The notes under the pieces are model-generated. The model was not told the DNA's origin, searched no databases, and saw nothing but the letters and a program-made list of their open reading frames with translations. Positions 1 through 64,000 of a stretch of DNA of 64,000 nt are shown piece after piece (positions within the stretch are counted from its first letter, which is position 1; each line of letters starts with the position of its first letter). Origin of the DNA: an uncultured bacterium (GTDB lineage Bacteria; Cyanobacteriota; Vampirovibrionia; Gastranaerophilales; Gastranaerophilaceae); assembly GCA_902801985.1 (NCBI GenBank), contig CADCKD010000015.1, positions 1 through 64,000 of the forward strand, in the 5' to 3' direction. Both the position numbers and the translations under genes were made by a program.

Positions 1-366
1 TCGGTATTTACCGTTTCTATCAACTAAATCCTGCATCATAAGTTTATGTGCTTTTAGTAAATCTTTCTCTTTGTATGGATTAAGGGATAAAAGCAAATCA
101 TAAGCCTGAATAGAATTTTTTACTTCCTTAATCTCATTTGGATTTCCAAGTACATGTTTGCCGTCAATTATTGCCGTAATTTGTTTTAAGCTCAAACTGT
201 TGTTTTCAATAGCCAAAGATGAATGGATGGTTTTTATCCTATTTTCTTTCCGCAATTGAATATGATACGGATTATCCTGAAGATAATTTATTTCTCCGAT
301 TTTTTCCGAGATATTAGAAATAAGCTCAATTATTTTTGATGTAATTTCAAATGGCGGTTTATACAT
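1..366 (-). CDS. Fic/DOC family protein, N-terminal part (cut by window edge)
   Basis: The 122 codons present read from an ATG at 364-366 leftward with no stop. Fic proteins transfer AMP or related groups onto target proteins. The translation has the Fic N-terminal helical region. Around residues 50-55 it contains SLAIEN, which fits the (S/T)xxxE(G/N) inhibitory-helix motif of class II Fic proteins, in which the Glu blocks the ATP site of the same chain. The catalytic HPFxxGNG loop would lie beyond the window edge and cannot be seen. It is divergent from the helicase gene, with 80 bases between them, and sits beside a defence operon. Fic proteins also occur as toxins and as general regulators, so the role is open. 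Confidence 0.75.
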   Translation of the reverse strand, partial: MYKPPFEITSKIIELISNISEKIGEINYLQDNPYHIQLRKENRIKTIHSSLAIENNSLSLKQITAIIDGKHVLGNPNEIKEVKNSIQAYDLLLSLNPYKEKDLLKAHKLMMQDLVDRNGKYR

Positions 367-446
367 TTTGAAACTTTCCAATTATTGATAACTTTGAATA
401 CCTTTATTTTACCATAAAACAATATTCATGATATACTCAACCTAGG

Positions 447-3400
447 ATGGCAACTTTAAAAGATATATGTGAATATTATATTGATTGTGTTGGAAATGAA
501 GGTATCAGTGTTTCATTATATTCTACATCTAGAAAAACTGTTCCAGATTATATTGATTTAAAAACTTTTCCAAAAACAAAAGAAAATTTAGAGCAAATTG
601 ATATTTCTTTGTATATTAATAATTTTCGTGGTGCGAATTTTTATATAGGTTATCCTACATATTCAAGAGAAGTTCAATCAAAAAATGGAAATGTTTTTTA
701 CAAGTTGGAGCCAATTCTTTTATTCAAACTAAATATAAATAGTAGTACCTTAGATATAGAATCACCACTAATAAATTTTGATGCTGTTAAATCTTTATGT
801 GGAAGTTCTGGAAGTCAGATAATTAATGATGTAATTAACATGGAACAAGCTTTAGGGTTATATGATAATTCCGAAATGTTTGATATTGATAATTTAGTGC
901 AAAAGTTAAAAAATATAACCCCAAATTGGGAATGGAAAGAAAAAACAGAGAATCTTACTGAAATTAATGAAAGTGGTATATTTGAGAATTCAATACTTGT
1001 CCATGTAGAACAAAGTACGTATACTCAAGGATTGGTGCAAGAATTAAAAGAACTGTCTAAATTAACAGATGCAAACATAAAAGGTACTGCTTTAGAAATT
1101 TTATTAGATCAAAATGTTAATAATACTAACAATACAACTTATCCGATATTAGAAGTATTACCTTTGAATGAAGAACAACGAAATGCTGTTAAATCAGCAC
1201 TATCCAATCCTGTCACAATAATAACAGGACCTCCCGGAACTGGAAAATCACAAGTTATAGGAAATATTATTATAAATGCTGTCTTAAATAATAAGAAAGT
1301 TTTATTTGCTAGTAAAAATAATAAAGCTGTTGACGTTATTGATGAAAGAATAAATCAAATTGGAGATAGACCTATACTTCTAAGACAAGGAAGTAATAAA
1401 TATAGTCATAATTTAGCAAAATATTTATTATCGTTACTACAATTAAATGGTACTCCTGAATTAATAGAAGAATTTGAAGAAAAGTATTCAGAATATAACA
1501 AAATTCAAAAGAAACTTACTGAATTAAAAGAAACTGCAATTAAAGTAAAGAATTATAGAAACGAAGTTGACGAAGCCGATCAAAGAGTAACATCTTTTAG
1601 AATTAAACAAGGACAAGAATTTATCGATAATTTTGAAAAAATTAATCTTGCTGATATAAATCATTTTATTCTTGAATTTGATAAAATATTGACTTCAGTT
1701 GATACCAATAAGTTTAATTGGATTAATAAATTTATATGGAAGTTAGTTGCAAAAAAAAGAATAAAATATTTTGAAACTAATCTCAAAATATTAAAAAATA
1801 ATGCAGAAATAATTAATATTGATTTGTCCAATCTTCCTGAAAAATATGATATTTTAAATATCAATGATTATTACGATTCAGTAGATGATTGTAAAGAACA
1901 ATTAAACCAACTATTTAAATATAAAGAATATTTACGAAAAGTCCATAAACTACAAAAAATGCCAACATTAGAAGAAATAAATCGTTCTATTTTTGAATGT
2001 AACAATAAAATTCTATGTCTGTCTAAAAGAATATGGCAATTATACTTAATAAAACAATCTATGAGTCTATCTAAAGGACAAAGGAAAAATTTAAGTGCTT
2101 TTGTACCATTAATGAAAGAAATTATTAATATAAATGATAATGGAGAAGGATACTTAACAAAATTACAATCAAGTCAGTATGCACAGTTATTAAAAGATTG
2201 TTCGGATATGTTACCATGTTGGGCTGTTACATCACTTTCTGCTAAAAGTGGAAAAATTCCATTTATAAAAAATTATTACGATATAGTTGTTTTTGACGAG
2301 GCAAGTCAGTGTGATATTGCATCAGCAATTCCATTATTATATAGGGCAAAACAAATGGTAATAATTGGAGATCCAAAACAGTTATCACATATTACAAATT
2401 TACGATTATCCGATGAAAAAAACTTGAGGTTAAAACACAAATTTTCTGTTGAAGATGCAAGATTTTCATATGTAACGAACTCTCTGTATAATGTTGCGGA
2501 AGGTGTAGTTAATTCACATGAAGAAATTATTTCATTAAAAGAGCATTATCGTTCAAATTCTGACATTATAAATTTTTCAAATCAGGAATTTTATAATAAT
2601 AGTTTAAGAATCGCCACATCAGTAAATGATCTGCATTCTTCAACTGAAATTGCTCACCCAATTATATGGGAAAATATTGTTGGCGAATCAAAAAGGCCTT
2701 CTTCTGGTGGTTTGTTAAATATTCAAGAAGCGATAGCTGTTGTAGATAAACTACGGGAAATATTAATAGAGAATAGTTATATCGGTACTATTGGTGTTGT
2801 ATCTCCATTTAGAGCTCAGGTAAATAAAATAAGGGAGATTATTCACAATGATACTGATTTAGTATCAAGAATGAACTCAGTCAATTTGTTAATTAATACA
2901 GCACATGGTTTTCAAGGTGATGAAAGGGACATAATTATATTTTCTCCGGTTGTATCGGATAATATAACAAGTGGTGCGGCATTATTTTTAAGTAAGGAAG
3001 AAAATGTGTTCAATGTTGCAATAACAAGAGCAAGAGCTCATTTAATTATAATTGGCAATAAATATGCATGTTTGAAATCCGGAATACCATATTTAGAAAA
3101 ATTCACGCAATACGTTATTGATTTGGAAGATAAGTATAGCAACAAATATCCTGAAGTTTCAAACGATGAATTAGTCTCTGAATTAGAAGAAATGTTTTAT
3201 AATAAATTGCTTATTAACAATATAAATGTAATTCCTCAATATCAAGCTTGTGGGTATTCTTTAGATTTTGCTTTAATTACACCAAAAGGGAATAAACTGG
3301 ATATTGAATTAGATGGAAAAAATTATCATAAACAATGGAATGGTGAGATATTAAATGCCGATAGAATTAGAGAACAAAGATTATATAATGATAACTGGTC

Positions 3401-3488
3401 AATAATGCGTTTTTGGGCATATGAAATTATTAATCATTCGGACACTTGTATAAAAAAGATACAAAAGTGGCTTGATATTAATAGTTAA
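447..3488 (+). CDS. SF1 (UPF1/DNA2-like) helicase with C-terminal DUF559/Vsr-like nuclease domain
   Basis: This 1013-residue protein has SF1B helicase motifs: Walker A GPPGTGKS near residue 260, a long helical insertion (about 330-560), Walker B DEAS near 615, GDPKQL near 641 and the motif VI region ITRARAH near 858. The last 90 residues (LDIELDG near 951, then an H, a D..R pattern and RFWAYEI) resemble the DUF559/Vsr-type PD-(D/E)xK nuclease fold. Such a fusion could unwind and cut nucleic acid. Similar single-protein helicase-Vsr systems (the Hhe type) are known in phage defence, but the N-terminus here does not look like DUF4011 to me. It is convergent with the K+ channel gene, 16 bases apart. 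A TATACT hexamer lies 9 bases before the ATG, so the leader would be very short. Helicase call firm, nuclease call good, defence role inferred. Confidence 0.85.
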   Translation: MATLKDICEYYIDCVGNEGISVSLYSTSRKTVPDYIDLKTFPKTKENLEQIDISLYINNFRGANFYIGYPTYSREVQSKNGNVFYKLEPILLFKLNINSSTLDIESPLINFDAVKSLCGSSGSQIINDVINMEQALGLYDNSEMFDIDNLVQKLKNITPNWEWKEKTENLTEINESGIFENSILVHVEQSTYTQGLVQELKELSKLTDANIKGTALEILLDQNVNNTNNTTYPILEVLPLNEEQRNAVKSALSNPVTIITGPPGTGKSQVIGNIIINAVLNNKKVLFASKNNKAVDVIDERINQIGDRPILLRQGSNKYSHNLAKYLLSLLQLNGTPELIEEFEEKYSEYNKIQKKLTELKETAIKVKNYRNEVDEADQRVTSFRIKQGQEFIDNFEKINLADINHFILEFDKILTSVDTNKFNWINKFIWKLVAKKRIKYFETNLKILKNNAEIINIDLSNLPEKYDILNINDYYDSVDDCKEQLNQLFKYKEYLRKVHKLQKMPTLEEINRSIFECNNKILCLSKRIWQLYLIKQSMSLSKGQRKNLSAFVPLMKEIININDNGEGYLTKLQSSQYAQLLKDCSDMLPCWAVTSLSAKSGKIPFIKNYYDIVVFDEASQCDIASAIPLLYRAKQMVIIGDPKQLSHITNLRLSDEKNLRLKHKFSVEDARFSYVTNSLYNVAEGVVNSHEEIISLKEHYRSNSDIINFSNQEFYNNSLRIATSVNDLHSSTEIAHPIIWENIVGESKRPSSGGLLNIQEAIAVVDKLREILIENSYIGTIGVVSPFRAQVNKIREIIHNDTDLVSRMNSVNLLINTAHGFQGDERDIIIFSPVVSDNITSGAALFLSKEENVFNVAITRARAHLIIIGNKYACLKSGIPYLEKFTQYVIDLEDKYSNKYPEVSNDELVSELEEMFYNKLLINNINVIPQYQACGYSLDFALITPKGNKLDIELDGKNYHKQWNGEILNADRIREQRLYNDNWSIMRFWAYEIINHSDTCIKKIQKWLDINS

Positions 3489-3504
3489 AAATGATTATTC
3501 CTTT

Positions 3505-4191
3505 TTATTTTTTGTTTTGATATTCATTTAAAAATTCAGCAGTCAAAATACTTGTTGGAAGTGCAAATAGCATTATCCCGATTAAAACTATAATACTTGA
3601 TAAAATTTTACCAAAAGGAGTTATCGGATAAACATCTCCATAACCAACAGTAGTAAATGTTACTAATGACCACCAAAAAGAGTCTAAAATATTATGAAAA
3701 GCATCAGGTTGTGCGTCTGCCTCTGCATAAAACATCAAAAAAGAACTTATGAACATTAACAAAAGCAGCACACCGAATATGCTTATCAATTCATATCTTT
3801 TCTTGCAAATTACCCTGCCTATCATTTGTAATGCATCAAAATAACGTGCTAATTTGAACATTCTGAGAATTCTCAATAACCTGAAAGTCCTTAATATTCT
3901 CAAATCTAATCCCTTTAAAGGCAAATAGAATGGTAAAATAGCAAGTAAATCTATTATCATCAAAGGTTTTAAAGCATCCTTTAATTTCTCCATTGATATT
4001 AAACGCAGGATATATTCAATCGTAAATATGATTACAGAAATTAATTCAATTTGATTAAATAAAGTCTTGTATTGCAAATATATTGTTTTATCTGTTTCAA
4101 AACCAAGACAAACGATATTTATAATAATGATTATTACTAAAAATATTTCACAAATTTTGTTATTTAAAAATTTATCAATTTGTTTTTTCAT
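3505..4191 (-). CDS. Voltage-gated K+ channel (six-TM, KvAP-like)
   Basis: The 228-residue protein has the full Kv layout. Hydrophobic segments S1-S3 span about residues 13-90. The S4 sensor, about 97-116, has Arg/Lys at roughly every third position (RILRTFRLLRILRMFKLAR). S5 is near 135-155, and the pore loop carries the K+ selectivity filter TVGYGD at 181-186, followed by S6. There is no cytoplasmic RCK/TrkA-N domain. The gene starts 10 bases after the stop of the Shango-like helicase on the same strand, with a TAGG-type ribosome site in the gap, so it is probably co-transcribed with that operon. It could be an ordinary K+ channel or a membrane effector of the defence operon. The channel identity is certain; the link to defence is inferred. 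Confidence 0.93.
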   Translation of the reverse strand: MKKQIDKFLNNKICEIFLVIIIIINIVCLGFETDKTIYLQYKTLFNQIELISVIIFTIEYILRLISMEKLKDALKPLMIIDLLAILPFYLPLKGLDLRILRTFRLLRILRMFKLARYFDALQMIGRVICKKRYELISIFGVLLLLMFISSFLMFYAEADAQPDAFHNILDSFWWSLVTFTTVGYGDVYPITPFGKILSSIIVLIGIMLFALPTSILTAEFLNEYQNKK

Positions 4192-4201
4192 ACCTATATT
4201 C

Positions 4202-6337
4202 CTACAAATTATCTATAAATTCCTTTGCTCCATTAAAATCCAGACATTGTTGTTCATATGCTTTATTTAGGATATCATCCGGTAACAAATGGTCAAATTT
4301 CTTTTTATATTTTAAAGGTCTATCAATTAAATTAATTATTAAATTTTTGTCTAACATTGAAAAATCAATTGATTTTAATGTTTCAATTAGTTCTTGTTTC
4401 CCACAATACGAACAATATCCAATTCCGCCATCTTCAATATCTACACCACAATATTTAAAAAGTAAACCTATTGTATTTTGTATTCGAGTTCCTTCTAATA
4501 CTGTTAGAATATTACTATCATTCGTTTTTACATAAGTTTTATAATTTTCAAAGCCTTCTTCCAAAATTGGAATTGATGCTTGAGATAAATATTTCGGAAC
4601 ATAACAATTTTCATAAATTTCTAACATCTTTTGATGAATTTCTCTATGTACATTTTGAATTCCGCCGTTGAATTTAATAGGTTTTTTCCCATATGCTTTT
4701 TTGACAATGATTGTTTGAATTTTATTCTTAAACTCAACTATTTCCCATAGTTTTCCTGCTAAAAGGAAATGACTTCCCTCTTTTAAGAATAATAAATTTC
4801 CTCCGGATATTTGTCCTATCTCTTTACCGTTACAAACCACTTTCCAATCCTTTGGAGTCATAAACGCAGCATAAAATTCGTAATTTTCAACAATTCTCTC
4901 TCCCAGTTTACTTAATGTTATTATTCCATCGGTCATTTGATAAATAATTTCATCTGAGTTGAGTTTTTGCAATATGGCGATATAATCCTCTTTTGAAAAA
5001 TAATGATTAAACGATATATCTGCAATATTATGATATATTTTAGAAGCATCAGCTCCACCAGTTTGTCCTAGGTATGATAAAATTTGATGAACAAAAGTTG
5101 AATAATCAAAAGTATCTGTTTCAAGTGGTTCACTAAATCCTTTTAACATCAACTCTACAATAGCAATACTTTGGACTAATTGAACTCTTAACTTATCCTG
5201 CCAAGTAGCTTTATCATCAATAGCATTTTCTTCAATATAAAATCTAAATTCTTTTCTTGCATTTTCTTTTCTGCCGCAACGACCAAGTCGCTGTACCATA
5301 GAAGCAACAGAGAATGGTGGAGCTAAAAATATTACTCTGTCAATATTTCCAATATCAATTCCTAACTCTAATGTATTTGTGCAAAATACAGAAATATTTG
5401 ATTCTTTTTTTAATAAGTCCTCGCATTGTTCTCTGATATTTTTAGCCAAAGATCCATGATGGATATAAAAATTGTTCGGATATTTGTTTTCAGATGCAAT
5501 ATTTTGCATTGAATCACAGTATTCTTCCAGTGTCATTTTTGCATTAGCAAATATCAAATTTTTTTCTTGTTTAATGACCTTAAATAAATCCTGTTTCAAT
5601 TCAGAAAATTCATCTTTATCCACACCAACAACTGGAGGTGTACTTTCATAACATTTTATTAGACCAACAGTATCTTTTGATTTATCGTTATCTTCAATTA
5701 TTTTCACAGAAGTAGAATTATTTGGATTTAACCATTTTGCAATATCTGAAAGATTACTTATTGTTGCAGATAACGCAATTTTATAAGGATGTATTTCAAC
5801 TGTATGTTCCAATCGGTTAATTAAACTCTTTAATTGAGAACCTCTTTCATTACCAATAAAACTGTGTATTTCATCAATTACAATATATTCTAAATTTTTA
5901 AATAATGGTCCTAAAAATTCTGTTTTATTCAAAAATAAAGATTCAATGGACTCTGGAGTTATAAGCAATATACCAGCCGGATTTTTAATTAGTGTAGCCT
6001 TTTTTGATTGATTTGCATCTCCATGCCATTTGGTAATTGGAAAGTCTATATGTTTACATAGAGCCTCTATTCTTGAAAATTGGTCGTTAATTAAAGCTTT
6101 TAATGGTGAAATATATAATATTTTTACCGAATCTTTTCCTCTATCAGCTATTTGCGAAATTATCGGCAAAAAAGCTGCTTCTGTTTTTCCACTTGCTGTT
6201 GGTGCAGATATTATCATATCGCTCGGAGAATTAATCATATGAACAATTGCTTCATCTTGAATTGGTCTGAAATTTTCCCATTTCATTTCATGAATAACTT
6301 TTTGTATTTTTTTATTTAATAAATAAAAAGGTTCCAT
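4202..6337 (-). CDS. sngC: Shango helicase SngC (Lhr-like DExH helicase)
   Basis: This is a 711-residue SF2 helicase. Motif I is TASGKT with Lys51, motif II is DEIH at 155-158, motif III is SAT at about 190-192, and the motif VI region reads QRLGRCGRK. The overall layout is that of Lhr-like helicases. In Shango, a three-gene anti-phage system, a TerB protein, an ATPase and a helicase act together; the mechanism is not settled to my knowledge. The start codon overlaps the sngB stop by one base (TAATG), indicating translational coupling. The assignment to Shango rests on the domain trio and gene order, not on a profile search. Confidence 0.85.
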   Translation of the reverse strand: MEPFYLLNKKIQKVIHEMKWENFRPIQDEAIVHMINSPSDMIISAPTASGKTEAAFLPIISQIADRGKDSVKILYISPLKALINDQFSRIEALCKHIDFPITKWHGDANQSKKATLIKNPAGILLITPESIESLFLNKTEFLGPLFKNLEYIVIDEIHSFIGNERGSQLKSLINRLEHTVEIHPYKIALSATISNLSDIAKWLNPNNSTSVKIIEDNDKSKDTVGLIKCYESTPPVVGVDKDEFSELKQDLFKVIKQEKNLIFANAKMTLEEYCDSMQNIASENKYPNNFYIHHGSLAKNIREQCEDLLKKESNISVFCTNTLELGIDIGNIDRVIFLAPPFSVASMVQRLGRCGRKENARKEFRFYIEENAIDDKATWQDKLRVQLVQSIAIVELMLKGFSEPLETDTFDYSTFVHQILSYLGQTGGADASKIYHNIADISFNHYFSKEDYIAILQKLNSDEIIYQMTDGIITLSKLGERIVENYEFYAAFMTPKDWKVVCNGKEIGQISGGNLLFLKEGSHFLLAGKLWEIVEFKNKIQTIIVKKAYGKKPIKFNGGIQNVHREIHQKMLEIYENCYVPKYLSQASIPILEEGFENYKTYVKTNDSNILTVLEGTRIQNTIGLLFKYCGVDIEDGGIGYCSYCGKQELIETLKSIDFSMLDKNLIINLIDRPLKYKKKFDHLLPDDILNKAYEQQCLDFNGAKEFIDNL

Positions 6338-7611
6338 TATTCTCCTAAAGTTAATGATACTAATTCTTCATCAATTGGTTCTTTATCCTCTTGAATTTGT
6401 ACTCCTGATAAATAATTTGAGATATTTGTATCTGGATAATTTTGTAGTTGACTTAATAAACCTATAAATGCTTTAATAGATTCTCTTGGAGAAAGGAAGG
6501 ATTTTGCACCTAGTCTATTCATTAGCCATTGCATAAATGTTTGAATATCATTTTCAGAAACCAAATATTTCGTTTCATCATATTCTGCAAATACATTTCG
6601 TATATTTATAAATAACATGTATAATTCTTCTTGCGATAAATTTTCAAGTCTTATAACAGGTCCCGTTAGGTCTTTCATCCCTTCTTTAGCAAACGGATTA
6701 TCTGCTAAACGAGTTTCCAATGCTCCATAACTGTACATACCTTTGTATTTGTCTTCCAAAAATTCAGGTGTACCACCAAATATAAAACCAATATATTCTG
6801 TTGTTCCCTGTAAAGAATCATTTATTATATTCAAAATTCTTTCAAAGTTTTTATTTCTAATATTTGATTTAAGTCTTGCTAAAATTGCTAGTTCATCAAT
6901 ACTTACAATTAAACCAGAATATCCTGCCAATCTTACAAAACCGGCAAATAACTTTAAATATTCATAGAAATTATTGTCATCAATAATAGTTCTTACACCT
7001 AAGTCATTACGAGCATCTGTTTTCGTAGAGTATTCCGCTCTTAACCATCTTAATGCTTGTGACATTTTCATATCATCACCATTTTGGTATGCATTAATAT
7101 AAGTGGTTAATACCTTTGAAAAATCGTAACAAGCAACATATTTTTCCAACGGCATTAATTCTTTATAAATATTTTCTTCAGTAATATTTTCACTGTTTTG
7201 TAATATTTTTGATGCCCATCTCTCAATAATAGACCTCAATGCACCACCATCAGGTTTTGTTTTGGTAGACATATTTGTTATTAATTCAGAAAATAATTTT
7301 TGAGATTTTCCGTCAGAAGAACATAATACTTTTTCCGTTGTGATATCAGCAGAAACAACTACCAAATTCTTTTCATGAGCAATTAATTTTGATAAAGTTA
7401 GGAAAAATGTTTTTCCGGAGCCATATTCACCAATAATAAATCTAGTTTTTGCACCACCATCAGAAATTAAATCATAATCTTTTATCATTTCTTTAATTTC
7501 GTCGGCTCTTCCAACTTGAATATGCTGCAACCCAATTTTGGGAACTATACCCGCTTTTAGAGATTCAATAATTGCATTCTTTTCTTTTGCTTTAATTTTT
7601 ATTTTTTCCAT
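6337..7611 (-). CDS. sngB: Shango ATPase SngB (BrxD-like, DUF2791 P-loop protein)
   Basis: The 424-residue P-loop ATPase has Walker A GEYGSGKT at residues 61-68 and Walker B IVSIDE ending at Asp239-Glu240. The RADEI and GEYGSGKTFFL context is typical of the BREX-system ATP-binding family (BrxD/DUF2791), which is shared by BREX type 2 and Shango. No other BREX gene (pglX, pglZ, brxC) is in the window, so Shango is the better call. It lies 11 bases after the TerB gene and overlaps the helicase start by one base. The ATPase and helicase probably work as a DNA-engaging pair in the cytoplasm. Confidence 0.85.
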   Translation of the reverse strand: MEKIKIKAKEKNAIIESLKAGIVPKIGLQHIQVGRADEIKEMIKDYDLISDGGAKTRFIIGEYGSGKTFFLTLSKLIAHEKNLVVVSADITTEKVLCSSDGKSQKLFSELITNMSTKTKPDGGALRSIIERWASKILQNSENITEENIYKELMPLEKYVACYDFSKVLTTYINAYQNGDDMKMSQALRWLRAEYSTKTDARNDLGVRTIIDDNNFYEYLKLFAGFVRLAGYSGLIVSIDELAILARLKSNIRNKNFERILNIINDSLQGTTEYIGFIFGGTPEFLEDKYKGMYSYGALETRLADNPFAKEGMKDLTGPVIRLENLSQEELYMLFINIRNVFAEYDETKYLVSENDIQTFMQWLMNRLGAKSFLSPRESIKAFIGLLSQLQNYPDTNISNYLSGVQIQEDKEPIDEELVSLTLGE

Positions 7612-7622
7612 TTATTCATTCC

Positions 7623-9767
7623 TTATTTTCTTATTAAATTAACAACATCTTCATTTACAATATAAACATCATTATCTTCTTCTACAAGAAAATCACCGTA
7701 CTCTTCTTCTGACCATTCATTAATTTCATCAATAGCACTACTTAACATTACTCCTTTATTTTGAATGATATTAAGTAATTCATTGCGAGTCCAATTTCCT
7801 TTTTCAATTATGATATTTATAATACTTTGCAAGCCGCTTTCCATCTCTGTTTTATCTTCATCTTCTAATGAAACCGTTTCTATAGGTTCAGACTTTAATA
7901 CCTCTGTCTGCTCGTCTGCAAAAATTTCTTGTAATACATTGTGAATTTCAGATGTATTAATTTTAATTTTTTCTAATTTTTCAGTATCTAATTTTAGTTC
8001 AACTTTTTCATCTGTTTCAATTTCAGTAGGTATTTTAGAACCTTTTTTCTTTATAGATGTTCCTTTTTCTACTGTTACAACGTCATCATTACTATTTATA
8101 AGTTCTGATAATGTTGAATTCAAATAATCATCAGAAAAGTCTAGTTGTTTAAATATTTTTTGTAAGATTTTTAATTCACTATCTTTCACTATTCCGTCAG
8201 CCATCGCAACAGAGATAATATATTTTGCAATAGTTTCTTTACCTGTATCATCAAGCATTTTAATAAGTTTTTTGACCGTTTCACTTGTATTAATTGCTTT
8301 TGTATGAACAAGCAACTCACCTCGCATTTGCAAACGATATCTTTCCGATGGTGACAAATTAAATTCTTTTTTTATGTAGTTTTCAATATAAGCAATTTCT
8401 ACTTGCAGTAACTCTTTATCTTCTAATGCAATCTGATAACCAATATCTGTAAATAATGAGGCTATTTGATAATCAATAGGAGACAATTTCTCCGGATATT
8501 GACTTTTGTAGATAGAAACTAATGTATCTTTTTTATAAGGTTTTTTATCAATATTTACATTCGGTTCTATTTCATATCCAAGAGCTTCGCAAGCATCTAC
8601 TATTAAAGTTGATTGCCTTAGTGTCGCTTTATCTTGAATTTTGAATCCCAAATTTTCAGCAATTGCACCTACATTAGAAATAGATTTTTCACCAAAATTA
8701 AACTTGTCGTTAGAGTAATTAATATTACTTCTTAATTTTGAAGGCAAATATGCAAGTTTTTCAATTTCAGTCAAAGGATCAGCAGAACTATCAAATTTTT
8801 TAACTGACTGTTTAATTTCATCTTTTATTATTTTGCGAGCCTGATTCCAAGAACGTTTAAGCTTTGTAGATGGCACTATAGCTTCATATGAAATTGAATT
8901 TGTTGTTCTATAATACCCCATAGCCATATAATAGTTATAATTTTGCAATTTAGTAGTATATATTTCCCCTTCATCAAGCCCTTCAAGTATTTTGTCAAAA
9001 TAATATGATAGCAATTCATTCTTTCTATCACTTAAATTGTTGTATTCATTATTATTTAAAAACTGATAAGGAGAAAATTTTACTTGATATTGTCCGCTTG
9101 GAGTTAAATTTTTTATTATTGAATTATATGCAGGATTATACATATATTCTTGTTCATTATTTTTGAAAAATACTAATATTTTATCTATTTCATCTAAAGA
9201 AAAACTCCTAATTGATAACACTAAATAAGTTATTAAGTCATATCCATACCTTAATCTCTTAAATTTATTTACTAAGTCTATAACTTCAAATAAAACTTCC
9301 TTTTGATCCTGTTTTTCTACTAGTGCTCTATATTCTAAACCATAATAATAAATGTAAGCATACCCTAATTCTTCAATAAAGGGTTTACCATCAGCTAACC
9401 ACTTTATAAAATAACCTTGTTGAGTTTTACTTATCTGATTATAATTCGGCCAGTAATTTAAACCCTCTGATGGTGTAACTCCAAAACTAGGATTCGATTT
9501 GATATTAATTGCAAAGGGCATATCTGATTTTGAATCACAAGTATAGAAGATTGAATTTGTAATAGTAAATCCAAATAAATTGACAGTATCAGATTTGGAA
9601 TGAAATTTAAGTTTTGGAGTTGAACTCCTATAATAACTATTATATGTATTATAAGTAGGAGTTGAATACGAATTTTCTTGATAAGAAATACTGCCTTTAT
9701 TATTTTTGCTACTATTTGCTGCACTTACTATAATAATTATTAAAATAACAAAAAATAAAAAGCCCAT
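7623..9767 (-). CDS. sngA: Shango TerB-domain protein SngA
   Basis: The 714-residue protein begins with a hydrophobic anchor (about residues 2-18). A TerB_N domain follows near 90-160; its WP.Y..IS..QQGYF..WLADG and YYYGLEYRAL signatures are clear. A central TerB-like helical domain lies around 430-560 (ADGIVKDSELKIL), then an acidic and Lys-rich linker, and a TerB_C domain at the end. TerB proteins are associated with membranes and stress or phage responses. As first gene of the operon it has an AGGAG site 8 bases before the ATG. The upstream 477 bases have no other gene, so the operon promoter should be there. The anchor suggests the system assembles at the inner membrane, which fits the K+ channel encoded at the operon end. 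Confidence 0.85.
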   Translation of the reverse strand: MGFLFFVILIIIIVSAANSSKNNKGSISYQENSYSTPTYNTYNSYYRSSTPKLKFHSKSDTVNLFGFTITNSIFYTCDSKSDMPFAINIKSNPSFGVTPSEGLNYWPNYNQISKTQQGYFIKWLADGKPFIEELGYAYIYYYGLEYRALVEKQDQKEVLFEVIDLVNKFKRLRYGYDLITYLVLSIRSFSLDEIDKILVFFKNNEQEYMYNPAYNSIIKNLTPSGQYQVKFSPYQFLNNNEYNNLSDRKNELLSYYFDKILEGLDEGEIYTTKLQNYNYYMAMGYYRTTNSISYEAIVPSTKLKRSWNQARKIIKDEIKQSVKKFDSSADPLTEIEKLAYLPSKLRSNINYSNDKFNFGEKSISNVGAIAENLGFKIQDKATLRQSTLIVDACEALGYEIEPNVNIDKKPYKKDTLVSIYKSQYPEKLSPIDYQIASLFTDIGYQIALEDKELLQVEIAYIENYIKKEFNLSPSERYRLQMRGELLVHTKAINTSETVKKLIKMLDDTGKETIAKYIISVAMADGIVKDSELKILQKIFKQLDFSDDYLNSTLSELINSNDDVVTVEKGTSIKKKGSKIPTEIETDEKVELKLDTEKLEKIKINTSEIHNVLQEIFADEQTEVLKSEPIETVSLEDEDKTEMESGLQSIINIIIEKGNWTRNELLNIIQNKGVMLSSAIDEINEWSEEEYGDFLVEEDNDVYIVNEDVVNLIRK

Positions 9768-10244
9768 TTACCATACTCCTATCTTTGCTAATTGTACTAC
9801 AAACATGTTTAACTTATTTGTTGTGCATTTATACAAATATTAAAGCATCACAGTATGTCAATATTGGACACAACAGAATAAATTTTTCTGGAATATATGT
9901 TACTTCTTCTGCTTTTATTTCTTTATTTTATAAGCAAACAAATAACGTTTTATTGTAGTTTTAATGAAGTTCAAAATACTGATTTGATATAAAAGTCAAA
10001 TAATCATTTACCCTGTTACAAATAATCATCTAGAGTGTTAGTTTACATTCACGCACATTATATTGATTTCTATCAGCAGATTCATTTTACGCAAAAAGTT
10101 CAAAAGGAGCCATTCATCGTGATTTGATATGATTAGACAATTAAACAATAGAAAATATTATTTTAGACTTTTAGTATATAAATTGTATTATCATTTGAAT
10201 AACAACTTTATAAATGTAGTAGTCAGTAAGGTGTTTTAAATAAG
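9768..10244. other. AT-rich intergenic stretch upstream of the Shango-like operon
   Basis: No convincing gene is seen in these 477 bases. The interval must hold the promoter of the minus-strand operon. A TACAAT hexamer lies about 24 bases before the sngA start, with no good -35. The decamer at 10037-10046 equals one half of the 11-base direct repeats found before the efflux operon (see 18752-18783), but its partner half is degenerate. Confidence 0.4.
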
Positions 10245-10476
10245 ATGAGTATGTTTAGTAAAAAAATATTATTTGCAGCTATATTGTGTGGTTTATTTGC
10301 AGCGGATGCCGCAAATGCTATTACAAGATAACACTGTTCCGGTAATTGAAAATAATTCTGTTATCAATATGAACACTGCCGAAACCGGTAAAATAACTAT
10401 AAATGATACTCTTTCCGGTTCAGGAACAATAAATATAAATAAAACTAACAAAATGCTAATAATTTTGATAGTATAA
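10245..10476 (+). pseudogene. Frameshifted remnant of a secreted beta-helix/adhesin-like protein
   Basis: An ATG at 10245 opens a good signal peptide (Lys-Lys, hydrophobic core, AADAANA cleavage site) that stops after 28 codons at 10329. Directly after, in the next frame, the sequence reads TVPVIENNSVINMNT and then TGKITINDTLSGSGTININ. This is the Asn/Thr-rich style of autotransporter or large adhesin passenger domains. A third frame continues with NANNFDSIIN just before the response regulator gene. One extra base near 10320-10328 would account for the first break. The remnant is only about 75 codons long, so most of the original gene is gone. Its 3' part now carries the promoter of the two-component operon. 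Confidence 0.55.
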
Positions 10477-10477
10477 T
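10445..10477 (+). promoter_or_regulatory. Direct-repeat operator plus -10 for the two-component operon
   Basis: CTAAC (10445-10449) and CTAAT (10456-10460) form a direct repeat with an 11-base period. Eleven bases further is TATAAT (10472-10477), and 6 bases after that is the ATG of the response regulator. This is the layout of PhoB/OmpR-activated promoters, where the bound regulator replaces the -35. The same arrangement precedes the efflux operon and the lpxA fragment, suggesting autoregulation. Confidence 0.55.
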
Positions 10478-10483
10478 TAATTT

Positions 10484-11176
10484 ATGAGCATAAAAGATGC
10501 AAAAATACTTATTGTTGAAGATGAGATTCAACTAAATAGAGTTATGGAGCTTATGCTTCAAGCTGACGGCTACTATAAAATAAGATGCGCATTTGACGGA
10601 AATGAAGCACTAAATCTTATTAAAGCAGACAAGCCGGATTTAATTTTGCTTGATGTTATGATTCCGGAACTTGACGGTTTTTCTTTGTGCAAAATAATCA
10701 AAAATGACAACATTTACAAAAATACAAAAGTAATTATGATAACCGCAAAAAAAATGGAAGAGGATGTCCTAGAAGGCTTTAGGGCCGGCGCTATTGATTA
10801 TATTACAAAACCTTTCAGCAATAAAATTCTTTTAGCTAGAATAAAGGCTCATTTAGAGTCTTTGAATTCCGTTGGCGGCATAAAAAAATATAAAGATATT
10901 ATTATTGACACTGATAAAATGATTGTAAAAGTTCAGGATAAAGAAGTTGAGTTGACAAATTTTGAATACAAAATTTTAGATACTTTTATTTCAAATATCG
11001 GAATAGTTTTCAGCCGTTCTTCCCTGCTTTCAATACTGAGAGGAGATGAAGGTTTTAATATATCAGAGCGAGCTGTTGATGTTCAAATTGTAAATTTGAG
11101 AAGAAAACTCGGCCAAAGAGGACAAGATATAGAAACAATTAGAGGCTCCGGATACAAATTAAGGGAAAATGCATGA
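10484..11176 (+). CDS. OmpR/PhoB-family response regulator
   Basis: The 230-residue protein has a receiver domain (about 6-120) with acidic pair Glu12/Asp13, phospho-acceptor Asp57 in LLDVMIPELDG, Thr87 and Lys109 (TKPF). A C-terminal winged-helix DNA-binding domain (about 130-228) ends in the usual VQIVNLRRKLG...GSGYKL. Such proteins are phosphorylated by a partner histidine kinase and bind 11-base direct repeats. The kinase gene follows with a 4-base ATGA overlap. There is no Shine-Dalgarno, and TATAAT lies 6 bases before the ATG, so the message may be leaderless. Probable targets are its own promoter, the efflux operon at 12974-18723 and the LpxA fragment, judged from shared operator sequences. 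Confidence 0.93.
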   Translation: MSIKDAKILIVEDEIQLNRVMELMLQADGYYKIRCAFDGNEALNLIKADKPDLILLDVMIPELDGFSLCKIIKNDNIYKNTKVIMITAKKMEEDVLEGFRAGAIDYITKPFSNKILLARIKAHLESLNSVGGIKKYKDIIIDTDKMIVKVQDKEVELTNFEYKILDTFISNIGIVFSRSSLLSILRGDEGFNISERAVDVQIVNLRRKLGQRGQDIETIRGSGYKLRENA

Positions 11177-12561
11177 AAAAAAGAGATTTATTTTGGATAA
11201 ATAAGATTATATGGCTGCTTGGTATTTTAGCAGTTTTTATCGTGATTTCTTTATACAATTTTATTCAAATAAATCATTTGCATTTAGACGGTGAAAAAAA
11301 TGAAATAAATTTTTATAAAAAACAAATAAAGCTGGCCGCAACACCCTATTTGTCAAAAAATGATAATTCCGGATTAATGGAATATTGTGAAAATTTCAAA
11401 AACGAAAATGATGTTTCTTTTCAAATTTTCGATAAAGATAAAAAGTTAATTGCCGGAACAAGACTTGATAATAAAGAACTTGATCAGGATACTCATATAC
11501 TTGACAGCCAATTGAGCAAATGGGAAAAATACAAAAGCATCATAAAACAGCAAAAATTATCCGATATTAGTGAATTTGATATAAAAAATAAAAAATACTA
11601 TCTTGAACTTGTTTTACAGGAAGATGATTTTGTTTCTTCATTAATAAATTCTCAAATAAATATAATCATATTCTTTGTTATTTGTTTGCTCCTTTTGAGC
11701 GGATATTTTATTTATGTTTTTTCAACCATCAGAAATTCGTTTAACAACTTGGAAGACAGTGTTGTAAAAATTTCAAATGGCGAATTGGATACAGAAGTCA
11801 AAGTTTCAAAAGAAGGGCTATTGCAAGAAATATCTATTGCAATTAAACTAATGACACTAAAATTAAAAAACCAAATTGTAAGACTAAAAAAATTGGAAGA
11901 ATACCGTTCGATTTTTATTCAGGATATGACACACGAAATAAAAACTCCAATTGCAACAATTAATTCTGCAATTGAACTTTTGGATACAAAAAATTCAATT
12001 GCAGATAGTGATAGGGAATGCTTTGATATAATACTTTCTCAAACTGACAATATTAATAAACTTGTAAATGATATTTTATCACTTTCTGAAATTGAACTTG
12101 AACAAACTAACGAAAACAAAAATTTTACAACATTTAACCTTAATAAAATGGTAGAAAAGGCTATTTCTTATATAAATATACAAAATACAAATATTTCTTT
12201 CTCGCCAAAATGCGATTTAGAAGTTTTTGCAAATGAAGATTTGCTTATTACAGCAATTATAAATCTTCTAAATAATGCCATTAAATACTCACAATCCTCA
12301 AAAATTGATGTAATCACAGAGCAAGAAAACGGAAATACAATAATTTCCGTAATAGATTACGGCATAGGAATTCAAGAAGCTCATTTAGATAAGCTATTTA
12401 CAAGATTTTACAGGGTAGATAAAGCAAGAAGCAGAAGAACAGGCGGAACAGGTTTGGGACTTGCGATTGTAAAACATATTGCTCAACTCCACAAAGGAAG
12501 TGTAAGTGTAGAAAGTGAAGTCGGTAAAGGCTCAACTTTTAAAATTATTTTACCGCAATAA
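11173..12561 (+). CDS. Membrane sensor histidine kinase (HAMP-HisKA-HATPase)
   Basis: This 462-residue kinase has two membrane segments (about 12-30 and 163-184) that bracket a periplasmic sensing region of about 130 residues. A HAMP linker follows, then the H-box DMTHEIKTP with phospho-His254, and the N, G1 (DYGIGI) and G2 (GGTGLGLAIVKHIA) boxes of the ATPase domain. It should autophosphorylate and pass the phosphate to the response regulator encoded just upstream. Translation is coupled through the ATGA overlap. The neighbouring efflux genes and LpxA fragment suggest the signal is envelope or drug stress, but the ligand cannot be read from sequence. Confidence 0.93.
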   Translation: MKKRDLFWINKIIWLLGILAVFIVISLYNFIQINHLHLDGEKNEINFYKKQIKLAATPYLSKNDNSGLMEYCENFKNENDVSFQIFDKDKKLIAGTRLDNKELDQDTHILDSQLSKWEKYKSIIKQQKLSDISEFDIKNKKYYLELVLQEDDFVSSLINSQINIIIFFVICLLLLSGYFIYVFSTIRNSFNNLEDSVVKISNGELDTEVKVSKEGLLQEISIAIKLMTLKLKNQIVRLKKLEEYRSIFIQDMTHEIKTPIATINSAIELLDTKNSIADSDRECFDIILSQTDNINKLVNDILSLSEIELEQTNENKNFTTFNLNKMVEKAISYINIQNTNISFSPKCDLEVFANEDLLITAIINLLNNAIKYSQSSKIDVITEQENGNTIISVIDYGIGIQEAHLDKLFTRFYRVDKARSRRTGGTGLGLAIVKHIAQLHKGSVSVESEVGKGSTFKIILPQ

Positions 12562-12628
12562 AATTACTACTTATGAATTACTATTCTAGCTTTTCATTAC
12601 CATCTGTATTTCTTTGTTTCGATCTATA

Positions 12629-12886
12629 TTAATCACGATCAATTCTCAAACAAACACCCCTTTTAGAATCTTTTATAAATTGAACCATTTTTTGAACATA
12701 TTCATTGCCAGAAATTTCTTCATTAATTTTTTCTATTGCCTGACTTGTATTATATTCACCAGAAACTAACAATTTATATGCTGAATTTATTTCTGTTCTG
12801 ACAGATTGTTCTACTCCACGTCTTTTTAAAGCTACAACATTAATCCCGACAGGATGTGCAAGTCTGCCATCATATTTTCTTCCCAT
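12629..12886 (-). pseudogene. lpxA: C-terminal domain fragment of LpxA (UDP-GlcNAc acyltransferase)
   Basis: The 85 residues align by eye with the last quarter of LpxA, the first enzyme of lipid A synthesis. HPVGINVVALKRRGV corresponds to the conserved linker after the left-handed beta-helix. The rest matches the C-terminal helical domain (NAYKLL, ending near FIKDSKRGVCLRI). The hexapeptide-repeat catalytic domain with its active His is absent, and no further LpxA-like sequence lies upstream, so it cannot be an acyltransferase. It is intact as an ORF with an ATG. It has its own regulator-type direct repeat and -10 (12912-12943), so a retained binding or regulatory role is possible. Otherwise it is a decayed gene. 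Confidence 0.65.
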
Positions 12887-12911
12887 TCTTAAATTCGTGC
12901 GCCTTATAAAA

Positions 12912-12943
12912 ATCTTAAAACTTAATTGTTAGTTTAAAGTTAG
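12912..12943 (-). promoter_or_regulatory. Direct-repeat operator plus -10 before the lpxA fragment
   Basis: Read on the minus strand, CTAAC-N6-CTAAC (12943-12928) is followed 10 bases on by TAAGAT (12917-12912). The repeat differs from the one before the efflux operon at only two spacer positions, and the flanking CCC and TAAA bases also match. This is a likely binding site for the OmpR-type regulator encoded nearby. Confidence 0.5.
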
Positions 12944-12973
12944 GGAACAACAGCTATAAAAATCAATAAAATG

Positions 12974-14176
12974 TTAATTCTGAGTTAATACTTCATTTTT
13001 TCTCCACTTAACAGTTTGTCCGTCTTGAAGATCGTCTGTTATGTTTATTATGAGATTTTCATCTCCATTGAGTCCTTCTAAAATTTCGACTTTATCGCCA
13101 AAATCACGTCCCGTAAGCACCTGTTGAAAATGAATTTTTCCTGATTTATTTACAGTTACAACATATCTACCGGTATTTAATGTAGTCAAACATGAAGGAT
13201 TAACCGTTATAATCTTTTCTTCTCCCTTAATATTAATATCTGATTTTACATACAACCCTGGATATAAAGCGGATTTTTCGTCATTATTTATAATTGCTAC
13301 AACTTCCATTGTTCGGGAAACAGGGTCCAATGTTTGTGAATTCTGAGTAATTACTCCTTTAAATTTATTTTTAGGATTGTTCGGAGTGTACAAATCAACA
13401 GTCATACCAAGTTTTACATAAGGAATGTAATTCTGGGGAATATTTAAACTTACCCTGAATTTATCAATTTGTTGAATTTCAAACAAACTTGTACTTGTAC
13501 TGCTTCCCCCTGCTACAACATTTGCCCCTACATCCACATTATATTTGCTTATTACTCCGCTAAACGGAGCACGAACATTCTTATAATCCATTAGAGCCTG
13601 AATTCTGTTTTTCATCGCCTGCGCTCTTTTAACTTCTGCTTTTGCTGCTTGATAATTCATTTCAGCAGTTTTAAATTCATTATATTTTGCATCAAGTTCC
13701 TGCTTTGAAATAGCACCGCCTTCTGAGGATTGTTTATATCTGTCATAACTTTGTTTGCTAAAATTGTATTGATATTCGGCTTCAAGCAGTCTTTTTTGTG
13801 CTGAAATCAACGTTGCAGTAGCACTTTGTCCTTCTTCATCCAAATCGGGAGAATCTATAGTCGCCAATAGCTGTCCTTGGACAACCTTATCTCCTAATTC
13901 AACATAACGCATCTTTATTATTCCGTTAATTCTTGAGAATATTTCAGTATGCATATAAGGTTTTAACTCACCGCTAAGTTCAAGAGCCGAATCTCCGCTT
14001 TCAATTTTCGGATTTTCATAAAGCGCAACGTATTCATAACTTTTAGCATTTTTCCACGCAATAATATCCCTTGTAACTTTGGGTATAAACCCAACTAAAA
14101 ACATAAAAACAAATACCCCAATAACACTTGATTTTACTTTATGCTTTTTAATTTTTTCCAGTATATTATTCATCAT
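12974..14176 (-). CDS. RND efflux periplasmic adaptor (MFP/HlyD-type)
   Basis: The 400-residue adaptor has one N-terminal membrane segment (about 14-32). A split lipoyl domain follows (about 85-105 and 205-235; GQLLATIDSPD and VRAPFSGVIS), then a coiled-coil hairpin (about 110-190), a beta-barrel and a membrane-proximal domain. It would bridge the inner-membrane RND pump and the TolC-type channel. Its start overlaps the pump gene's stop by four bases (ATGA). It is third in the operon outer-membrane factor, pump, adaptor, an unusual order since the adaptor is more often first. Confidence 0.93.
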   Translation of the reverse strand: MMNNILEKIKKHKVKSSVIGVFVFMFLVGFIPKVTRDIIAWKNAKSYEYVALYENPKIESGDSALELSGELKPYMHTEIFSRINGIIKMRYVELGDKVVQGQLLATIDSPDLDEEGQSATATLISAQKRLLEAEYQYNFSKQSYDRYKQSSEGGAISKQELDAKYNEFKTAEMNYQAAKAEVKRAQAMKNRIQALMDYKNVRAPFSGVISKYNVDVGANVVAGGSSTSTSLFEIQQIDKFRVSLNIPQNYIPYVKLGMTVDLYTPNNPKNKFKGVITQNSQTLDPVSRTMEVVAIINNDEKSALYPGLYVKSDINIKGEEKIITVNPSCLTTLNTGRYVVTVNKSGKIHFQQVLTGRDFGDKVEILEGLNGDENLIINITDDLQDGQTVKWRKNEVLTQN

Positions 14177-17100
14177 AATCCGTATTCCTCACTATATTTT
14201 TTATTTTTATTCATAATTGCAAATAGCATTGGTACAATTACCAAGGTCGCAAATGTTGCAAATAATAATCCACCGATTACAGTTCTGCCGATTGGAGCAT
14301 TTTGTTCTCCGCCTTCACCTAATCCCAAAGACATTGGCAACATACCCAAAATCATAGCAAACGCGGTCATTATAACCGGTCTTATTCGCGTAAATCCGGC
14401 ATCGACAGCTGCCCTTACAGAGTTAAATCCTTTTTTCATTTTATCTGTTGCAAATGAAACAACTAAAATAGAATTTGAGCACGATACCCCAATAGTCATA
14501 ATAGAACCCATCATAACCTGTATACTAAAAGTCGTATCCGTTGCATATAACATCCACAATATACCCGCCAAAGCCACCGGTACAGGGGTTATTATAATAA
14601 ACGGATTTCTCCAGGATTGGAAATTAGTAACAATTAAAAGGTATACCAAAATTAACGCCAGTAATAATCCTGAAATTAAAGAGGTAAATGCTGTTTTCAT
14701 AGCATTGGCTTGCCCTAAAATATTTATAAATGTTCCGCTTGGTGCTTGTTTTTCATATTTTTTAACAATTTTATGAATATCATCAGCAACAGAATCTAAA
14801 TCCCTATCCTGAATATTTATCAAAATATCGTAAACGGGCATGATATCATAATGATTTACAACACTCGGAGCTTTGCTTTCATGTATAGTTGCCACATTGG
14901 ACAAACGAACCGGCTTATTGCCGTTAAATGCCAGAGGAACATCCATTACATCTTTAACCGAATTTATCCAATACGGTGGTACTTGTAATGCCAGCAGATA
15001 ATTAACGCCATTTTCAGGGTCAACCCAATACGCAGGCATTGCTTGTGCACTTGATGAAAGTGCAATAATCATATTTTTCGCAACCTCTGCTTGTGTTAAT
15101 CCCATATCAGCTGCTTTTACTTTATCAACTTCAAGTTTTATTTCCGGATAGTCAGTAATTTGATGAACATGAGCATCTGCGACTCCTTTTACTTTTTTAA
15201 TATCATCAAGCATATTTAGAGCAAGAGCATAATTAGCTTTTGTATCTTCACCTTGTATTTGAACATCAATAGGGGAAGCCAGTCCAAAATTAAGAATTTT
15301 CCCGACCATATCAGCACTTTGGAAGAAAAACGTCATATTAGGATATTTTTCATTTAAAACTTTACGAAGTTTTTTAATATATTTCTGTGTAGGTTTGTGA
15401 TGTTTCTTTAGGGAAATTAAAATTTCACCATCACCCATTCCCAACTGTGAATTATCCATAAATGCAAGATTTAGCATACTTACAGGAATTCCGATATTAT
15501 CAAGCATTGTATCAATTTCTTTTTCAGGAATAACTGTTTTAATCGTTTTTTCTATATCAGAAAAAGCTCTTGCAGTATCTTCAATTCTGGTTCCGTGTTG
15601 AGCATATACATGAAGCCTGATTTGCCCCGCATCAACACTTGGGAAGAAATTCTCTCCGATAAACGGTAACAGGCAAAAGGAAATTGCGATAACAAGAGCG
15701 GAAAATTGCAATGTCTTTTTAGGATTTCTCATAACCTGTTTTACTAAGAACTGTTTATATACCCTTCTTAATTTAGCAAAACTTTTATTTACTGTTTCGT
15801 GCAAATTATATAATAATGTATCAGGTTTAAGCACTTCTTGTTTTTTTAACAGCTTATCAACCATAACAGGAACTATTGTATTAGATAGCAAATAAGAACC
15901 AATCATTGCACATATTACCGACAATGCCATTGGAGCAAATAAAAATTTTGTAGCACTTTTCATTAAAAATATAGGTGCAAAAACCATACAGATTGATAAT
16001 GTTGAAACCAAAGTAGGTACTGCAACTTCTGAAGCAGATTTACAGATGATTTCCTGCAAAGTCATTCTGTTTTTATAAATTTCTTTATTTCTTAAAATAT
16101 TTTCAAGCACAACTGTTGAATTATCTACAAGCATACCGATAGCAAGAGCCATACCGCTAAGAGTCATAATATTTAAAGTTTGCCCGCATAATGCCAGACA
16201 AATTATTGCAAATAATATTGATAGAGGAATAGAAACCGCAACAATAAACGTAGAACGTTTACTGCCTAAAAACAGTAAAATCATTAATGCTGTAAGAATA
16301 GCAGCAAGTGTTCCTTCAAAAACGACACTATGAATAGAACTTTTAACAAATATAGATTGATCAAATAATTCATGCATTTGAATTCCGGAAGGAACCATCT
16401 TTTTGATTACCGGTATTATTTTTTTACATCCTTCAACAACTTTGATTGTTGATGTTTTTCCCGCTTTATAAACAGTCATTAAACTGCCTGCAACCCCGTC
16501 ATGACGAACAACATTTTCCTGAACAGCATTTCCGTTATGAATATATGCAATATCCCTTAAATAAACTGTTTCACCGTCTTTTGATTTTATAGGGAACTTA
16601 TTCATTTCATCAATCGTTCTTGTTGCATTATTTAATGTTATATAATAATCAAATCCGCCTATTTTAGCGTTCCCTGAGGGCAATATGACGTTTTGTTCAG
16701 CAAGAGTATCTGTTATAGCTAAAGGCGTTAGAGCACGTGCTTCCATCTTTTGCATATCAAGGTCAACCATTATTTGACGCGACAAACCACCCATAGGTAA
16801 TGGAATTTGAGAACCCTCAACTTTAGACATTTGGACTTTTATTATATTTTGTGCCAAATCAGACACATCTAGTAGTGGAATTTTCTTTGAAGATACTACA
16901 ACCTGTAATACAGGAATAGTTGTAGGAGTGTATTTTATAACTTGCGGCGGTCTTATTCCAAGCGGCATATTGTTTAATGCAACTTGTGATGCCGAACTTA
17001 GTTGTGTTATCGCAGTATTGACATCAGCTCCGGGGTGCAAGAATACTTTTATTACCCCTACACCATATAGGGACTGAGATTCAATATGTTCAACATCATT

Positions 17101-17328
17101 CATATTTGCTGAATACGCACGTTCCGCAATTGATACAATACGATTTTCTACATCTTTAGCCGGCATTCCGTTGTAATTCCATACCGCAACAACGGCTGGA
17201 GTGTTGATTTCGGGGAATATATCCGTAGGAGTAAAAAATATCGCAACTAAACCTAAAATTAGAATGAAAAGAGCAAATACAAATACTGTATAATAATATT
17301 TTAAAGCTGCTTTTATAAATTTACTCAT
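14173..17328 (-). CDS. RND-family efflux pump, inner-membrane permease
   Basis: This 1051-residue protein has the length and two-fold layout of AcrB/MexB-like pumps. There is one N-terminal membrane helix, a large periplasmic porter loop, helices 2-6 (about 335-545), helix 7, a second porter loop and helices 8-12 (about 860-1035). GMLVDNSTVVLENI corresponds to the helix-4 proton-relay region. The second Asp of the usual VDD is Asn here, as in several RND subgroups. It exports drugs or other toxic compounds using the proton gradient. The start overlaps the outer-membrane gene stop by 8 bases. The substrate cannot be assigned. Confidence 0.92.
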   Translation of the reverse strand: MSKFIKAALKYYYTVFVFALFILILGLVAIFFTPTDIFPEINTPAVVAVWNYNGMPAKDVENRIVSIAERAYSANMNDVEHIESQSLYGVGVIKVFLHPGADVNTAITQLSSASQVALNNMPLGIRPPQVIKYTPTTIPVLQVVVSSKKIPLLDVSDLAQNIIKVQMSKVEGSQIPLPMGGLSRQIMVDLDMQKMEARALTPLAITDTLAEQNVILPSGNAKIGGFDYYITLNNATRTIDEMNKFPIKSKDGETVYLRDIAYIHNGNAVQENVVRHDGVAGSLMTVYKAGKTSTIKVVEGCKKIIPVIKKMVPSGIQMHELFDQSIFVKSSIHSVVFEGTLAAILTALMILLFLGSKRSTFIVAVSIPLSILFAIICLALCGQTLNIMTLSGMALAIGMLVDNSTVVLENILRNKEIYKNRMTLQEIICKSASEVAVPTLVSTLSICMVFAPIFLMKSATKFLFAPMALSVICAMIGSYLLSNTIVPVMVDKLLKKQEVLKPDTLLYNLHETVNKSFAKLRRVYKQFLVKQVMRNPKKTLQFSALVIAISFCLLPFIGENFFPSVDAGQIRLHVYAQHGTRIEDTARAFSDIEKTIKTVIPEKEIDTMLDNIGIPVSMLNLAFMDNSQLGMGDGEILISLKKHHKPTQKYIKKLRKVLNEKYPNMTFFFQSADMVGKILNFGLASPIDVQIQGEDTKANYALALNMLDDIKKVKGVADAHVHQITDYPEIKLEVDKVKAADMGLTQAEVAKNMIIALSSSAQAMPAYWVDPENGVNYLLALQVPPYWINSVKDVMDVPLAFNGNKPVRLSNVATIHESKAPSVVNHYDIMPVYDILINIQDRDLDSVADDIHKIVKKYEKQAPSGTFINILGQANAMKTAFTSLISGLLLALILVYLLIVTNFQSWRNPFIIITPVPVALAGILWMLYATDTTFSIQVMMGSIMTIGVSCSNSILVVSFATDKMKKGFNSVRAAVDAGFTRIRPVIMTAFAMILGMLPMSLGLGEGGEQNAPIGRTVIGGLLFATFATLVIVPMLFAIMNKNKKYSEEYGL

Positions 17329-18723
17329 GAATTCTACTCCCTAATGCTTTATATAAACTTACCGTATCTATTAACGATGCGGCTTTTGCTTTATTTGCAG
17401 CATTTTCATTTATTAAATATTGTCGTCTTGAATCCAGCTCATCAATTCTGTTGCCTATACCCGAAAGATATCTTGTATGCGCAACATCATAATAATGTTG
17501 AGAATTTGTCATCATTGCTTTGAAATCAACAAATGCTTTATAATCTGTCTTGTAACTTGACAGGCAATCTTCTACTTCTCTTACCGCATCAAGCAGCGTG
17601 TAATCATATTTATGCAATTTTTCAAGAGCAACTTCTTTATTATATTTTAGAAAATGCTTTTTATATCCTCCGGAATATAAATCAAGCAACATTCCTGCCC
17701 CAATCTGATAAACAATACTGTCCCAGTTTAATAATCTTCCGGCCCTAAAACTTTCAAAACCTACCATATCATTCAAATTAAAAGAAGGAAGAAACATTTT
17801 TTTTGCAACTTTGACATCAAATGCCGCTTTTTTAATAGCATACTCTGCCTGTATAACATCAGGCCTGTTGAACACTAAATCTGAATTAATTTCCGCATCA
17901 GGCAAAAACGGAAGTGTTGTTTCCTCCATTGTTTTGTGGTGAATATTTTCTTTAGGGGCGGCCGCTCTTAAAAAAGAGAAAGCATGTGACAAAATATCTC
18001 TTTGCTTATATAGTGAATTCAGTTCATTTTGGGTATTTATTTTTTCATACTCTGTAATATACAAATCATCATACTTTATTATTCCGCCTTCGTAGAGTTG
18101 TTTTTTTAGTTTAAGAACTTCTTCAAGATTTTCAAGAATTTCTTCTTCATTTTCTATCAATTCAGCAGTGAGAATAATATTAAAATACATTGCACAAACT
18201 TCTGAAGTTAGAGATAACTTGTTTATATTAACATCTTCCTTAGCTATTTTGACGTCATATCTACCGGATTGCACCTTGTCAGAAAGTTTGCCGAATATAT
18301 CAATTTCCCAATTAAACAATAAAGGCATGGAAATATCGTTGTAAGAACTATATTTTTTCCCTGACAGGGATTTATACGGATAAACACTTGGATTAACACC
18401 GATATGAGGGAGTCTTTGAGCATTAATTGTTCCAATAAAGCTTGTGATTGCCTTAATCTGTCGTTTGCAATTTTTAGGGATGGATTTTTTTCTAAAGCTT
18501 CAAAAACATATGATGATAAGTATTCATCTACATAATTTTCCCAAAAATAGTATAATTCAAATTTTTTATCATCTTCTTTATTTTTTTGTTGCTTGGTAAC
18601 ACCGGATTTTAAACTTGAAGATGCAGCAAAAACAGCATCGTTCATTCCGACAATCCCTAACATTAATAGCATTATAATTATGCATTTCATATATTTAAAC
18701 AATATATCCGTAATCAATTTCAT
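17321..18723 (-). pseudogene. TolC/OprM-type outer-membrane efflux protein, frameshifted
   Basis: The gene starts at 18723 with a signal peptide (hydrophobic core, cleavage near VFAASS). It reads through residue about 98 (DRLRQSQA), then leaves frame near 18441-18450. The downstream frame resumes with AITSFIGTINAQRLPHIGVN and continues to a proper C-terminus at 17321 with the alpha-barrel repeats of outer-membrane factors. Restoring one extra copy of CAATCACAAG (minus strand, at 18450-18441) rejoins both frames as RQSQAITSFIG. A 10-base deletion between tandem copies is therefore the simplest explanation. It is first in the efflux operon with the pump and adaptor. It could be a true pseudogene, a switchable gene or a sequencing error. 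Confidence 0.82.
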
Positions 18724-18751
18724 CCTTCTTAAAATAATCCATTCTGATACA

Positions 18752-18783
18752 ATATTAAAACAAAAATGTTAGTTTATGGTTAG
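18752..18783 (-). promoter_or_regulatory. Direct-repeat operator plus -10 for the efflux operon
   Basis: On the minus strand CTAAC-N6-CTAAC (18783-18768) is followed after 10 bases by TAATAT (18757-18752), about 29 bases before the outer-membrane-protein start. The arrangement equals that before the response regulator (10445-10477) and the lpxA fragment (12912-12943). It is the probable target of the neighbouring OmpR-type regulator. Confidence 0.55.
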
Positions 18784-18839
18784 GGATGTAAAAAATTTAA
18801 AATACAAAGCAAACCACTGAAGCAGAGATAAAGAGTGTA

Positions 18840-19330
18840 AAGCTTTATGCGTGAGGGCTGGAGTGAGGGGCTTTAGACATTACTCCTCCCCTGCGGGTTA
18901 GGAGGTGGGGTAAGGTTTATCACCGCCCCTTGCGGGAGGGGGTAGGGGGTGGGGTACATTGATAAGTTTGATAAGTTGGATAAGTTTGATAGGTTTGATA
19001 AGTACACATCAGGTTCAGAATGACGTAACTATTTCTCCTCCCCTGCGGGAGGGGGTAGGGGGTGGGGTACATTGATAGGTTTGATAAGTTGGATAAGTTT
19101 GATAGGTTTGATAAGTACACATCAGGTTCAGAATGACGTAACTATTTCTCCTCCCCTGCGGGTAGGGGGTGGGGTAAGGTTTATCCCCGCCCCTTGCGGG
19201 AGGGGTAGGGGGTGGGGTACATTGATAGGTTTGATAAGTTAGATAAGTTTGATAGGTTTGATAAGTACAAATCAGGTTCAGAATGACGTAACTATTTCTC
19301 CTCCCCTGCGGGGGGAGGTTGGGTGGGGGA
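18840..19330. repeat. G-rich tandem repeat array
   Basis: The landmark GGGGTACATTGATA recurs at 18951, 19064 and 19214, giving unit lengths of 113 and 150 bases; the longer unit holds an extra G-rich segment of about 37 bases. Each unit contains a CCCCTGCGGGAGGGG-type palindrome, a run of G-tracts, a string of TTTGATAAG/TTGGATAAG-like short repeats, and the segment CAGGTTCAGAATGACGTAAC. Minus-strand reading frames through the array give only Thr/Tyr/Pro repeats and are not genes. Confidence 0.85.
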
Positions 19331-19335
19331 CTATT

Positions 19336-19430
19336 GTCATTGCGAGGAGGAACGATAGTGACGACGCGGCAATCTAGATTAAACAAAAAATCAAAAACGG
19401 CTGGATTGCTTCGCTAATGCTCGCAATGAC
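19336..19430. mobile_element. REP/MITE-like palindromic element
   Basis: The 95-base element is bounded by perfect 11-base inverted repeats: GTCATTGCGAG at 19336-19346 and CTCGCAATGAC at 19420-19430. It encodes nothing. The left half recurs at 32006-32027 near asd. It resembles the small non-autonomous palindromic elements common between genes in many bacteria. No transposase is in the window. Confidence 0.65.
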
Positions 19431-19455
19431 ATGAAAAAATGCGTAAGATTGATTA

Positions 19456-19630
19456 CAACATTTACCCCCGCTCGAAATGACAAGGGAATATTCGTAACTA
19501 TTTGGAACAACATTTACCCCCGCTCGAAATGACAGGGGAATATTCGTAACCATTTAGCACAACATTTACCCCTGCTCGAAATGACAGGGGAATATTCGTA
19601 ACCATTTAGCACAACATTTACCCCCGCTTC
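19456..19630. repeat. 52-base tandem repeat, about 3.4 copies
   Basis: CAACATTTACCCC recurs at 19456, 19508, 19560 and 19612, an exact 52-base period. The units contain GCTCGAAATGACAGGGGAAT and ATTCGTAACCATTTAGCA with few differences; the last copy is partial. A degenerate relative lies at 55565-55635. Confidence 0.85.
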
Positions 19631-19704
19631 ACATAACTTTATAAACACACAGACCTAAAAAAGGTTCGATATATCTTAATATATCCTTTAGTACAAAAGA
19701 GGGA

Positions 19705-19733
19705 TTTACAAAAGCTCAAAGGGTTGTTATAAT
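19705..19733 (+). promoter_or_regulatory. Sigma-70-type promoter for the 19801 gene
   Basis: TTTACA (19705-19710), a 17-base spacer and TATAAT (19728-19733) form a near-consensus promoter about 67 bases before the ATG at 19801. Confidence 0.7.
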
Positions 19734-19800
19734 AATGGATAAGGTTAATGAAAAAGGTTGTTGCGTTCGATGCGTAACAAGTGAGTAAAAGAGGTGTGAA

Positions 19801-20586
19801 ATGGCTATATTACCGGTTAGTAGTGTTAATTTAGATTCAAATAACAGGGTAGGTTTTAGGGGCGATATGGAAGTAGCTCCGTTAAAGCGTGTTGATAGCG
19901 ATATGGAAGGGAAAGCCCGTACATCGGTTGGTAAATATGCGACAGTACCGGTTGTAGTATTGATGACATTGAACCCGTCATTATCAGCGCAAGCAGCGGG
20001 GAACAATGCACCTGAGCCAAAACAAATAACAATGGAGATGCCATACGCTCCATCAGAGGCGAGCGAAGCAGAGCCAATGTATGACTTTGCATCAGAAGCT
20101 GCCGCCCTCTCCGCACCTGAATCCGCACCTCAAACAAGCTCAACAGAAGCGCCATACGGCTGGGGTTATCTAAATGATTACAAAATTTTATATTCTACTA
20201 ATGCTACTGGCAATGGAGAAAAAAGATATTTGGTATTTGAGCAAGATCCACTGAATGAAAATTATGAGATAAGTACAATGTATTTTATAAAAGCCGGTTC
20301 CGTCGGACCAAAATATATTGCCCCTCCTATGATACAAGAATTAGTTTACCACGACTTAGGCAAAAATGACGAATATTGTAGCGTAAAAGTAGTGGGGGCA
20401 ATCATAAAAAATGGTAAGGATATTGGAAGAGAATATTATGAAGAACGTATAGACGACCAAACGGCACAGATATTAATTGACATACTTTCTTATAAAAGCA
20501 AATGGGAAAACAGAGCAGGACTTAAATTTTCAGTTACAAAAGACCCAAATATAGCAGATGTCAAAAAGATTTATGATTACGAATAA
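19801..20586 (+). CDS. Uncharacterised protein with a short N-terminal hydrophobic segment
   Basis: I do not recognise this 261-residue protein. Residues 1-45 are polar (SVNLDSNNRVGFRGD). A hydrophobic stretch at about 46-66 (YATVPVVVLMTLNPSLSAQA) ends like a signal-peptide cleavage site but sits unusually far from the start. An Ala/Glu/Pro-rich linker (70-118) follows, then a globular region (120-261) with Tyr-rich strands. It has a good promoter (19705-19733) and an AAAGAGG ribosome site. It lies 92 bases before a large unrecognised gene on the same strand. The far-set hydrophobic segment could be a membrane anchor or an atypical export signal. Confidence 0.6.
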   Translation: MAILPVSSVNLDSNNRVGFRGDMEVAPLKRVDSDMEGKARTSVGKYATVPVVVLMTLNPSLSAQAAGNNAPEPKQITMEMPYAPSEASEAEPMYDFASEAAALSAPESAPQTSSTEAPYGWGYLNDYKILYSTNATGNGEKRYLVFEQDPLNENYEISTMYFIKAGSVGPKYIAPPMIQELVYHDLGKNDEYCSVKVVGAIIKNGKDIGREYYEERIDDQTAQILIDILSYKSKWENRAGLKFSVTKDPNIADVKKIYDYE

Positions 20587-20678
20587 TCTGCATTAAGAAA
20601 TGTAACTAAATGACAAATTTATGAAAAATTTTGTTACTTTTTTTTTTCATATATATATGAAATAAGAGATGTGATGAT

Positions 20679-23600
20679 ATGGCAGATTTTAATATTGATG
20701 ATTTATTAAAACAACAACAAATAAACACTACCCAAACGGCTACGCAACCAGCGGTTAGCCCAACAAAGTCTGCTGAAGTAATACCATTAGTTGAAAAACA
20801 AGAAGGCGAAGAAAAAAGCAATAATAGTTTAATTAGTGAAGAAAAAAAAGTCGAAATAGAACAACAAGCTGGGGAAATACGCAAAGAACGCGGAGAAAAC
20901 AATGCAAGAGAAATAGCCCAAATAACACAAACAAAAAAGCAGGCACAGCAAGAGCAAGGTGTTGGTCGTAAGTATATGGAAGTATTATTTTCCTCAAAAA
21001 AACCGGGTGAAAAGGCCCTTGAGGTTGCAAATATATATTTATCAGCGCAAGATGAAAAATATCAAGCACTTAAAACAGAACAAGAGAAAAAAGATTATAT
21101 ACAAAAAATAATGACTGAATTAGGTCAACATCTTAATAATGGAAATTCAAAAACAAATCCTTTTGATATTTTGACACTTATTACTATTGCAGATAAAAAC
21201 AATTGGTCTCCTGAAACAATTATATCTAAAAGCAATACTGAATTAAAGGATAAAATAATAGAAACACAAAAAAACGAAATAGGTAAAATTCTTAATAAAA
21301 TTACCCCAGACAATCCGCAAAAAGGAATGCAGGAATTGACAGAAACGATCCTAATGCTTACAGGAGACAAAAAAATTTCTGAAATAAAAGACCCTAAGGA
21401 AAAAGGGAAATATATAAATACAAAGATAGACAACTTTCTTAGGGAGAAATTGGGGATTTCCGGATGGAAAGACTCTACAGATAATGGTAAAGCTGCATTG
21501 ATAATGATAACGAAAATATTTATTGAACAAGCTGTGGAGAAAAAAGGGATTTCTGGAATCACGGACTTTAAAAAGCTTTCAGAAAAAGAGAAGGCTCTCT
21601 TTATACAAAAAGGTATAAATAAAATCATCAATGATCCAAATCTTGGCGAAGAATATAAAAAGATATTAAAAGCTATATTACCAAATATAGCTACAAGCAT
21701 TGATATAGTAAATAAAATTAATAAAGAAAAACCTACAAACCAAGATATGCTTAATTATTTAGAAGCGCAACATAATAAAGGCAAATTGAGTAAAGAGGAG
21801 GCAGAATTATATAAATATTACAAAAATATAAAAGAACTAGGTCAGCTTGATATGGACGCAGAAGCTCAATTTATTGGGAACATTATCGAAGCGCGACTTT
21901 TACATAATGGTAACATGTTAAAACACTTACAGGCTAGTATAGGCGATAAAAATATATTTACAAAAGAAGGGAAAAGTGAAATCCAAAAATGGATTGATAA
22001 AGGTGTCGCAGATGGAGACCCTAATCAGATAAATATTCTGAAAGAATTTCTTATATCTAATCATAATATGACAAAAGAAGAAGCGGAGAAATATATTAAA
22101 CAATTCAACTGGAATCGCTCTCTTAGTGCAGCAGAATCCATGGCATATGCCAGAGGGGATGCAGAGGCAGCAGCTATTACAGCTAAAAATATAGATGATT
22201 TTGGCCATGACCAATTAAAAGAAGCTTCAATAAATTTTACTAAAAAACATGGAGCAGAACAATTGGGAGAAGAGGGTTCAAAACAATATTTTAAAATGGC
22301 ACCTGACTCTCATGTGGGAGCAATGTCATATAGCGTTAACCACACATTTGACATAGAAACAGCCCGAAATATTTTTACTGATGTCGCAGGAGATAAAAAC
22401 GTTCCCGCAGATAGGAGAGGGAGAGTTGTTCAAGAATCATTATTAACAACTGATGACCCGAATAGAATCAGAGCATATACGAACAGTTATAAAAAAATTC
22501 CAGATTCTACCGTAACTGAAGCTATGGCTGCAGCCGCACATGACACCCAAGATTCAAATATAAGAGAAATTATTGAATCTGGTGTAAATTATGCTATACA
22601 AAATAACGGTTATAGTACTGACGAAAAAAATAGAATTAATACGGCACTAGAAACAGGAAACACATCATATCTCAGCACTTCAAATTCTTCATCTTCTTCA
22701 AGCAGTTCAGGGACTGGCAAATCTTCAAGTTCGCAAGGAACTTCAGGTTCGCGCGGAACTTCAAGTTCTCACGGAACTTCAGGTTCAAACGGCACTTCAG
22801 GTTCGTCAAACACTCCTAAAACAGGTTCAAGCTCAAACAGCTCATCAGCACAAAGTGCAGCTGCACAAGCAAGAGCACAAGCTCAACAAGATTACGCTCA
22901 AGCCGTAACTCAAGCACTTCAACTTCGCAAAGAAGAAGCGCTAAAAAGACTTGCACAAATTACCGAAAATTACCAAAAGAGCGTTAAAGAACGCGAAGAA
23001 AGAAAAGCTAAAGAAGCTCAAAAAACTCAAAAAACAGAAGAACAAAGCACTAATAAAGATTATTCGAAATTTGACCCTGAAGTACGCAAAGTATTAGAAG
23101 AATCAGATAGAGTCTTCGAAAGTGCAGATAAAACACTCGAAATTGCTAAAATTGACTCAGCATTAACTGATGCAGAAATTGCTGTTCCTGCTGATAAAAG
23201 AGAAGAACTTATTCAAGCTTATCAATCAGGCGGCGCAGCTTATTTATACGAAAAATTGGGTTCTGTAAGTACCAAATACCAAGAACAATACCTCCACTAC
23301 TTTGCAGAACACGCAAGCACAAGCGATTTATGCTCTTTCGCCGAAAAACACGTCGGAAATAAAAATATTATTCTTGCTTTATATCAAAGAAGTAACAACC
23401 CTGCATTGTTACAATATTTGGGCGAATCAAACGCACTTGATTTATTGAACAAAGGCAAAATTAAATTGGAAGACTTCTTGAAATACGCAAGCCCTGACAC
23501 TGTTGCAAGATATATCCAAAGCATGAAAGAAATTGGTAATACTGATGCGATTAAAGCAGTTGTAAGCCAATTAAGCCTTAAACAAAGAGAAGAAACTTCA

Positions 23601-23900
23601 GAAAGTGTTATTGCCGAAGCTCAAAACAACACTCCGCTTCCGGGGTCTGATGAGTGGATAAGAGCACAGCAAAAACAAATGGAAAATGCAAGCAATCTTG
23701 GCGTTGAACCAAAGGCAAGTGCACCTAAAAGAGAAACAGAAAAACTTAATTTAGACGGCTCAACTCCTACAATTGGCGCAGGTATGCTTAGTTTGAATCC
23801 GGAAGAAGACGAATTCGATGGTCTGTCTATGGGCTCAAACAGAGTAAGAATGGGAATTGATATTAAAAAACGCGACAAAAGATTTTTTAGAATTGGCTAA
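20679..23900 (+). CDS. Large uncharacterised alpha-helical protein with Ser/Gly/Thr-rich linker
   Basis: I do not recognise this 1073-residue protein. There is no signal peptide or membrane segment. Residues 1-100 are charged and Gln-rich. About 100-665 are predicted helical, with Lys/Glu-rich segments. About 667-725 form a Ser/Gly/Thr linker built of GTSGS-like repeats encoded by roughly 18-base DNA repeats. About 725-790 are coiled-coil-like (AQARAQAQQDYAQAV), and 795-990 are a second helical region. The segment before the linker (DEKNRINTALETGNTSYL) resembles one after it (DKREELIQAYQSGGAAYL), which suggests an internal duplication. A palindrome TTTCATATATATATGAAA lies about 15 bases upstream. 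It may be a scaffold or surface-associated protein; no function can be named. Confidence 0.7.
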   Translation: MADFNIDDLLKQQQINTTQTATQPAVSPTKSAEVIPLVEKQEGEEKSNNSLISEEKKVEIEQQAGEIRKERGENNAREIAQITQTKKQAQQEQGVGRKYMEVLFSSKKPGEKALEVANIYLSAQDEKYQALKTEQEKKDYIQKIMTELGQHLNNGNSKTNPFDILTLITIADKNNWSPETIISKSNTELKDKIIETQKNEIGKILNKITPDNPQKGMQELTETILMLTGDKKISEIKDPKEKGKYINTKIDNFLREKLGISGWKDSTDNGKAALIMITKIFIEQAVEKKGISGITDFKKLSEKEKALFIQKGINKIINDPNLGEEYKKILKAILPNIATSIDIVNKINKEKPTNQDMLNYLEAQHNKGKLSKEEAELYKYYKNIKELGQLDMDAEAQFIGNIIEARLLHNGNMLKHLQASIGDKNIFTKEGKSEIQKWIDKGVADGDPNQINILKEFLISNHNMTKEEAEKYIKQFNWNRSLSAAESMAYARGDAEAAAITAKNIDDFGHDQLKEASINFTKKHGAEQLGEEGSKQYFKMAPDSHVGAMSYSVNHTFDIETARNIFTDVAGDKNVPADRRGRVVQESLLTTDDPNRIRAYTNSYKKIPDSTVTEAMAAAAHDTQDSNIREIIESGVNYAIQNNGYSTDEKNRINTALETGNTSYLSTSNSSSSSSSSGTGKSSSSQGTSGSRGTSSSHGTSGSNGTSGSSNTPKTGSSSNSSSAQSAAAQARAQAQQDYAQAVTQALQLRKEEALKRLAQITENYQKSVKEREERKAKEAQKTQKTEEQSTNKDYSKFDPEVRKVLEESDRVFESADKTLEIAKIDSALTDAEIAVPADKREELIQAYQSGGAAYLYEKLGSVSTKYQEQYLHYFAEHASTSDLCSFAEKHVGNKNIILALYQRSNNPALLQYLGESNALDLLNKGKIKLEDFLKYASPDTVARYIQSMKEIGNTDAIKAVVSQLSLKQREETSESVIAEAQNNTPLPGSDEWIRAQQKQMENASNLGVEPKASAPKRETEKLNLDGSTPTIGAGMLSLNPEEDEFDGLSMGSNRVRMGIDIKKRDKRFFRIG

Positions 23901-24049
23901 TTCTTGATTTTTTTAATCTTTTGTGATGTAATCTTGGTACAGTAATGATTGTAACGTCATTCAACAAAAAATTAAAGATTCTTCGGGCTTTGCCCTCAGA
24001 ATGACGAAAGTACAATTGTTATGAGTCCATTTGAAAGAAGACAATTTAA

Positions 24050-24919
24050 TTGCCTGAAACTAAGAAAATTACATTAGCCAAATATGCAGGGTTCTGTTAC
24101 GGAGTAAAAAGAGCCGTTGATACTGTTGTGAAGTTAAAAAAAGAAAACCCTGACAAAAATGTTTATATTCTTGGAGAATTGATTCACAATTCTCAAGTGA
24201 TTGATGAGCTTGGAGATTATGGAATTGAAACAATAAACGAACTTCCGCAAAATGGGAAAGGCTATTGTGTTGTAAGAACTCACGGCCAAACACCAAAAGT
24301 TTTCGGGCAAATACAGAATGCCGGATTTGAAGTTTGTGATTTGACTTGCCCTGATGTTAAAAAAGTTCAGCAAAGAGCAATTGAACTTGTAAAAGAAGGA
24401 TATTATCTTGTAATTGTCGGCAAAGAAGAGCATCCGGAAGTTGCTGCTATCAAAGCGAATGCACTGCAATACAGCGATAGAATTCTTGTTTCTACATTGA
24501 TTTCAGATCTTGAACAGCACGAACAAGAGTTAAAAGAAGCTAAAAAAGTAGGAGTGGTTGTTCAAACAACACAAATGCTTTCTACCTTAAATCCAATTGT
24601 AGAATATTTAACCTCTATCTCAAAAGAAATACGGGTTATAAACACTATCTGCCCAAGCACTTCAAAAAGACAGGAAGAAGCAGCACAAATGGCACAGAAT
24701 AATGATTTAATGATTGTTGTAGGTTCCAAAAACAGTGCCAATACAACTCATTTGGCAGACATTTGCAGAGAGTTTACAAAAACAATTCATATTGAATCAG
24801 AAAAAGAATTAGAACAATATAAAGACATAATATCAATGTCTAAAGATATTGGAATTACAGCAGGAGCCTCAACTCCGCAAAGTGTAATAGACAAAGTAGT
24901 AGAAAAATTGGAGGATTAA
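24050..24919 (+). CDS. ispH: 4-hydroxy-3-methylbut-2-enyl diphosphate reductase (IspH/LytB)
   Basis: IspH makes isopentenyl and dimethylallyl diphosphate in the last step of the MEP isoprenoid pathway, using a [4Fe-4S] cluster. The three cluster cysteines are present: Cys16 in GFCYGVKRA, Cys100 in LTCPDV and Cys201 in NTICPSTSKRQ. HPEV and the Ser-Ala-Asn-Thr-Thr motif are also there. The length of 289 is typical. The start is a TTG at 24050 with GAAAGAAG 9 bases before it; no ATG or GTG nearby is in frame. It precedes rpsA, a linkage known in several phyla. Confidence 0.95.
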   Translation: MPETKKITLAKYAGFCYGVKRAVDTVVKLKKENPDKNVYILGELIHNSQVIDELGDYGIETINELPQNGKGYCVVRTHGQTPKVFGQIQNAGFEVCDLTCPDVKKVQQRAIELVKEGYYLVIVGKEEHPEVAAIKANALQYSDRILVSTLISDLEQHEQELKEAKKVGVVVQTTQMLSTLNPIVEYLTSISKEIRVINTICPSTSKRQEEAAQMAQNNDLMIVVGSKNSANTTHLADICREFTKTIHIESEKELEQYKDIISMSKDIGITAGASTPQSVIDKVVEKLED

Positions 24920-24982
24920 CCCCTCCCTAACCCTCTAAAAGGTGAGGGAAAATAAAAAATAAAAGAAAAGGAGAAAATAAAA

Positions 24983-26080
24983 ATGACACAAGCAACATTA
25001 GACGATTTTGAAAAATTATTAGAAGAAAGCTTTTCAAAATCACATGCAGTAGCCGACATAGTTGAAGGCACAATTTTAAGAAAAGAAAAAGACGGTTATT
25101 TAGTAAGCGTTCACGGAACAAAAACAGAAGCATTCCTACCTGAAAGAGAAATCTCTTCAATGGAAGGTACAGCTCCTGTTGAAATCGGCGATACTAAAGA
25201 ATTCTACGTATTAAAAGAAGAAAATGATGAAGACGGTATGCTATTATCATTGAAAAGACTTGCATTTGCTCAAGCTTGGGCTCAACTTAACGATGCAAAA
25301 GTTCAAGGCGATACAATCCTTGCAAAAGTTGTTTCAGTTGTTAAGGGCGGCGTTTTAGTTGATGTAGCTGATTTAAAAGGCTTCATCCCATCTTCTCAAC
25401 TTAGAACAGGAACTCCGTTTGATGGTTTATTGGATCAAAAAATTGAAGTTAAAGTTTTGGAAGCTGATCCTAAGAAAAATAAACTTATTTTATCTCAAAG
25501 ACAAGCTATCGCAGAACAAAGAGATCAAGTTGTTGACAATATTTTGTCAGAACTTCAAGAAGATCAAGTTGTTAAAGGTGAAGTTGTCAGAATTGCTGAT
25601 TTTGGTGCATTCGTTGACATCAACGGAATCGACGGTTTACTTCCTATTTCAGAAATTTCTTGGTCAAGAATTAAACACCCATCTGATGTTATTTCTTTAG
25701 GCGAAACTATTGAAGTTAAAATCATCAAGATTGATTCTGAATTAAAGAGAATTTCTTTATCATTAAAGAGAATGGGCGAAGATCCATGGCAGCAAATTGA
25801 AGGCCAATTCTCTGAAGGTCAAGTTATCACAGGTACAGTAAACAAAGTTACAGGTTTTGGTGCATTTATCAATATCTTCCCTGGAGTAGAAGCTTTGTTA
25901 CCTGTTTCTGAAATGGCTGAAGAAACAATCAATCCGTTCAACAAATTCAAAGTTGGCGACAGTGTAGAAGTTCTTATCAAGAAATTCACACCACAAGAAC
26001 ACAGAATCGCATTGAGCATTAAAGATATAGGAAAAGAAGTTGTTTCTGAATCAGAAGCATCAGAAGAAACAGCTGAATAA
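24983..26080 (+). CDS. rpsA: 30S ribosomal protein S1 (four S1 domains)
   Basis: The 365-residue protein has four S1 RNA-binding domains starting near residues 24, 105, 190 and 275. Each has the typical G.V..G.V..V...GA.V.. pattern, for example GEVVRIADFGAFVDI and GTVNKVTGFGAFINI. S1 helps mRNA bind the small ribosomal subunit. Four domains is shorter than the six of Proteobacteria and close to cyanobacterial and Firmicute forms. A strong GGAGAA site precedes the ATG. A terminator at 26104-26140 follows. Confidence 0.92.
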   Translation: MTQATLDDFEKLLEESFSKSHAVADIVEGTILRKEKDGYLVSVHGTKTEAFLPEREISSMEGTAPVEIGDTKEFYVLKEENDEDGMLLSLKRLAFAQAWAQLNDAKVQGDTILAKVVSVVKGGVLVDVADLKGFIPSSQLRTGTPFDGLLDQKIEVKVLEADPKKNKLILSQRQAIAEQRDQVVDNILSELQEDQVVKGEVVRIADFGAFVDINGIDGLLPISEISWSRIKHPSDVISLGETIEVKIIKIDSELKRISLSLKRMGEDPWQQIEGQFSEGQVITGTVNKVTGFGAFINIFPGVEALLPVSEMAEETINPFNKFKVGDSVEVLIKKFTPQEHRIALSIKDIGKEVVSESEASEETAE

Positions 26081-26103
26081 GAAATTCTTCTATTAAAAAA
26101 AAT

Positions 26104-26140
26104 AAAGCGCGAGATTTTTCAAATCCCGCGCTTTATTTTA
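26104..26140. terminator. Bidirectional terminator between rpsA and deoC
   Basis: The stem pairs AAAGCGCGAGATTT with AAATCCCGCGCTTT (one mismatch, 3-base loop), flanked by A-rich sequence on the left and T-rich on the right. It can stop the convergent rpsA and metF-deoC transcripts. Confidence 0.85.
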
Positions 26141-26155
26141 TCTTTCTGCATTCTT

Positions 26156-26806
26156 TTAAGAAACAATCTTTATACCTGAGCTTGTCCCAAGTCTTACTGC
26201 ACCTGCTTCAATCATAGCAATAGCGGCTTCTTTATCTCTTATGCCGCCGGAAGCTTTCACCTGAAGACCTGCATCTTTTACTGTTTGATACATAAGTTTT
26301 ACATCCTCAGCTTTTGCTCCGACACCGCCCTTTACAAATCCTGTTGAGGTTTTAACCAAATCCGCACCACCTTCTATTGAATATTTGCAAGCTCTTACTA
26401 TTTCTTCTTTGGTTAACAAATCTGTTTCAATAATCACTTTCAAATTATGAACACCGCATGCCTGCTTGATTGAACGAATTTCGTTCACAATAAAATCTTT
26501 ATCATCGTCTTTCAATTTGGTTACATTGATAACCATATCGATTTCGTCAGCACCATCTTCTATTGCTTTTTTTGTTTCAAAAACTTTTACGTCTGTTGTA
26601 TTTGCCCCTAGAGGAAAACCGATTACAGTCACAATTTTCACATCACTGCCTTTTAGATTTTCTTTTGCAAGTTTTACATAACAAGGATTTACACAAACTC
26701 CGAGAAATTTGTGCTCTTTTGCTTCTTCAAACAGCTTTAGCAAATCTTTTTCTGATGCATCTTGCTTTAAAAGCGTATGCTCAACATATTTGTTCAAATT
26801 TTCCAT
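26156..26806 (-). CDS. deoC: Deoxyribose-phosphate aldolase
   Basis: DeoC splits 2-deoxyribose-5-phosphate into acetaldehyde and glyceraldehyde-3-phosphate in nucleoside salvage. The 216-residue chain has the class I aldolase residues: Schiff-base Lys152 in DLVKTSTGF, Lys184 in VKASGGIR and Asp90 in EIDMVINV. The length is typical. It lies 13 bases downstream of metF on the same strand, with its own GGAG site. The metF-deoC pairing has no obvious pathway logic. Confidence 0.95.
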
Positions 26807-26819
26807 AAATACTCTCCTT

Positions 26820-27680
26820 TTATAATATATTTTCTAAAATTTCAGATATTTGATCCGAATGATTTAAAATAAAATAATGCAATCCGCAAACACCGAATTC
26901 TATTAAATCTTGACATTGATTTATACAAAATTCCGCCCCGATTTTTTTAGCATCATCAGGATATTTTTCAAGTTGTTCCCTTAATTTTTTGGGCACGGTA
27001 ACTTTTGTCATAGAAATCATTTTTTCGACCTGAGAAAGACTTCTTATTGGCATTATCCCTGGAATTACAGGAACATTTATCCCTGCTTTACAAACATTTT
27101 CCACATAATGAAAATACTTGTCATTATCAAAAAATAACTGAGTAAATATTGCACTTGCTCCGGCATCTATTTTACGTTTTAAGTTTTTAATATCCTCGTG
27201 CGAATTTTTACTTTCTGGATGAGTTTCAGGATAGCCTGCAACACCGATAGATAGAGTCGTTTTTTCTTTTATAAATTCAACAAGTTCATTCGCATACTTA
27301 AAATCTAATTCTTCACGCTTGATATAATCAGGAATATCCCCCCTTAATGCAAGAATATTTTCTATCCCGATATTTTCGACAGAAACAATATGTTCTTCCA
27401 CTTCATCTTTTAATGACGACACACAGGTAAAATGAGGCATAAGATTGAATTCTAAATCTCTTATGCTTTTCATATCCTCGATAGAGAACCTGTTTGCAGC
27501 ACCATTCGCCCCATAAGTTAAAGATATCAAAACAGGTTCAAATCTTTTTAATATCCTTAATTCCTCATATAAAGAAGAAATATCATTACCTTTTGGCGGG
27601 AAAATTTCAAAAGAAATCTTAGGGCTAAAATCGCCAACACTCCCAAAATTTCTCTGATGATATATTTCTGATAATTCCAT
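26820..27680 (-). CDS. metF: 5,10-methylenetetrahydrofolate reductase
   Basis: MetF reduces methylene-THF to methyl-THF for methionine synthesis, with FAD. The 286-residue barrel has the expected landmarks: FEIFPPKG near the N-terminus, [29 protein letters not shown] and PVIPGIMPI. There is no Shine-Dalgarno. A TATAAT hexamer on the minus strand ends 6 bases before the ATG, so transcription would begin at or next to the start codon, giving a leaderless message. Confidence 0.93.
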
Positions 27681-27760
27681 ATGCTAATTATAGCACATAA
27701 TATACCTAATTTTAAATTTCATGCTATAATTCAAATAAATCAGTTGAAAAGGGGATAAAA

Positions 27761-29074
27761 ATGTCAGATAACAGAATTTATTTTGTAGACGTAACAAACA
27801 GAGATGGTGTTCAAACTTCAAGACTTGGACTTGCTAAACTACAAAAGACAATAATAAATCTTATGCTTGATAGTATGGGCATTACTCAATCAGAATTCGG
27901 TTTCCCCACAACAAAACACGAGCTTAATTACCTTAATGCGAATTTAGAACTTGTAGAGCAGGGAGTAATAAAAACAACCAAACTTTCCGGCTGGATGAGA
28001 GGTATTGCAGCGGATGTAGAAGAATCATTTAAAAATGTTCCCCAATTAAAATATGTCAATTTGTCCCAATCAACATCAGAACAAATGATTAATGGCAAAT
28101 ATATGGGCAAAAAGACCCCTGATGATATTATAAAAATGACCAAAGAAGCAGTCGAATGTGCAGCAGACAAAGGCGCTAAAATTATCGGAGTAAACGCAGA
28201 AGATGCATCACGAAGCGATCTTGATTATTTGATTAAATATGCAAAAGAAGCTAAAAAATCAGGAGCTCATCGTTTCAGATACTGCGATACACTTGGAGGA
28301 GAAGATCCTTTGACAACATATGACAGGATTTATAAAATAGCAAAAGAAATCCAAATGCCTGTTGAATTGCATTTTCATAATGATTTAGGAATGGCTGCAG
28401 CTTGTTCAATTATAGGAGCAAAAGCAGCAATTGATGCAGGAGTTGATGCTTATATAAATACCGCAATCAACGGTATGGGAGAAAGAGCAGGAAATGCGGA
28501 TTTGGTATCCTGTCTTTTGGGATGTTTAAAATCTGCAGGTTTCCGCGGCAAATACAAAATTGATGAAAACATAAAACTTGACAGAGCCTGGAGAATTGCA
28601 AAATATACCGCCTATGCATTCGGAGTTCCAATCCCTATGAATCAACCTGCTGTCGGAGATAATGCATTTGCTCACGAATCAGGAATTCACGCAGATGGAG
28701 CACTAAAAGACAGAAGGAATTACGAATTATACGATTTTGAAGAACTTGGACGAGGAGAACCGGAAATTATCGAAACCGGCCGTATGATTACAACCGGTGA
28801 ATATGGAGGAATTAAAGGTTTCAGAAACGTATACAATAATCTTGAACTTGAATTCAAAGATGAGCACGAAGCTCGCAATATTCTTGAACTTGTTCGTTAT
28901 GCAAACGTTCATACACAAAAACCTCTAACAACAAGCGAATTAAAATTCATCTACTATTATCCTGATATTGCGGCAAAAGTAATGACGGTTTCACCTTATT
29001 ATGAACCAATTGGCGCAATCAAAGAAAGAGTCGAAGCGCAAAAAGCAAGCTCAGAAAAATATAGTATCATTTAA
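27761..29074 (+). CDS. HMGL-family acyltransferase, homocitrate synthase / isopropylmalate synthase-like
   Basis: The 437-residue enzyme belongs to the family that condenses acetyl-CoA with a 2-oxo acid. It has the N-terminal RDGVQ signature, the metal-binding HFHNDLGMA motif, and NGMGERAGNADL and HESGIHADG, both typical of isopropylmalate and homocitrate synthases. The C-terminal domain is short, without the leucine-binding regulatory domain of LeuA, which favours a homocitrate-synthase (NifV-like) or related role. No leucine, lysine or nif genes are nearby, so the substrate is not settled. It has a strong AAGGGGAT ribosome site and TATAAT at 27724. Confidence 0.85.
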   Translation: MSDNRIYFVDVTNRDGVQTSRLGLAKLQKTIINLMLDSMGITQSEFGFPTTKHELNYLNANLELVEQGVIKTTKLSGWMRGIAADVEESFKNVPQLKYVNLSQSTSEQMINGKYMGKKTPDDIIKMTKEAVECAADKGAKIIGVNAEDASRSDLDYLIKYAKEAKKSGAHRFRYCDTLGGEDPLTTYDRIYKIAKEIQMPVELHFHNDLGMAAACSIIGAKAAIDAGVDAYINTAINGMGERAGNADLVSCLLGCLKSAGFRGKYKIDENIKLDRAWRIAKYTAYAFGVPIPMNQPAVGDNAFAHESGIHADGALKDRRNYELYDFEELGRGEPEIIETGRMITTGEYGGIKGFRNVYNNLELEFKDEHEARNILELVRYANVHTQKPLTTSELKFIYYYPDIAAKVMTVSPYYEPIGAIKERVEAQKASSEKYSII

Positions 29075-29115
29075 ATTTTCTTATAAGTTTAATATTTTTA
29101 TAATATAATTCTTGT

Positions 29116-30453
29116 ATGAATATCTCGCAGGAATTTGATACAATTGCCGCAATATCAACGCCTTTAGGAACTGGCGGAGTTGGTGTTGTGCGAATTTCGG
29201 GAGATAAAAGTTTTGAAATAGCACAAAAAATTTCTAAAAAAGAAAATTTACCCGCAGGGAAAATATGCCATGGTTGGATTTATAATGGCGATAAAAAGCT
29301 GGACGAAGTTATTATTTTGCCTTTCAAAGCACCTCATAGTTACAGTGGAGAAGATGTTATAGAAATCCAATGCCACGGAGGAATTCACGTTATCCAAAAT
29401 ATTCTTGATACCGTACTGCAAAACGGTGCAAGAATGGCAGAAAGAGGAGAATTTACCAAACGTGCATTTTTAAATAAACGTATGGATTTATCTCAAGCAG
29501 AAGCCGTAGATGATTTAATTCATTCCAAAACATCCGATTTCGCAATATATTCCGCCAAAAATCTCTCAGGAACGTTGGCTAAAACGATTAAAGAACTTCG
29601 GGAAGAAATTTTTACGGTGGCATCAAGAATTGTTGCGGGGATAGATTTTCCGGAAGACGTTGCAGAGCCTGAATACACTTATCTTATAGAAAATTTTGAA
29701 AAGGAGATTTCTCAAATCGATAAAATTCTGATAGGCGCAAAGTCTTCTGATATTTTAAGACAGGGCATAAAGGTCGCAATCGTAGGACGGCCAAATGTTG
29801 GAAAATCATCACTGTTTAATGCACTGCTTAATATAAACAGAGCAATCGTAACGGATATTGCCGGAACAACACGTGATGTTATCAAAGAAAACATTGATAT
29901 GGGTATTCCTGTTACGCTCATTGATACAGCAGGAATAAGAAAAGATGAAAGCGTAGATAAAGTCGAAGAAATCGGTATTGAATATTCTAAACAGTCAGCA
30001 CAAGAAGCAGATTTAATTTTGTTTATGTACGCTGCAAATGAAGGTTTTACAAAAGAAGATAAAGAAATTTATGAAATCATAAAAGACAAAAAACACATAA
30101 TTTTGGCAAACAAAATTGACCTCGGGGGGAATAAATATACCCCTCAAACTATTGAAATTTCAACAGTTTCAAATAAAGGTCTGGAGGAATTAAAATCCGA
30201 GATAAAATCCACAGTTCTTGACATGTCATCTGAAGATATTGAATTTGTTACAAACAAACGTCAACAAACTTGTCTTATAAGATGCAGGGAGAGCCTTGAT
30301 AGAGCTCTGAAAGCCGCACAAATCAATGAACTTCAAGATATGATATATATTGATTTAAAATCTGCACTTCTCGCTTTAGACGAGATTACGGGCGAAGTCA
30401 TAACAGACGACATATTGAACAATATCTTCGATCATTTTTGTATCGGCAAATAA
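29116..30453 (+). CDS. mnmE: tRNA modification GTPase MnmE
   Basis: MnmE, with MnmG, modifies U34 of certain tRNAs. The 445-residue protein has the N-terminal folate-binding domain, a helical domain and an inserted G domain: GRPNVGKSS near 224, DIAGTTRD, DTAGIRK and NKID. It ends in the essential CIGK. The length is normal. No Shine-Dalgarno is visible; TATAAT ends 6 bases before the ATG, so the transcript is probably leaderless. It is convergent with an EF-hand gene, with 3 bases between their ends. Confidence 0.96.
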   Translation: MNISQEFDTIAAISTPLGTGGVGVVRISGDKSFEIAQKISKKENLPAGKICHGWIYNGDKKLDEVIILPFKAPHSYSGEDVIEIQCHGGIHVIQNILDTVLQNGARMAERGEFTKRAFLNKRMDLSQAEAVDDLIHSKTSDFAIYSAKNLSGTLAKTIKELREEIFTVASRIVAGIDFPEDVAEPEYTYLIENFEKEISQIDKILIGAKSSDILRQGIKVAIVGRPNVGKSSLFNALLNINRAIVTDIAGTTRDVIKENIDMGIPVTLIDTAGIRKDESVDKVEEIGIEYSKQSAQEADLILFMYAANEGFTKEDKEIYEIIKDKKHIILANKIDLGGNKYTPQTIEISTVSNKGLEELKSEIKSTVLDMSSEDIEFVTNKRQQTCLIRCRESLDRALKAAQINELQDMIYIDLKSALLALDEITGEVITDDILNNIFDHFCIGK

Positions 30454-30456
30454 TCT

Positions 30457-31011
30457 CTATTTATTATAATTTTTGTATCTATAACTCAAAATACTGTAAC
30501 TATCCGGAGTAGAATCCGTATCACTCCCGTAAAATACAGTCATATCAGATGTTGCTTTACGATAATTTGCTTCATCCATCATTTCTTGCTTGTTGCAATC
30601 GTGGGAGAATGCTGCAATTTCAGCGCTTGTAACTCTGCCATCGTGATTTGTATCCATTTCATCAAAATTTTCCAGAATTTTAGAAATAGTATTCGCGCTG
30701 TACGCACCGCTCATAGCAAGCTGCGAAAGTTCATCTTTTGAAACACCTGCTGTTGAGAGTGTTTGAGAGAATTTATCCATTTCATCCGCACTAATTTTTC
30801 CATCCCCGTCTTTATCAAACGATGCAAAATTATTCTGAAAATACGATGCAAACGATTGATTCAGCGTTAAATAATTTGTTTGATCACTGCGTGCAGCACT
30901 TATATTCTTATAAGTTACGCCATCTTGCGGATACAAAGATGCAAGATAAGCATACGTATTTGATAAACCTGATGTAATACTATTAACAATAGATGAACCT
31001 GTACCTGCCAT
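30457..31011 (-). CDS. EF-hand calcium-binding protein
   Basis: The 184-residue protein has two canonical EF-hand loops: DKDGDGKISADE (66-77) and DTNHDGRVTSAE (120-131), each with Asp at positions 1, 3/5 and Glu at 12. They should bind Ca2+. No signal peptide or membrane segment is seen. Residues 1-60 are Ser/Tyr-rich, and the C-terminus is polar. It is convergent with mnmE. The partner is unknown. Confidence 0.85.
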   Translation of the reverse strand: MAGTGSSIVNSITSGLSNTYAYLASLYPQDGVTYKNISAARSDQTNYLTLNQSFASYFQNNFASFDKDGDGKISADEMDKFSQTLSTAGVSKDELSQLAMSGAYSANTISKILENFDEMDTNHDGRVTSAEIAAFSHDCNKQEMMDEANYRKATSDMTVFYGSDTDSTPDSYSILSYRYKNYNK

Positions 31012-31174
31012 AAAAAAATACCTTCTATTTTCTAACTTTACTTATATCATAATGATGATTGGCAAAATGTCAATAGTTTAAATCTTGATTTTATTTAAAA
31101 TATTTATATTATTGTATTTTTAACCATAGTATGGTATAATTAATAATAAAGTATTAACTAAAGAGGATTTTAGT

Positions 31175-31882
31175 ATGAAAAAGTTTTTAGCATTCACGTT
31201 GGCGGAAGTTTTAATAACATTGGGTATTATAGGGGTAATTTCTGCAATGGTTTTACCGAATATGCTGGGCCATTGGGAGAAAAAAGCACTTGAAACTCAA
31301 ACTAAACACTTCTATTCAATGATGACGCTTGCTATCCACAACTATATGGCAGATAACCGTATTGACGATTTGACAGATTCTCCGATGTATTGCGAAGCGT
31401 ATGAACAAGATGATTGCATACGTGCAAGAAAAGAACTTGATAATTTCTTCATGAAATATCTAAAAGTTGCAGTAAAGTGCACGGATGAAAATGGGAATAA
31501 TAACGGAAAATGTAAGCCCATACAGGCTAAAGTTATAGATAAATCAAGTCCTAACCATGGGGATGTCACTCCTGACTATATACTTATGCATGGATATGCT
31601 ATTAATGCAGTCGATCCACCCGATATTGCTTGGCCACTTAATATAGTTGTTGATGTTAACGGATATAAAGGACCAAATAGAGGGGGCAGAGATATTTGGG
31701 ATCTTGACGTTTTTTATGACGGAACAATAAATGGACCAACTTTAAACCCTGAATGTATGAATAGTAAAAGCTGTGCAAAAGGCAGAATAAATAGCGAGTT
31801 TTATACAAAATGTTTAACTTCATATGATGGTGCGGGGTGTTTTGGGCGATTCAAAGACCGCGGATTCAAGTTTGATTATTAA
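31175..31882 (+). CDS. Type IV pilin-like protein (prepilin N-terminus)
   Basis: The 235-residue protein starts with MKKFLAFTLAEVLITLGII, a class III prepilin signal in which cleavage before Phe would expose the N-methylated hydrophobic helix. It is the pseudopilin form common in this lineage. After the helix, it has several Cys (YCEAYEQDDC; CTDENGNNNGKC; ECMNSKSC) that could form disulfides. No pilus assembly genes are nearby. It stands alone, with GAGGA before the ATG and a terminator after it. It is probably a minor pilin or secreted pseudopilin. Confidence 0.85.
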   Translation: MKKFLAFTLAEVLITLGIIGVISAMVLPNMLGHWEKKALETQTKHFYSMMTLAIHNYMADNRIDDLTDSPMYCEAYEQDDCIRARKELDNFFMKYLKVAVKCTDENGNNNGKCKPIQAKVIDKSSPNHGDVTPDYILMHGYAINAVDPPDIAWPLNIVVDVNGYKGPNRGGRDIWDLDVFYDGTINGPTLNPECMNSKSCAKGRINSEFYTKCLTSYDGAGCFGRFKDRGFKFDY

Positions 31883-31893
31883 AAAAAGCGTTA

Positions 31894-31926
31894 TTCAGAG
31901 GTTGCCATGCAACCTCTGAATTTTAT
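31894..31926 (+). terminator. Terminator after the pilin-like gene
   Basis: TTCAGAGGTTGC and GCAACCTCTGAA form a perfect 12-base stem with a CAT loop, followed by TTTTATT. Confidence 0.85.
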
Positions 31927-31983
31927 TAATCTGACTATTTAATAAATCCTTAATCAGAATGACCCAACTCCTCCACTGGCGGG

Positions 31984-32051
31984 GAGGTTGGGTGGGGGAC
32001 TATTGTCATTGCGAGAAGGAACGATAGCAGTAGGTCAGGCTTTAGCCTGAC
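31984..32051. repeat. Partial copy of the intergenic repeat family plus an 18-base palindrome
   Basis: Positions 31984-32027 match 19315-19358 with one difference over 44 bases. The block is followed at 32034-32051 by the perfect palindrome GTCAGGCTTTAGCCTGAC, which is also found at 59930-59947 in the opposite orientation. Confidence 0.8.
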
Positions 32052-32132
32052 AACGCATATTTATAAACTTGACGTTTGTAGTACAAATGAGTTAATATAA
32101 ATAAGTACACGAGTTTTATAAGGGATATAAAT

Positions 32133-33155
32133 ATGTCAAAAGAAAAAGCAAATATTGCAATTTTGGGCGCTACAGGTGTTGTAGGCAGAGAGATTACAAA
32201 AATAGTTGATGAATTAAATGTTGAATTTAATAATATAAAATTTTTATCCAGCGCAAAAAGTGCAGGTAAAAAAATAGAATTTCAAGGCAAAGAATACACA
32301 GTAGAAGAAGCAAAACCTGAAAGTTTTGACGGTGTTAATATTGTATTAGCATCTGCGGGCGGTTCTACCTCACAACATTTTGCGCCTGAAATCGTAAAAC
32401 GCGGCGGAGTTTTGATAGACAATTCTTCTGCTTTCAGAATGGAAGAAGATGTTCCGTTAGTTATTGCAGGAGTAAACGATGAAGATTTGCGCAAACACCA
32501 CGGCATTGTTGCAAATCCAAACTGCTCAACATCACAGCTTATGTTAGTTTTAAAACCTCTTAATGAAAAGTTTAAAATTAAACGTCTTATTGTTTCAACA
32601 TATCAAGCTGTGTCCGGTGCAGGCTTAAAAGCCATTAATGAACTTGAAGCAAACACAAAAGCAAAATTAAACGGAGAAAACTTTACTCCTGAAGCTTTCA
32701 AAAAAGAAATAGCATTCAACGTTCTGCCTCAAATCGATGTGTTCACATCTAACGGATATACAAAAGAAGAAATGAAAGTTGTTAACGAAACAAAGAAAAT
32801 TCTTCATCTTGACCCGAATTTACCAATATCTTGTACTGCTGCGAGAGTTCCGGTATTCAACAGCCATTCTGAAGCCGTAGATATCGAATTTGAAGTAAAA
32901 ACTACCCCTGAAGAAGTTCGCGAAATCTTGAAAAATACATACGGTGTCGAAGTTATTGATAATCCTGACAATTATGAGTACCCTACGACAAAGGATTCAA
33001 GCGGCGTAGATCCTGTATATGTCGGCAGAATAAGAAAAAATTTAGCTTTTGACAACGGAATTTCTTTATGGTGCGTTGCTGACAACCTAAGAATAGGTGC
33101 GGCACTTAACACTGTAAGAATTTGTAAAAAGATTATAGAAATGGGTCTATACTAA
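32133..33155 (+). CDS. asd: Aspartate-semialdehyde dehydrogenase
   Basis: Asd reduces aspartyl phosphate to the semialdehyde, feeding lysine/diaminopimelate, threonine and methionine synthesis. The 340-residue protein has the NADP-binding GATGVVGREI near residue 11, the active-site Cys in NPNCSTSQ near 132, and the substrate-binding CTAARVPVF near 240 and SHSEAVDIEF. AAGGGAT lies before the ATG. It stands between a repeat block and the SprA-like gene. Confidence 0.96.
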   Translation: MSKEKANIAILGATGVVGREITKIVDELNVEFNNIKFLSSAKSAGKKIEFQGKEYTVEEAKPESFDGVNIVLASAGGSTSQHFAPEIVKRGGVLIDNSSAFRMEEDVPLVIAGVNDEDLRKHHGIVANPNCSTSQLMLVLKPLNEKFKIKRLIVSTYQAVSGAGLKAINELEANTKAKLNGENFTPEAFKKEIAFNVLPQIDVFTSNGYTKEEMKVVNETKKILHLDPNLPISCTAARVPVFNSHSEAVDIEFEVKTTPEEVREILKNTYGVEVIDNPDNYEYPTTKDSSGVDPVYVGRIRKNLAFDNGISLWCVADNLRIGAALNTVRICKKIIEMGLY

Positions 33156-33184
33156 AAATAGCTTAACATTTTCGGGTGTAGGGC

Positions 33185-33213
33185 TTGACAAAATTGTATG
33201 TTTCTGCTATACA
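33185..33213 (+). promoter_or_regulatory. Sigma-70-type promoter for the SprA-like gene
   Basis: TTGACA (33185-33190), a 17-base spacer and TATACA (33208-33213) lie about 18 bases before the ATG. TGCTATACATGTAGCA overlaps the -10 as an imperfect palindrome and could be an operator. Confidence 0.65.
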
Positions 33214-33230
33214 TGTAGCAGGAGTGTGTA

Positions 33231-33587
33231 ATGCAAGTTTTTGGAATTAGTAAACAAGATTTAATCAGAAAAAATTACAATGAGATTTATGCTCATGAAA
33301 TGGCTCACAAATCTGCAGGCGGAGCTTTTGCAGGCGCAATTTCCATTGAAAGAAATTCGGAAGGAATTCCTGTATCAGGTCACGTTCCTATTCAAATGCC
33401 AACTTTAGATAAAAACAATCCGCAAAAAACAATTGACCACGCAAATGTTGTAATTCGTGCAGCAATGGCACCAAATGATCCTTCTGCACAAGATTATAAA
33501 GTTGCAAACCAAGCGCGACAGATTAAATCTAAAGCCGAAGATATTAAATCTAAAGGTGTTGGAAACAAACTTAACGTAATTGCGTAA
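33231..33587 (+). CDS. Minimal SprA-related putative metallopeptidase
   Basis: The 118-residue protein carries HEMAH (22-26) followed by K.AGG.FAGAISI. Further on are GIPVSGHVPI, DPN-type TIDHA, IRAAMAPNDPS and QD.KVANQAR. This order matches the core of SprA-related putative metalloproteases (AHExAH...AGG...GHVP...TI...A..AP..PS.QD). It is little more than that core; larger family members carry long extra regions. No signal peptide is visible. HExxH suggests zinc, but peptidase activity is not proven in the family to my knowledge. AGGAG precedes the ATG. Confidence 0.75.
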   Translation: MQVFGISKQDLIRKNYNEIYAHEMAHKSAGGAFAGAISIERNSEGIPVSGHVPIQMPTLDKNNPQKTIDHANVVIRAAMAPNDPSAQDYKVANQARQIKSKAEDIKSKGVGNKLNVIA

Positions 33588-33679
33588 AAAAAATACTTGC
33601 CTCATTTATATTACGAAAAATTCAAAAAATGTGAAATATGAATTTTTTGTTATATAATATCATTAAATTAGGAGGCACA

Positions 33680-34795
33680 ATGGAAAATATAATTTCAAAT
33701 TATGACAATGCAGGCCGTTCGGGCGTAAATCCGACCAGAATTAAAGTTGTCGGCGTTGGCGGTGGTGGCGGCAATGCTGTAAACAGAATGTATAAAGCAA
33801 AACTTGCAGGTGTTGAGTTTTGGTTAATGAACACTGATTTGCAAGTTATGAACTGCAGCGAAGTACAAAACAGACTTCAATTAGGTGTAGAAACAACAAG
33901 AGGCTTAGGCTCAGGCGGAGATCCTACTACGGGAGAAAAAGCCGCAGTTGAAGTAAAAGAAGAAATAACAAAAGCACTTGAAAACACTGATATGTTATTC
34001 ATCACAGCAGGTATGGGAGGTGGAACCGGTACAGGCGCTGCTCCTATCGTTGCTCAGGTTGCTCAAGATTTAGGAATTTTAACTATCGCATTTGTTACAA
34101 AACCTTTTGTATGGGAAGGCAAAAAAAGAATGACCCAAGCAGAAGAAGGCATTGAAAAGCTTAAAAAGTATGTAGATGCTATTCTTGTCGTTCCTAATGA
34201 CAAACTTTTACAGGTTGTTGAAAGACAACTTGGTGTAAGAGAAGCTTTCTGTGTAACAGATGAAGTATTATACAGAGGTATTCAAGGTCTTTCAGATATC
34301 ATAACAATTCCTGGTATGATAAATATTGACTTTGCTGATGTTAGGAAGGTTGTAAAAGATTCCGGAACCGCATTGATGGGTATTGGTAGAGCACAAGGCG
34401 AAGGCAGAGCAATTAAAGCAGCTGAGATGGCTATCAATTCAAAACTTTTGGAATCATCTATTGACGGAGCAAGTGGAATTATCGTTAATATTACAGGCAG
34501 CTCTAATATGACATTGTATGAAATCAATGATGCGACAAGTGTTATCAATAATGTTGTAAAAGATGATGCAGATGTAATTATCGGTACAGCAATAAACGAA
34601 TCATTCCAAAACGAAATTCAAATTACGGTTATTGCAACAGGATTTGCAGAAAAATCTGCAAGAGGAGCACTTCAAATGTCAGCTGCGGAATACTTCCAGG
34701 GCAAAACATCCGAAGACATTACAAGACCTACAATTTCCGGTTTTGAACTTCCAAAAATCAAACTTGATGTCCCTGATTTTTTGAAAAAAGACTAA
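33680..34795 (+). CDS. ftsZ: Cell division protein FtsZ
   Basis: FtsZ is the tubulin-like GTPase that forms the division ring. The 371-residue protein has the nucleotide-binding GVGGGGGNAVNRM, the tubulin signature GGGTGTGAAP and the T7-loop region (NIDFADVRKV). It has a C-terminal tail (GFELPKIKLDVPDFLKK) resembling the conserved peptide that binds partners. The start chosen is the ATG at 33680 because AGGAGGCACA directly precedes it; an in-frame ATG 42 bases upstream lacks a ribosome site. No ftsA or mur cluster is adjacent, and a terminator follows. Confidence 0.97.
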   Translation: MENIISNYDNAGRSGVNPTRIKVVGVGGGGGNAVNRMYKAKLAGVEFWLMNTDLQVMNCSEVQNRLQLGVETTRGLGSGGDPTTGEKAAVEVKEEITKALENTDMLFITAGMGGGTGTGAAPIVAQVAQDLGILTIAFVTKPFVWEGKKRMTQAEEGIEKLKKYVDAILVVPNDKLLQVVERQLGVREAFCVTDEVLYRGIQGLSDIITIPGMINIDFADVRKVVKDSGTALMGIGRAQGEGRAIKAAEMAINSKLLESSIDGASGIIVNITGSSNMTLYEINDATSVINNVVKDDADVIIGTAINESFQNEIQITVIATGFAEKSARGALQMSAAEYFQGKTSEDITRPTISGFELPKIKLDVPDFLKKD

Positions 34796-34815
34796 TCAAA
34801 AAATAGAATAAATAC

Positions 34816-34850
34816 GCAAAAAGGAAGCATATACACTTCCTTTTTGCCTT
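34816..34850 (+). terminator. Terminator after ftsZ
   Basis: GCAAAAAGGAAG and CTTCCTTTTTGC form a perfect 12-base stem with an 8-base loop; the T-tract is inside the right arm and is followed by CTT. Confidence 0.7.
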
Positions 34851-34869
34851 AATATAGGAGAAAAAGATT

Positions 34870-35154
34870 ATGAGTAAACCGGAAGTAATACAATATAAAC
34901 CTGAAGGAGTATGCTGCCAAGTTATGCAAGTTGCACTTCAAGACGGTAAAGTTTTGGATGCAGATTTTTACGGCGGCTGCCACGGCAATCTTCAAGGAAT
35001 CAGAAGCCTTATAAAAGGGATGTCAATTGAAGAAATTATTGATAAACTCGGGGGTATTAAATGCGGTTCAAAATCAACAAGCTGCCCTGACCAGCTTGCT
35101 AAGTGCTTACTTGAATATAAACAAAATAAAAAAGCCGCAGCTGTTGAAAATTAA
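34870..35154 (+). CDS. TSCPD-domain protein (TIGR03905 type)
   Basis: This is a 94-residue protein with the conserved Cys set of TSCPD-domain proteins: GVCCQ, GGCHGNLQG, KCGSKSTSCPDQL and KCLLEY. The domain occurs alone or at the end of class II ribonucleotide reductases; the free-standing form has no assigned reaction. The Cys pattern suggests metal binding or redox. It lies between ftsZ and a thioredoxin/CcdA pair. Confidence 0.85.
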   Translation: MSKPEVIQYKPEGVCCQVMQVALQDGKVLDADFYGGCHGNLQGIRSLIKGMSIEEIIDKLGGIKCGSKSTSCPDQLAKCLLEYKQNKKAAAVEN

Positions 35155-35233
35155 TTCTGCCCGACTTTCCCATTGAAAAAACAATTAAATCAATAAGATA
35201 ATATTGTGTATTATCTTAAAAGAGGGATTTTTT

Positions 35234-35623
35234 ATGAACAAAAAAACTATTATTACTATTATTGCAATATTGGTTATACCTTTGCTTGCTTTTTGGGGTA
35301 TGAGTATTAATAATAATTCGGAAGCAACTGCACAAACAAGCGGGTTGCCTCAGATATTTAAATTTTCTTCCTCTATGTGCTTAGAATGCAAACAAGTTGA
35401 ACAAATTTTTGATGAAATAATGCCAAATTACAAAGATAAAATAGAATATAGACAAATTTTTGTCGATAGCCGCAAAGACATGAACGACCCATTAATAAAA
35501 AAATACAAAGTAACCCTTGTTCCAACTGTTGTTATGGTTAATTCTGACGGCTCGGTTGCAAAAACTATTGTCGGAGCAGCAGAAAAAAGCGAGTACGAAA
35601 ATTGTATAAAAGGACTTAGGTAA
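35234..35623 (+). CDS. Membrane-anchored thioredoxin-like protein
   Basis: This 129-residue protein has an N-terminal hydrophobic segment (about 4-22) and a thioredoxin fold with the redox motif CLECKQ near residue 45 and the cis-Pro region (TLVPTVVMV). It likely handles disulfides outside the membrane, fed by the CcdA protein encoded next. The ATG at 35234 is preferred because AGAGGGA lies just before it. The stop overlaps the ccdA start by one base (TAATG). Confidence 0.88.
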   Translation: MNKKTIITIIAILVIPLLAFWGMSINNNSEATAQTSGLPQIFKFSSSMCLECKQVEQIFDEIMPNYKDKIEYRQIFVDSRKDMNDPLIKKYKVTLVPTVVMVNSDGSVAKTIVGAAEKSEYENCIKGLR

Positions 35624-36318
35624 TGGAAGGATTAACCTCGATATTCACATCTCAAACAAGCATAATAATTCTTTTTGGAGCTTCCTTTTTAGGGGGATTA
35701 ATATCATCTGTTTCTCCGTGTTCTTTATCAATGCTGCCGCTTATTATAGGTTATATAGGCGGATATTCGGATGAAAAACCTCTAAAAACGTTATTACAAA
35801 TGATATTTTTTGTAATTGGTGCAAGTATCGTTTTTTCTATAATCGGTATCATCTGCGCTCTTACCGGAAAAATCTTTGTAGGAAACCCTTATTTTGCTCT
35901 TGTAGTAGCTTCAATAATACTTATAATGGGATTAAACATATTGGGGATACTCGATTTTCAACTGCCTGTTTTAATAAAAGAAATACCCAAAAATAACTTT
36001 AATAATGAATTCTTATATCCGATACTACTTGGTGCAGTATTTGCACTAATCGGGACACCTTGTTCTACTCCAATATTGGCCAGCATAATGGCTTTTGCCA
36101 CAATGGGGGCAAAAATCAGCTATGCCGTCGTTATGCTATTTTTGTTTTCAATAGGACAAGGGCTAATCCTTATACTCGCAGGATTTATTACCTCAAAATT
36201 AAAAAACTCCGGCGAAAAATTCTATCAAATTTCAGAAATCATAATGAAAATAAGCGGAGTATTATTAATACTCGTTGCCATTTATATTTATTTTAAAGTA
36301 TTTTCTGCCGTAATTTAA
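35623..36318 (+). CDS. ccdA: CcdA/DsbD-like transmembrane electron carrier
   Basis: The 231-residue protein has six hydrophobic segments and the two redox-active Cys placed as in CcdA: SSVSPCSLSMLPL near residue 32 and IGTPCSTPIL near 146. CcdA passes electrons from cytoplasmic thioredoxin across the membrane. Coupling with the preceding extracytoplasmic thioredoxin-like gene supports a two-protein reducing pathway. No cytochrome c maturation genes are seen here, so the final target is unclear. Confidence 0.9.
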   Translation: MEGLTSIFTSQTSIIILFGASFLGGLISSVSPCSLSMLPLIIGYIGGYSDEKPLKTLLQMIFFVIGASIVFSIIGIICALTGKIFVGNPYFALVVASIILIMGLNILGILDFQLPVLIKEIPKNNFNNEFLYPILLGAVFALIGTPCSTPILASIMAFATMGAKISYAVVMLFLFSIGQGLILILAGFITSKLKNSGEKFYQISEIIMKISGVLLILVAIYIYFKVFSAVI

Positions 36319-36393
36319 GTATACAAATCCTTGTATAATGACTTAATTTGTTGTATTATAAGATATAAGTTATAAGGATTAGGAGAAAGTATC

Positions 36394-36858
36394 ATGAACA
36401 CATTTGAGGGAAAACTAATTGTTTCTGAAAAAGATAGATTTTGTATAATACTTGCAAGATTTAATGATTTTATCGGCTCAAAACTTTTATCAGGAGCGAT
36501 TGATGAATTAAAAAGACACGGTGCAAAAGAAGAAAATATAGATATAATAAGAGTTCCTGGGGCTTTTGAAATCCCTGTTGTTGCCCAAAAGACAGCCTCA
36601 TCTAAAAAATACAATGCAATAATTACTTTAGGCGCTGTAATTAAAGGTGCAACACCTCATTTTGAATATGTATCCAATGAAGTTGCAAAAGGGGTTGCTC
36701 AAGTTAGCTTGCAAACAGGTGTTCCTGTTACATTTGGTGTTTTAACAACTGATAATATAGAGCAAGCAATTGAAAGAGCCGGAACAAAAGCGGGCAATAA
36801 AGGTTCTGATGCTGCCAGAACCGCTATCGAAATGGCAAATCTTTTAAAAGAAATTTAA
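36394..36858 (+). CDS. ribH: 6,7-dimethyl-8-ribityllumazine synthase
   Basis: RibH forms lumazine, the penultimate riboflavin intermediate. The 154-residue protein has the family landmarks [36 protein letters not shown] and [11 protein letters not shown]. The length is typical. AGGAGAAAG precedes the ATG. Other rib genes are not in the window, and I see no FMN riboswitch upstream. Confidence 0.96.
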
Positions 36859-36896
36859 GTTTTTAAATAGATGAAGTGTTGAAAAGGAGTTTTACT

Positions 36897-37790
36897 ATGA
36901 GCGAAGCAATCACAGAATACAGAAATGAAAACACTAAAGATATCGATTTGTTATCAACCATTGATATGGTTAGAAAAATGAATGAAGAAGACAAAATCGT
37001 AGCAGAAGTTGTCGGAGATGTTGCAGCTGATATTGCAACAGCGATAGATATGATTGCTAAAGCATTTTTAAAAGGGGGAAGATTATTTTACTTTGGTGCA
37101 GGAACATCAGGAAGACTTGGTATTTTAGATGCATCTGAATGCCCTCCAACCTTTAGTGTTGATCCGTCTATGGTTCAAGGAAGAATTGCAGGAGGCAAAG
37201 AAGCCCTTTTATTTGCAGTAGAAGGGGCTGAAGATAATTTTGAAGAAGGCAAAAAAGATGCTTCCGTTTTGACAGATAAAGATATATGCGTTGTAATTTC
37301 TGCCAGCGGGAATCCAAAATATTTGCTTGGAGTACTTGACAAGGCTGATGAAATAGGCTGTGCAACAATCGGATTGACTTGTAATTCCAGAGGTTTAATT
37401 GCTCAAAACGCGGGACATGTTATATGTACAGAAGTTGGACCGGAAGTTATTGCAGGTTCAAGCAGATTAAAAGCAGGGACAGCACAAAAAATGGTTCTTA
37501 ATATGCTTTCAACAGGTTCTATGATTAAAATTGGCAAAACATACGAAAACTTTATGATAGATTTGAAAGCAGTAAATGAAAAGCTTAAAGACAGAGCCAT
37601 AAGAATTGTTTCTCAGATTGCTCAAGTATCAAATAGCGATGCGCTTGGAGCATTATTAAAATGTAACTGGGAAATTAAAACAGCCATTATAATGATTAAA
37701 ATGAATATTGATGCACAAAGTGCAAGAACAGAACTAAGAAAACACGGCGGTGTTTTGAGAAAACTTCTTAATGCCGAAAGTGCAGTATAA
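36897..37790 (+). CDS. murQ: N-acetylmuramic acid 6-phosphate etherase
   Basis: MurQ cleaves the lactyl ether of MurNAc-6-phosphate to GlcNAc-6-phosphate in cell-wall recycling. The 298-residue protein has the SIS fold with YFGAGTSGRLGILDASECPPTF-type signature near 65 (GAGTSGRLG), VEGAEDN and SGNPKYLLG, and a C-terminal helical tail. The start at 36897 is chosen for its AAAAGGAG site. The neighbours gpsA and ribH suggest a loose housekeeping run. Confidence 0.95.
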   Translation: MSEAITEYRNENTKDIDLLSTIDMVRKMNEEDKIVAEVVGDVAADIATAIDMIAKAFLKGGRLFYFGAGTSGRLGILDASECPPTFSVDPSMVQGRIAGGKEALLFAVEGAEDNFEEGKKDASVLTDKDICVVISASGNPKYLLGVLDKADEIGCATIGLTCNSRGLIAQNAGHVICTEVGPEVIAGSSRLKAGTAQKMVLNMLSTGSMIKIGKTYENFMIDLKAVNEKLKDRAIRIVSQIAQVSNSDALGALLKCNWEIKTAIIMIKMNIDAQSARTELRKHGGVLRKLLNAESAV

Positions 37791-37835
37791 GGACGATTAT
37801 CTTGGCTCAAAACAGGCTAAGAGAGGAGGTTTGAT

Positions 37836-38837
37836 ATGAAATTAACAGTTTTAGGAGCAGGATGTTGGGGGTTAACTCTGGCTTGGCTTTTAACAAATAA
37901 TTTTGATGAAATAACCGTTTGGGGCAGAGCAAACGATTTAAGTGAAGATTTAATAAATAACAAACACACATCAAAACCTCTTGAAGTTCAGCTTGATAGC
38001 AAGGTTGAAATAACTTCAGACCTATCTTTAGCAATCTCTAATGCAGATATAATTTTGTCCGTTGTTGCAACTTCAGGAACTCGTGATGTTTGCGAGCACC
38101 TAAAAAGCGCAGGAATAAAGCCAGAACAAATACTTGTAAACGCATCAAAGGGTATTGAATTACCATCATTAATGAGAATGTCAGAAGTAATTAAAGATGT
38201 ATTACCTGACCAAAAACTTGTAATACTTTCAGGCCCAACCCTTGCAAAAGAAGTTCTTCAAGGCAAACCAACAGCAGCATGTGTTGCCTGCGAAGATATT
38301 AAAACAGCAGAATTTGTTCAAAAAGCAATGAACGTTGCAGATAAATTCAGATTATATACAAATACGGATGTTATAGGTGTTGAACTTGGAGGCAGCTTGA
38401 AAAACGTTATTGCAATCGCTTCAGGTTTTGCTCACGAAATGGGACTTGGAGATAACTGTTCAGGATCACTTCTAACAAGGGGCATGGCAGAAATAGTCAG
38501 GGTCAGCATTCAACTCGGAGCAAACCCTTCAACTCTATACGGCCTATCAGGTATGGGAGATTTAATTGCAACATGTTCTTCTCCAATGTCCAGAAACTAC
38601 ACCGTAGGAGCTATGCTTGCCAAAGGTAAAAAAATAAATGATATTTTGGCTGAACTTGGCTCAGTTGCAGAAGGGGTAAAAACTTCGAAAGCAATTTGTG
38701 AACTGGCAAAAAAACTTGATATAGAAGTACCCGTTTCAAATGCTATATACGAAGCTGTTTATACTGATATTACTCCAAAAGAATTATTATCAAAGCTAAT
38801 GAATAGAAAACTTAAAGAAGAAGAAAGATACGTATAA
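37836..38837 (+). CDS. gpsA: Glycerol-3-phosphate dehydrogenase [NAD(P)+]
   Basis: GpsA reduces dihydroxyacetone phosphate to sn-glycerol-3-phosphate for phospholipid synthesis. The 333-residue protein has the Rossmann motif GAGCWGLTLAWLL, the family motifs LSGPTLAKEV and GVELGGSLKNVIAIASG (catalytic Lys), and GLSGMGDLIATCSSPMSRN. A strong GAGGAGG site precedes the ATG. The stop overlaps the PSP1 gene start by one base (TAATG). Confidence 0.96.
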   Translation: MKLTVLGAGCWGLTLAWLLTNNFDEITVWGRANDLSEDLINNKHTSKPLEVQLDSKVEITSDLSLAISNADIILSVVATSGTRDVCEHLKSAGIKPEQILVNASKGIELPSLMRMSEVIKDVLPDQKLVILSGPTLAKEVLQGKPTAACVACEDIKTAEFVQKAMNVADKFRLYTNTDVIGVELGGSLKNVIAIASGFAHEMGLGDNCSGSLLTRGMAEIVRVSIQLGANPSTLYGLSGMGDLIATCSSPMSRNYTVGAMLAKGKKINDILAELGSVAEGVKTSKAICELAKKLDIEVPVSNAIYEAVYTDITPKELLSKLMNRKLKEEERYV

Positions 38838-39769
38838 TGAAATATGCAGTAAGATATTTGAAAAATACATTTTATCCGTTAAATGTTCCTGACGATATGG
38901 AGCTTCAGGATGGGCAGATGGTCATTGTCAGAACAGAAAAAGGAGAAGAGGCGCTCAAGGTTTTTCGTGTTAATTCCCAAATTGAAGAGATTTGGAAAAA
39001 CGCAACTACAAAACCTGAACCCTTGCCGCTAATCAAAATAATGACTCAACGAGATCTTCAGACTCTTGATGATATAAAAAAAGAAGAAGTTGAAGCTTTT
39101 TTCAAGTGTCAAGCTCTTGTAAAACAGCATAAACTTGTTATGAACCTTGTTCAGTGCCGTATTACATTTGACAAACGAAAAATCACGTTTTATTATACCG
39201 CACCGGAGAGAGTGGATTTTAGGGCTCTTTTAAAAGACTTGACCCAAACTTTCCCTCGCGTGCGAATAGATTTAAGGCATATCGGTGTTCGAGATGAAAC
39301 TTCAATTCTTGACGGCGTTGGTATTTGCGGGCAACCATTCTGTTGCAGCGGTTTTTTGAAAAAATTTGCAAACATTAATATTAAACTTGCAAAAGATCAA
39401 GGCATGCCTATTGCTCCGGGAAAAATTTCCGGCACATGCGGCAGGCTTCTGTGCTGTCTTACATACGAATATTCAAATTATATTGATGCGGCAAAAGGTA
39501 TGCCGCCAATTGGATCTTCTGTTATGACAACTGAAGGACTCGGCAAGGTTTGCTATCTCCAGTTTATGAGCGGCAAAGTCGCAGTTAAAATGGAAGACGG
39601 CAAAACTAAAGAATTTGATAAAAATGATATTGAAATGGTTGATGCTGAAGTCAATGTAGAAATCGACTCAAATCCTTCTGCGTTAAATGATTATGCTGCA
39701 GATGACGATCAAAATATTGATATTCACCAGCTTGAAGATGACAAAAACAGTTCTACCGGTAATATATAA
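38837..39769 (+). CDS. PSP1-domain protein, RicT/YaaT-like
   Basis: The 310-residue protein has a PSP1 domain and the Cys clusters of RicT: GVGICGQPFCCSGF near residue 157 and GTCGRLLCCLTYEY near 195. In Bacillus, RicT works with RicA and RicF as an Fe-S-containing complex affecting RNA processing and development; elsewhere the role is less known. The C-terminal 40 residues are acidic and disordered. It is coupled to gpsA by a one-base overlap. Confidence 0.88.
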   Translation: MKYAVRYLKNTFYPLNVPDDMELQDGQMVIVRTEKGEEALKVFRVNSQIEEIWKNATTKPEPLPLIKIMTQRDLQTLDDIKKEEVEAFFKCQALVKQHKLVMNLVQCRITFDKRKITFYYTAPERVDFRALLKDLTQTFPRVRIDLRHIGVRDETSILDGVGICGQPFCCSGFLKKFANINIKLAKDQGMPIAPGKISGTCGRLLCCLTYEYSNYIDAAKGMPPIGSSVMTTEGLGKVCYLQFMSGKVAVKMEDGKTKEFDKNDIEMVDAEVNVEIDSNPSALNDYAADDDQNIDIHQLEDDKNSSTGNI

Positions 39770-39773
39770 ATTT

Positions 39774-40001
39774 TTATACAATATTCATATTTAATATAAG
39801 TGCTTTTGTATCTATTTCTTCGGCCTTTTCATACAAAGCATCCATTTTTTTCATTAATTTCTCAGATGCATAAATTAAATGCGAACAATCTTCACAATTT
39901 TCAATGCAATAAATTATTGAGTCATAAATTGTTTTATATAAATCTCTTGCCTGTAAAAATTCTATACAAAATGTTGAGATTTCTTTTTCCAAATTTTCCA
40001 T
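39774..40001 (-). CDS. Small helical protein of unknown function
   Basis: This is a 75-residue acidic helical protein with Cys at 12, 32, 36 and 39 (CIENCEDC). I do not recognise it. It is divergent from an HTH regulator across a 96-base region full of operator-like palindromes, so the regulator probably controls both genes. AAAGGTGAG lies before the ATG. The spaced Cys could bind a metal, but that is only suggestive. Confidence 0.55.
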   Translation of the reverse strand: MENLEKEISTFCIEFLQARDLYKTIYDSIIYCIENCEDCSHLIYASEKLMKKMDALYEKAEEIDTKALILNMNIV

Positions 40002-40022
40002 CTAAACTTCTCACCTTTCTCT

Positions 40023-40090
40023 AACTAGTTTACTAGTTTTTTAAATTAGTTTACTATATTGAAACGTAAAAGTCAATAAACTATTATAGT
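40023..40090. promoter_or_regulatory. Operator-like palindromes between the HTH gene and its divergent neighbour
   Basis: AACTAGT-TT-ACTAGTT (40023-40038) is a perfect inverted repeat. TAGT-TT-ACTA (40047-40056) repeats its core. ACTAT-T-ATAGT (40080-40090) is a third palindrome overlapping the likely -10 of the HTH gene. TTGAAA (from 40059) with TATTAT (40082-40087) gives a promoter. The pattern suits a dimeric XRE-family autoregulator. Confidence 0.6.
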
Positions 40091-40097
40091 AGTTAAT

Positions 40098-40337
40098 ATG
40101 ATGAATAAACAAAGTAAAATAAATATAAAAATAGGTACTAAAATTAAATTAGAACGCGTAAAAAGAAACTGGTCGCAAGAACAACTTGCTGAACTTTCTG
40201 ATTTAAATAAAAATTCAATAGGTTCAATAGAACGAGGGGAATCATCCCCGACAATTGAAACTTTAGGAAAAATCGCAATTGCGCTTAATATTCCTCTTCA
40301 TGAGCTTACAAATGTATCAAAGGTAGAAATAGATTAA
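40098..40337 (+). CDS. XRE-family HTH transcriptional regulator
   Basis: The 79-residue single-domain repressor has the HTH_3 core (about 11-68): WSQEQLAELSDLNKNSIGSIERGESSP. Its size and layout resemble restriction-modification controller proteins, but no methylase or nuclease of that kind is nearby. It likely binds the palindromes at 40023-40090 and regulates itself and the divergent small gene. No Shine-Dalgarno is visible. Confidence 0.88.
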   Translation: MMNKQSKINIKIGTKIKLERVKRNWSQEQLAELSDLNKNSIGSIERGESSPTIETLGKIAIALNIPLHELTNVSKVEID

Positions 40338-40338
40338 A

Positions 40339-40370
40339 AAAGACTGCCGTTTAATCAAGCGACAGTCTTT
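40339..40370. terminator. Bidirectional terminator between HTH gene and HU gene
   Basis: AAAGACTG(C)CG pairs with CG(A)CAGTCTTT around a 10-base loop, with an A-tract on the left and a T-tract within the right arm. It serves both convergent genes. Confidence 0.75.
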
Positions 40371-40389
40371 CAAACTTGTTAAACAGAAA

Positions 40390-40662
40390 CTATTTTACAA
40401 GTTCTTTGAATTTTTTACCAGCTGAGAAAGCAGGAACTTTCTTAGCAGCGATTTTCAAAGTAGCACCTGTTTGAGGGTTTCTACCAGTTCTAGCAGCTCT
40501 CTTACGAGATTCAAATGTACCGAAACCAACTAAAGTTACTTTTTTACCTTTAGAAACTGTTTTTTCGATAGTTTCTAATGTAGCAGATAAAATGCTAGCT
40601 GCAGCTTTTTGAGAAACTTTTGTCTTTTTAGATACTTCTTTTACTAATTCTTCTTTGTTCAT
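40390..40662 (-). CDS. hup: DNA-binding protein HU
   Basis: The 90-residue histone-like protein has the usual MNKEELV start, the GFGTFESRKRAARTGRNPQTG arm region (key residues Arg and Pro of the beta arm) and a PAFSAGKKFKELV end. HU bends and compacts DNA. It has a consensus promoter (40735-40762) and AGGAGG before the ATG. It stands alone between terminators. Confidence 0.97.
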   Translation of the reverse strand: MNKEELVKEVSKKTKVSQKAAASILSATLETIEKTVSKGKKVTLVGFGTFESRKRAARTGRNPQTGATLKIAAKKVPAFSAGKKFKELVK

Positions 40663-40734
40663 TACGAACCTCCTTTTACCTATAAACTACGGCACATAAC
40701 CATTAATCCCCGCAGTTTTCTAATCGACAAAATT

Positions 40735-40762
40735 ATTATAGCACTTTTTATAGTACTGTCAA
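40735..40762 (-). promoter_or_regulatory. Consensus sigma-70 promoter for HU
   Basis: On the minus strand TTGACA (40762-40757), a 16-base spacer and TATAAT (40740-40735) lie about 72 bases before the HU ATG. Both hexamers are perfect. Confidence 0.85.
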
Positions 40763-40848
40763 GGGTTTTAGAGATTAATTTTCTAAAATTTTAAGTTATA
40801 ATGTATATATACATATATAAATCTCTAAAGTCCAGCTATTTTAACTGT

Positions 40849-41715
40849 TTAACCCTCATTATTGAGCTTTGCAAATTTTACATTTTGATAAAAATATTGC
40901 AATATTTGGTACGCATTATAGCCCTGTTTTGCTAAATTATTCGCTCCATGCTGACTCATGCCGACGCCATGCCCGCTCTTTTTAACATCTTCATCAAAAG
41001 AAAATACAGAATGCAAATATGGTAAATTAGACCCCCATGCGTTTGTATTTGTGTAGCCTCCCGCAGATGCTGAATAATACGCACAAATAATTTTCATATC
41101 ATAAGTCAGAACAAGACCTCTTGTTTCTTCAACTGCACGATTTGTTTTATTTGTTTCAACAGAAGCACCGCCATAAGCTTGGTCTTCAGTATTATCTTTT
41201 AAATCATATCCATAACGAGATTGCTTACCCAAATTCGCAAGAGCATAGCTGCGAGCAGCGATAGCCTGAGCTTTCAAAGCTTCTGACTCCCATGACGGAG
41301 GCATTTCTGAAGGAACAACACCCTTTATATAATCTTCTAAGTCTAAATCGTTTATAACAATTAGCTTTCCACCGGAAACTTTTACCATAAGCTTTCCACG
41401 ATACCATCTGCCTTTTGCACTTACATAGCCGGCGCTATCCGGACGTAGCACCAAAGAATCCGTATTCAAAGGATAATATTCCCCTCTGCTATAAACTGCA
41501 ATTTGATCTTTGTAAGGAACCAAAACATATCCGCGCATACCTTCAACTTCAAGCACCGTTTTATTAGTATGCACACTGATCATTCGACCTTTTACATCTG
41601 TACCGACCCCTACCTGATCAACTAAAGTCTCTAAGCCGATTTTGATAGCGTTTGCCGGCGCAGATACAATAAAATTAAATAATAATATGCCTAAAATAAC
41701 TAAAATCTTCTTCAT
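40849..41715 (-). CDS. SpoIID/LytB-domain protein
   Basis: This 288-residue secreted protein has a signal peptide (cleavage near APANA). A SpoIID domain starts near residue 125 with LEDYIKGVVPSEMP, ALKAQAIAARSYAL and YYSASAGGYT, and ends with GHGVGMSQHGANNLA. SpoIID is a glycan-strand lytic transglycosylase; non-sporulating bacteria use relatives in wall remodelling. The stretch between SVFSF and GHGVGMSQ is shorter than in the full-size family, so activity is uncertain. The N-terminal 110 residues form a beta-rich region. Confidence 0.88.
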   Translation of the reverse strand: MKKILVILGILLFNFIVSAPANAIKIGLETLVDQVGVGTDVKGRMISVHTNKTVLEVEGMRGYVLVPYKDQIAVYSRGEYYPLNTDSLVLRPDSAGYVSAKGRWYRGKLMVKVSGGKLIVINDLDLEDYIKGVVPSEMPPSWESEALKAQAIAARSYALANLGKQSRYGYDLKDNTEDQAYGGASVETNKTNRAVEETRGLVLTYDMKIICAYYSASAGGYTNTNAWGSNLPYLHSVFSFDEDVKKSGHGVGMSQHGANNLAKQGYNAYQILQYFYQNVKFAKLNNEG

Positions 41716-41767
41716 ATGTATATTTTAGCATTTAAGATTTATTTGTAATAAACCATATGTATGATTT

Positions 41768-43495
41768 TTATGAATTCAAAAGCATATCTGCAAGTTCTGT
41801 TTCTAATCGCCCATTCAATGTCTTATTAACCTTTTGCAATTTTTGGGCTATTAAATCCATCTCAGGTGTCCATACAAAGTTATCTTGAACATATTTTTCA
41901 GCCTTGTTGAAATCCCCGTCAATTTGTATACGAATAATTTCTGATAACATTTCTTGAGCGGCAGGAACAACTTTATCAATATTAACGTGTATCTTGCCAT
42001 CTTGTGTAAGACTGTATACCCCGCGGTTATACATATAATAATTTTGCATAACAGTACGAACCCTATGAGCTTGAGACATCGTAGGTTTTGATTTCAAGAA
42101 GTTGTCTGCAACAAAGGTCACTATAATTTGCAATCTTTGTTCTTCAGTATACATACCAAGTTGAGTCAACAAATCAACAAAAGCCAATGCGCCCATATCT
42201 GCTTTATTTTCTTCAATAATATTTCTGTATTTACCAAGGGCTTCACTGCTTTCTTTTGGCCCAAGAGAATGCGCATTTTCATGCCCGATAGTAAACCAAT
42301 GATCAGCCTCATCAAGATAATATTTTTGTTGTTCTTTGTCCAGTATTGCATCCAATCTTTCCTGCAATTTCGCCTTATCACTTATAAAACGAATTTGTCT
42401 ATGGTATACATTTCTACGGCCACCGCCGATTGTCAAAGACAATTTGTCAGAATTTGGAAGATTTTCTGCTAAAGTAATTCCTCCCCTATATTCTCCAACA
42501 TCCCCTGAAGCCATTACCATATCAACATCAACCATAGTCTGTTTTGCATCGGATTGAATTGAGATTGTTTGTTCATATTCATCTTTATAAGGCATATTAT
42601 CGGCTAGTATCGGTAAATATTTTTTTATAGCCATTAGCGCCTGAGTACCTTTTTTATTAACAATACCCACACGCCCGCCAAGAAAATCTTTTGGAATAGG
42701 GGAAATACCGTATTCTTTCAACATAGTCGATAATTCTTCGTTCTCCACAATCGTTCCGGTCATTTCGTCTTCGTAATTTTCTCTTGTGATAGTAAACTCA
42801 AGCGGAGTATCCTGCAAAGTTGCCCATTTTTTATCGGCATACGCATCCAACATAGGGTCAGCCGTTCTTAAAGCTGCAACTTGCAGTTTTAAATATTCGC
42901 AAAAATCTTGATTAGTAGAGACAAAAGCTGCCTTTTCAAGTTCATCGGCAATTTTAGAGAAATCTTCTTTAAAATAATCTATATAATCAATACCTTTCAA
43001 ATTCTCTTCATCTCTCACAACCATAGAACGCTGAGTAAGAATTGCACGAACTTCATCTATTTTTCCTTCTTTTAGCATTCTGATTAATACGGAATGAAAT
43101 TCTTCTTTTGACAAATCTTCAGGATAAACACCTTTGCCGGGCTTTTGGTCTATACCTTTTGCAAGTCTTATCGGATTAGACATAGAATCTATGGCATTTA
43201 TACCTTTTTGAGCATCAAACAATATCTTTGTCAATTTAGCTTGCTCATTACCTTTTTCAACCTCTGATTCTAAAAATTCTTTGAATGGCAAATTATGTTT
43301 ACAATCTATCTGCATATTAATTTTTTCTAATATTGCAGCAGCTCTTACTAAATGAATTAATGCTGTTTTGTCACCCAAAGCTAATGATTTATATTCCACT
43401 GATTCAGGTGTTAAGAATTTTTTTGTTACAAGATAATCTTTATGTGTTCTTTTTTTTAATTCGTCCATAGACAAATTAAACTCATAAGTTGCCAT
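41768..43495 (-). CDS. Putative zinc metallopeptidase resembling the M49 (DPP III) group
   Basis: The 575-residue protein has HENAHSLGP with His405, Glu406 and His409, followed about 18 residues later by EENKADMGAL, whose Glu would be the third zinc ligand. This HExxH...EE.KAD arrangement recalls M49-type peptidases, although classic DPP III has a longer HExxxH. No signal peptide is seen, so it should act in the cytoplasm. The N-terminal 250 residues are helical and unrecognised. An AGGAGA site precedes the ATG. The zinc-peptidase fold is likely; the family is less sure and the substrate unknown. Confidence 0.65.
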   Translation of the reverse strand: MATYEFNLSMDELKKRTHKDYLVTKKFLTPESVEYKSLALGDKTALIHLVRAAAILEKINMQIDCKHNLPFKEFLESEVEKGNEQAKLTKILFDAQKGINAIDSMSNPIRLAKGIDQKPGKGVYPEDLSKEEFHSVLIRMLKEGKIDEVRAILTQRSMVVRDEENLKGIDYIDYFKEDFSKIADELEKAAFVSTNQDFCEYLKLQVAALRTADPMLDAYADKKWATLQDTPLEFTITRENYEDEMTGTIVENEELSTMLKEYGISPIPKDFLGGRVGIVNKKGTQALMAIKKYLPILADNMPYKDEYEQTISIQSDAKQTMVDVDMVMASGDVGEYRGGITLAENLPNSDKLSLTIGGGRRNVYHRQIRFISDKAKLQERLDAILDKEQQKYYLDEADHWFTIGHENAHSLGPKESSEALGKYRNIIEENKADMGALAFVDLLTQLGMYTEEQRLQIIVTFVADNFLKSKPTMSQAHRVRTVMQNYYMYNRGVYSLTQDGKIHVNIDKVVPAAQEMLSEIIRIQIDGDFNKAEKYVQDNFVWTPEMDLIAQKLQKVNKTLNGRLETELADMLLNS

Positions 43496-43547
43496 ATTCT
43501 CTCCTTTATTTAAACGTTAGATATATGAATATTATAACATATGATAA

Positions 43548-44018
43548 TTATTTGTGATAAACTTCACCCTTAATTATTTTAAAAGCTCTATATATTTGTT
43601 CTATAAGTATCAAACGGGCAAACTCGTGCAAAAATGTCATTCTTGACATGCTCATTTTTAAATTTGCTCTTTGAGAAACATTCTGCCCTATACCATTAGA
43701 AGAACCTATAACAAATACAACTTCTTGTGTGCCTAAATTGGTTAATTCCTCAAGTTTTGACGCGAATTCCTCACTGGAAAATTCTCTGCCCTTAATCTCC
43801 ATTGTGATGACAAAATCTGTCGGCTTTATATTGGACAATATCTTTTCACCCTCTTGCTCTAATGCTTTTTGAATCAAGGAATTATCCTTTATTTCCATCG
43901 GACTGACTTCCAGAATAGTTATTGCAGCATAAGGACTCAAGCGTTTTAAAAATTCATCTATCCCATTTTTTATGTATTTTTCTTTGATTTTACCAAGTGC
44001 GATGATTTTAATTTTCAT
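43548..44018 (-). CDS. rlmH: 23S rRNA pseudouridine-1915 N3-methyltransferase (RlmH)
   Basis: RlmH methylates pseudouridine 1915 in helix 69 of 23S rRNA. The 156-residue SPOUT-family protein has MKIKIIALGKIKEKYI, the SAM-binding FVIGSSNGIG and the C-terminal MSRMTFLHEFARLILIEQIYRA...YHK. The ATG at 44018 gives the usual length. A longer in-frame reading to 44081 runs into the tandem repeat and would add 21 non-conserved residues. Confidence 0.96.
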   Translation of the reverse strand: MKIKIIALGKIKEKYIKNGIDEFLKRLSPYAAITILEVSPMEIKDNSLIQKALEQEGEKILSNIKPTDFVITMEIKGREFSSEEFASKLEELTNLGTQEVVFVIGSSNGIGQNVSQRANLKMSMSRMTFLHEFARLILIEQIYRAFKIIKGEVYHK

Positions 44019-44026
44019 GACTATTC

Positions 44027-44350
44027 CCTCACCCGAATTTCTAAAACTCATACTTCGTTTTGAAATTCTACCCTCTCCCACTTATAAATGCTGTGGGCGA
44101 GGGACAATATACTTTTTTAATTTGATTATAAATGCTGTGGGCGAGGGACAATATACTTTTTTAATTTGAAACCTCACCCGAATTTCTAAAACTCGTCCCT
44201 CGTTTTGAAATTCTACCCTCTCCCACTTAAAAATGCTGCGGGCGAGGGACAATATACTTTTTTAATTTGAAACCTCACCCGAATTTCTAAAACTCGTCCC
44301 TCGTTTTGAAATTCTACCCTCTCCCACTTATAAATGCTGCGGGCGAGGGG
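44027..44350. repeat. Tandem repeat, about three copies of a 101-base unit
   Basis: CCTCACCCGAATTTC occurs at 44172 and 44273 (period 101). At 44027 a related first copy is 145 bases ahead of the second, because it holds an internal duplication of a segment of about 44 bases (near 44082 and 44126). Each unit has an imperfect palindrome around CTCTCCCACTTATAAATG and GGGCGAGGG. It lies directly upstream of rlmH and fills the gap to mscS. Confidence 0.85.
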
Positions 44351-44362
44351 ATATATCAGATT

Positions 44363-45187
44363 TTAATTTTCAACTTTTGTAGCATCACTTTCGATATATA
44401 TTGAACGAGATGGGAATGCAAAATCTATACCCGCTTTTCTATATGCGGCAATGACTTGCTGCAAAAATTCTCCTCTTACCCTTAAAAATTTAAAATAAGA
44501 ACCTGATTTTATATATCCCATAAAACGTACATTTATTGAACTATCGCCCATATCATGCACTGCAATAGTGAAATCATTATTGATTTCTTTATGTCCTGTT
44601 CCGATGTCTTTTAATATATCTATTGCTTTTTGTATCAATTCATCACTAGTTGAATACGTAACACCAAAAGTAACTTTTAATAAACGTTTCTTCGCCTGAG
44701 ATACATTTGTAACTATTGCGTTTGCCGCAATATTATTCGGAACATTTATAAGAAAATTATCTAAATCACGAATTTTTGTTGAACGTATAGATACATCTTC
44801 AACATAACCCTCTATTCCGTTAATTTTTACGTAATCACCAATCCTATATACATGATCTGATAGAATAGTTAAACTTCCAAATACATTGGCAATAGCATCT
44901 TTGGCGGCCATACCTACTGCCAAACCTCCGATACCAAAGCCGGCAAGGATTGAAGACATCGAATAACCTTGGCTCTGTATAACTCCGGTTATTGCAATAA
45001 ATACAATTATCACCTTTAAAAACTTCATCAGTATGGGTAAAAATCTGAGCAAAGGAGAATTGGACTCCTGATTTTTGATTTTTTCCATTACCTTTCGGTT
45101 TATTACATCAATAATTTTAAAAAGCACGATAATTGCAACTATATTTATGCCTGTGGCAATTAAACCGGCTTGTAATTTTGTAACCAT
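44363..45187 (-). CDS. Small-conductance mechanosensitive channel (MscS family)
   Basis: The 274-residue protein has three membrane helices (about 5-25, 48-70, 80-110). The pore helix has the Gly/Ala pattern GFGIGGLAVGMAAKDAIANVFGSLTIL (key small residues), followed by the beta-domain GDYVKINGIEGYVEDVSIRSTKIR and a C-terminal domain. It opens under membrane tension to release solutes. AAGGGGA lies before the ATG. The length matches E. coli MscS. Confidence 0.94.
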   Translation of the reverse strand: MVTKLQAGLIATGINIVAIIVLFKIIDVINRKVMEKIKNQESNSPLLRFLPILMKFLKVIIVFIAITGVIQSQGYSMSSILAGFGIGGLAVGMAAKDAIANVFGSLTILSDHVYRIGDYVKINGIEGYVEDVSIRSTKIRDLDNFLINVPNNIAANAIVTNVSQAKKRLLKVTFGVTYSTSDELIQKAIDILKDIGTGHKEINNDFTIAVHDMGDSSINVRFMGYIKSGSYFKFLRVRGEFLQQVIAAYRKAGIDFAFPSRSIYIESDATKVEN

Positions 45188-45278
45188 ATTAATTAATCCC
45201 CTTTTTTATTATTATATTTGATAATTCTTTGATGTAAATAAAATTATATGATATAATTCTATTAATTGGTTATAGTAT

Positions 45279-47240
45279 ATGATTGGGAATAAGATAAAAA
45301 TAATAATTATACTGATTGCCGCAGTGATTGCAGGTTTTTATTTCAGTAAGTTATATCAGCCAAAAGCTAAAACACTAAAATTGTATGAACAAGGCCTTAG
45401 TAATTATGCTAACGGCCATTATCAGAATGCATATTATCTGTTTTCAAGAATAAGTCATATGTCACCTCTTAAACCTGTTGCTTTATACAGACAAGCGATG
45501 TGCGCAAAAATACTTGGAGATAAGGACTCCGAATTACAAAGCTATCTTATTTTATTAAAATATTTCTCTAAAAATAAACTCTCAACAGAAGTAAAATACA
45601 ATACTGCACAGTTACTGGTAAATAAAGATAACCAAAGTGCAAAAAAATATTTTAATGAAGTTATAGAAAACACTGATGATGAAGATTTTAAAATAGCATC
45701 AGAATATTACATAGCAAAAATAAATGCATCAGAAGCAATTGTAAGAAAACAAGCCCCCTTGAAAGAAATAGAACAAGCTTTTCGCAAATACCTTACCAAA
45801 CATCCTGACGGCAGATTAGCTTTAGATGTCGCACAGACCTGGCAAGATTACAATGAAAACATTAGCCCAAAAGATAATGTCTTAATAGCAAAAGCTTTAT
45901 ATTTTGCAGGTCTGTATGATAAATCCGAAGAAATTATACAAACAAAAACCAAAGAAGAAGATAATTGGAACGTACAAGCACTAAATGCTTATGCAAAATC
46001 TGATGATGTTAAGGCTAAAAATATAATTATTATGGGAGTTTCGCAGTATCCTGACAATGTAACAAAAGACGACTTTAGAGCAGTAATAAATAAGTCCGCA
46101 GCAAAAGAGACCAATCCGTACCTATGGGCTTCATCATTATTTGGTATGATTAAAACTCCAAAAAATAAAGAATTTTTATGGAATTTAAAATGCGAATATG
46201 CACCACCGCAAGATAAACAATCATGTTATACAGATTTATATACCAATTATCCAAAAGGAGAATTTGCACAAAATGCACAAGCAAATATCTTTATTGAAGC
46301 AATAAAAAATAAAAAATATGACTTAGCAAAACAAGTGGAAGAAGATTTTATAACCAAATACCCCGAGTCTGAACACATGCCTATGATGATGTTTTGGCGT
46401 GCAAAACTTGAACAAAAACATTTCTTCAACCCAAATTTCCAAATGTTTTATAACAACATTATAAACAATTATCCGGACTCTTATTATGCTTATCGTGCGT
46501 TTTGGATATTAAAAGATATTGATTCTTTTGTTTTAAATACTGAAATCGTTCCGGAAAATATTGTATACCCATACAAATATCCTAAAAAAAGCGACATCAT
46601 ATATAATCTGATACTTGTTCGAGATTATGAAATGATTAAAAAATATACCGATGATGATTTTATAAAAAGCTGGGCTCTATACCAACAAGGAGATTACACA
46701 TCTTCTGCATACACCGCACAAAAAGCTATGGATAAACTTAATACCAAACCGCCTAAAAATGATGTAAGATGGCGTCTTGTATATCCTCTAAATTATTACA
46801 AACAAGTTAAACGCAATAATGCTTCAACAGGTAACAATACAGAGCTCATAATGTCTATTATCAGGGAAGAAAGCCATTTTAATACAGAAGCACAAAGCAG
46901 CGTCGGAGCGATTGGCCTTATGCAGCTTATGCCATTAACAGCACATGAAATAGGAGAAAGATACGGTTACCATTTTTATGCAAAAGACTTATTCAATCCG
47001 GAACTCAATATTAAACTCGGGAGCATATATTACGCTTCACTAAAAAATCAACTAAATAATGATATTTTGTCTGTCGCATCGTACAACGGAGGAATAGGAT
47101 CCGTTTTGAAATGGCAAAAAGATCTTACTTATATGGATATAGACGATTTTGTTGAACAAATTCCATACGATGAAACAAAGAACTATATCAAAAAAGTATT
47201 CAAAAGCTACTGGAATTACACAAGAATCTACCAAAATTAG
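45279..47240 (+). CDS. Soluble lytic transglycosylase-like protein (TPR-like + SLT domain)
   Basis: The 653-residue protein has an N-terminal membrane anchor (about 7-25), a long superhelical TPR-like region (30-510) and a C-terminal SLT domain. In the SLT domain are IMSIIREESHFN (catalytic Glu near 530), AIGLMQLMPLTA and SVASYNGG. It cleaves peptidoglycan glycan strands to 1,6-anhydro products in the periplasm. It is convergent with yjbQ, overlapping by four bases. The ribosome site is weak. Confidence 0.92.
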   Translation: MIGNKIKIIIILIAAVIAGFYFSKLYQPKAKTLKLYEQGLSNYANGHYQNAYYLFSRISHMSPLKPVALYRQAMCAKILGDKDSELQSYLILLKYFSKNKLSTEVKYNTAQLLVNKDNQSAKKYFNEVIENTDDEDFKIASEYYIAKINASEAIVRKQAPLKEIEQAFRKYLTKHPDGRLALDVAQTWQDYNENISPKDNVLIAKALYFAGLYDKSEEIIQTKTKEEDNWNVQALNAYAKSDDVKAKNIIIMGVSQYPDNVTKDDFRAVINKSAAKETNPYLWASSLFGMIKTPKNKEFLWNLKCEYAPPQDKQSCYTDLYTNYPKGEFAQNAQANIFIEAIKNKKYDLAKQVEEDFITKYPESEHMPMMMFWRAKLEQKHFFNPNFQMFYNNIINNYPDSYYAYRAFWILKDIDSFVLNTEIVPENIVYPYKYPKKSDIIYNLILVRDYEMIKKYTDDDFIKSWALYQQGDYTSSAYTAQKAMDKLNTKPPKNDVRWRLVYPLNYYKQVKRNNASTGNNTELIMSIIREESHFNTEAQSSVGAIGLMQLMPLTAHEIGERYGYHFYAKDLFNPELNIKLGSIYYASLKNQLNNDILSVASYNGGIGSVLKWQKDLTYMDIDDFVEQIPYDETKNYIKKVFKSYWNYTRIYQN

Positions 47241-47653
47241 TAAATAATTTGAACATTAACTTTTCTTGCACGAGCCTTATTATCAAAATCAATCAAAACA
47301 ATCTGCTGCCACTGCCCCAACTGTAAAACTCCATCTATTAACGGCACATGTGTCGAATTGCCTATTATTGAAGCTCTCAAATGAGAATACCCGTTACCGT
47401 CATGCCACATCTCATCGTGATGATATTCTCTGTTTGACGGAACAATTTTTTCCATAATTTCCGGTAAATCTACCAACAGCCCCGGTTCAAATTCCATATT
47501 TGTAATAGATACCGTACTGCCTTGGGCATAAACATAAACAACCGCATTATGTAATGTATGATTATAAACGACATTTCTTATTTGAGGTGTAATATCGATT
47601 ATATCTGCATTTCCCTTTGTGTGCACCGTAAAAGTTTCATTAATAATAGTCAT
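47237..47653 (-). CDS. yjbQ: YjbQ/UPF0047 family protein
   Basis: The 138-residue protein has the family signature SHLRASIIGNS...PLIDGVLQLGQWQQIVLIDFD together with conserved His (HNDxMWH-like HHDEMWHDGNG). YjbQ proteins have weak thiamine-phosphate synthase activity, and some databases name them for it; the true role is uncertain. The length is typical. It is convergent with the lytic transglycosylase gene. Confidence 0.93.
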   Translation of the reverse strand: MTIINETFTVHTKGNADIIDITPQIRNVVYNHTLHNAVVYVYAQGSTVSITNMEFEPGLLVDLPEIMEKIVPSNREYHHDEMWHDGNGYSHLRASIIGNSTHVPLIDGVLQLGQWQQIVLIDFDNKARARKVNVQIIY

Positions 47654-47714
47654 AATATCCCCAAATTTTCTTTTTATAAATTCTATATAAAAAATAATCT
47701 AAATTCAATCCAAA

Positions 47715-48308
47715 TTATTGTTCTTGTTTTATTATTATCAAATTGCGGGAATGTTCTTCCTCCAGTGGCAATTTATAATCTATAACATCTATTATTTTTG
47801 CCCTATGTTTTTTTAAAACAGACAATGCTTCAGAAATTTCTTGAGGAGATTTTCTGGATTTGTATGCAACAAAATAGCCGCCTTTTTCAAGTCTTGGCAA
47901 AGCATACTCACAAATATTTTTTAAAGATGAAACAGCTCTTGACGTTACAACTTCAAATTTACTATCATAATTTTCAACACGCGCACAAACAACATCCAAA
48001 TTTTTAAGATTTAATTTTTCTTTAAAGAATTCAACCGAACGAACTTTTTTGGCAATACTGTCAAGTGCCGTGATTTTTATTTGCGGATAAGCAATAGCAA
48101 GCGGCACAGACGGAAACCCGCCACCTGTCCCAAAATCAAGCATTGTTTTTGGAGTTATATATTTTTCAAAAAATAAACCCATAGCCAGAGAATCATAGAT
48201 ATGTTTTTCCCATAAATACTTTTCGTCGTTTTTAGATATCAGATTTAATTTATGATTTTCTTCCAGAAAAATATCTGTATACTCTTTAAATAAAGCTTTA
48301 TCCTGCAC
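47715..48308 (-). CDS. rsmG: 16S rRNA (guanine-527-N7)-methyltransferase RsmG
   Basis: RsmG (GidB) methylates G527 in the 530 loop of 16S rRNA. The 197-residue protein has LNLISKNDE, the SAM-binding LDFGTGGGFPSVPLAI, LDSIAKKVR and VTSRAVSSL. The start is a GTG at 48308 with AAAGGAT 6 bases ahead. It follows the STAND-like ATPase gene by four bases, so it is probably co-transcribed with the signalling operon. Confidence 0.95.
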   Translation of the reverse strand: MQDKALFKEYTDIFLEENHKLNLISKNDEKYLWEKHIYDSLAMGLFFEKYITPKTMLDFGTGGGFPSVPLAIAYPQIKITALDSIAKKVRSVEFFKEKLNLKNLDVVCARVENYDSKFEVVTSRAVSSLKNICEYALPRLEKGGYFVAYKSRKSPQEISEALSVLKKHRAKIIDVIDYKLPLEEEHSRNLIIIKQEQ

Positions 48309-48312
48309 AGTT

Positions 48313-50688
48313 TTATCCTTTATTATATTTGTTTATATATTCAATTTTCGAAGTAATTCTTGCAGTATCTTCCTTTGAGAGAGATTCTCGGGCAATATTC
48401 AATGCTTCTTGCATATATTTTAGAGAATTTTTGAAATCTTTGCGCAGCAGATAATAATTACCTATTTCATAAGCAATATCTGCAATATAATACGCTTCTT
48501 TTAGTTTTTTCGCATAATTATACGCTCCCTCCAGGTATTTTAACGATTTTTCGCTATCTTTACCTGAATATATATCTGCTAATCGGCGGGATGTTTGGTA
48601 TAAACCGTTATAATTTTTGGTTTCTGAATCGATTTTCATACTCTGGGCATAATATTTAACCGCAGTATCAGAATTGCCGGCTTCATCAAGCAGATCCGCC
48701 ATATTAGCAAGAGCTTTAGACAAAAACTTGTTTTTCTTTGAATTTGGCTCAATATCAATACATTTTTTGTAGTAAGATAACGCGGCTTTTGTATTATCTT
48801 TTTGATCATTAACTCCGGCAAAACGATAATACAACTCTGCTTTCAACATTTTATCCGTAGTATTTTCAGCAAGAGAAAGAGCTTTATTATAGTATGCATA
48901 TTCTTCATTAATATTTGCGCAAATTTTACCCAATGAAAGATTTATTCGAGCTCTTAACTCTTCCGGTAAATCATCCTGACTATCGAGTTCGTTTAAAATA
49001 TATTTTGCATTATCTTGTTTATATATTACAAAATACACATTCGCCATCATCAATTTGACTTCTGCAACTTTGATATTATCTGATACATTTACATAATAAT
49101 CCTGAGCCTTGGTCAAATACTCTAAAGACTCGTACCATTGAGATGTATGCTTATAAACATTTGCCAATTTTAAGTATATTGTTGGTAAAAATTTATCATA
49201 ATTATCATCATTATTTTTTGTAAGAGCATTTTGATACAAAATTATCGCATATTTATAATTATATTTTGCTTCTTCTTCTTTTGCCATATTTAGAAGCTGC
49301 GTCAGACCGAGCGAATTACTTTCTTCCACAAAAGTATTACACTCAACTTTTTCTGTGACAAAATCTTTAATTGAACCTGCTATATCTGTTAACAACGTTT
49401 CATCCTCAAAGATAAAATTAATATTTTCAATTTTATCTTCTTCATGCTCCTCGACTTCAACAGGATTATTAACATTTTCCTCTTCTTGATGGGATGATTG
49501 CACATCAACAACCGGTTGCTGCATATTAATTGCCAAAGCCGGACGGGAAATTTTAGGTTTTTGAGGTATAAACAATGAGTGGTACTCTATTTCATTTCTC
49601 ATTGTTTGGCGAGACAATTTTAAATCTCTTTCCAAAGGTTTTAATGGTAATTGAGTATTATACAAATTTACGCACGCTTTGTGAAGTTTAAGCATAACAT
49701 TTTCAGGAATTTGATGCTCAATTATATCTCTATAGAAATCCGGTAAATAAAAACTTTCATCTATTGTATATATAAGTGAATTGTCCACATAAAATTTTAT
49801 CCTATCCGGTCCGTACAAATGCACAGAACGAAGAAGATTTTCATGTAAAGGGACACGCATTACCGCCAAAAGTCTGAATAAATGCAGTGAAACAGGGTCT
49901 ATTAAATTTACCATATCACGTAATATAAAATCAGTAAAAGACATTCCGCTCTTTGAAAATGCTTCTAAGAATTTACCAATATTATAATTACGCAAGTTCA
50001 TAATCTTCAAACAAAGATTTATATAATTGTAATATCCCCGAGTTTGCTTATATAATTCATTTGATAGAATACCGATATTTTTTATACCATTATCCTTTAA
50101 ATATTTTTCGAACAAGTTTTTAGACAAAGGTAAAACCGTAGTTTTTGAATGTTTTATTTCCGCAAACTCGTCTTCTTCATTTTTTCTGGAAGTTATAATT
50201 ATTTTGACATTATAAATAGATGCAACGTGCTTAATAAAATTTATTATATCTGTCTTATTTTCCTTTAAAATCAAATCAAAAGAGTCTAAAACAATTAAAA
50301 TAGGTTTAGTCGCGGAATTTATATATGAATTAATTTTTTGAGTAAAATTTTCCACCTTTAGTTTTGGCGGAGCAAATTTACCCATTATTGTATACTTTCT
50401 GAAAGTTTCAAAAAAGCTCAATAGCATATCATCAAGAATAGTATTCTCAAAGCAAGTATAATTTAAAACATAAACATCCGCTGAAATTTGAGACAAGATA
50501 AAATGAGTTAACATAGTTTTCCCTGCTCCGGAAAAACCGTTAACTAAGAATATTTTTTCATCGTTTAATAAAAATTTTTCATAATCAGAGATCTGCTTTT
50601 CGTTATTTTCAACAAAATGAGGATTAAAAGGTGTAACTTTTAAAACTTCTTTTATATTTATCTCTTTGTCTAAATATTTTGTATCCAT
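48313..50688 (-). CDS. STAND-like P-loop ATPase with C-terminal TPR array
   Basis: The 791-residue protein has a P-loop ATPase domain with Walker A GFSGAGKT (51-58) and Walker B ILIVLDSFD (Asp135), then a sensor-like ITSRKNEE near 175 and a helical region to about 400. An acidic linker (405-445) leads to eight or so TPR-like repeats (460-785; for example YESLEYLTKAQDYY and ALSYYKKCIDIEPNS). This is the plan of STAND signalling ATPases, in which repeats sense a ligand. The gene is 2 bases after a CHASE2-GGDEF gene and 4 bases before rsmG. No effector domain is apparent, and the ligand is unknown. Confidence 0.8.
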   Translation of the reverse strand: MDTKYLDKEINIKEVLKVTPFNPHFVENNEKQISDYEKFLLNDEKIFLVNGFSGAGKTMLTHFILSQISADVYVLNYTCFENTILDDMLLSFFETFRKYTIMGKFAPPKLKVENFTQKINSYINSATKPILIVLDSFDLILKENKTDIINFIKHVASIYNVKIIITSRKNEEDEFAEIKHSKTTVLPLSKNLFEKYLKDNGIKNIGILSNELYKQTRGYYNYINLCLKIMNLRNYNIGKFLEAFSKSGMSFTDFILRDMVNLIDPVSLHLFRLLAVMRVPLHENLLRSVHLYGPDRIKFYVDNSLIYTIDESFYLPDFYRDIIEHQIPENVMLKLHKACVNLYNTQLPLKPLERDLKLSRQTMRNEIEYHSLFIPQKPKISRPALAINMQQPVVDVQSSHQEEENVNNPVEVEEHEEDKIENINFIFEDETLLTDIAGSIKDFVTEKVECNTFVEESNSLGLTQLLNMAKEEEAKYNYKYAIILYQNALTKNNDDNYDKFLPTIYLKLANVYKHTSQWYESLEYLTKAQDYYVNVSDNIKVAEVKLMMANVYFVIYKQDNAKYILNELDSQDDLPEELRARINLSLGKICANINEEYAYYNKALSLAENTTDKMLKAELYYRFAGVNDQKDNTKAALSYYKKCIDIEPNSKKNKFLSKALANMADLLDEAGNSDTAVKYYAQSMKIDSETKNYNGLYQTSRRLADIYSGKDSEKSLKYLEGAYNYAKKLKEAYYIADIAYEIGNYYLLRKDFKNSLKYMQEALNIARESLSKEDTARITSKIEYINKYNKG

Positions 50689-50690
50689 AA

Positions 50691-52475
50691 CTAATTAACT
50701 CTGTTACGTCCGTTATTTTTAGCGTTATATAAACGTTTATCTGCACTTGACACTAATTCTGACGCCGTAAGTCCATCTTCTTCACCATACGATGAAACCC
50801 CCAAACTTATAGTTACATGGCTTTCACGGTTATATGTCAAAATAAATGTTTCTTGAGCCACAATATCGCATAATTTCTGAGCAATAGTAACAGCTATATC
50901 ATAAGAAGTATTCGGCAAAATTATACTCATTTCTTCTCCGCCGTATCTGCACACTATATCAGTGGCACGAACATTCTTTTTTAATATATTTGCAACTTGC
51001 TTTAAAACAGCATCCCCTGATTGGTGGCCATAATTGTCGTTAAACTGCTTGAATAAATCAATATCCAAAATTATCAATGAAAACGGCGATTCATAACGTT
51101 TTGCATTCTCAACTGCCATTTGCATTTGTTCTTGGAAATACCTGTGGTTATATAATTCAGTCAATCCATCAGTTGTAGCTAATTGATATTGTCTGTCAAA
51201 ATCTTTTGAAATAGTAAGATATTTAATAATTACGGTAGTAATAAAGGCAAAAACCCCAACAGTAATCGGGAATACTATTTTTACCCAATAATAACCGCCC
51301 CACATACCGCTCATCATACAATAAGAGAAAAAGATATAAACAGCATATAAAGTCAATGCACTTCCAATAGCAACAAAAATAGAAGATATTTTAACTACAA
51401 AGAATATTGTAATTAGAGCAAGCAATATTGCCAAAAGAATATTTACATAGTCCGGAACAGGCCTTATCAAACTATCATCAATTATATTATTTACGTATGT
51501 AGCCTGAACCTCAACTCCCGGATATACCTTATCCACAGGAACAGTTTTAATATCGAATAAACTTGCTGCTGTTGCACCAAAATAAACAACTTTACCCCTA
51601 AAGTCAAAATCCAACTTTTCTTCACCATTAACAGCCTTTAACAACTGATATATAGGGATATTTCTAAATGTTCCGGCAGGACCGTACCAGTTTAAATATA
51701 CTCCGCCGTCATATTGTGCATAAAATACTTTATTTGTTTTATTAAGTCTTATTCTTCCGTCTTTTAGGACATGAAAATCCATATTGTTACGCAATCCCAA
51801 ATAATCTAAACCTACTAAAAGGCCTAATTGCGGGTAGAATGAATACTTATACTTCAAGAATAACGGCATTTTTCTAAGTACACCGTCATCTGCTCTGGAA
51901 ACATTTACCATACCAACATTTGAAGTTGAATCTAAAATATCTGCTAAAATAGTTCTGCAGTTTGAATATTCCAAATAATCATAAGTTTGATTATAGTTGT
52001 CTTTTACAGATATTTTTAAATTATCAGGAAGCACCGGCGGAATTCTCAAATTTATTGGCTGATCGTCCAAATTCATTGCAGTATATATATTATTATACTT
52101 TTTGAACATTTCAGTTAATTTATTATCCGCAGCATTTGCACTTTTTATTGATTTTACAAACATTAAATCGAACGCAATACTTTTTGGATTTTGCGCTTCA
52201 ATATAATCAACCATTTTAGCGTATATGTCACGTCTTAGAGGCCATTCTCCGTATTTATCAAGAATATACTCGTAACTCCCGTCATCTATTGCAATAATTA
52301 CAATATCACTATTTGGTTTTCTCAAACCGGATTTTGCAATGACCCTTTGTTTTATATCAAAAGTTCTATACTCAATGGAGTCCATAAAAGCAGAAAAACT
52401 ACCGCTTTTTACTCCATAAGCTATTATAAAAGATATAACCGTAACCCATACAAAATATAATATTCTTTTTAACAT
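50691..52475 (-). CDS. CHASE2-domain diguanylate cyclase
   Basis: The 594-residue protein has one N-terminal membrane helix, an extracytoplasmic CHASE2 domain (about 30-335; IAIDDGSYE, WPLRRDIYAK, FDLMFVKS), three membrane helices (about 345-425) and a GGDEF domain (435-594). The active-site loop reads YGGEEM near 512-516, with Met where Phe is usual. The catalytic Glu is kept, and an RxxD product-inhibition site (RATD) lies five residues ahead. It should make cyclic di-GMP in response to an external signal. It sits between a 55-residue ORF and the STAND-like ATPase gene on the same strand. Confidence 0.93.
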   Translation of the reverse strand: MLKRILYFVWVTVISFIIAYGVKSGSFSAFMDSIEYRTFDIKQRVIAKSGLRKPNSDIVIIAIDDGSYEYILDKYGEWPLRRDIYAKMVDYIEAQNPKSIAFDLMFVKSIKSANAADNKLTEMFKKYNNIYTAMNLDDQPINLRIPPVLPDNLKISVKDNYNQTYDYLEYSNCRTILADILDSTSNVGMVNVSRADDGVLRKMPLFLKYKYSFYPQLGLLVGLDYLGLRNNMDFHVLKDGRIRLNKTNKVFYAQYDGGVYLNWYGPAGTFRNIPIYQLLKAVNGEEKLDFDFRGKVVYFGATAASLFDIKTVPVDKVYPGVEVQATYVNNIIDDSLIRPVPDYVNILLAILLALITIFFVVKISSIFVAIGSALTLYAVYIFFSYCMMSGMWGGYYWVKIVFPITVGVFAFITTVIIKYLTISKDFDRQYQLATTDGLTELYNHRYFQEQMQMAVENAKRYESPFSLIILDIDLFKQFNDNYGHQSGDAVLKQVANILKKNVRATDIVCRYGGEEMSIILPNTSYDIAVTIAQKLCDIVAQETFILTYNRESHVTISLGVSSYGEEDGLTASELVSSADKRLYNAKNNGRNRVN

Positions 52476-52488
52476 ATAATAAACCCTG

Positions 52489-52656
52489 CTACTTCACGTT
52501 TTCAGTATAGTTTAACAATGAAATATTAGCAAGAATATTTTTTACAACAAATTTTTGTTCCAATATATGATTATTTAACTTTAAAATCTCTGTATTATAT
52601 GACAATTCATCCGGATGCTTTAAATAGCGCAAAAGACATTCTTCATTCAAATTCAT
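52489..52656 (-). CDS. 55-residue helical ORF ahead of the CHASE2-GGDEF gene
   Basis: An ATG at 52654-52656 opens 55 codons ending in TAG at 52489-52491, 13 bases before the cyclase gene. The product (MNLNEECLLRYLKHPDEL..., then EILKLNNHILEQKFVVKNIL) looks like a small amphipathic helical protein. GAAAGAG lies ahead of the ATG. Codon use matches its neighbours. It could be a small regulator co-expressed with the cyclase. I do not recognise it. Confidence 0.55.
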   Translation of the reverse strand: MNLNEECLLRYLKHPDELSYNTEILKLNNHILEQKFVVKNILANISLLNYTENVK

Positions 52657-52852
52657 TCTTAACTCTTTCTATACCAAAATAGTGATAACGAACTCATTAT
52701 TACAAATTTTGAATTAAATGAAATCAACTTTTTATATAATTTGAACAAACTTTTCTAATACAAGTATATGAGACTAATAATATTTATATAAGCAAAAAGT
52801 ATACACTTTAGCGGGGAATAAATTTGTTTATGAGGCAGAATAAAATATTGTT

Positions 52853-53584
52853 ATGAAAAAAATATTATACATATTCATATTATTGTTTTCCGCTTTTCCG
52901 ACATTTGCTTCTGATTATGGTATATACACACCTCAAGGTTATAGCCAAAACTTTCAAACAGATAATCAGGAAAAAATATTATTCATTCTTGATTTGTCAA
53001 ACAGTATGAATGAACAATTAGAAAATGATTCTAAATTTAACCTTATGATTAAAACCATGCATGAAATTTTACCCAAAATAAATCCGCAAGCAATGGTAGG
53101 GTTGAGAGTTTATGGGCACAGAATGGGCTTTACTCCAATAGAAGCGTGTCGTGCTTCAACTTTATTAACCCCTATTGAAGCAAACAATTCCCAGAACATT
53201 TCTTATGCATTGTCAAAACATAAACCCAGAGGTATGACACCAATTACATATTCTCTTAAACAAGCCATTAAATATGATTTTATGGGATTCACGGGGAAAA
53301 AACACATTATTTTAATGACAGACGGAGGGGAAAATTGCGACGAAAGCCCATGCTCGTTCGTTATGAACCTTATAAAAATAAGACGAGATGTTCAAATCGA
53401 CGTAATAGCCTTTAATATAAAAGATTCAGACGATTTGAAGCAGCTGCAATGCACTGCGCTTGTGACCAGCGGAAAGTTTTATGATGCTCAAACCTCTGCA
53501 CAACTGCTTGATGGTTTTAATAATAGTATTAATGGAATAAAGAATGTAGAAGCAAAAATCATATTACCCAACATGAAAAAATAA
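52853..53584 (+). CDS. Secreted von Willebrand factor A-domain protein
   Basis: This 243-residue protein has a signal peptide (cleavage near TFAS, residue 20) and one VWA domain with an intact MIDAS metal site: DLSNS (Asp47, Ser49, Ser51), the Thr of RGMTPI and the Asp of LMTDGGE. VWA domains bind protein partners through a divalent metal. It ends just after the domain and has no anchor. There is no clear Shine-Dalgarno; TAAAAT lies 6 bases before the ATG, and an eight-codon ORF (52829-52855) overlaps the start as ATGA. Confidence 0.88.
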   Translation: MKKILYIFILLFSAFPTFASDYGIYTPQGYSQNFQTDNQEKILFILDLSNSMNEQLENDSKFNLMIKTMHEILPKINPQAMVGLRVYGHRMGFTPIEACRASTLLTPIEANNSQNISYALSKHKPRGMTPITYSLKQAIKYDFMGFTGKKHIILMTDGGENCDESPCSFVMNLIKIRRDVQIDVIAFNIKDSDDLKQLQCTALVTSGKFYDAQTSAQLLDGFNNSINGIKNVEAKIILPNMKK

Positions 53585-53724
53585 AGTTATTACTAAGTTT
53601 CATATGTACATTATTAAGTTTTGTAAATTACATCCTTTTTATTAAGCAATTATATATGACATATATCCTTTATAGATATATAGGATATTTATAAGTGTAA
53701 GCTTAAAGAAAAGGAGATTTAATT

Positions 53725-54279
53725 ATGGGCAAAGTTGAAAGAACGCAAATGAGCAAAGCTTATGAAGCAAGAAAAGCTCAAAGACAAGCAGACAAAGAAG
53801 CCTACAACAAAAAACAAGACAACGTAAAAATGCAGGAAGACAAAGCTGTTGAAAGAGGAGTAAATAAAGCTAAAGCTAAAGGAAGAACTCTTAAAAATAA
53901 AGCTAAAAACGCATTACAACCAAACCATTATGATACAAAAGAATCAAGTGCAGAATATAGAAGTAAAAGCTTAATTAATCACATTGGAGATGAATTACGA
54001 ATTGCCGTAAATAAAGCTGCTAACGGTGTAAAAGATGCTGCATTCGGAGCTGTAAGATTTGGATACAAGAAAGTTTTAAAACCTACCGGTAATCTCATCG
54101 GAAAAGGAGTTAAATTTGTAACCAATGTTGCATCTTCAGCAAAAGCAAAAGCTAAAAAATTAGCTAATGCAGCTGCAACCAAAGCAAAAGGGGTTGCAGA
54201 CTACATTGGAACTCAATTTAATAAAGCGGTAGATTGGTTCAAAACTGCAGGAAGCAAAATTTCAACATTGGGTGACTAA
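53725..54279 (+). CDS. Lys/Ala-rich basic protein of unknown function
   Basis: The 184-residue protein is strongly basic, with helical Lys/Ala repeats (EARKAQRQADKEA; NKAKAKGRTLKNKAKNA; SAKAKAKKLANAAATKAKG). No signal peptide or known domain is seen. Three similar amphipathic stretches (about 85-105, 110-135 and 140-175) suggest binding to nucleic acid or membrane. AAGGAG precedes the ATG, and a terminator follows at 54308. Confidence 0.65.
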   Translation: MGKVERTQMSKAYEARKAQRQADKEAYNKKQDNVKMQEDKAVERGVNKAKAKGRTLKNKAKNALQPNHYDTKESSAEYRSKSLINHIGDELRIAVNKAANGVKDAAFGAVRFGYKKVLKPTGNLIGKGVKFVTNVASSAKAKAKKLANAAATKAKGVADYIGTQFNKAVDWFKTAGSKISTLGD

Positions 54280-54307
54280 TAGTAAAATAACTATAATATA
54301 TTACAGG

Positions 54308-54336
54308 ACCTCGGATTTATATCCGGGGTTTTGTTT
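54308..54336 (+). terminator. Terminator after the basic protein gene
   Basis: ACCTCGGAT and ATCCGGGGT pair (one G-T) around a TTAT loop, followed by TTTTGTTTTG. Confidence 0.8.
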
Positions 54337-54425
54337 TGTTAATATTATTTAATAATAAGCATTTTTTTAGCAATTAATATTTATATATAACCTTAATTAA
54401 TAAGTAAACAGGTAGTTAGTAGAAA

Positions 54426-55523
54426 ATGAATAACGTTAGTCTTTCAACGAATTTTAACGCAAATCACTATTCAAACAACAATAGTGTTAATAAATATGTC
54501 AATACACAAATAAATGGTATTGATAAGTATACTCCGGGAAATAAATCATTAAAAAAGAACAAAAATAATATCATCTCGATAAAAAAAATGATGTCACTTA
54601 TACTATCAGGTACATTATTGCTTGGTGGGGCAAAAGCCTGTACAGGGAATAAAATATCAGATAACGATAATATTGATGGCACTAAAATAGAATACGTAAA
54701 TGTCAAAAAAGAAACCAGAGATTCTATCGCTATACCATTAATTACACTAAAATCAAAACTTAACAAAAATAATGATTTCCTAAAAGATGTAAATATCAGC
54801 ATTGCGGGTTCATACAAAGATCTTAATGATGATCATTCTTTTAAAACATATTTAAAAAATCAAGAATATACCGATTTGGATAAAGGTATAAATTTTTATT
54901 CTGATAGTAATTTACAAAAAATTATTATCGTTCAAGCGGATCCGCATGATAATTTCGGAGGTAAGGCTCTTAGCGAAACTGCGGGTTTAGGATACTCTGA
55001 TTTACCATCATTAAGGCATACATTGATGCATGAAGTCGGACACCAGTTTGATGAATATTTTGGACACGACCACAATGCAAAATTTGCAAAAGAATGGGAC
55101 AATATCTTGAAGGAAAAAGAACATGACTCCCACAGAAATCCATACACATATGAAAATGAAACACCTGCAGAAGAAGAAATCGGTGTAGAATATAAGTGGA
55201 ATTCAGGCCTTAGCGACAAATCAGAATTTCAAGAAGCCATTTTAAAAGATTTAAAACATGTTGCAAAATTAAAAAAACAAAACTCAAGTCACCTTGCTTG
55301 CAACGTGGATTATTACACACAATCAATTGATTTCACAAAACCAATAACATACTATGAAGTAGATCTGGCAGATGTTGCAAGAAGTGAGGTTTATGCAAAT
55401 CTTTTTGCGTACGCAATTGGTGAAAATGACGGAGACAAGGAAGATTTTGTAGAAAACTTTAAAAATTCATACAAAGTTGTACAAAAAGATATTCAAAAAT
55501 ATTTAAATATAAAGGCAAAATAG
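54426..55523 (+). CDS. Putative exported HExxH zinc peptidase (ATLF-like)
   Basis: The 365-residue protein has a polar N-terminal 50 residues, then a hydrophobic segment (MMSLILSGTLLLGGAKAC, about 55-74) that looks like a lipoprotein signal with its Cys. HEVGHQFDEYF (His202, Glu203, His206) lies in the middle of a domain that resembles the anthrax-lethal-factor-like peptidase group (HExGHxxD and a downstream aromatic/acidic stretch). A likely Glu ligand lies in DVARSEVYANLFAYAIG near 320. The far-set signal resembles that of the gene at 19801. The substrate is unknown. Confidence 0.62.
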   Translation: MNNVSLSTNFNANHYSNNNSVNKYVNTQINGIDKYTPGNKSLKKNKNNIISIKKMMSLILSGTLLLGGAKACTGNKISDNDNIDGTKIEYVNVKKETRDSIAIPLITLKSKLNKNNDFLKDVNISIAGSYKDLNDDHSFKTYLKNQEYTDLDKGINFYSDSNLQKIIIVQADPHDNFGGKALSETAGLGYSDLPSLRHTLMHEVGHQFDEYFGHDHNAKFAKEWDNILKEKEHDSHRNPYTYENETPAEEEIGVEYKWNSGLSDKSEFQEAILKDLKHVAKLKKQNSSHLACNVDYYTQSIDFTKPITYYEVDLADVARSEVYANLFAYAIGENDGDKEDFVENFKNSYKVVQKDIQKYLNIKAK

Positions 55524-55564
55524 TTCATACTATTTGCTCATTCAGAGCCTTTTGACACAATAAA

Positions 55565-55640
55565 TAAACATATTTACCCCCCCCCACAATGAAATAGGAA
55601 CTCTACGTAACCACCGTTAACAACATTTACTCCCTTGACT
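55565..55640. repeat. Degenerate relative of the 52-base repeat
   Basis: CATATTTACCCCC, AATGAAATAGGAA, CGTAACCACC and AACAACATTTAC follow the same order as the unit at 19456-19630, with several changes and a nine-C run. Confidence 0.55.
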
Positions 55641-55726
55641 TTTTTATAAAAAACCTTAAACCAAATGGAGGATACATCAATATAAAATTTTTAGTAGAAT
55701 ATTGATGTAATCGGGAGGTAGGTATA

Positions 55727-56491
55727 ATGTTTTCTGAAATGATTCAGAATTTACTAAATTCAGGCGGTAGAGAGGCAGCAATGAAAAGAGCTGCACAAAT
55801 TAATAATTATACATACAACAATGTAAGAAAAACCACACCTCAAGCCCCTGCACCAAATGCGCTGGATTCAATATATCCTCCTGGGAAAGAGAATGTTCAG
55901 CCATTTGAAAAGGTACTTTCTAAAGCGGCAGAATCTAATTTTGGCTCATTACTGTTAAATCCGGCTCTAAATGTTAACGCTAATATATATAGCGGAACAG
56001 GTATTGATACAGATAATGAGATTACTGCCGGCGGACTAAACAATGCTACATTACTTAACGCAATAAGAGAAGTAAATGAAGCCAAGATGGATTTTTCAAA
56101 ACCGCAAAGTGCAGAAAAAAGTCAAATTTTAGATATGATTAATAAAGTTTCAAGAGAAAACGGAATTGATGAAAAATTAATTCAAGCGGTAATTAAACAA
56201 GAATCCGGCTTTAACCCTAATGCTAAGTCAAAAGCAGGAGCAATGGGCTTAATGCAGCTCATGCCGGCAACTGCAAAAGCAATGGGAGTAAAAGACCCAT
56301 ATAACCCTACTCAAAATGTTGAAGGGGGAGTAAAATATTTAAAATCTTTATTGAACAAATATAACGGAAATATTATTTTATCACTTGCTGCATACAATGC
56401 AGGTTCTGGCGCCGTTGATAAATATGACGGGGTTCCGCCTTATAAAGAAACACAAAATTATGTAAAAAGTATTTTAGCTAATTATTTGTAA
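55727..56491 (+). CDS. SLT-domain lytic transglycosylase without a signal peptide
   Basis: The 254-residue protein has a C-terminal SLT domain (about 135-254): GIDEKLIQAVIKQESGFN with catalytic Glu159, AGAMGLMQLMPATA and SLAAYNAGSGAV. The N-terminal 130 residues are low-complexity and lack any signal peptide. Export must therefore use another route, or the enzyme acts with a phage- or secretion-like apparatus. GGGAGGTAGG precedes the ATG, and a strong terminator follows. Confidence 0.9.
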   Translation: MFSEMIQNLLNSGGREAAMKRAAQINNYTYNNVRKTTPQAPAPNALDSIYPPGKENVQPFEKVLSKAAESNFGSLLLNPALNVNANIYSGTGIDTDNEITAGGLNNATLLNAIREVNEAKMDFSKPQSAEKSQILDMINKVSRENGIDEKLIQAVIKQESGFNPNAKSKAGAMGLMQLMPATAKAMGVKDPYNPTQNVEGGVKYLKSLLNKYNGNIILSLAAYNAGSGAVDKYDGVPPYKETQNYVKSILANYL

Positions 56492-56497
56492 CAAAAA

Positions 56498-56530
56498 AAA
56501 GAGGCGCAGCCTTGCAGGCTGCGCCTCTTT
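56498..56530. terminator. Bidirectional terminator
   Basis: A perfect 14-base stem (AAAGAGGCGCAGCC / GGCTGCGCCTCTTT, loop TTGCA) has an A-tract before and a T-tract after it. It serves the SLT gene and the convergent gene at 56544. Confidence 0.92.
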
Positions 56531-56543
56531 TTTTATTTATTTT

Positions 56544-56978
56544 TTATACATCAAAGACATTTTTCACTTTATTTTCCCAAGTCGCTTTATCTGTATATTT
56601 TTGATCAATTTGACCTGCTTTAAAGATTGTTTTACCTGCAATGTAAGACACGACCATTGTTGTTACGCCGGCAATCGCGCCTAATACTTTTACTTTTGGA
56701 GAGGCTTTTACAAGTGTTTGGACGAACTTGCAATCAGGAAGTTTTTTCAAAACCTTTGTAATACCTTGTGCAATTTTGGAAGTTACTCCCGGATTTTTGA
56801 GTGCTAAGTATCCTGCGCCGGCACCTGCGCCATATGCTGCTGCTACAGTTAGTCCACCTTTCAAATTGTTTGTAAATTGTGCTCCTGCACAATTCACTCT
56901 ATTTGTAATATCACCTTTGTTTTCCGCAACTAACGGGTAAATCGCTGGGGCCACAGAATAACCCAAATAATTTGACAT
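56544..56978 (-). CDS. Uncharacterised protein with Ala/Gly-rich membrane segments
   Basis: The 144-residue protein has two hydrophobic stretches: GGLTVAAAYGAGAGAGYLAL (about 41-60) and VLGAIAGVTTMVVSYIAG (about 100-118). Between them is a Lys-rich segment, ending in a polar tail. It may be a small membrane protein. The ATG at 56978 is preferred for its AAAGGTAGGTT site; a start 27 bases upstream lacks one. I do not recognise the family. Confidence 0.65.
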   Translation of the reverse strand: MSNYLGYSVAPAIYPLVAENKGDITNRVNCAGAQFTNNLKGGLTVAAAYGAGAGAGYLALKNPGVTSKIAQGITKVLKKLPDCKFVQTLVKASPKVKVLGAIAGVTTMVVSYIAGKTIFKAGQIDQKYTDKATWENKVKNVFDV

Positions 56979-57134
56979 AAATAACCTACCTTTCTTTACC
57001 CACATAAGATAAAATTAAAAATAACCTACTCTTATATAAAGTATTTGCAGGTAAAAAAATTGTCCGTCAATAAAGTTAATTAACACACGAAGCAAATGAT
57101 TTTGCGCATTTCAACAAGTTAATATTTCTTCATA

Positions 57135-57788
57135 TCACTTCGCAATATCATAACTTTGATCAATTCTTGTATAAATTTCTTCAATCGGGCAAGAGCCGTC
57201 AAGCACAATAGTTATCCAACTTTTTTTATTCATATGATAAGCGGGGTAAATGTATTTGTTTTTTAATAATTCAGGAACTTCATCTTTTGGAGCTCGAATA
57301 TCCAAAACTTCTATAATCTCATCTTTAAGTCCTAATTTTGTCCCGTTTACAGAAAGAATTGCCAAATACCATTTTTGATTATCTTTCCTGCGGCAGACGG
57401 CATTTCTCGGGAATTTTGGCCAAAGATATTCTTCTTTATCCCCATATTTTTTCAGGACATAGTTTATAACCTTATATGTGTAATCTGATTCAAAAATATC
57501 CATATCAAAGCATTTTGAAGTGATATCATCAAGAATTTTGTTGTATTCATCCCTAATTTTGCCCACAAAATCCCCGACTGCACTTTTTGCAAGATGCAGG
57601 GTATAAACTTCATTTGTAGATTTTTCTATTAGTTTTGTTTTAATCTCATTTGATTTCAAAATTGCTACGGTTAACGAAAAATCATTATTGCAAATATCAA
57701 TCGAATAAATATATCCGTCTTTATTTTTTATAAAGCCGTAATCAAGTAGTTTCTTTGAATTGAATTTTTTATTCTTTATTTTGTACAT
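57135..57788 (-). CDS. MmcQ/YjbR-like protein
   Basis: The 217-residue protein has a C-terminal half (about 115-217) resembling the YjbR/MmcQ fold: YLWPKFPRNAVCRRKDNQKWYLAILSV, then DIRAPKDEVPELLKN and YHMNKKSWITIVLDG. The fold resembles a DNA-binding CyaY-like domain; the function is unknown. The N-terminal half is a separate alpha/beta region. It lies beside the tRNA-Leu locus on the same strand. Confidence 0.82.
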   Translation of the reverse strand: MYKIKNKKFNSKKLLDYGFIKNKDGYIYSIDICNNDFSLTVAILKSNEIKTKLIEKSTNEVYTLHLAKSAVGDFVGKIRDEYNKILDDITSKCFDMDIFESDYTYKVINYVLKKYGDKEEYLWPKFPRNAVCRRKDNQKWYLAILSVNGTKLGLKDEIIEVLDIRAPKDEVPELLKNKYIYPAYHMNKKSWITIVLDGSCPIEEIYTRIDQSYDIAK

Positions 57789-57807
57789 TTGTCCTCTAAA
57801 AAAGACC

Positions 57808-57994
57808 CGCTTTCGCGAGTCCTTTTATAATTGCTCCAGGCCAGACTTTACAAAACGAACCGCTGAGCTTATTAGCGAAGCGTGTGAGCTTGTATGCGTA
57901 GGCACAAAGTGCCGAAGCTGAACTGGAAGGAAAGACTGGCCCACTAAAAAACTCGCTTTCGCGAGTCTTTTTATAATTGCTCCAGGCCAGACTT
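57808..57994. repeat. 41-base direct repeat of the tRNA-Leu 3' end and terminator
   Basis: 57808-57848 and 57954-57994 match at 40 of 41 bases. Each contains a terminator hairpin and the last 17 bases of tRNA-Leu. The 105 bases between them hold a palindrome-rich insert (GGCACAAAGTGCC; AGCTTATTAGCGAAGCGTGTGAGCT) and no gene. Confidence 0.85.
57943..57972 (-). terminator. Terminator of tRNA-Leu
   Basis: On the minus strand ACTCGC-GAAA-GCGAGT is followed by a T-tract, starting 12 bases after the tRNA 3' end. A slightly mismatched second copy lies at 57804-57821. Confidence 0.85.
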
Positions 57995-58064
57995 GAACTG
58001 GCACCGGGTTATACGCCCGATTGGATTTTAAGTCCAACGCGTCTACCGATTCCGCCACTGGAGC
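57978..58064 (-). tRNA. tRNA-Leu (anticodon UAA)
   Basis: The 87-base tRNA folds with acceptor GCTCCAG/CTGGAGC and discriminator A. The D-loop is GTGGCGGAATCGGTAGACGC. The anticodon stem-loop is TTGGACTTAAAATCCAA, with TAA at the centre. A long variable arm follows, then the T-arm GCCAG-TTCAAGT-CTGGC. CCA is not encoded. The long variable arm and A73 fit leucine. Partial copies of both its ends flank it. Confidence 0.96.
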
Positions 58065-58193
58065 GCGGTTTAATATTCGATTGTCATGTTATAACCTTAG
58101 CTTACAGCGTCTACCTCACCTCTCCTCGGAAGATACTCAATCTTCCTCGTCGGCAGAGTGCCACTGGAGCGCGGTTTTATATTCGATTGTCAT
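58054..58193. repeat. 34-base direct repeat of the tRNA-Leu 5' end
   Basis: 58054-58087 and 58160-58193 match at 33 of 34 bases. Each carries the first 11 bases of tRNA-Leu and its upstream region. The 72 bases between contain a hairpin (GGAAGAT-ACTCA-ATCTTCC) and no gene. Confidence 0.85.
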
Positions 58194-58244
58194 ACGTGAA
58201 CTCCAAAGCTCACTAGCCAATAATATTATAAACATTTACTCTTG

Positions 58245-59447
58245 TCAAACAGAATATTTATTAATATACCAATCTATTTCTTCAATTTTATTGTTCGTAT
58301 ATTCTATTATTTCTTTTAATTTTGAATAAATTGTACTATAATTCGAGCATTTTGAATTCCCTAAAAGTCCCGATTTTACATTGGAATATACCAATTTTTG
58401 CAATATGGAAATTTCTTTATATAAATTCGGGTCTACATCATTCTTTATATCTGATAATAATATGTACATTTCTGCAATTATATTTTTTGTTAATTTAAAT
58501 TTTTTACGCAGCATGCTATCCTGTATCCCACGTAAATAATCCATGATTTCAGAATAATTATTCAATAGATAACGTTTTTTCTGCAATAAATCTTCTCTAA
58601 AATATTTTTTGGTCTGCTCATAGCCTTGCTCAATAATTGCCTGACGCTTTTGTTGCGGATAATTGAAATCCACTACAATCACAGAACCGGTATTGATTAC
58701 TAGATAATCACACATATCAGAGTTTTTAAATAATTCCGAAATAAATGAAGTTTCTGAATATGTCATGCAAGAATACATGCCGTTTACATACTCCAAAGGA
58801 TTTTTATCAGACCCTGAAAATTCGCCCTCTAAACGAATTTCCAAAATTCTGTCTTTGGACTTTTGCAAATTTTTAGACAAAGACCACATAGGCCTTCCTT
58901 TCATCAAATCGCCATCAACAAGCAATTTATTATCCATGTTCACAGCACGCATCAAACCGGGCATACAACATGATATCCTTACCGCCATTGCTACTTCAAA
59001 TTCCGGAGTTTCAAAATTCGAAAACTCACAACAGGTAAAATCTTTCATATTGGTTGTTATAATAACAAGGTTTTTGCCAATATCCTTGAATTTTACCGGA
59101 GGATTTTCCCCTTTTTTGTAATTATCTTTATAAAACTTCTTTTCAATCAGTTCCCTGAACCAATCTAAAAATACATCCCCTTTAGACAGTGCAAATTTAC
59201 CTTTCAAACTCAGAGAAATATCCCTAAACAATTCAAAATTTACGCCCAAAAATACTTCCGCAAGTTCATCCACCGTATACCCGACAGCATATAATGCTGC
59301 AACTATAGAACCCACAGACGAGCCGCCCAAAGTGCCGAACTCAACACCCATTTCCTCAAGAGCTTTTATTGCTCCAACATGCGCAGCACCCCTGATTGCA
59401 CCACCACCAAATAAACACGTATACCTTAAACTCTGTTGCTCACTCAT
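58245..59447 (-). CDS. Patatin-like phospholipase
   Basis: This 400-residue lipid acyl hydrolase has the patatin oxyanion loop GGGAIRG (14-20), nucleophile Ser44 in GSSVG, and the catalytic Asp in LLVDGDLMKG near 174. The domain covers residues 8-260; the remaining 140 residues are helical and unrecognised. There is no signal peptide, so it acts on inner-face lipids or is delivered elsewhere. It begins just after a terminator, with TAATAT 7 bases before the ATG and no Shine-Dalgarno. Confidence 0.92.
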   Translation of the reverse strand: MSEQQSLRYTCLFGGGAIRGAAHVGAIKALEEMGVEFGTLGGSSVGSIVAALYAVGYTVDELAEVFLGVNFELFRDISLSLKGKFALSKGDVFLDWFRELIEKKFYKDNYKKGENPPVKFKDIGKNLVIITTNMKDFTCCEFSNFETPEFEVAMAVRISCCMPGLMRAVNMDNKLLVDGDLMKGRPMWSLSKNLQKSKDRILEIRLEGEFSGSDKNPLEYVNGMYSCMTYSETSFISELFKNSDMCDYLVINTGSVIVVDFNYPQQKRQAIIEQGYEQTKKYFREDLLQKKRYLLNNYSEIMDYLRGIQDSMLRKKFKLTKNIIAEMYILLSDIKNDVDPNLYKEISILQKLVYSNVKSGLLGNSKCSNYSTIYSKLKEIIEYTNNKIEEIDWYINKYSV

Positions 59448-59464
59448 GTCATTAATATTAGCAT

Positions 59465-59493
59465 AAAAAAAGATTGGCTCATCACCAATCTTT
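59465..59493 (-). terminator. Terminator after the HEAT-like gene
   Basis: On the minus strand AAAGATTGG-TGATGAG-CCAATCTTT is followed by more T residues, 20 bases past the stop at 59514. Confidence 0.82.
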
Positions 59494-59513
59494 CTTATAT
59501 ATTTTTTAATTCT

Positions 59514-59798
59514 CTATGCTGCCTTTGAACCTTTAATTTCACGAATTAAATATTCAGCAACCCATTTGAAATCTTTATTGTCTGCTGCTGCTTTTTTAAG
59601 ATATTCAACAGAAACATCACCTAAGCGAATTAAAGTCATTGCTACAACACCTCTTTTGATTCCTCTTACAACTTGTAATTGATTAACCAGTTGAGGAACC
59701 ACTGATGTGCCGATACTTACTAATTCGTTTTCAACTTTATTTTTTGTTGTATTATCTACGTTATCTAATTCATTTAAAATATCATTGATTGAATGCAT
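59514..59798 (-). CDS. Small HEAT-like repeat protein
   Basis: The 94-residue helical protein has paired helices (VVPQLVNQLQVVRGIKRGVVAMTLIRLG and VEYLKKAAADNKDFKWVAEYLIREI), which resemble two HEAT repeats. The ATG at 59798 is preferred because GGAGATAAAG lies just before it; a longer reading to 59870 has no site. No known partner. Confidence 0.7.
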   Translation of the reverse strand: MHSINDILNELDNVDNTTKNKVENELVSIGTSVVPQLVNQLQVVRGIKRGVVAMTLIRLGDVSVEYLKKAAADNKDFKWVAEYLIREIKGSKAA

Positions 59799-59870
59799 AT
59801 CTTTATCTCCATTTGAAATCTTATTTACATTATCATTATAAACGAGATTTTTTAACTTTCCGGATTTCAT

Positions 59871-60219
59871 TACATAATCTTTATATCTTGAATAAAATAT
59901 TAATATTTTCTTTATATCCAGATTATAATGTCAGGCTAAAGCCTGACTTACAGTACTGTTAAGAAAAAGTAGATAAGTAAATAAGTTTGATAAGTGTGAT
60001 AAGTTCTTATCGGTGCTACGCACAATTAATAAACGTAAAGAACTTTCCAACCTATTCTACTTATCCTACTTTATATCCGGATTTTCAAGATAAATATTTT
60101 TGCTATATTCCACCCGACATACATTGTCACTTGTAACGAAATTTTCATTTTTCATTGTAAAAACATTATGAATATGTAGAATAAAAGAGGATAGTAATTA
60201 GTTTTAAAGGAGAGGTGCA
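59871..60219. other. Intergenic stretch with repeat relics before the SLH gene
   Basis: It holds the palindrome GTCAGGCTAAAGCCTGAC (59930-59947) and a short run of TTTGATAAG-like repeats (59968-60018) like those at 18960. The remaining 200 bases probably carry the SLH gene promoter and leader. No gene is seen. Confidence 0.6.
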
Positions 60220-61365
60220 ATGAAAAATCTATTAAAAATGTTTGTATCCTTGGCTGTATTATGTTTCGCATCGACTCAGGTTTTTGCATATCCTGATGTT
60301 AGTGATTCTCACTGGGCTGCGAAAGAAATTAATCTATTAACAGAGCAAGGAGTAATCATCGGGTATCCTGACGGAACATTCCAACCTGATGAAAACGTAA
60401 CAAGAGCAGAATTTGCAGCAATGGCTATCAGAGCTCTTGGACAAGAACACACAAAAGTTATTCAACCTGTTAACTTTCTTGATGTGCCAACTGAACACTG
60501 GGCTTATTCTGACATTCAAAAAGCTTTATATTTTGATTTGATTTCTTGTGACAAAAGCGGAGAATTATTCAGACCTGATGATTCCGTATCAAGAGGAGAA
60601 TCAATCTCAGTTGCAGTTAACGCTTTGACAACAGAAACTATCAGCAACGCAAAAGCAAAAGAAGTGTTAGCTCAAAAATATGTTGATGCAAACTCTGTTC
60701 CTGAATGGTTCTTAATTCCTGCAGGTAAAGCAGAAATTCTTAACATGGTTGTTGTTATGCCAACAGCACCAAAAATGGCATTAGAAGCTAACAGACCGGC
60801 CACGAGAGCTGAAGTTGCAGCGATATTATACAGAATGATGGAGCAAGCAAAGCTTAATCCAAATGCTAAACTTGCTGAAGCAATGAGAAAGAAAACAGGA
60901 GAAGGTTTTGTTATTGAAGATGCAATTGTTCAAGGAAGTGTAGGTACTATCCCTGCCGGAACATATTTGCCAATCAAAATGTCTAAATACATAAGCTCAC
61001 AAACATCAGAAGGCGGAGTTGTTTATAATGCTTATGTTCCTCAAAACTATGTGACAAAAGATCACTATATCTTGGTAAGACAAGGTGCATCTTTGCAAGG
61101 TCAAATATTAGATGTAAGACCCGGACAATATTTCGTAAGAAACGGCGTTTTAGTTCTTAAAAATGCTTTAATTACAACAGAAATCGACCAAACTGCTCCA
61201 TTCTCAGGTTTGACTGAAATCAAAAAAGACAGAAATTGGTGGATGAAATTTGTAAGATGGGCTTTCAAAGGAGAAAAGCTTGAAGTTCCTACAAACGGAG
61301 ATGCATACATGAAATTGTTAGAACCTGTTAGAGTTGATTTGACTAACGGTTGGATTTACGAATAA
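60220..61365 (+). CDS. S-layer-homology (SLH) domain envelope protein
   Basis: The 381-residue protein has a signal peptide (cleavage near VFA-YPD, residue 23). SLH motifs follow: FxDV-type YPDVSDSHWAAKEI..GVIIGYPDGTFQPDENVTRAEFAA (25-70), a second near 88-130 and a third, more degenerate, near 150-212 ending RATRAEVAAILYRM. SLH domains bind peptidoglycan-linked polymers and tether the envelope. The C-terminal 170 residues are beta-rich. GGAGAGG precedes the ATG, after a long leader. Probably abundant. Confidence 0.92.
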   Translation: MKNLLKMFVSLAVLCFASTQVFAYPDVSDSHWAAKEINLLTEQGVIIGYPDGTFQPDENVTRAEFAAMAIRALGQEHTKVIQPVNFLDVPTEHWAYSDIQKALYFDLISCDKSGELFRPDDSVSRGESISVAVNALTTETISNAKAKEVLAQKYVDANSVPEWFLIPAGKAEILNMVVVMPTAPKMALEANRPATRAEVAAILYRMMEQAKLNPNAKLAEAMRKKTGEGFVIEDAIVQGSVGTIPAGTYLPIKMSKYISSQTSEGGVVYNAYVPQNYVTKDHYILVRQGASLQGQILDVRPGQYFVRNGVLVLKNALITTEIDQTAPFSGLTEIKKDRNWWMKFVRWAFKGEKLEVPTNGDAYMKLLEPVRVDLTNGWIYE

Positions 61366-61386
61366 TTTCACTAACAACAAATACAA

Positions 61387-61418
61387 AAAGCGGTATAGGT
61401 TAAACCTTTACCGCTTTT
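61387..61418. terminator. Bidirectional terminator between SLH and GH57 genes
   Basis: AAAGCGGTATAGGT pairs with ACCTTTACCGCTTT (one mismatch, TAA loop), with A-rich and T-rich flanks. Confidence 0.82.
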
Positions 61419-61437
61419 GTTTTGAACTGTTAAATTA

Positions 61438-63936
61438 TTATATACATGCCATTTTATCCATCTTCATACGATAGAAATCAACATTTATATTAAGTTTTTC
61501 ACCTATTGATAACAGAACCTGAATAAATTCCATATCTCTTTCACGGGATTGAGAAATATTATTTTCTATAATATCTCCTATTCTGTGATATATCTTGTTG
61601 TAGTATATATTTTGAGCTTCTGCTATATCTATTTCTAATTCTAATTTTGAAATCATATCGAACAAGTCAAGAATTGTTTCTGCTTGTGACACTTCAAAAC
61701 TCTTTGTCAGTCTGTTTAAGTTTGTGATAACTTTACGGCTGAACACCTTATTTGAAGGGGTCTTGTCTATTGAAATTCCTATTCTTTTAGCTTCATAATT
61801 TATTGCAACAATCTGTTGAATAACATTATCTTCTACAAAACCAACACTGTGTTCAAGTAAATCATTATATCTTCGGCTTAGCGTATAACCTGCTGAAATT
61901 TTAAATTCTTCAGGAATTTCAAGTCCGAGATTTTGCATGTGATATATTGAGCTTTTGCCTTGGTCGTACATCTCTTCATACCTGTTGGCAAATTTTTTGA
62001 GTTGGTCTTTCAAAAGAATTTGAAGAATTTTCTTTCTTTCTTCTATGAATATATCTTTCAAAGTAAAGTATTCTTTGCCGAATTTTTCGTCCAATGCTCG
62101 TATAATCTCTGTTTGAGGAGATAGCGCAAATGTTTTAATCAAAGAATTCTTCAAAAGATTATACTCTTCATTTGTAGAGAATTCTTTTATTGCACAGTGG
62201 AAATCCCCATCAGAATACTGCATAAGCGCAAATACCAAATTGGATTTTTGCATTGTTATTTTTGAAGTAACTTCAATATTACCTACTATGAAATTAGAAT
62301 TACCTTTTTCAACAAGCTGATAATCATTTCTTTTTACACTGTAACAGTAGACATCTTCTTCATCTTCAAAATCTTGATATAAAGATGAAATTCCCCACAA
62401 GCAGGCAACTTCTTTTAAAGACACAACTGAAGGTTTTACCCAACGTTCATATATATCTTTTCCTGTACCAAAATCTTTAATATTGCTTTGAGCTTGATTT
62501 AAGATGTCCAAAAATGGCGTTTCAAAATCTTCAGATGTGAAATTACGGGCAAGCTGCATTGCTCGAGCAGCATACTTCATTATTTGCACCGTTTCAATTC
62601 CGGATATTTCATTGAAGAACCAGCCACAGCTTGTATACATAAGCATTGCTTGTCTTTGAATTTCTAAAAGCTCCATACCCCTTACCCGATCATCAGGAGA
62701 TAAATCCGGTAAGAAATGCTCTTTTTGGAAAGATTTTATAGTTTTTGATGTTCTGTTTAAGATAACATCAATATATAAATTCCTTACATCCCATACATCT
62801 TTATTAAAATATTTTTTACCTTCATTTTCAAAAACAATCGCAAGTTTATCTCTGAGAAAATCAAGAGCTTCTCTTAAAGGTTTTCTCCATTTTTGATTCC
62901 ACCCAGGCTGACCGCCTGTTGAGCAACCGCAATCCTCTTTCCAGCGGCCTACACCGTGGAAACAACTCCAAGAAGATGCTTCTTTAATATCTGCCTCATA
63001 ATCACTTTCATAACTTTCCAAATATTCACCATAATTAGTAATTTTAAAGCCTTCGTCTTTTGCTTTTATTTTTAAAACATAAGACAATGCCATATCACCG
63101 AATTTTGTATGATGGCCGTAACTTTCACCATCTGTTGCTATATTTATAAGCTGAGGATAATCTCTTGTTTCTGAAACTCCCTCTTTTAATCTTTTGATAA
63201 ATCTGTTTCCGTCTTTTAAAAGTTCGTCAAAAGCAACTGAGCGTGAAATTGCACCATCGTAAAAGAAAAGAGTAATAGATTTTTTAGGATCACTTTTTAT
63301 TGTGTATTTATAGGATCTTGCAGGATCAATATTACCCCAGCTGACATCCTCCCACTCTTTTTCTCCTTGTTTACGAATTTTCAAAGCCTGAAATGGGGAT
63401 AAAATAGTAAATTTTATGCCATTATCAACTAAAACCTTTAATGTTTCATCATCAACAGCTGTTTCTGCAAGCCACATACCTTCAGGTTTACGTCCAAAAC
63501 GACTTTCAAAATCTCTAATACCCCATTTTACTTGGGTTTCTTTATCCTTATAATTTGCTAAAGGCATAATCATATGGTTATAAACTTGAGCAATAGCATT
63601 ACCATGACCATTATGTTGAGAAACACTTTCAATGTCAGCCTTAATAATTCTTTCATAAGTCAGCGGAGCATAATTTTCCATCCAAGAAAGCAAAGTCGGG
63701 CCAAAATTAAAACTCATATACTCATAATTATTAACAATATCAAGAATTTTATTACGATTATCGACAATACGAGAAACAGAATTTGGGGTATAACACTCTC
63801 TGCATACTCTCTCATTCCAATCATGATTTGGGCGGGCACTTTCTTGCAATTCTATTGCTTCAAGCCACGGATTTTCCCTCGGCGGCTGATAAAAATGACC
63901 GTGTATTGCTAAAAATTTATCATTTTTTACTTCCAT
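61438..63936 (-). CDS. Glycoside hydrolase family 57 protein with DUF3536
   Basis: The 832-residue protein has a GH57 domain (about 5-330): HGHFYQPPRENPW, the nucleophile Glu158 in GMWLAETAVD and the acid/base Asp269 in IATDGESYGHH. The rest corresponds to DUF3536, with CGCSTGGQPGWNQKWR near 345. GH57 enzymes act on alpha-glucans such as glycogen. Members with DUF3536 are common in Cyanobacteria and relatives; their exact reaction is not settled. There is no signal peptide, so it is cytoplasmic, probably in glycogen metabolism. Confidence 0.92.
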   Translation of the reverse strand: MEVKNDKFLAIHGHFYQPPRENPWLEAIELQESARPNHDWNERVCRECYTPNSVSRIVDNRNKILDIVNNYEYMSFNFGPTLLSWMENYAPLTYERIIKADIESVSQHNGHGNAIAQVYNHMIMPLANYKDKETQVKWGIRDFESRFGRKPEGMWLAETAVDDETLKVLVDNGIKFTILSPFQALKIRKQGEKEWEDVSWGNIDPARSYKYTIKSDPKKSITLFFYDGAISRSVAFDELLKDGNRFIKRLKEGVSETRDYPQLINIATDGESYGHHTKFGDMALSYVLKIKAKDEGFKITNYGEYLESYESDYEADIKEASSWSCFHGVGRWKEDCGCSTGGQPGWNQKWRKPLREALDFLRDKLAIVFENEGKKYFNKDVWDVRNLYIDVILNRTSKTIKSFQKEHFLPDLSPDDRVRGMELLEIQRQAMLMYTSCGWFFNEISGIETVQIMKYAARAMQLARNFTSEDFETPFLDILNQAQSNIKDFGTGKDIYERWVKPSVVSLKEVACLWGISSLYQDFEDEEDVYCYSVKRNDYQLVEKGNSNFIVGNIEVTSKITMQKSNLVFALMQYSDGDFHCAIKEFSTNEEYNLLKNSLIKTFALSPQTEIIRALDEKFGKEYFTLKDIFIEERKKILQILLKDQLKKFANRYEEMYDQGKSSIYHMQNLGLEIPEEFKISAGYTLSRRYNDLLEHSVGFVEDNVIQQIVAINYEAKRIGISIDKTPSNKVFSRKVITNLNRLTKSFEVSQAETILDLFDMISKLELEIDIAEAQNIYYNKIYHRIGDIIENNISQSRERDMEFIQVLLSIGEKLNINVDFYRMKMDKMACI

Positions 63937-64000
63937 ATAAATTCCTTCTTCTCATATAAACATTTAAATAAAAGAGTAATAACTATTCACTACTCAATAG

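Follow-up and report, generated by a model that had tools for sequence, protein, structure and literature searches.

A direct-repeat box shared by a response regulator gene, an efflux operon and an lpxA fragment suggests a small, partly decayed regulon in a Gastranaerophilaceae genome

Introduction

The 64,000-nucleotide stretch of contig CADCKD010000015.1 analysed here (the window) carries a two-component gene pair, an RND efflux operon and a fragment of a second lpxA gene. The earlier note on this DNA proposed that one PhoB/OmpR-type box, CTAAC-N6-CTAAY, precedes all three and defines a small regulon. The question raised by this locus is whether the repeats are the operator of a single regulator, which regulator that would be and what it would control. 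In our literature search we found no published account of two-component regulation for this lineage. The related records are genomes assembled from metagenomes, several of them of rumen origin and some labelled Cyanobacteria or Candidatus Melainabacteria. The comparison covers a genus sample of 46 genomes and two further records, L026 and L027 (the latter being RUG621).

Results

Three boxed promoters in the window

The box occurs three times in the window, each time ahead of a -10 hexamer:

10445–10460, plus strand: candidate operator box of the response regulator gene (CTAAC AAAATG CTAAT, an 11-base direct repeat)
10472–10477, plus strand: -10 hexamer of the response regulator gene (TATAAT), 11 bases after the box
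12943–12928, minus strand: candidate operator box of the former lpxA2 operon (CTAAC TTTAAA CTAAC)
12917–12912, minus strand: -10 hexamer of the lpxA2 fragment (TAAGAT), 10 bases after the box
18783–18768, minus strand: candidate operator box of the efflux operon (CTAAC CATAAA CTAAC)
18757–18752, minus strand: -10 hexamer of the efflux operon (TAATAT), 10 bases after the box

These are the positions, orientations toward the named genes and spacings (10–11 bases) that the earlier note had claimed. Its full 32-base pattern fits the lpxA fragment and efflux sites; the response regulator site does not fit, being 33 bases long. None of the three promoters has a -35-like hexamer at a spacing of 15–19 bases from the -10, none is listed by a sigma-70 scan, and the expected -35 position falls inside the box. 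The sites thus show a direct repeat with a period of about 11 bases, placed about 10 bases before a -10 that has no -35, which is the operator geometry of the OmpR/PhoB family. The 11-base period, which had been given as known for this family, is indeed documented: PhoB operators consist of two 11-base units (PMC4415409), the repeats of PhoB-activated promoters lie 10 bases before TAN3T (PMC1906773), and the PmrA operator TTTAAG-N5-TTTAAG has the same period, with half-sites CTTAAT and CCTAAG in K. pneumoniae (PMC10927774).

Dinucleotide shuffles predict 0.22 exact copies of the box in the window, against three observed. For box plus -10 the expectation is 0.02 copies, again against three; both expectations are partly circular, as the pattern was derived from these same sites, and the genome-wide and comparative tests below are less so. 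The efflux and lpxA promoters are alike over more than 30 bases and share extra flanking sequence. They may derive from one ancestral promoter, so the two sites are not fully independent.

Occurrence in the whole genome

The genome is AT-rich and comprises 2.135 Mb in 74 contigs. It contains five exact boxes, of which the two outside the window lie within long open frames and have no -10; we rejected both as operators on these grounds. Box plus -10 is confined to the three window sites, so the genome-wide scan proposed in the earlier note returns a non-random distribution. A sequence model of the site, built from 20 sites, gives the three window sites 33.2, 32.7 and 23.4 bits, scores that are not independent because these sites belong to the model. 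The next match (C3:86117, 15.2 bits) lies within an open frame and was rejected. The model scan of the genome found no further strong site; since its first look scored 150 candidates, weaker sites might escape it.

Conservation of the regulator site

Orthologues of the response regulator are encoded in 9 of the 46 genus genomes. The box ahead of the regulator gene is intact in RUG621, L026 and G015, where it consists of three 11-base units in tandem, and carries one change in G028. It is degenerate in G005, G022 and G032, despite an intact regulator and kinase. The 33-base box-plus-promoter segment is 94–100% identical among the window, G015, RUG621, L026 and G028, whereas over the 60 bases upstream identity is 17–37% for all pairs other than RUG621/L026, two records that are similar throughout, this region included. 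The site is therefore an island in unrelated DNA. More distant orthologues, whose regulators are 58–68% identical, have CTAAC-N6-CTAAC (G024), CTAAT-N6-CTAAT (G007) or TTAAC-N6-TTAAC (G025), always 10 bases before a -10. The match to the G024 orthologue (L034 10632–11309) spans an in-frame stop, and this gene is perhaps broken or misassembled.

The box is also kept beside the orthologous efflux outer-membrane gene and beside the intact second lpxA. Together with the genome scan, this conservation supports the shared box and small regulon that were originally suggested, and makes the case stronger than it was first put. It bears equally on the view that the repeats have no regulatory function and reflect chance or shared ancestry. 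An AT-rich genome and the likeness of the efflux and lpxA promoters would suit that view, but the low expectation for box plus -10, the conserved 33-base island and the geometry retained at distant genes with differing flanks make it hardly credible.

Distribution of boxes in the genus

Boxes concentrate in the genomes that carry this regulator. Across the 46 genomes, 11 of 16 exact-pattern matches fall in the nine regulator-bearing genomes, and the reversed control pattern is near even (9 of 36 matches in the same nine). Counted by genome, the association of the exact pattern gives a Fisher p of 0.0014, or 0.004 minus the window genome, with relatedness ignored. Model matches at E<0.01 occur in seven of the nine regulator genomes and in two of the 37 others (Fisher p 2e-5, a value that likewise ignores relatedness and comes from a model built from the sites themselves). 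The two model-positive genomes without the regulator are G063 and G067. Pattern matches in G007 (C64) and G030 overlap coding frames and were attributed to chance; a match in G018, with no obvious promoter setting, was judged the same. The G007 (C64) match is one of the 11 counted in the regulator-bearing genomes.

Beyond the core locus the boxed targets differ among genomes. An extra Na/Pi symporter gene adjoining the kinase is boxed in G032, PMT-family glycosyltransferases are boxed in G067 and, with one mismatch, in G024. Boxed metallophosphatases occur in G007 and in G067, where the protein is the shorter of the two.

The regulator and its kinase

The boxed gene pair on the plus strand encodes:

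10484–11176, plus strand: OmpR/PhoB-family response regulator, 230 aa (Response_reg and Trans_reg_C)
11173–12561, plus strand: sensor histidine kinase, 462 aa (predicted extracytoplasmic PAS-like domain, HAMP, HisKA and HATPase_c)

PF00072, PF00486, PF00512 and PF02518 all score above their cutoffs, as befits a two-component system of the OmpR/PhoB family. In the window, as in seven orthologues, exactly 6 bases separate the end of the -10 from the regulator ATG, so the mRNA is predicted to be leaderless, a property that would be conserved. Directly upstream of the box, at 10246–10440, is a short open frame whose start resembles a signal peptide; after it comes an apparent remnant of repeat/adhesin-type sequence.

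Because the same box stands at three gene groups and is kept in relatives, it is very probably the binding site of this regulator. The genome encodes several other OmpR-type regulators, and one of these might instead bind the box, making the two-component genes merely another target. G067 could be taken to point this way, as it has two boxed genes and no orthologue of this regulator at E<1e-40. Against this stand the strong co-occurrence of box and regulator in the genus, the box ahead of the regulator's own gene even in orthologues that are 58–68% identical, and the decaying pump operon of G063, which lacks the regulator. Binding by another regulator is accordingly quite improbable, and the regulator encoded at 10484–11176 remains the favoured candidate.

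The more serious rival is that regulator and kinase act as PhoB and PhoR and that the box is a Pho box. Among NCBIfam models, those for PhoB and PhoR score highest on the pair, for which reason we considered filing it as PhoBR. The boxes are similar to the Pho box of cyanobacteria, CTTAACCT (PMC1906773), and the boxed extra symporter of G032 and the metallophosphatases of G007 and G067 would fit a phosphate role. With a Z of 9.9 and an rmsd of 2.6 over 98 residues, 3cwf is the closest solved full-domain match to the kinase sensor domain; it is an extracytoplasmic PAS domain and comes from a two-component kinase that we take to be B. subtilis PhoR. WalK-type sensors rank near it, and the comparison is to be read cautiously, as the model has a pLDDT of 77.

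The regulator, however, scores 189.9 bits on the PhoB model, under the cutoff of 296.2, and another regulator in the same genome reaches 212.7 bits. That type of regulator is the top PhoB match in each of the ten genomes searched, also where this system is absent. PstC above cutoff was found in none of ten genomes of the genus. On these three grounds the regulator is not a PhoB orthologue, and the PhoBR filing was rejected. The genus's main Na/Pi symporter (~590 aa) has no box, and RND efflux and lpxA would be unusual Pho targets. A phosphate role is thus the main rival but an unlikely one. Other named regulators fit no better: the scores are 112.9 bits for AdeR (cutoff 340), 149.1 for BaeR (380) and 110.8 for PmrA, the last far under its cutoff of 330.

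The efflux operon

Three adjoining minus-strand genes follow the third box:

17321–18723, minus strand: TolC-type outer-membrane efflux gene, frameshifted and present as two ORFs, 18244–18723 and 17321–18328
14173–17328, minus strand: RND inner-membrane pump of the AcrB/CusA superfamily, 1051 aa (PF00873)
12974–14176, minus strand: RND membrane-fusion protein of the HlyD/AcrA type, 400 aa (TIGR01730 above cutoff)

Fusion protein, pump and outer-membrane factor together identify an RND operon, in which the pump reaches none of the cutoffs for named drug or metal subfamilies. The outer-membrane gene, frameshifted in the window, is one intact ORF of ~460–467 aa in G015, G022, G032 and G063, and the frameshift may be an assembly error. 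The box is kept ahead of this gene in the same four genomes. In G063 (L122 11312–14925) the boxed outer-membrane gene persists beside a pump frame truncated to 718 aa, with no adjacent fusion-protein frame and no two-component genes at the efflux locus, which is decaying in this genome. At 18880–19330, upstream of the operon, the otherwise AT-rich window contains head-to-tail GC-rich repeats with TTTGATAAGTTGGATAAG units.

The second lpxA

The remaining box precedes a truncated gene:

12629–12886, minus strand: C-terminal fragment of lpxA2, 85 aa (PF13720 only; hexapeptide-repeat domain absent)

The label of lpxA fragment is correct: PF13720 alone was found, the intact catalytic domain of LpxA is absent, and the short frame starts just past the promoter. 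The same box stands ahead of an intact lpxA in RUG621 (9837-) and G032 (L123, 4207-), where the product has 261 aa and, for RUG621, passes the LpxA equivalog cutoffs. In both genomes two genes come after the boxed lpxA, encoding a GH13/TreS-like protein of 680 aa and an acyltransferase-3. Across G015, G022, G032 and RUG621 the box precedes intact lpxA2 and intact efflux genes.

An lpxA-type gene is present in all 14 genomes searched; a second, boxed copy was seen in G032 and RUG621, and the window genome has it as the fragment. The RUG621 copy is 71–72% identical to four housekeeping copies, all from genomes other than that of the window (G006, G007, G009 and G025). The GH13-like and acyltransferase genes are missing from the window between kinase and fusion protein (12561–12974); G015 is without the GH13-like gene, and G022 and G028 are without a second lpxA at this locus. 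Comparison with the relatives, where an operon headed by lpxA survives intact, indicates that the promoter of the fragment is a relic of that operon, and the term regulon therefore suits the ancestral system better than this genome.

Discussion

A proposed circuit

We consider it about 75% probable that the box is the operator of the regulator encoded at 10484–11176 and that it defines a small, autoregulated envelope-defence regulon of the OmpR/PhoB family with class-II-type activated promoters. The kinase would sense an extracytoplasmic signal through its PAS-type domain, and a dimer of the phosphorylated regulator would bind the two 11-base half-sites head-to-tail. With the -35 position inside the box, the regulator would recruit RNA polymerase to the -10 without a -35, in the class-II manner of PhoB, and so act as an activator and not a repressor. 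It would switch on the leaderless regulator–kinase pair to which it belongs, as well as the neighbouring RND efflux operon. In relatives it would also activate the operon of second lpxA, GH13/TreS-like enzyme and acyltransferase-3, and elsewhere a glycosyltransferase, metallophosphatase or extra Na/Pi symporter gene.

The output of the circuit would be efflux together with surface-lipid remodelling. Read from gene content, its role is most likely that of a compact envelope-defence circuit. In the window genome the reading frames for the regulator, the kinase, the fusion protein and the pump are all open. The proposed regulon is partly broken here, with an lpxA fragment, two missing operon partners and a frameshifted outer-membrane gene, and its output has decayed in part.

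Relation to known systems

The system shares with the Pho box of PhoB (E. coli; SphR in cyanobacteria) a regulator of the same family, 11-base direct repeats upstream of a -10 of the form TAN3T, the lack of a -35 and, in one relative, a boxed Na/Pi symporter. It differs in the half-site, CTAAC as opposed to CTGTCAT or CTTAACCT, in the missed PhoB cutoff, in the lack of a detected Pst system in ten genomes and in its main targets, efflux and lpxA. PmrA/PmrB likewise combines an 11-base-period direct repeat with surface-lipid genes, a further likeness being the boxed PMT-family glycosyltransferases of G024 and G067; its targets differ, and the locus described here shows no pmrC, naxD or arn operon.

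A two-component regulator linked to an RND operon is also found in AdeRS, which controls AdeABC from neighbouring genes through a direct repeat (PMC5947904), and in DzrR, which controls DesABC (PMC10052836). The AdeR repeat has a 10-base period and lies in a spacer between divergent genes, as against a period of 11 in the present system, in which each unit, the regulator gene included, has its own box.

Implications for the lineage

The system is thus of a known type, with the regulated second lpxA as a mildly unusual feature. The analysis offers a concrete candidate operator and a closed target set in a lineage whose genomes represented here are all metagenome-assembled, and it makes the loss and decay of such a circuit visible across one genus. 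It also links efflux under regulation with a second lipid A gene copy that is itself regulated. That a two-component system of gut/rumen Melainabacteria switches on a second LpxA isozyme together with efflux is a tentative proposal, which we hold to be possible but doubtful. If true, transcription would alter an early step of lipid A synthesis when an envelope signal is sensed.
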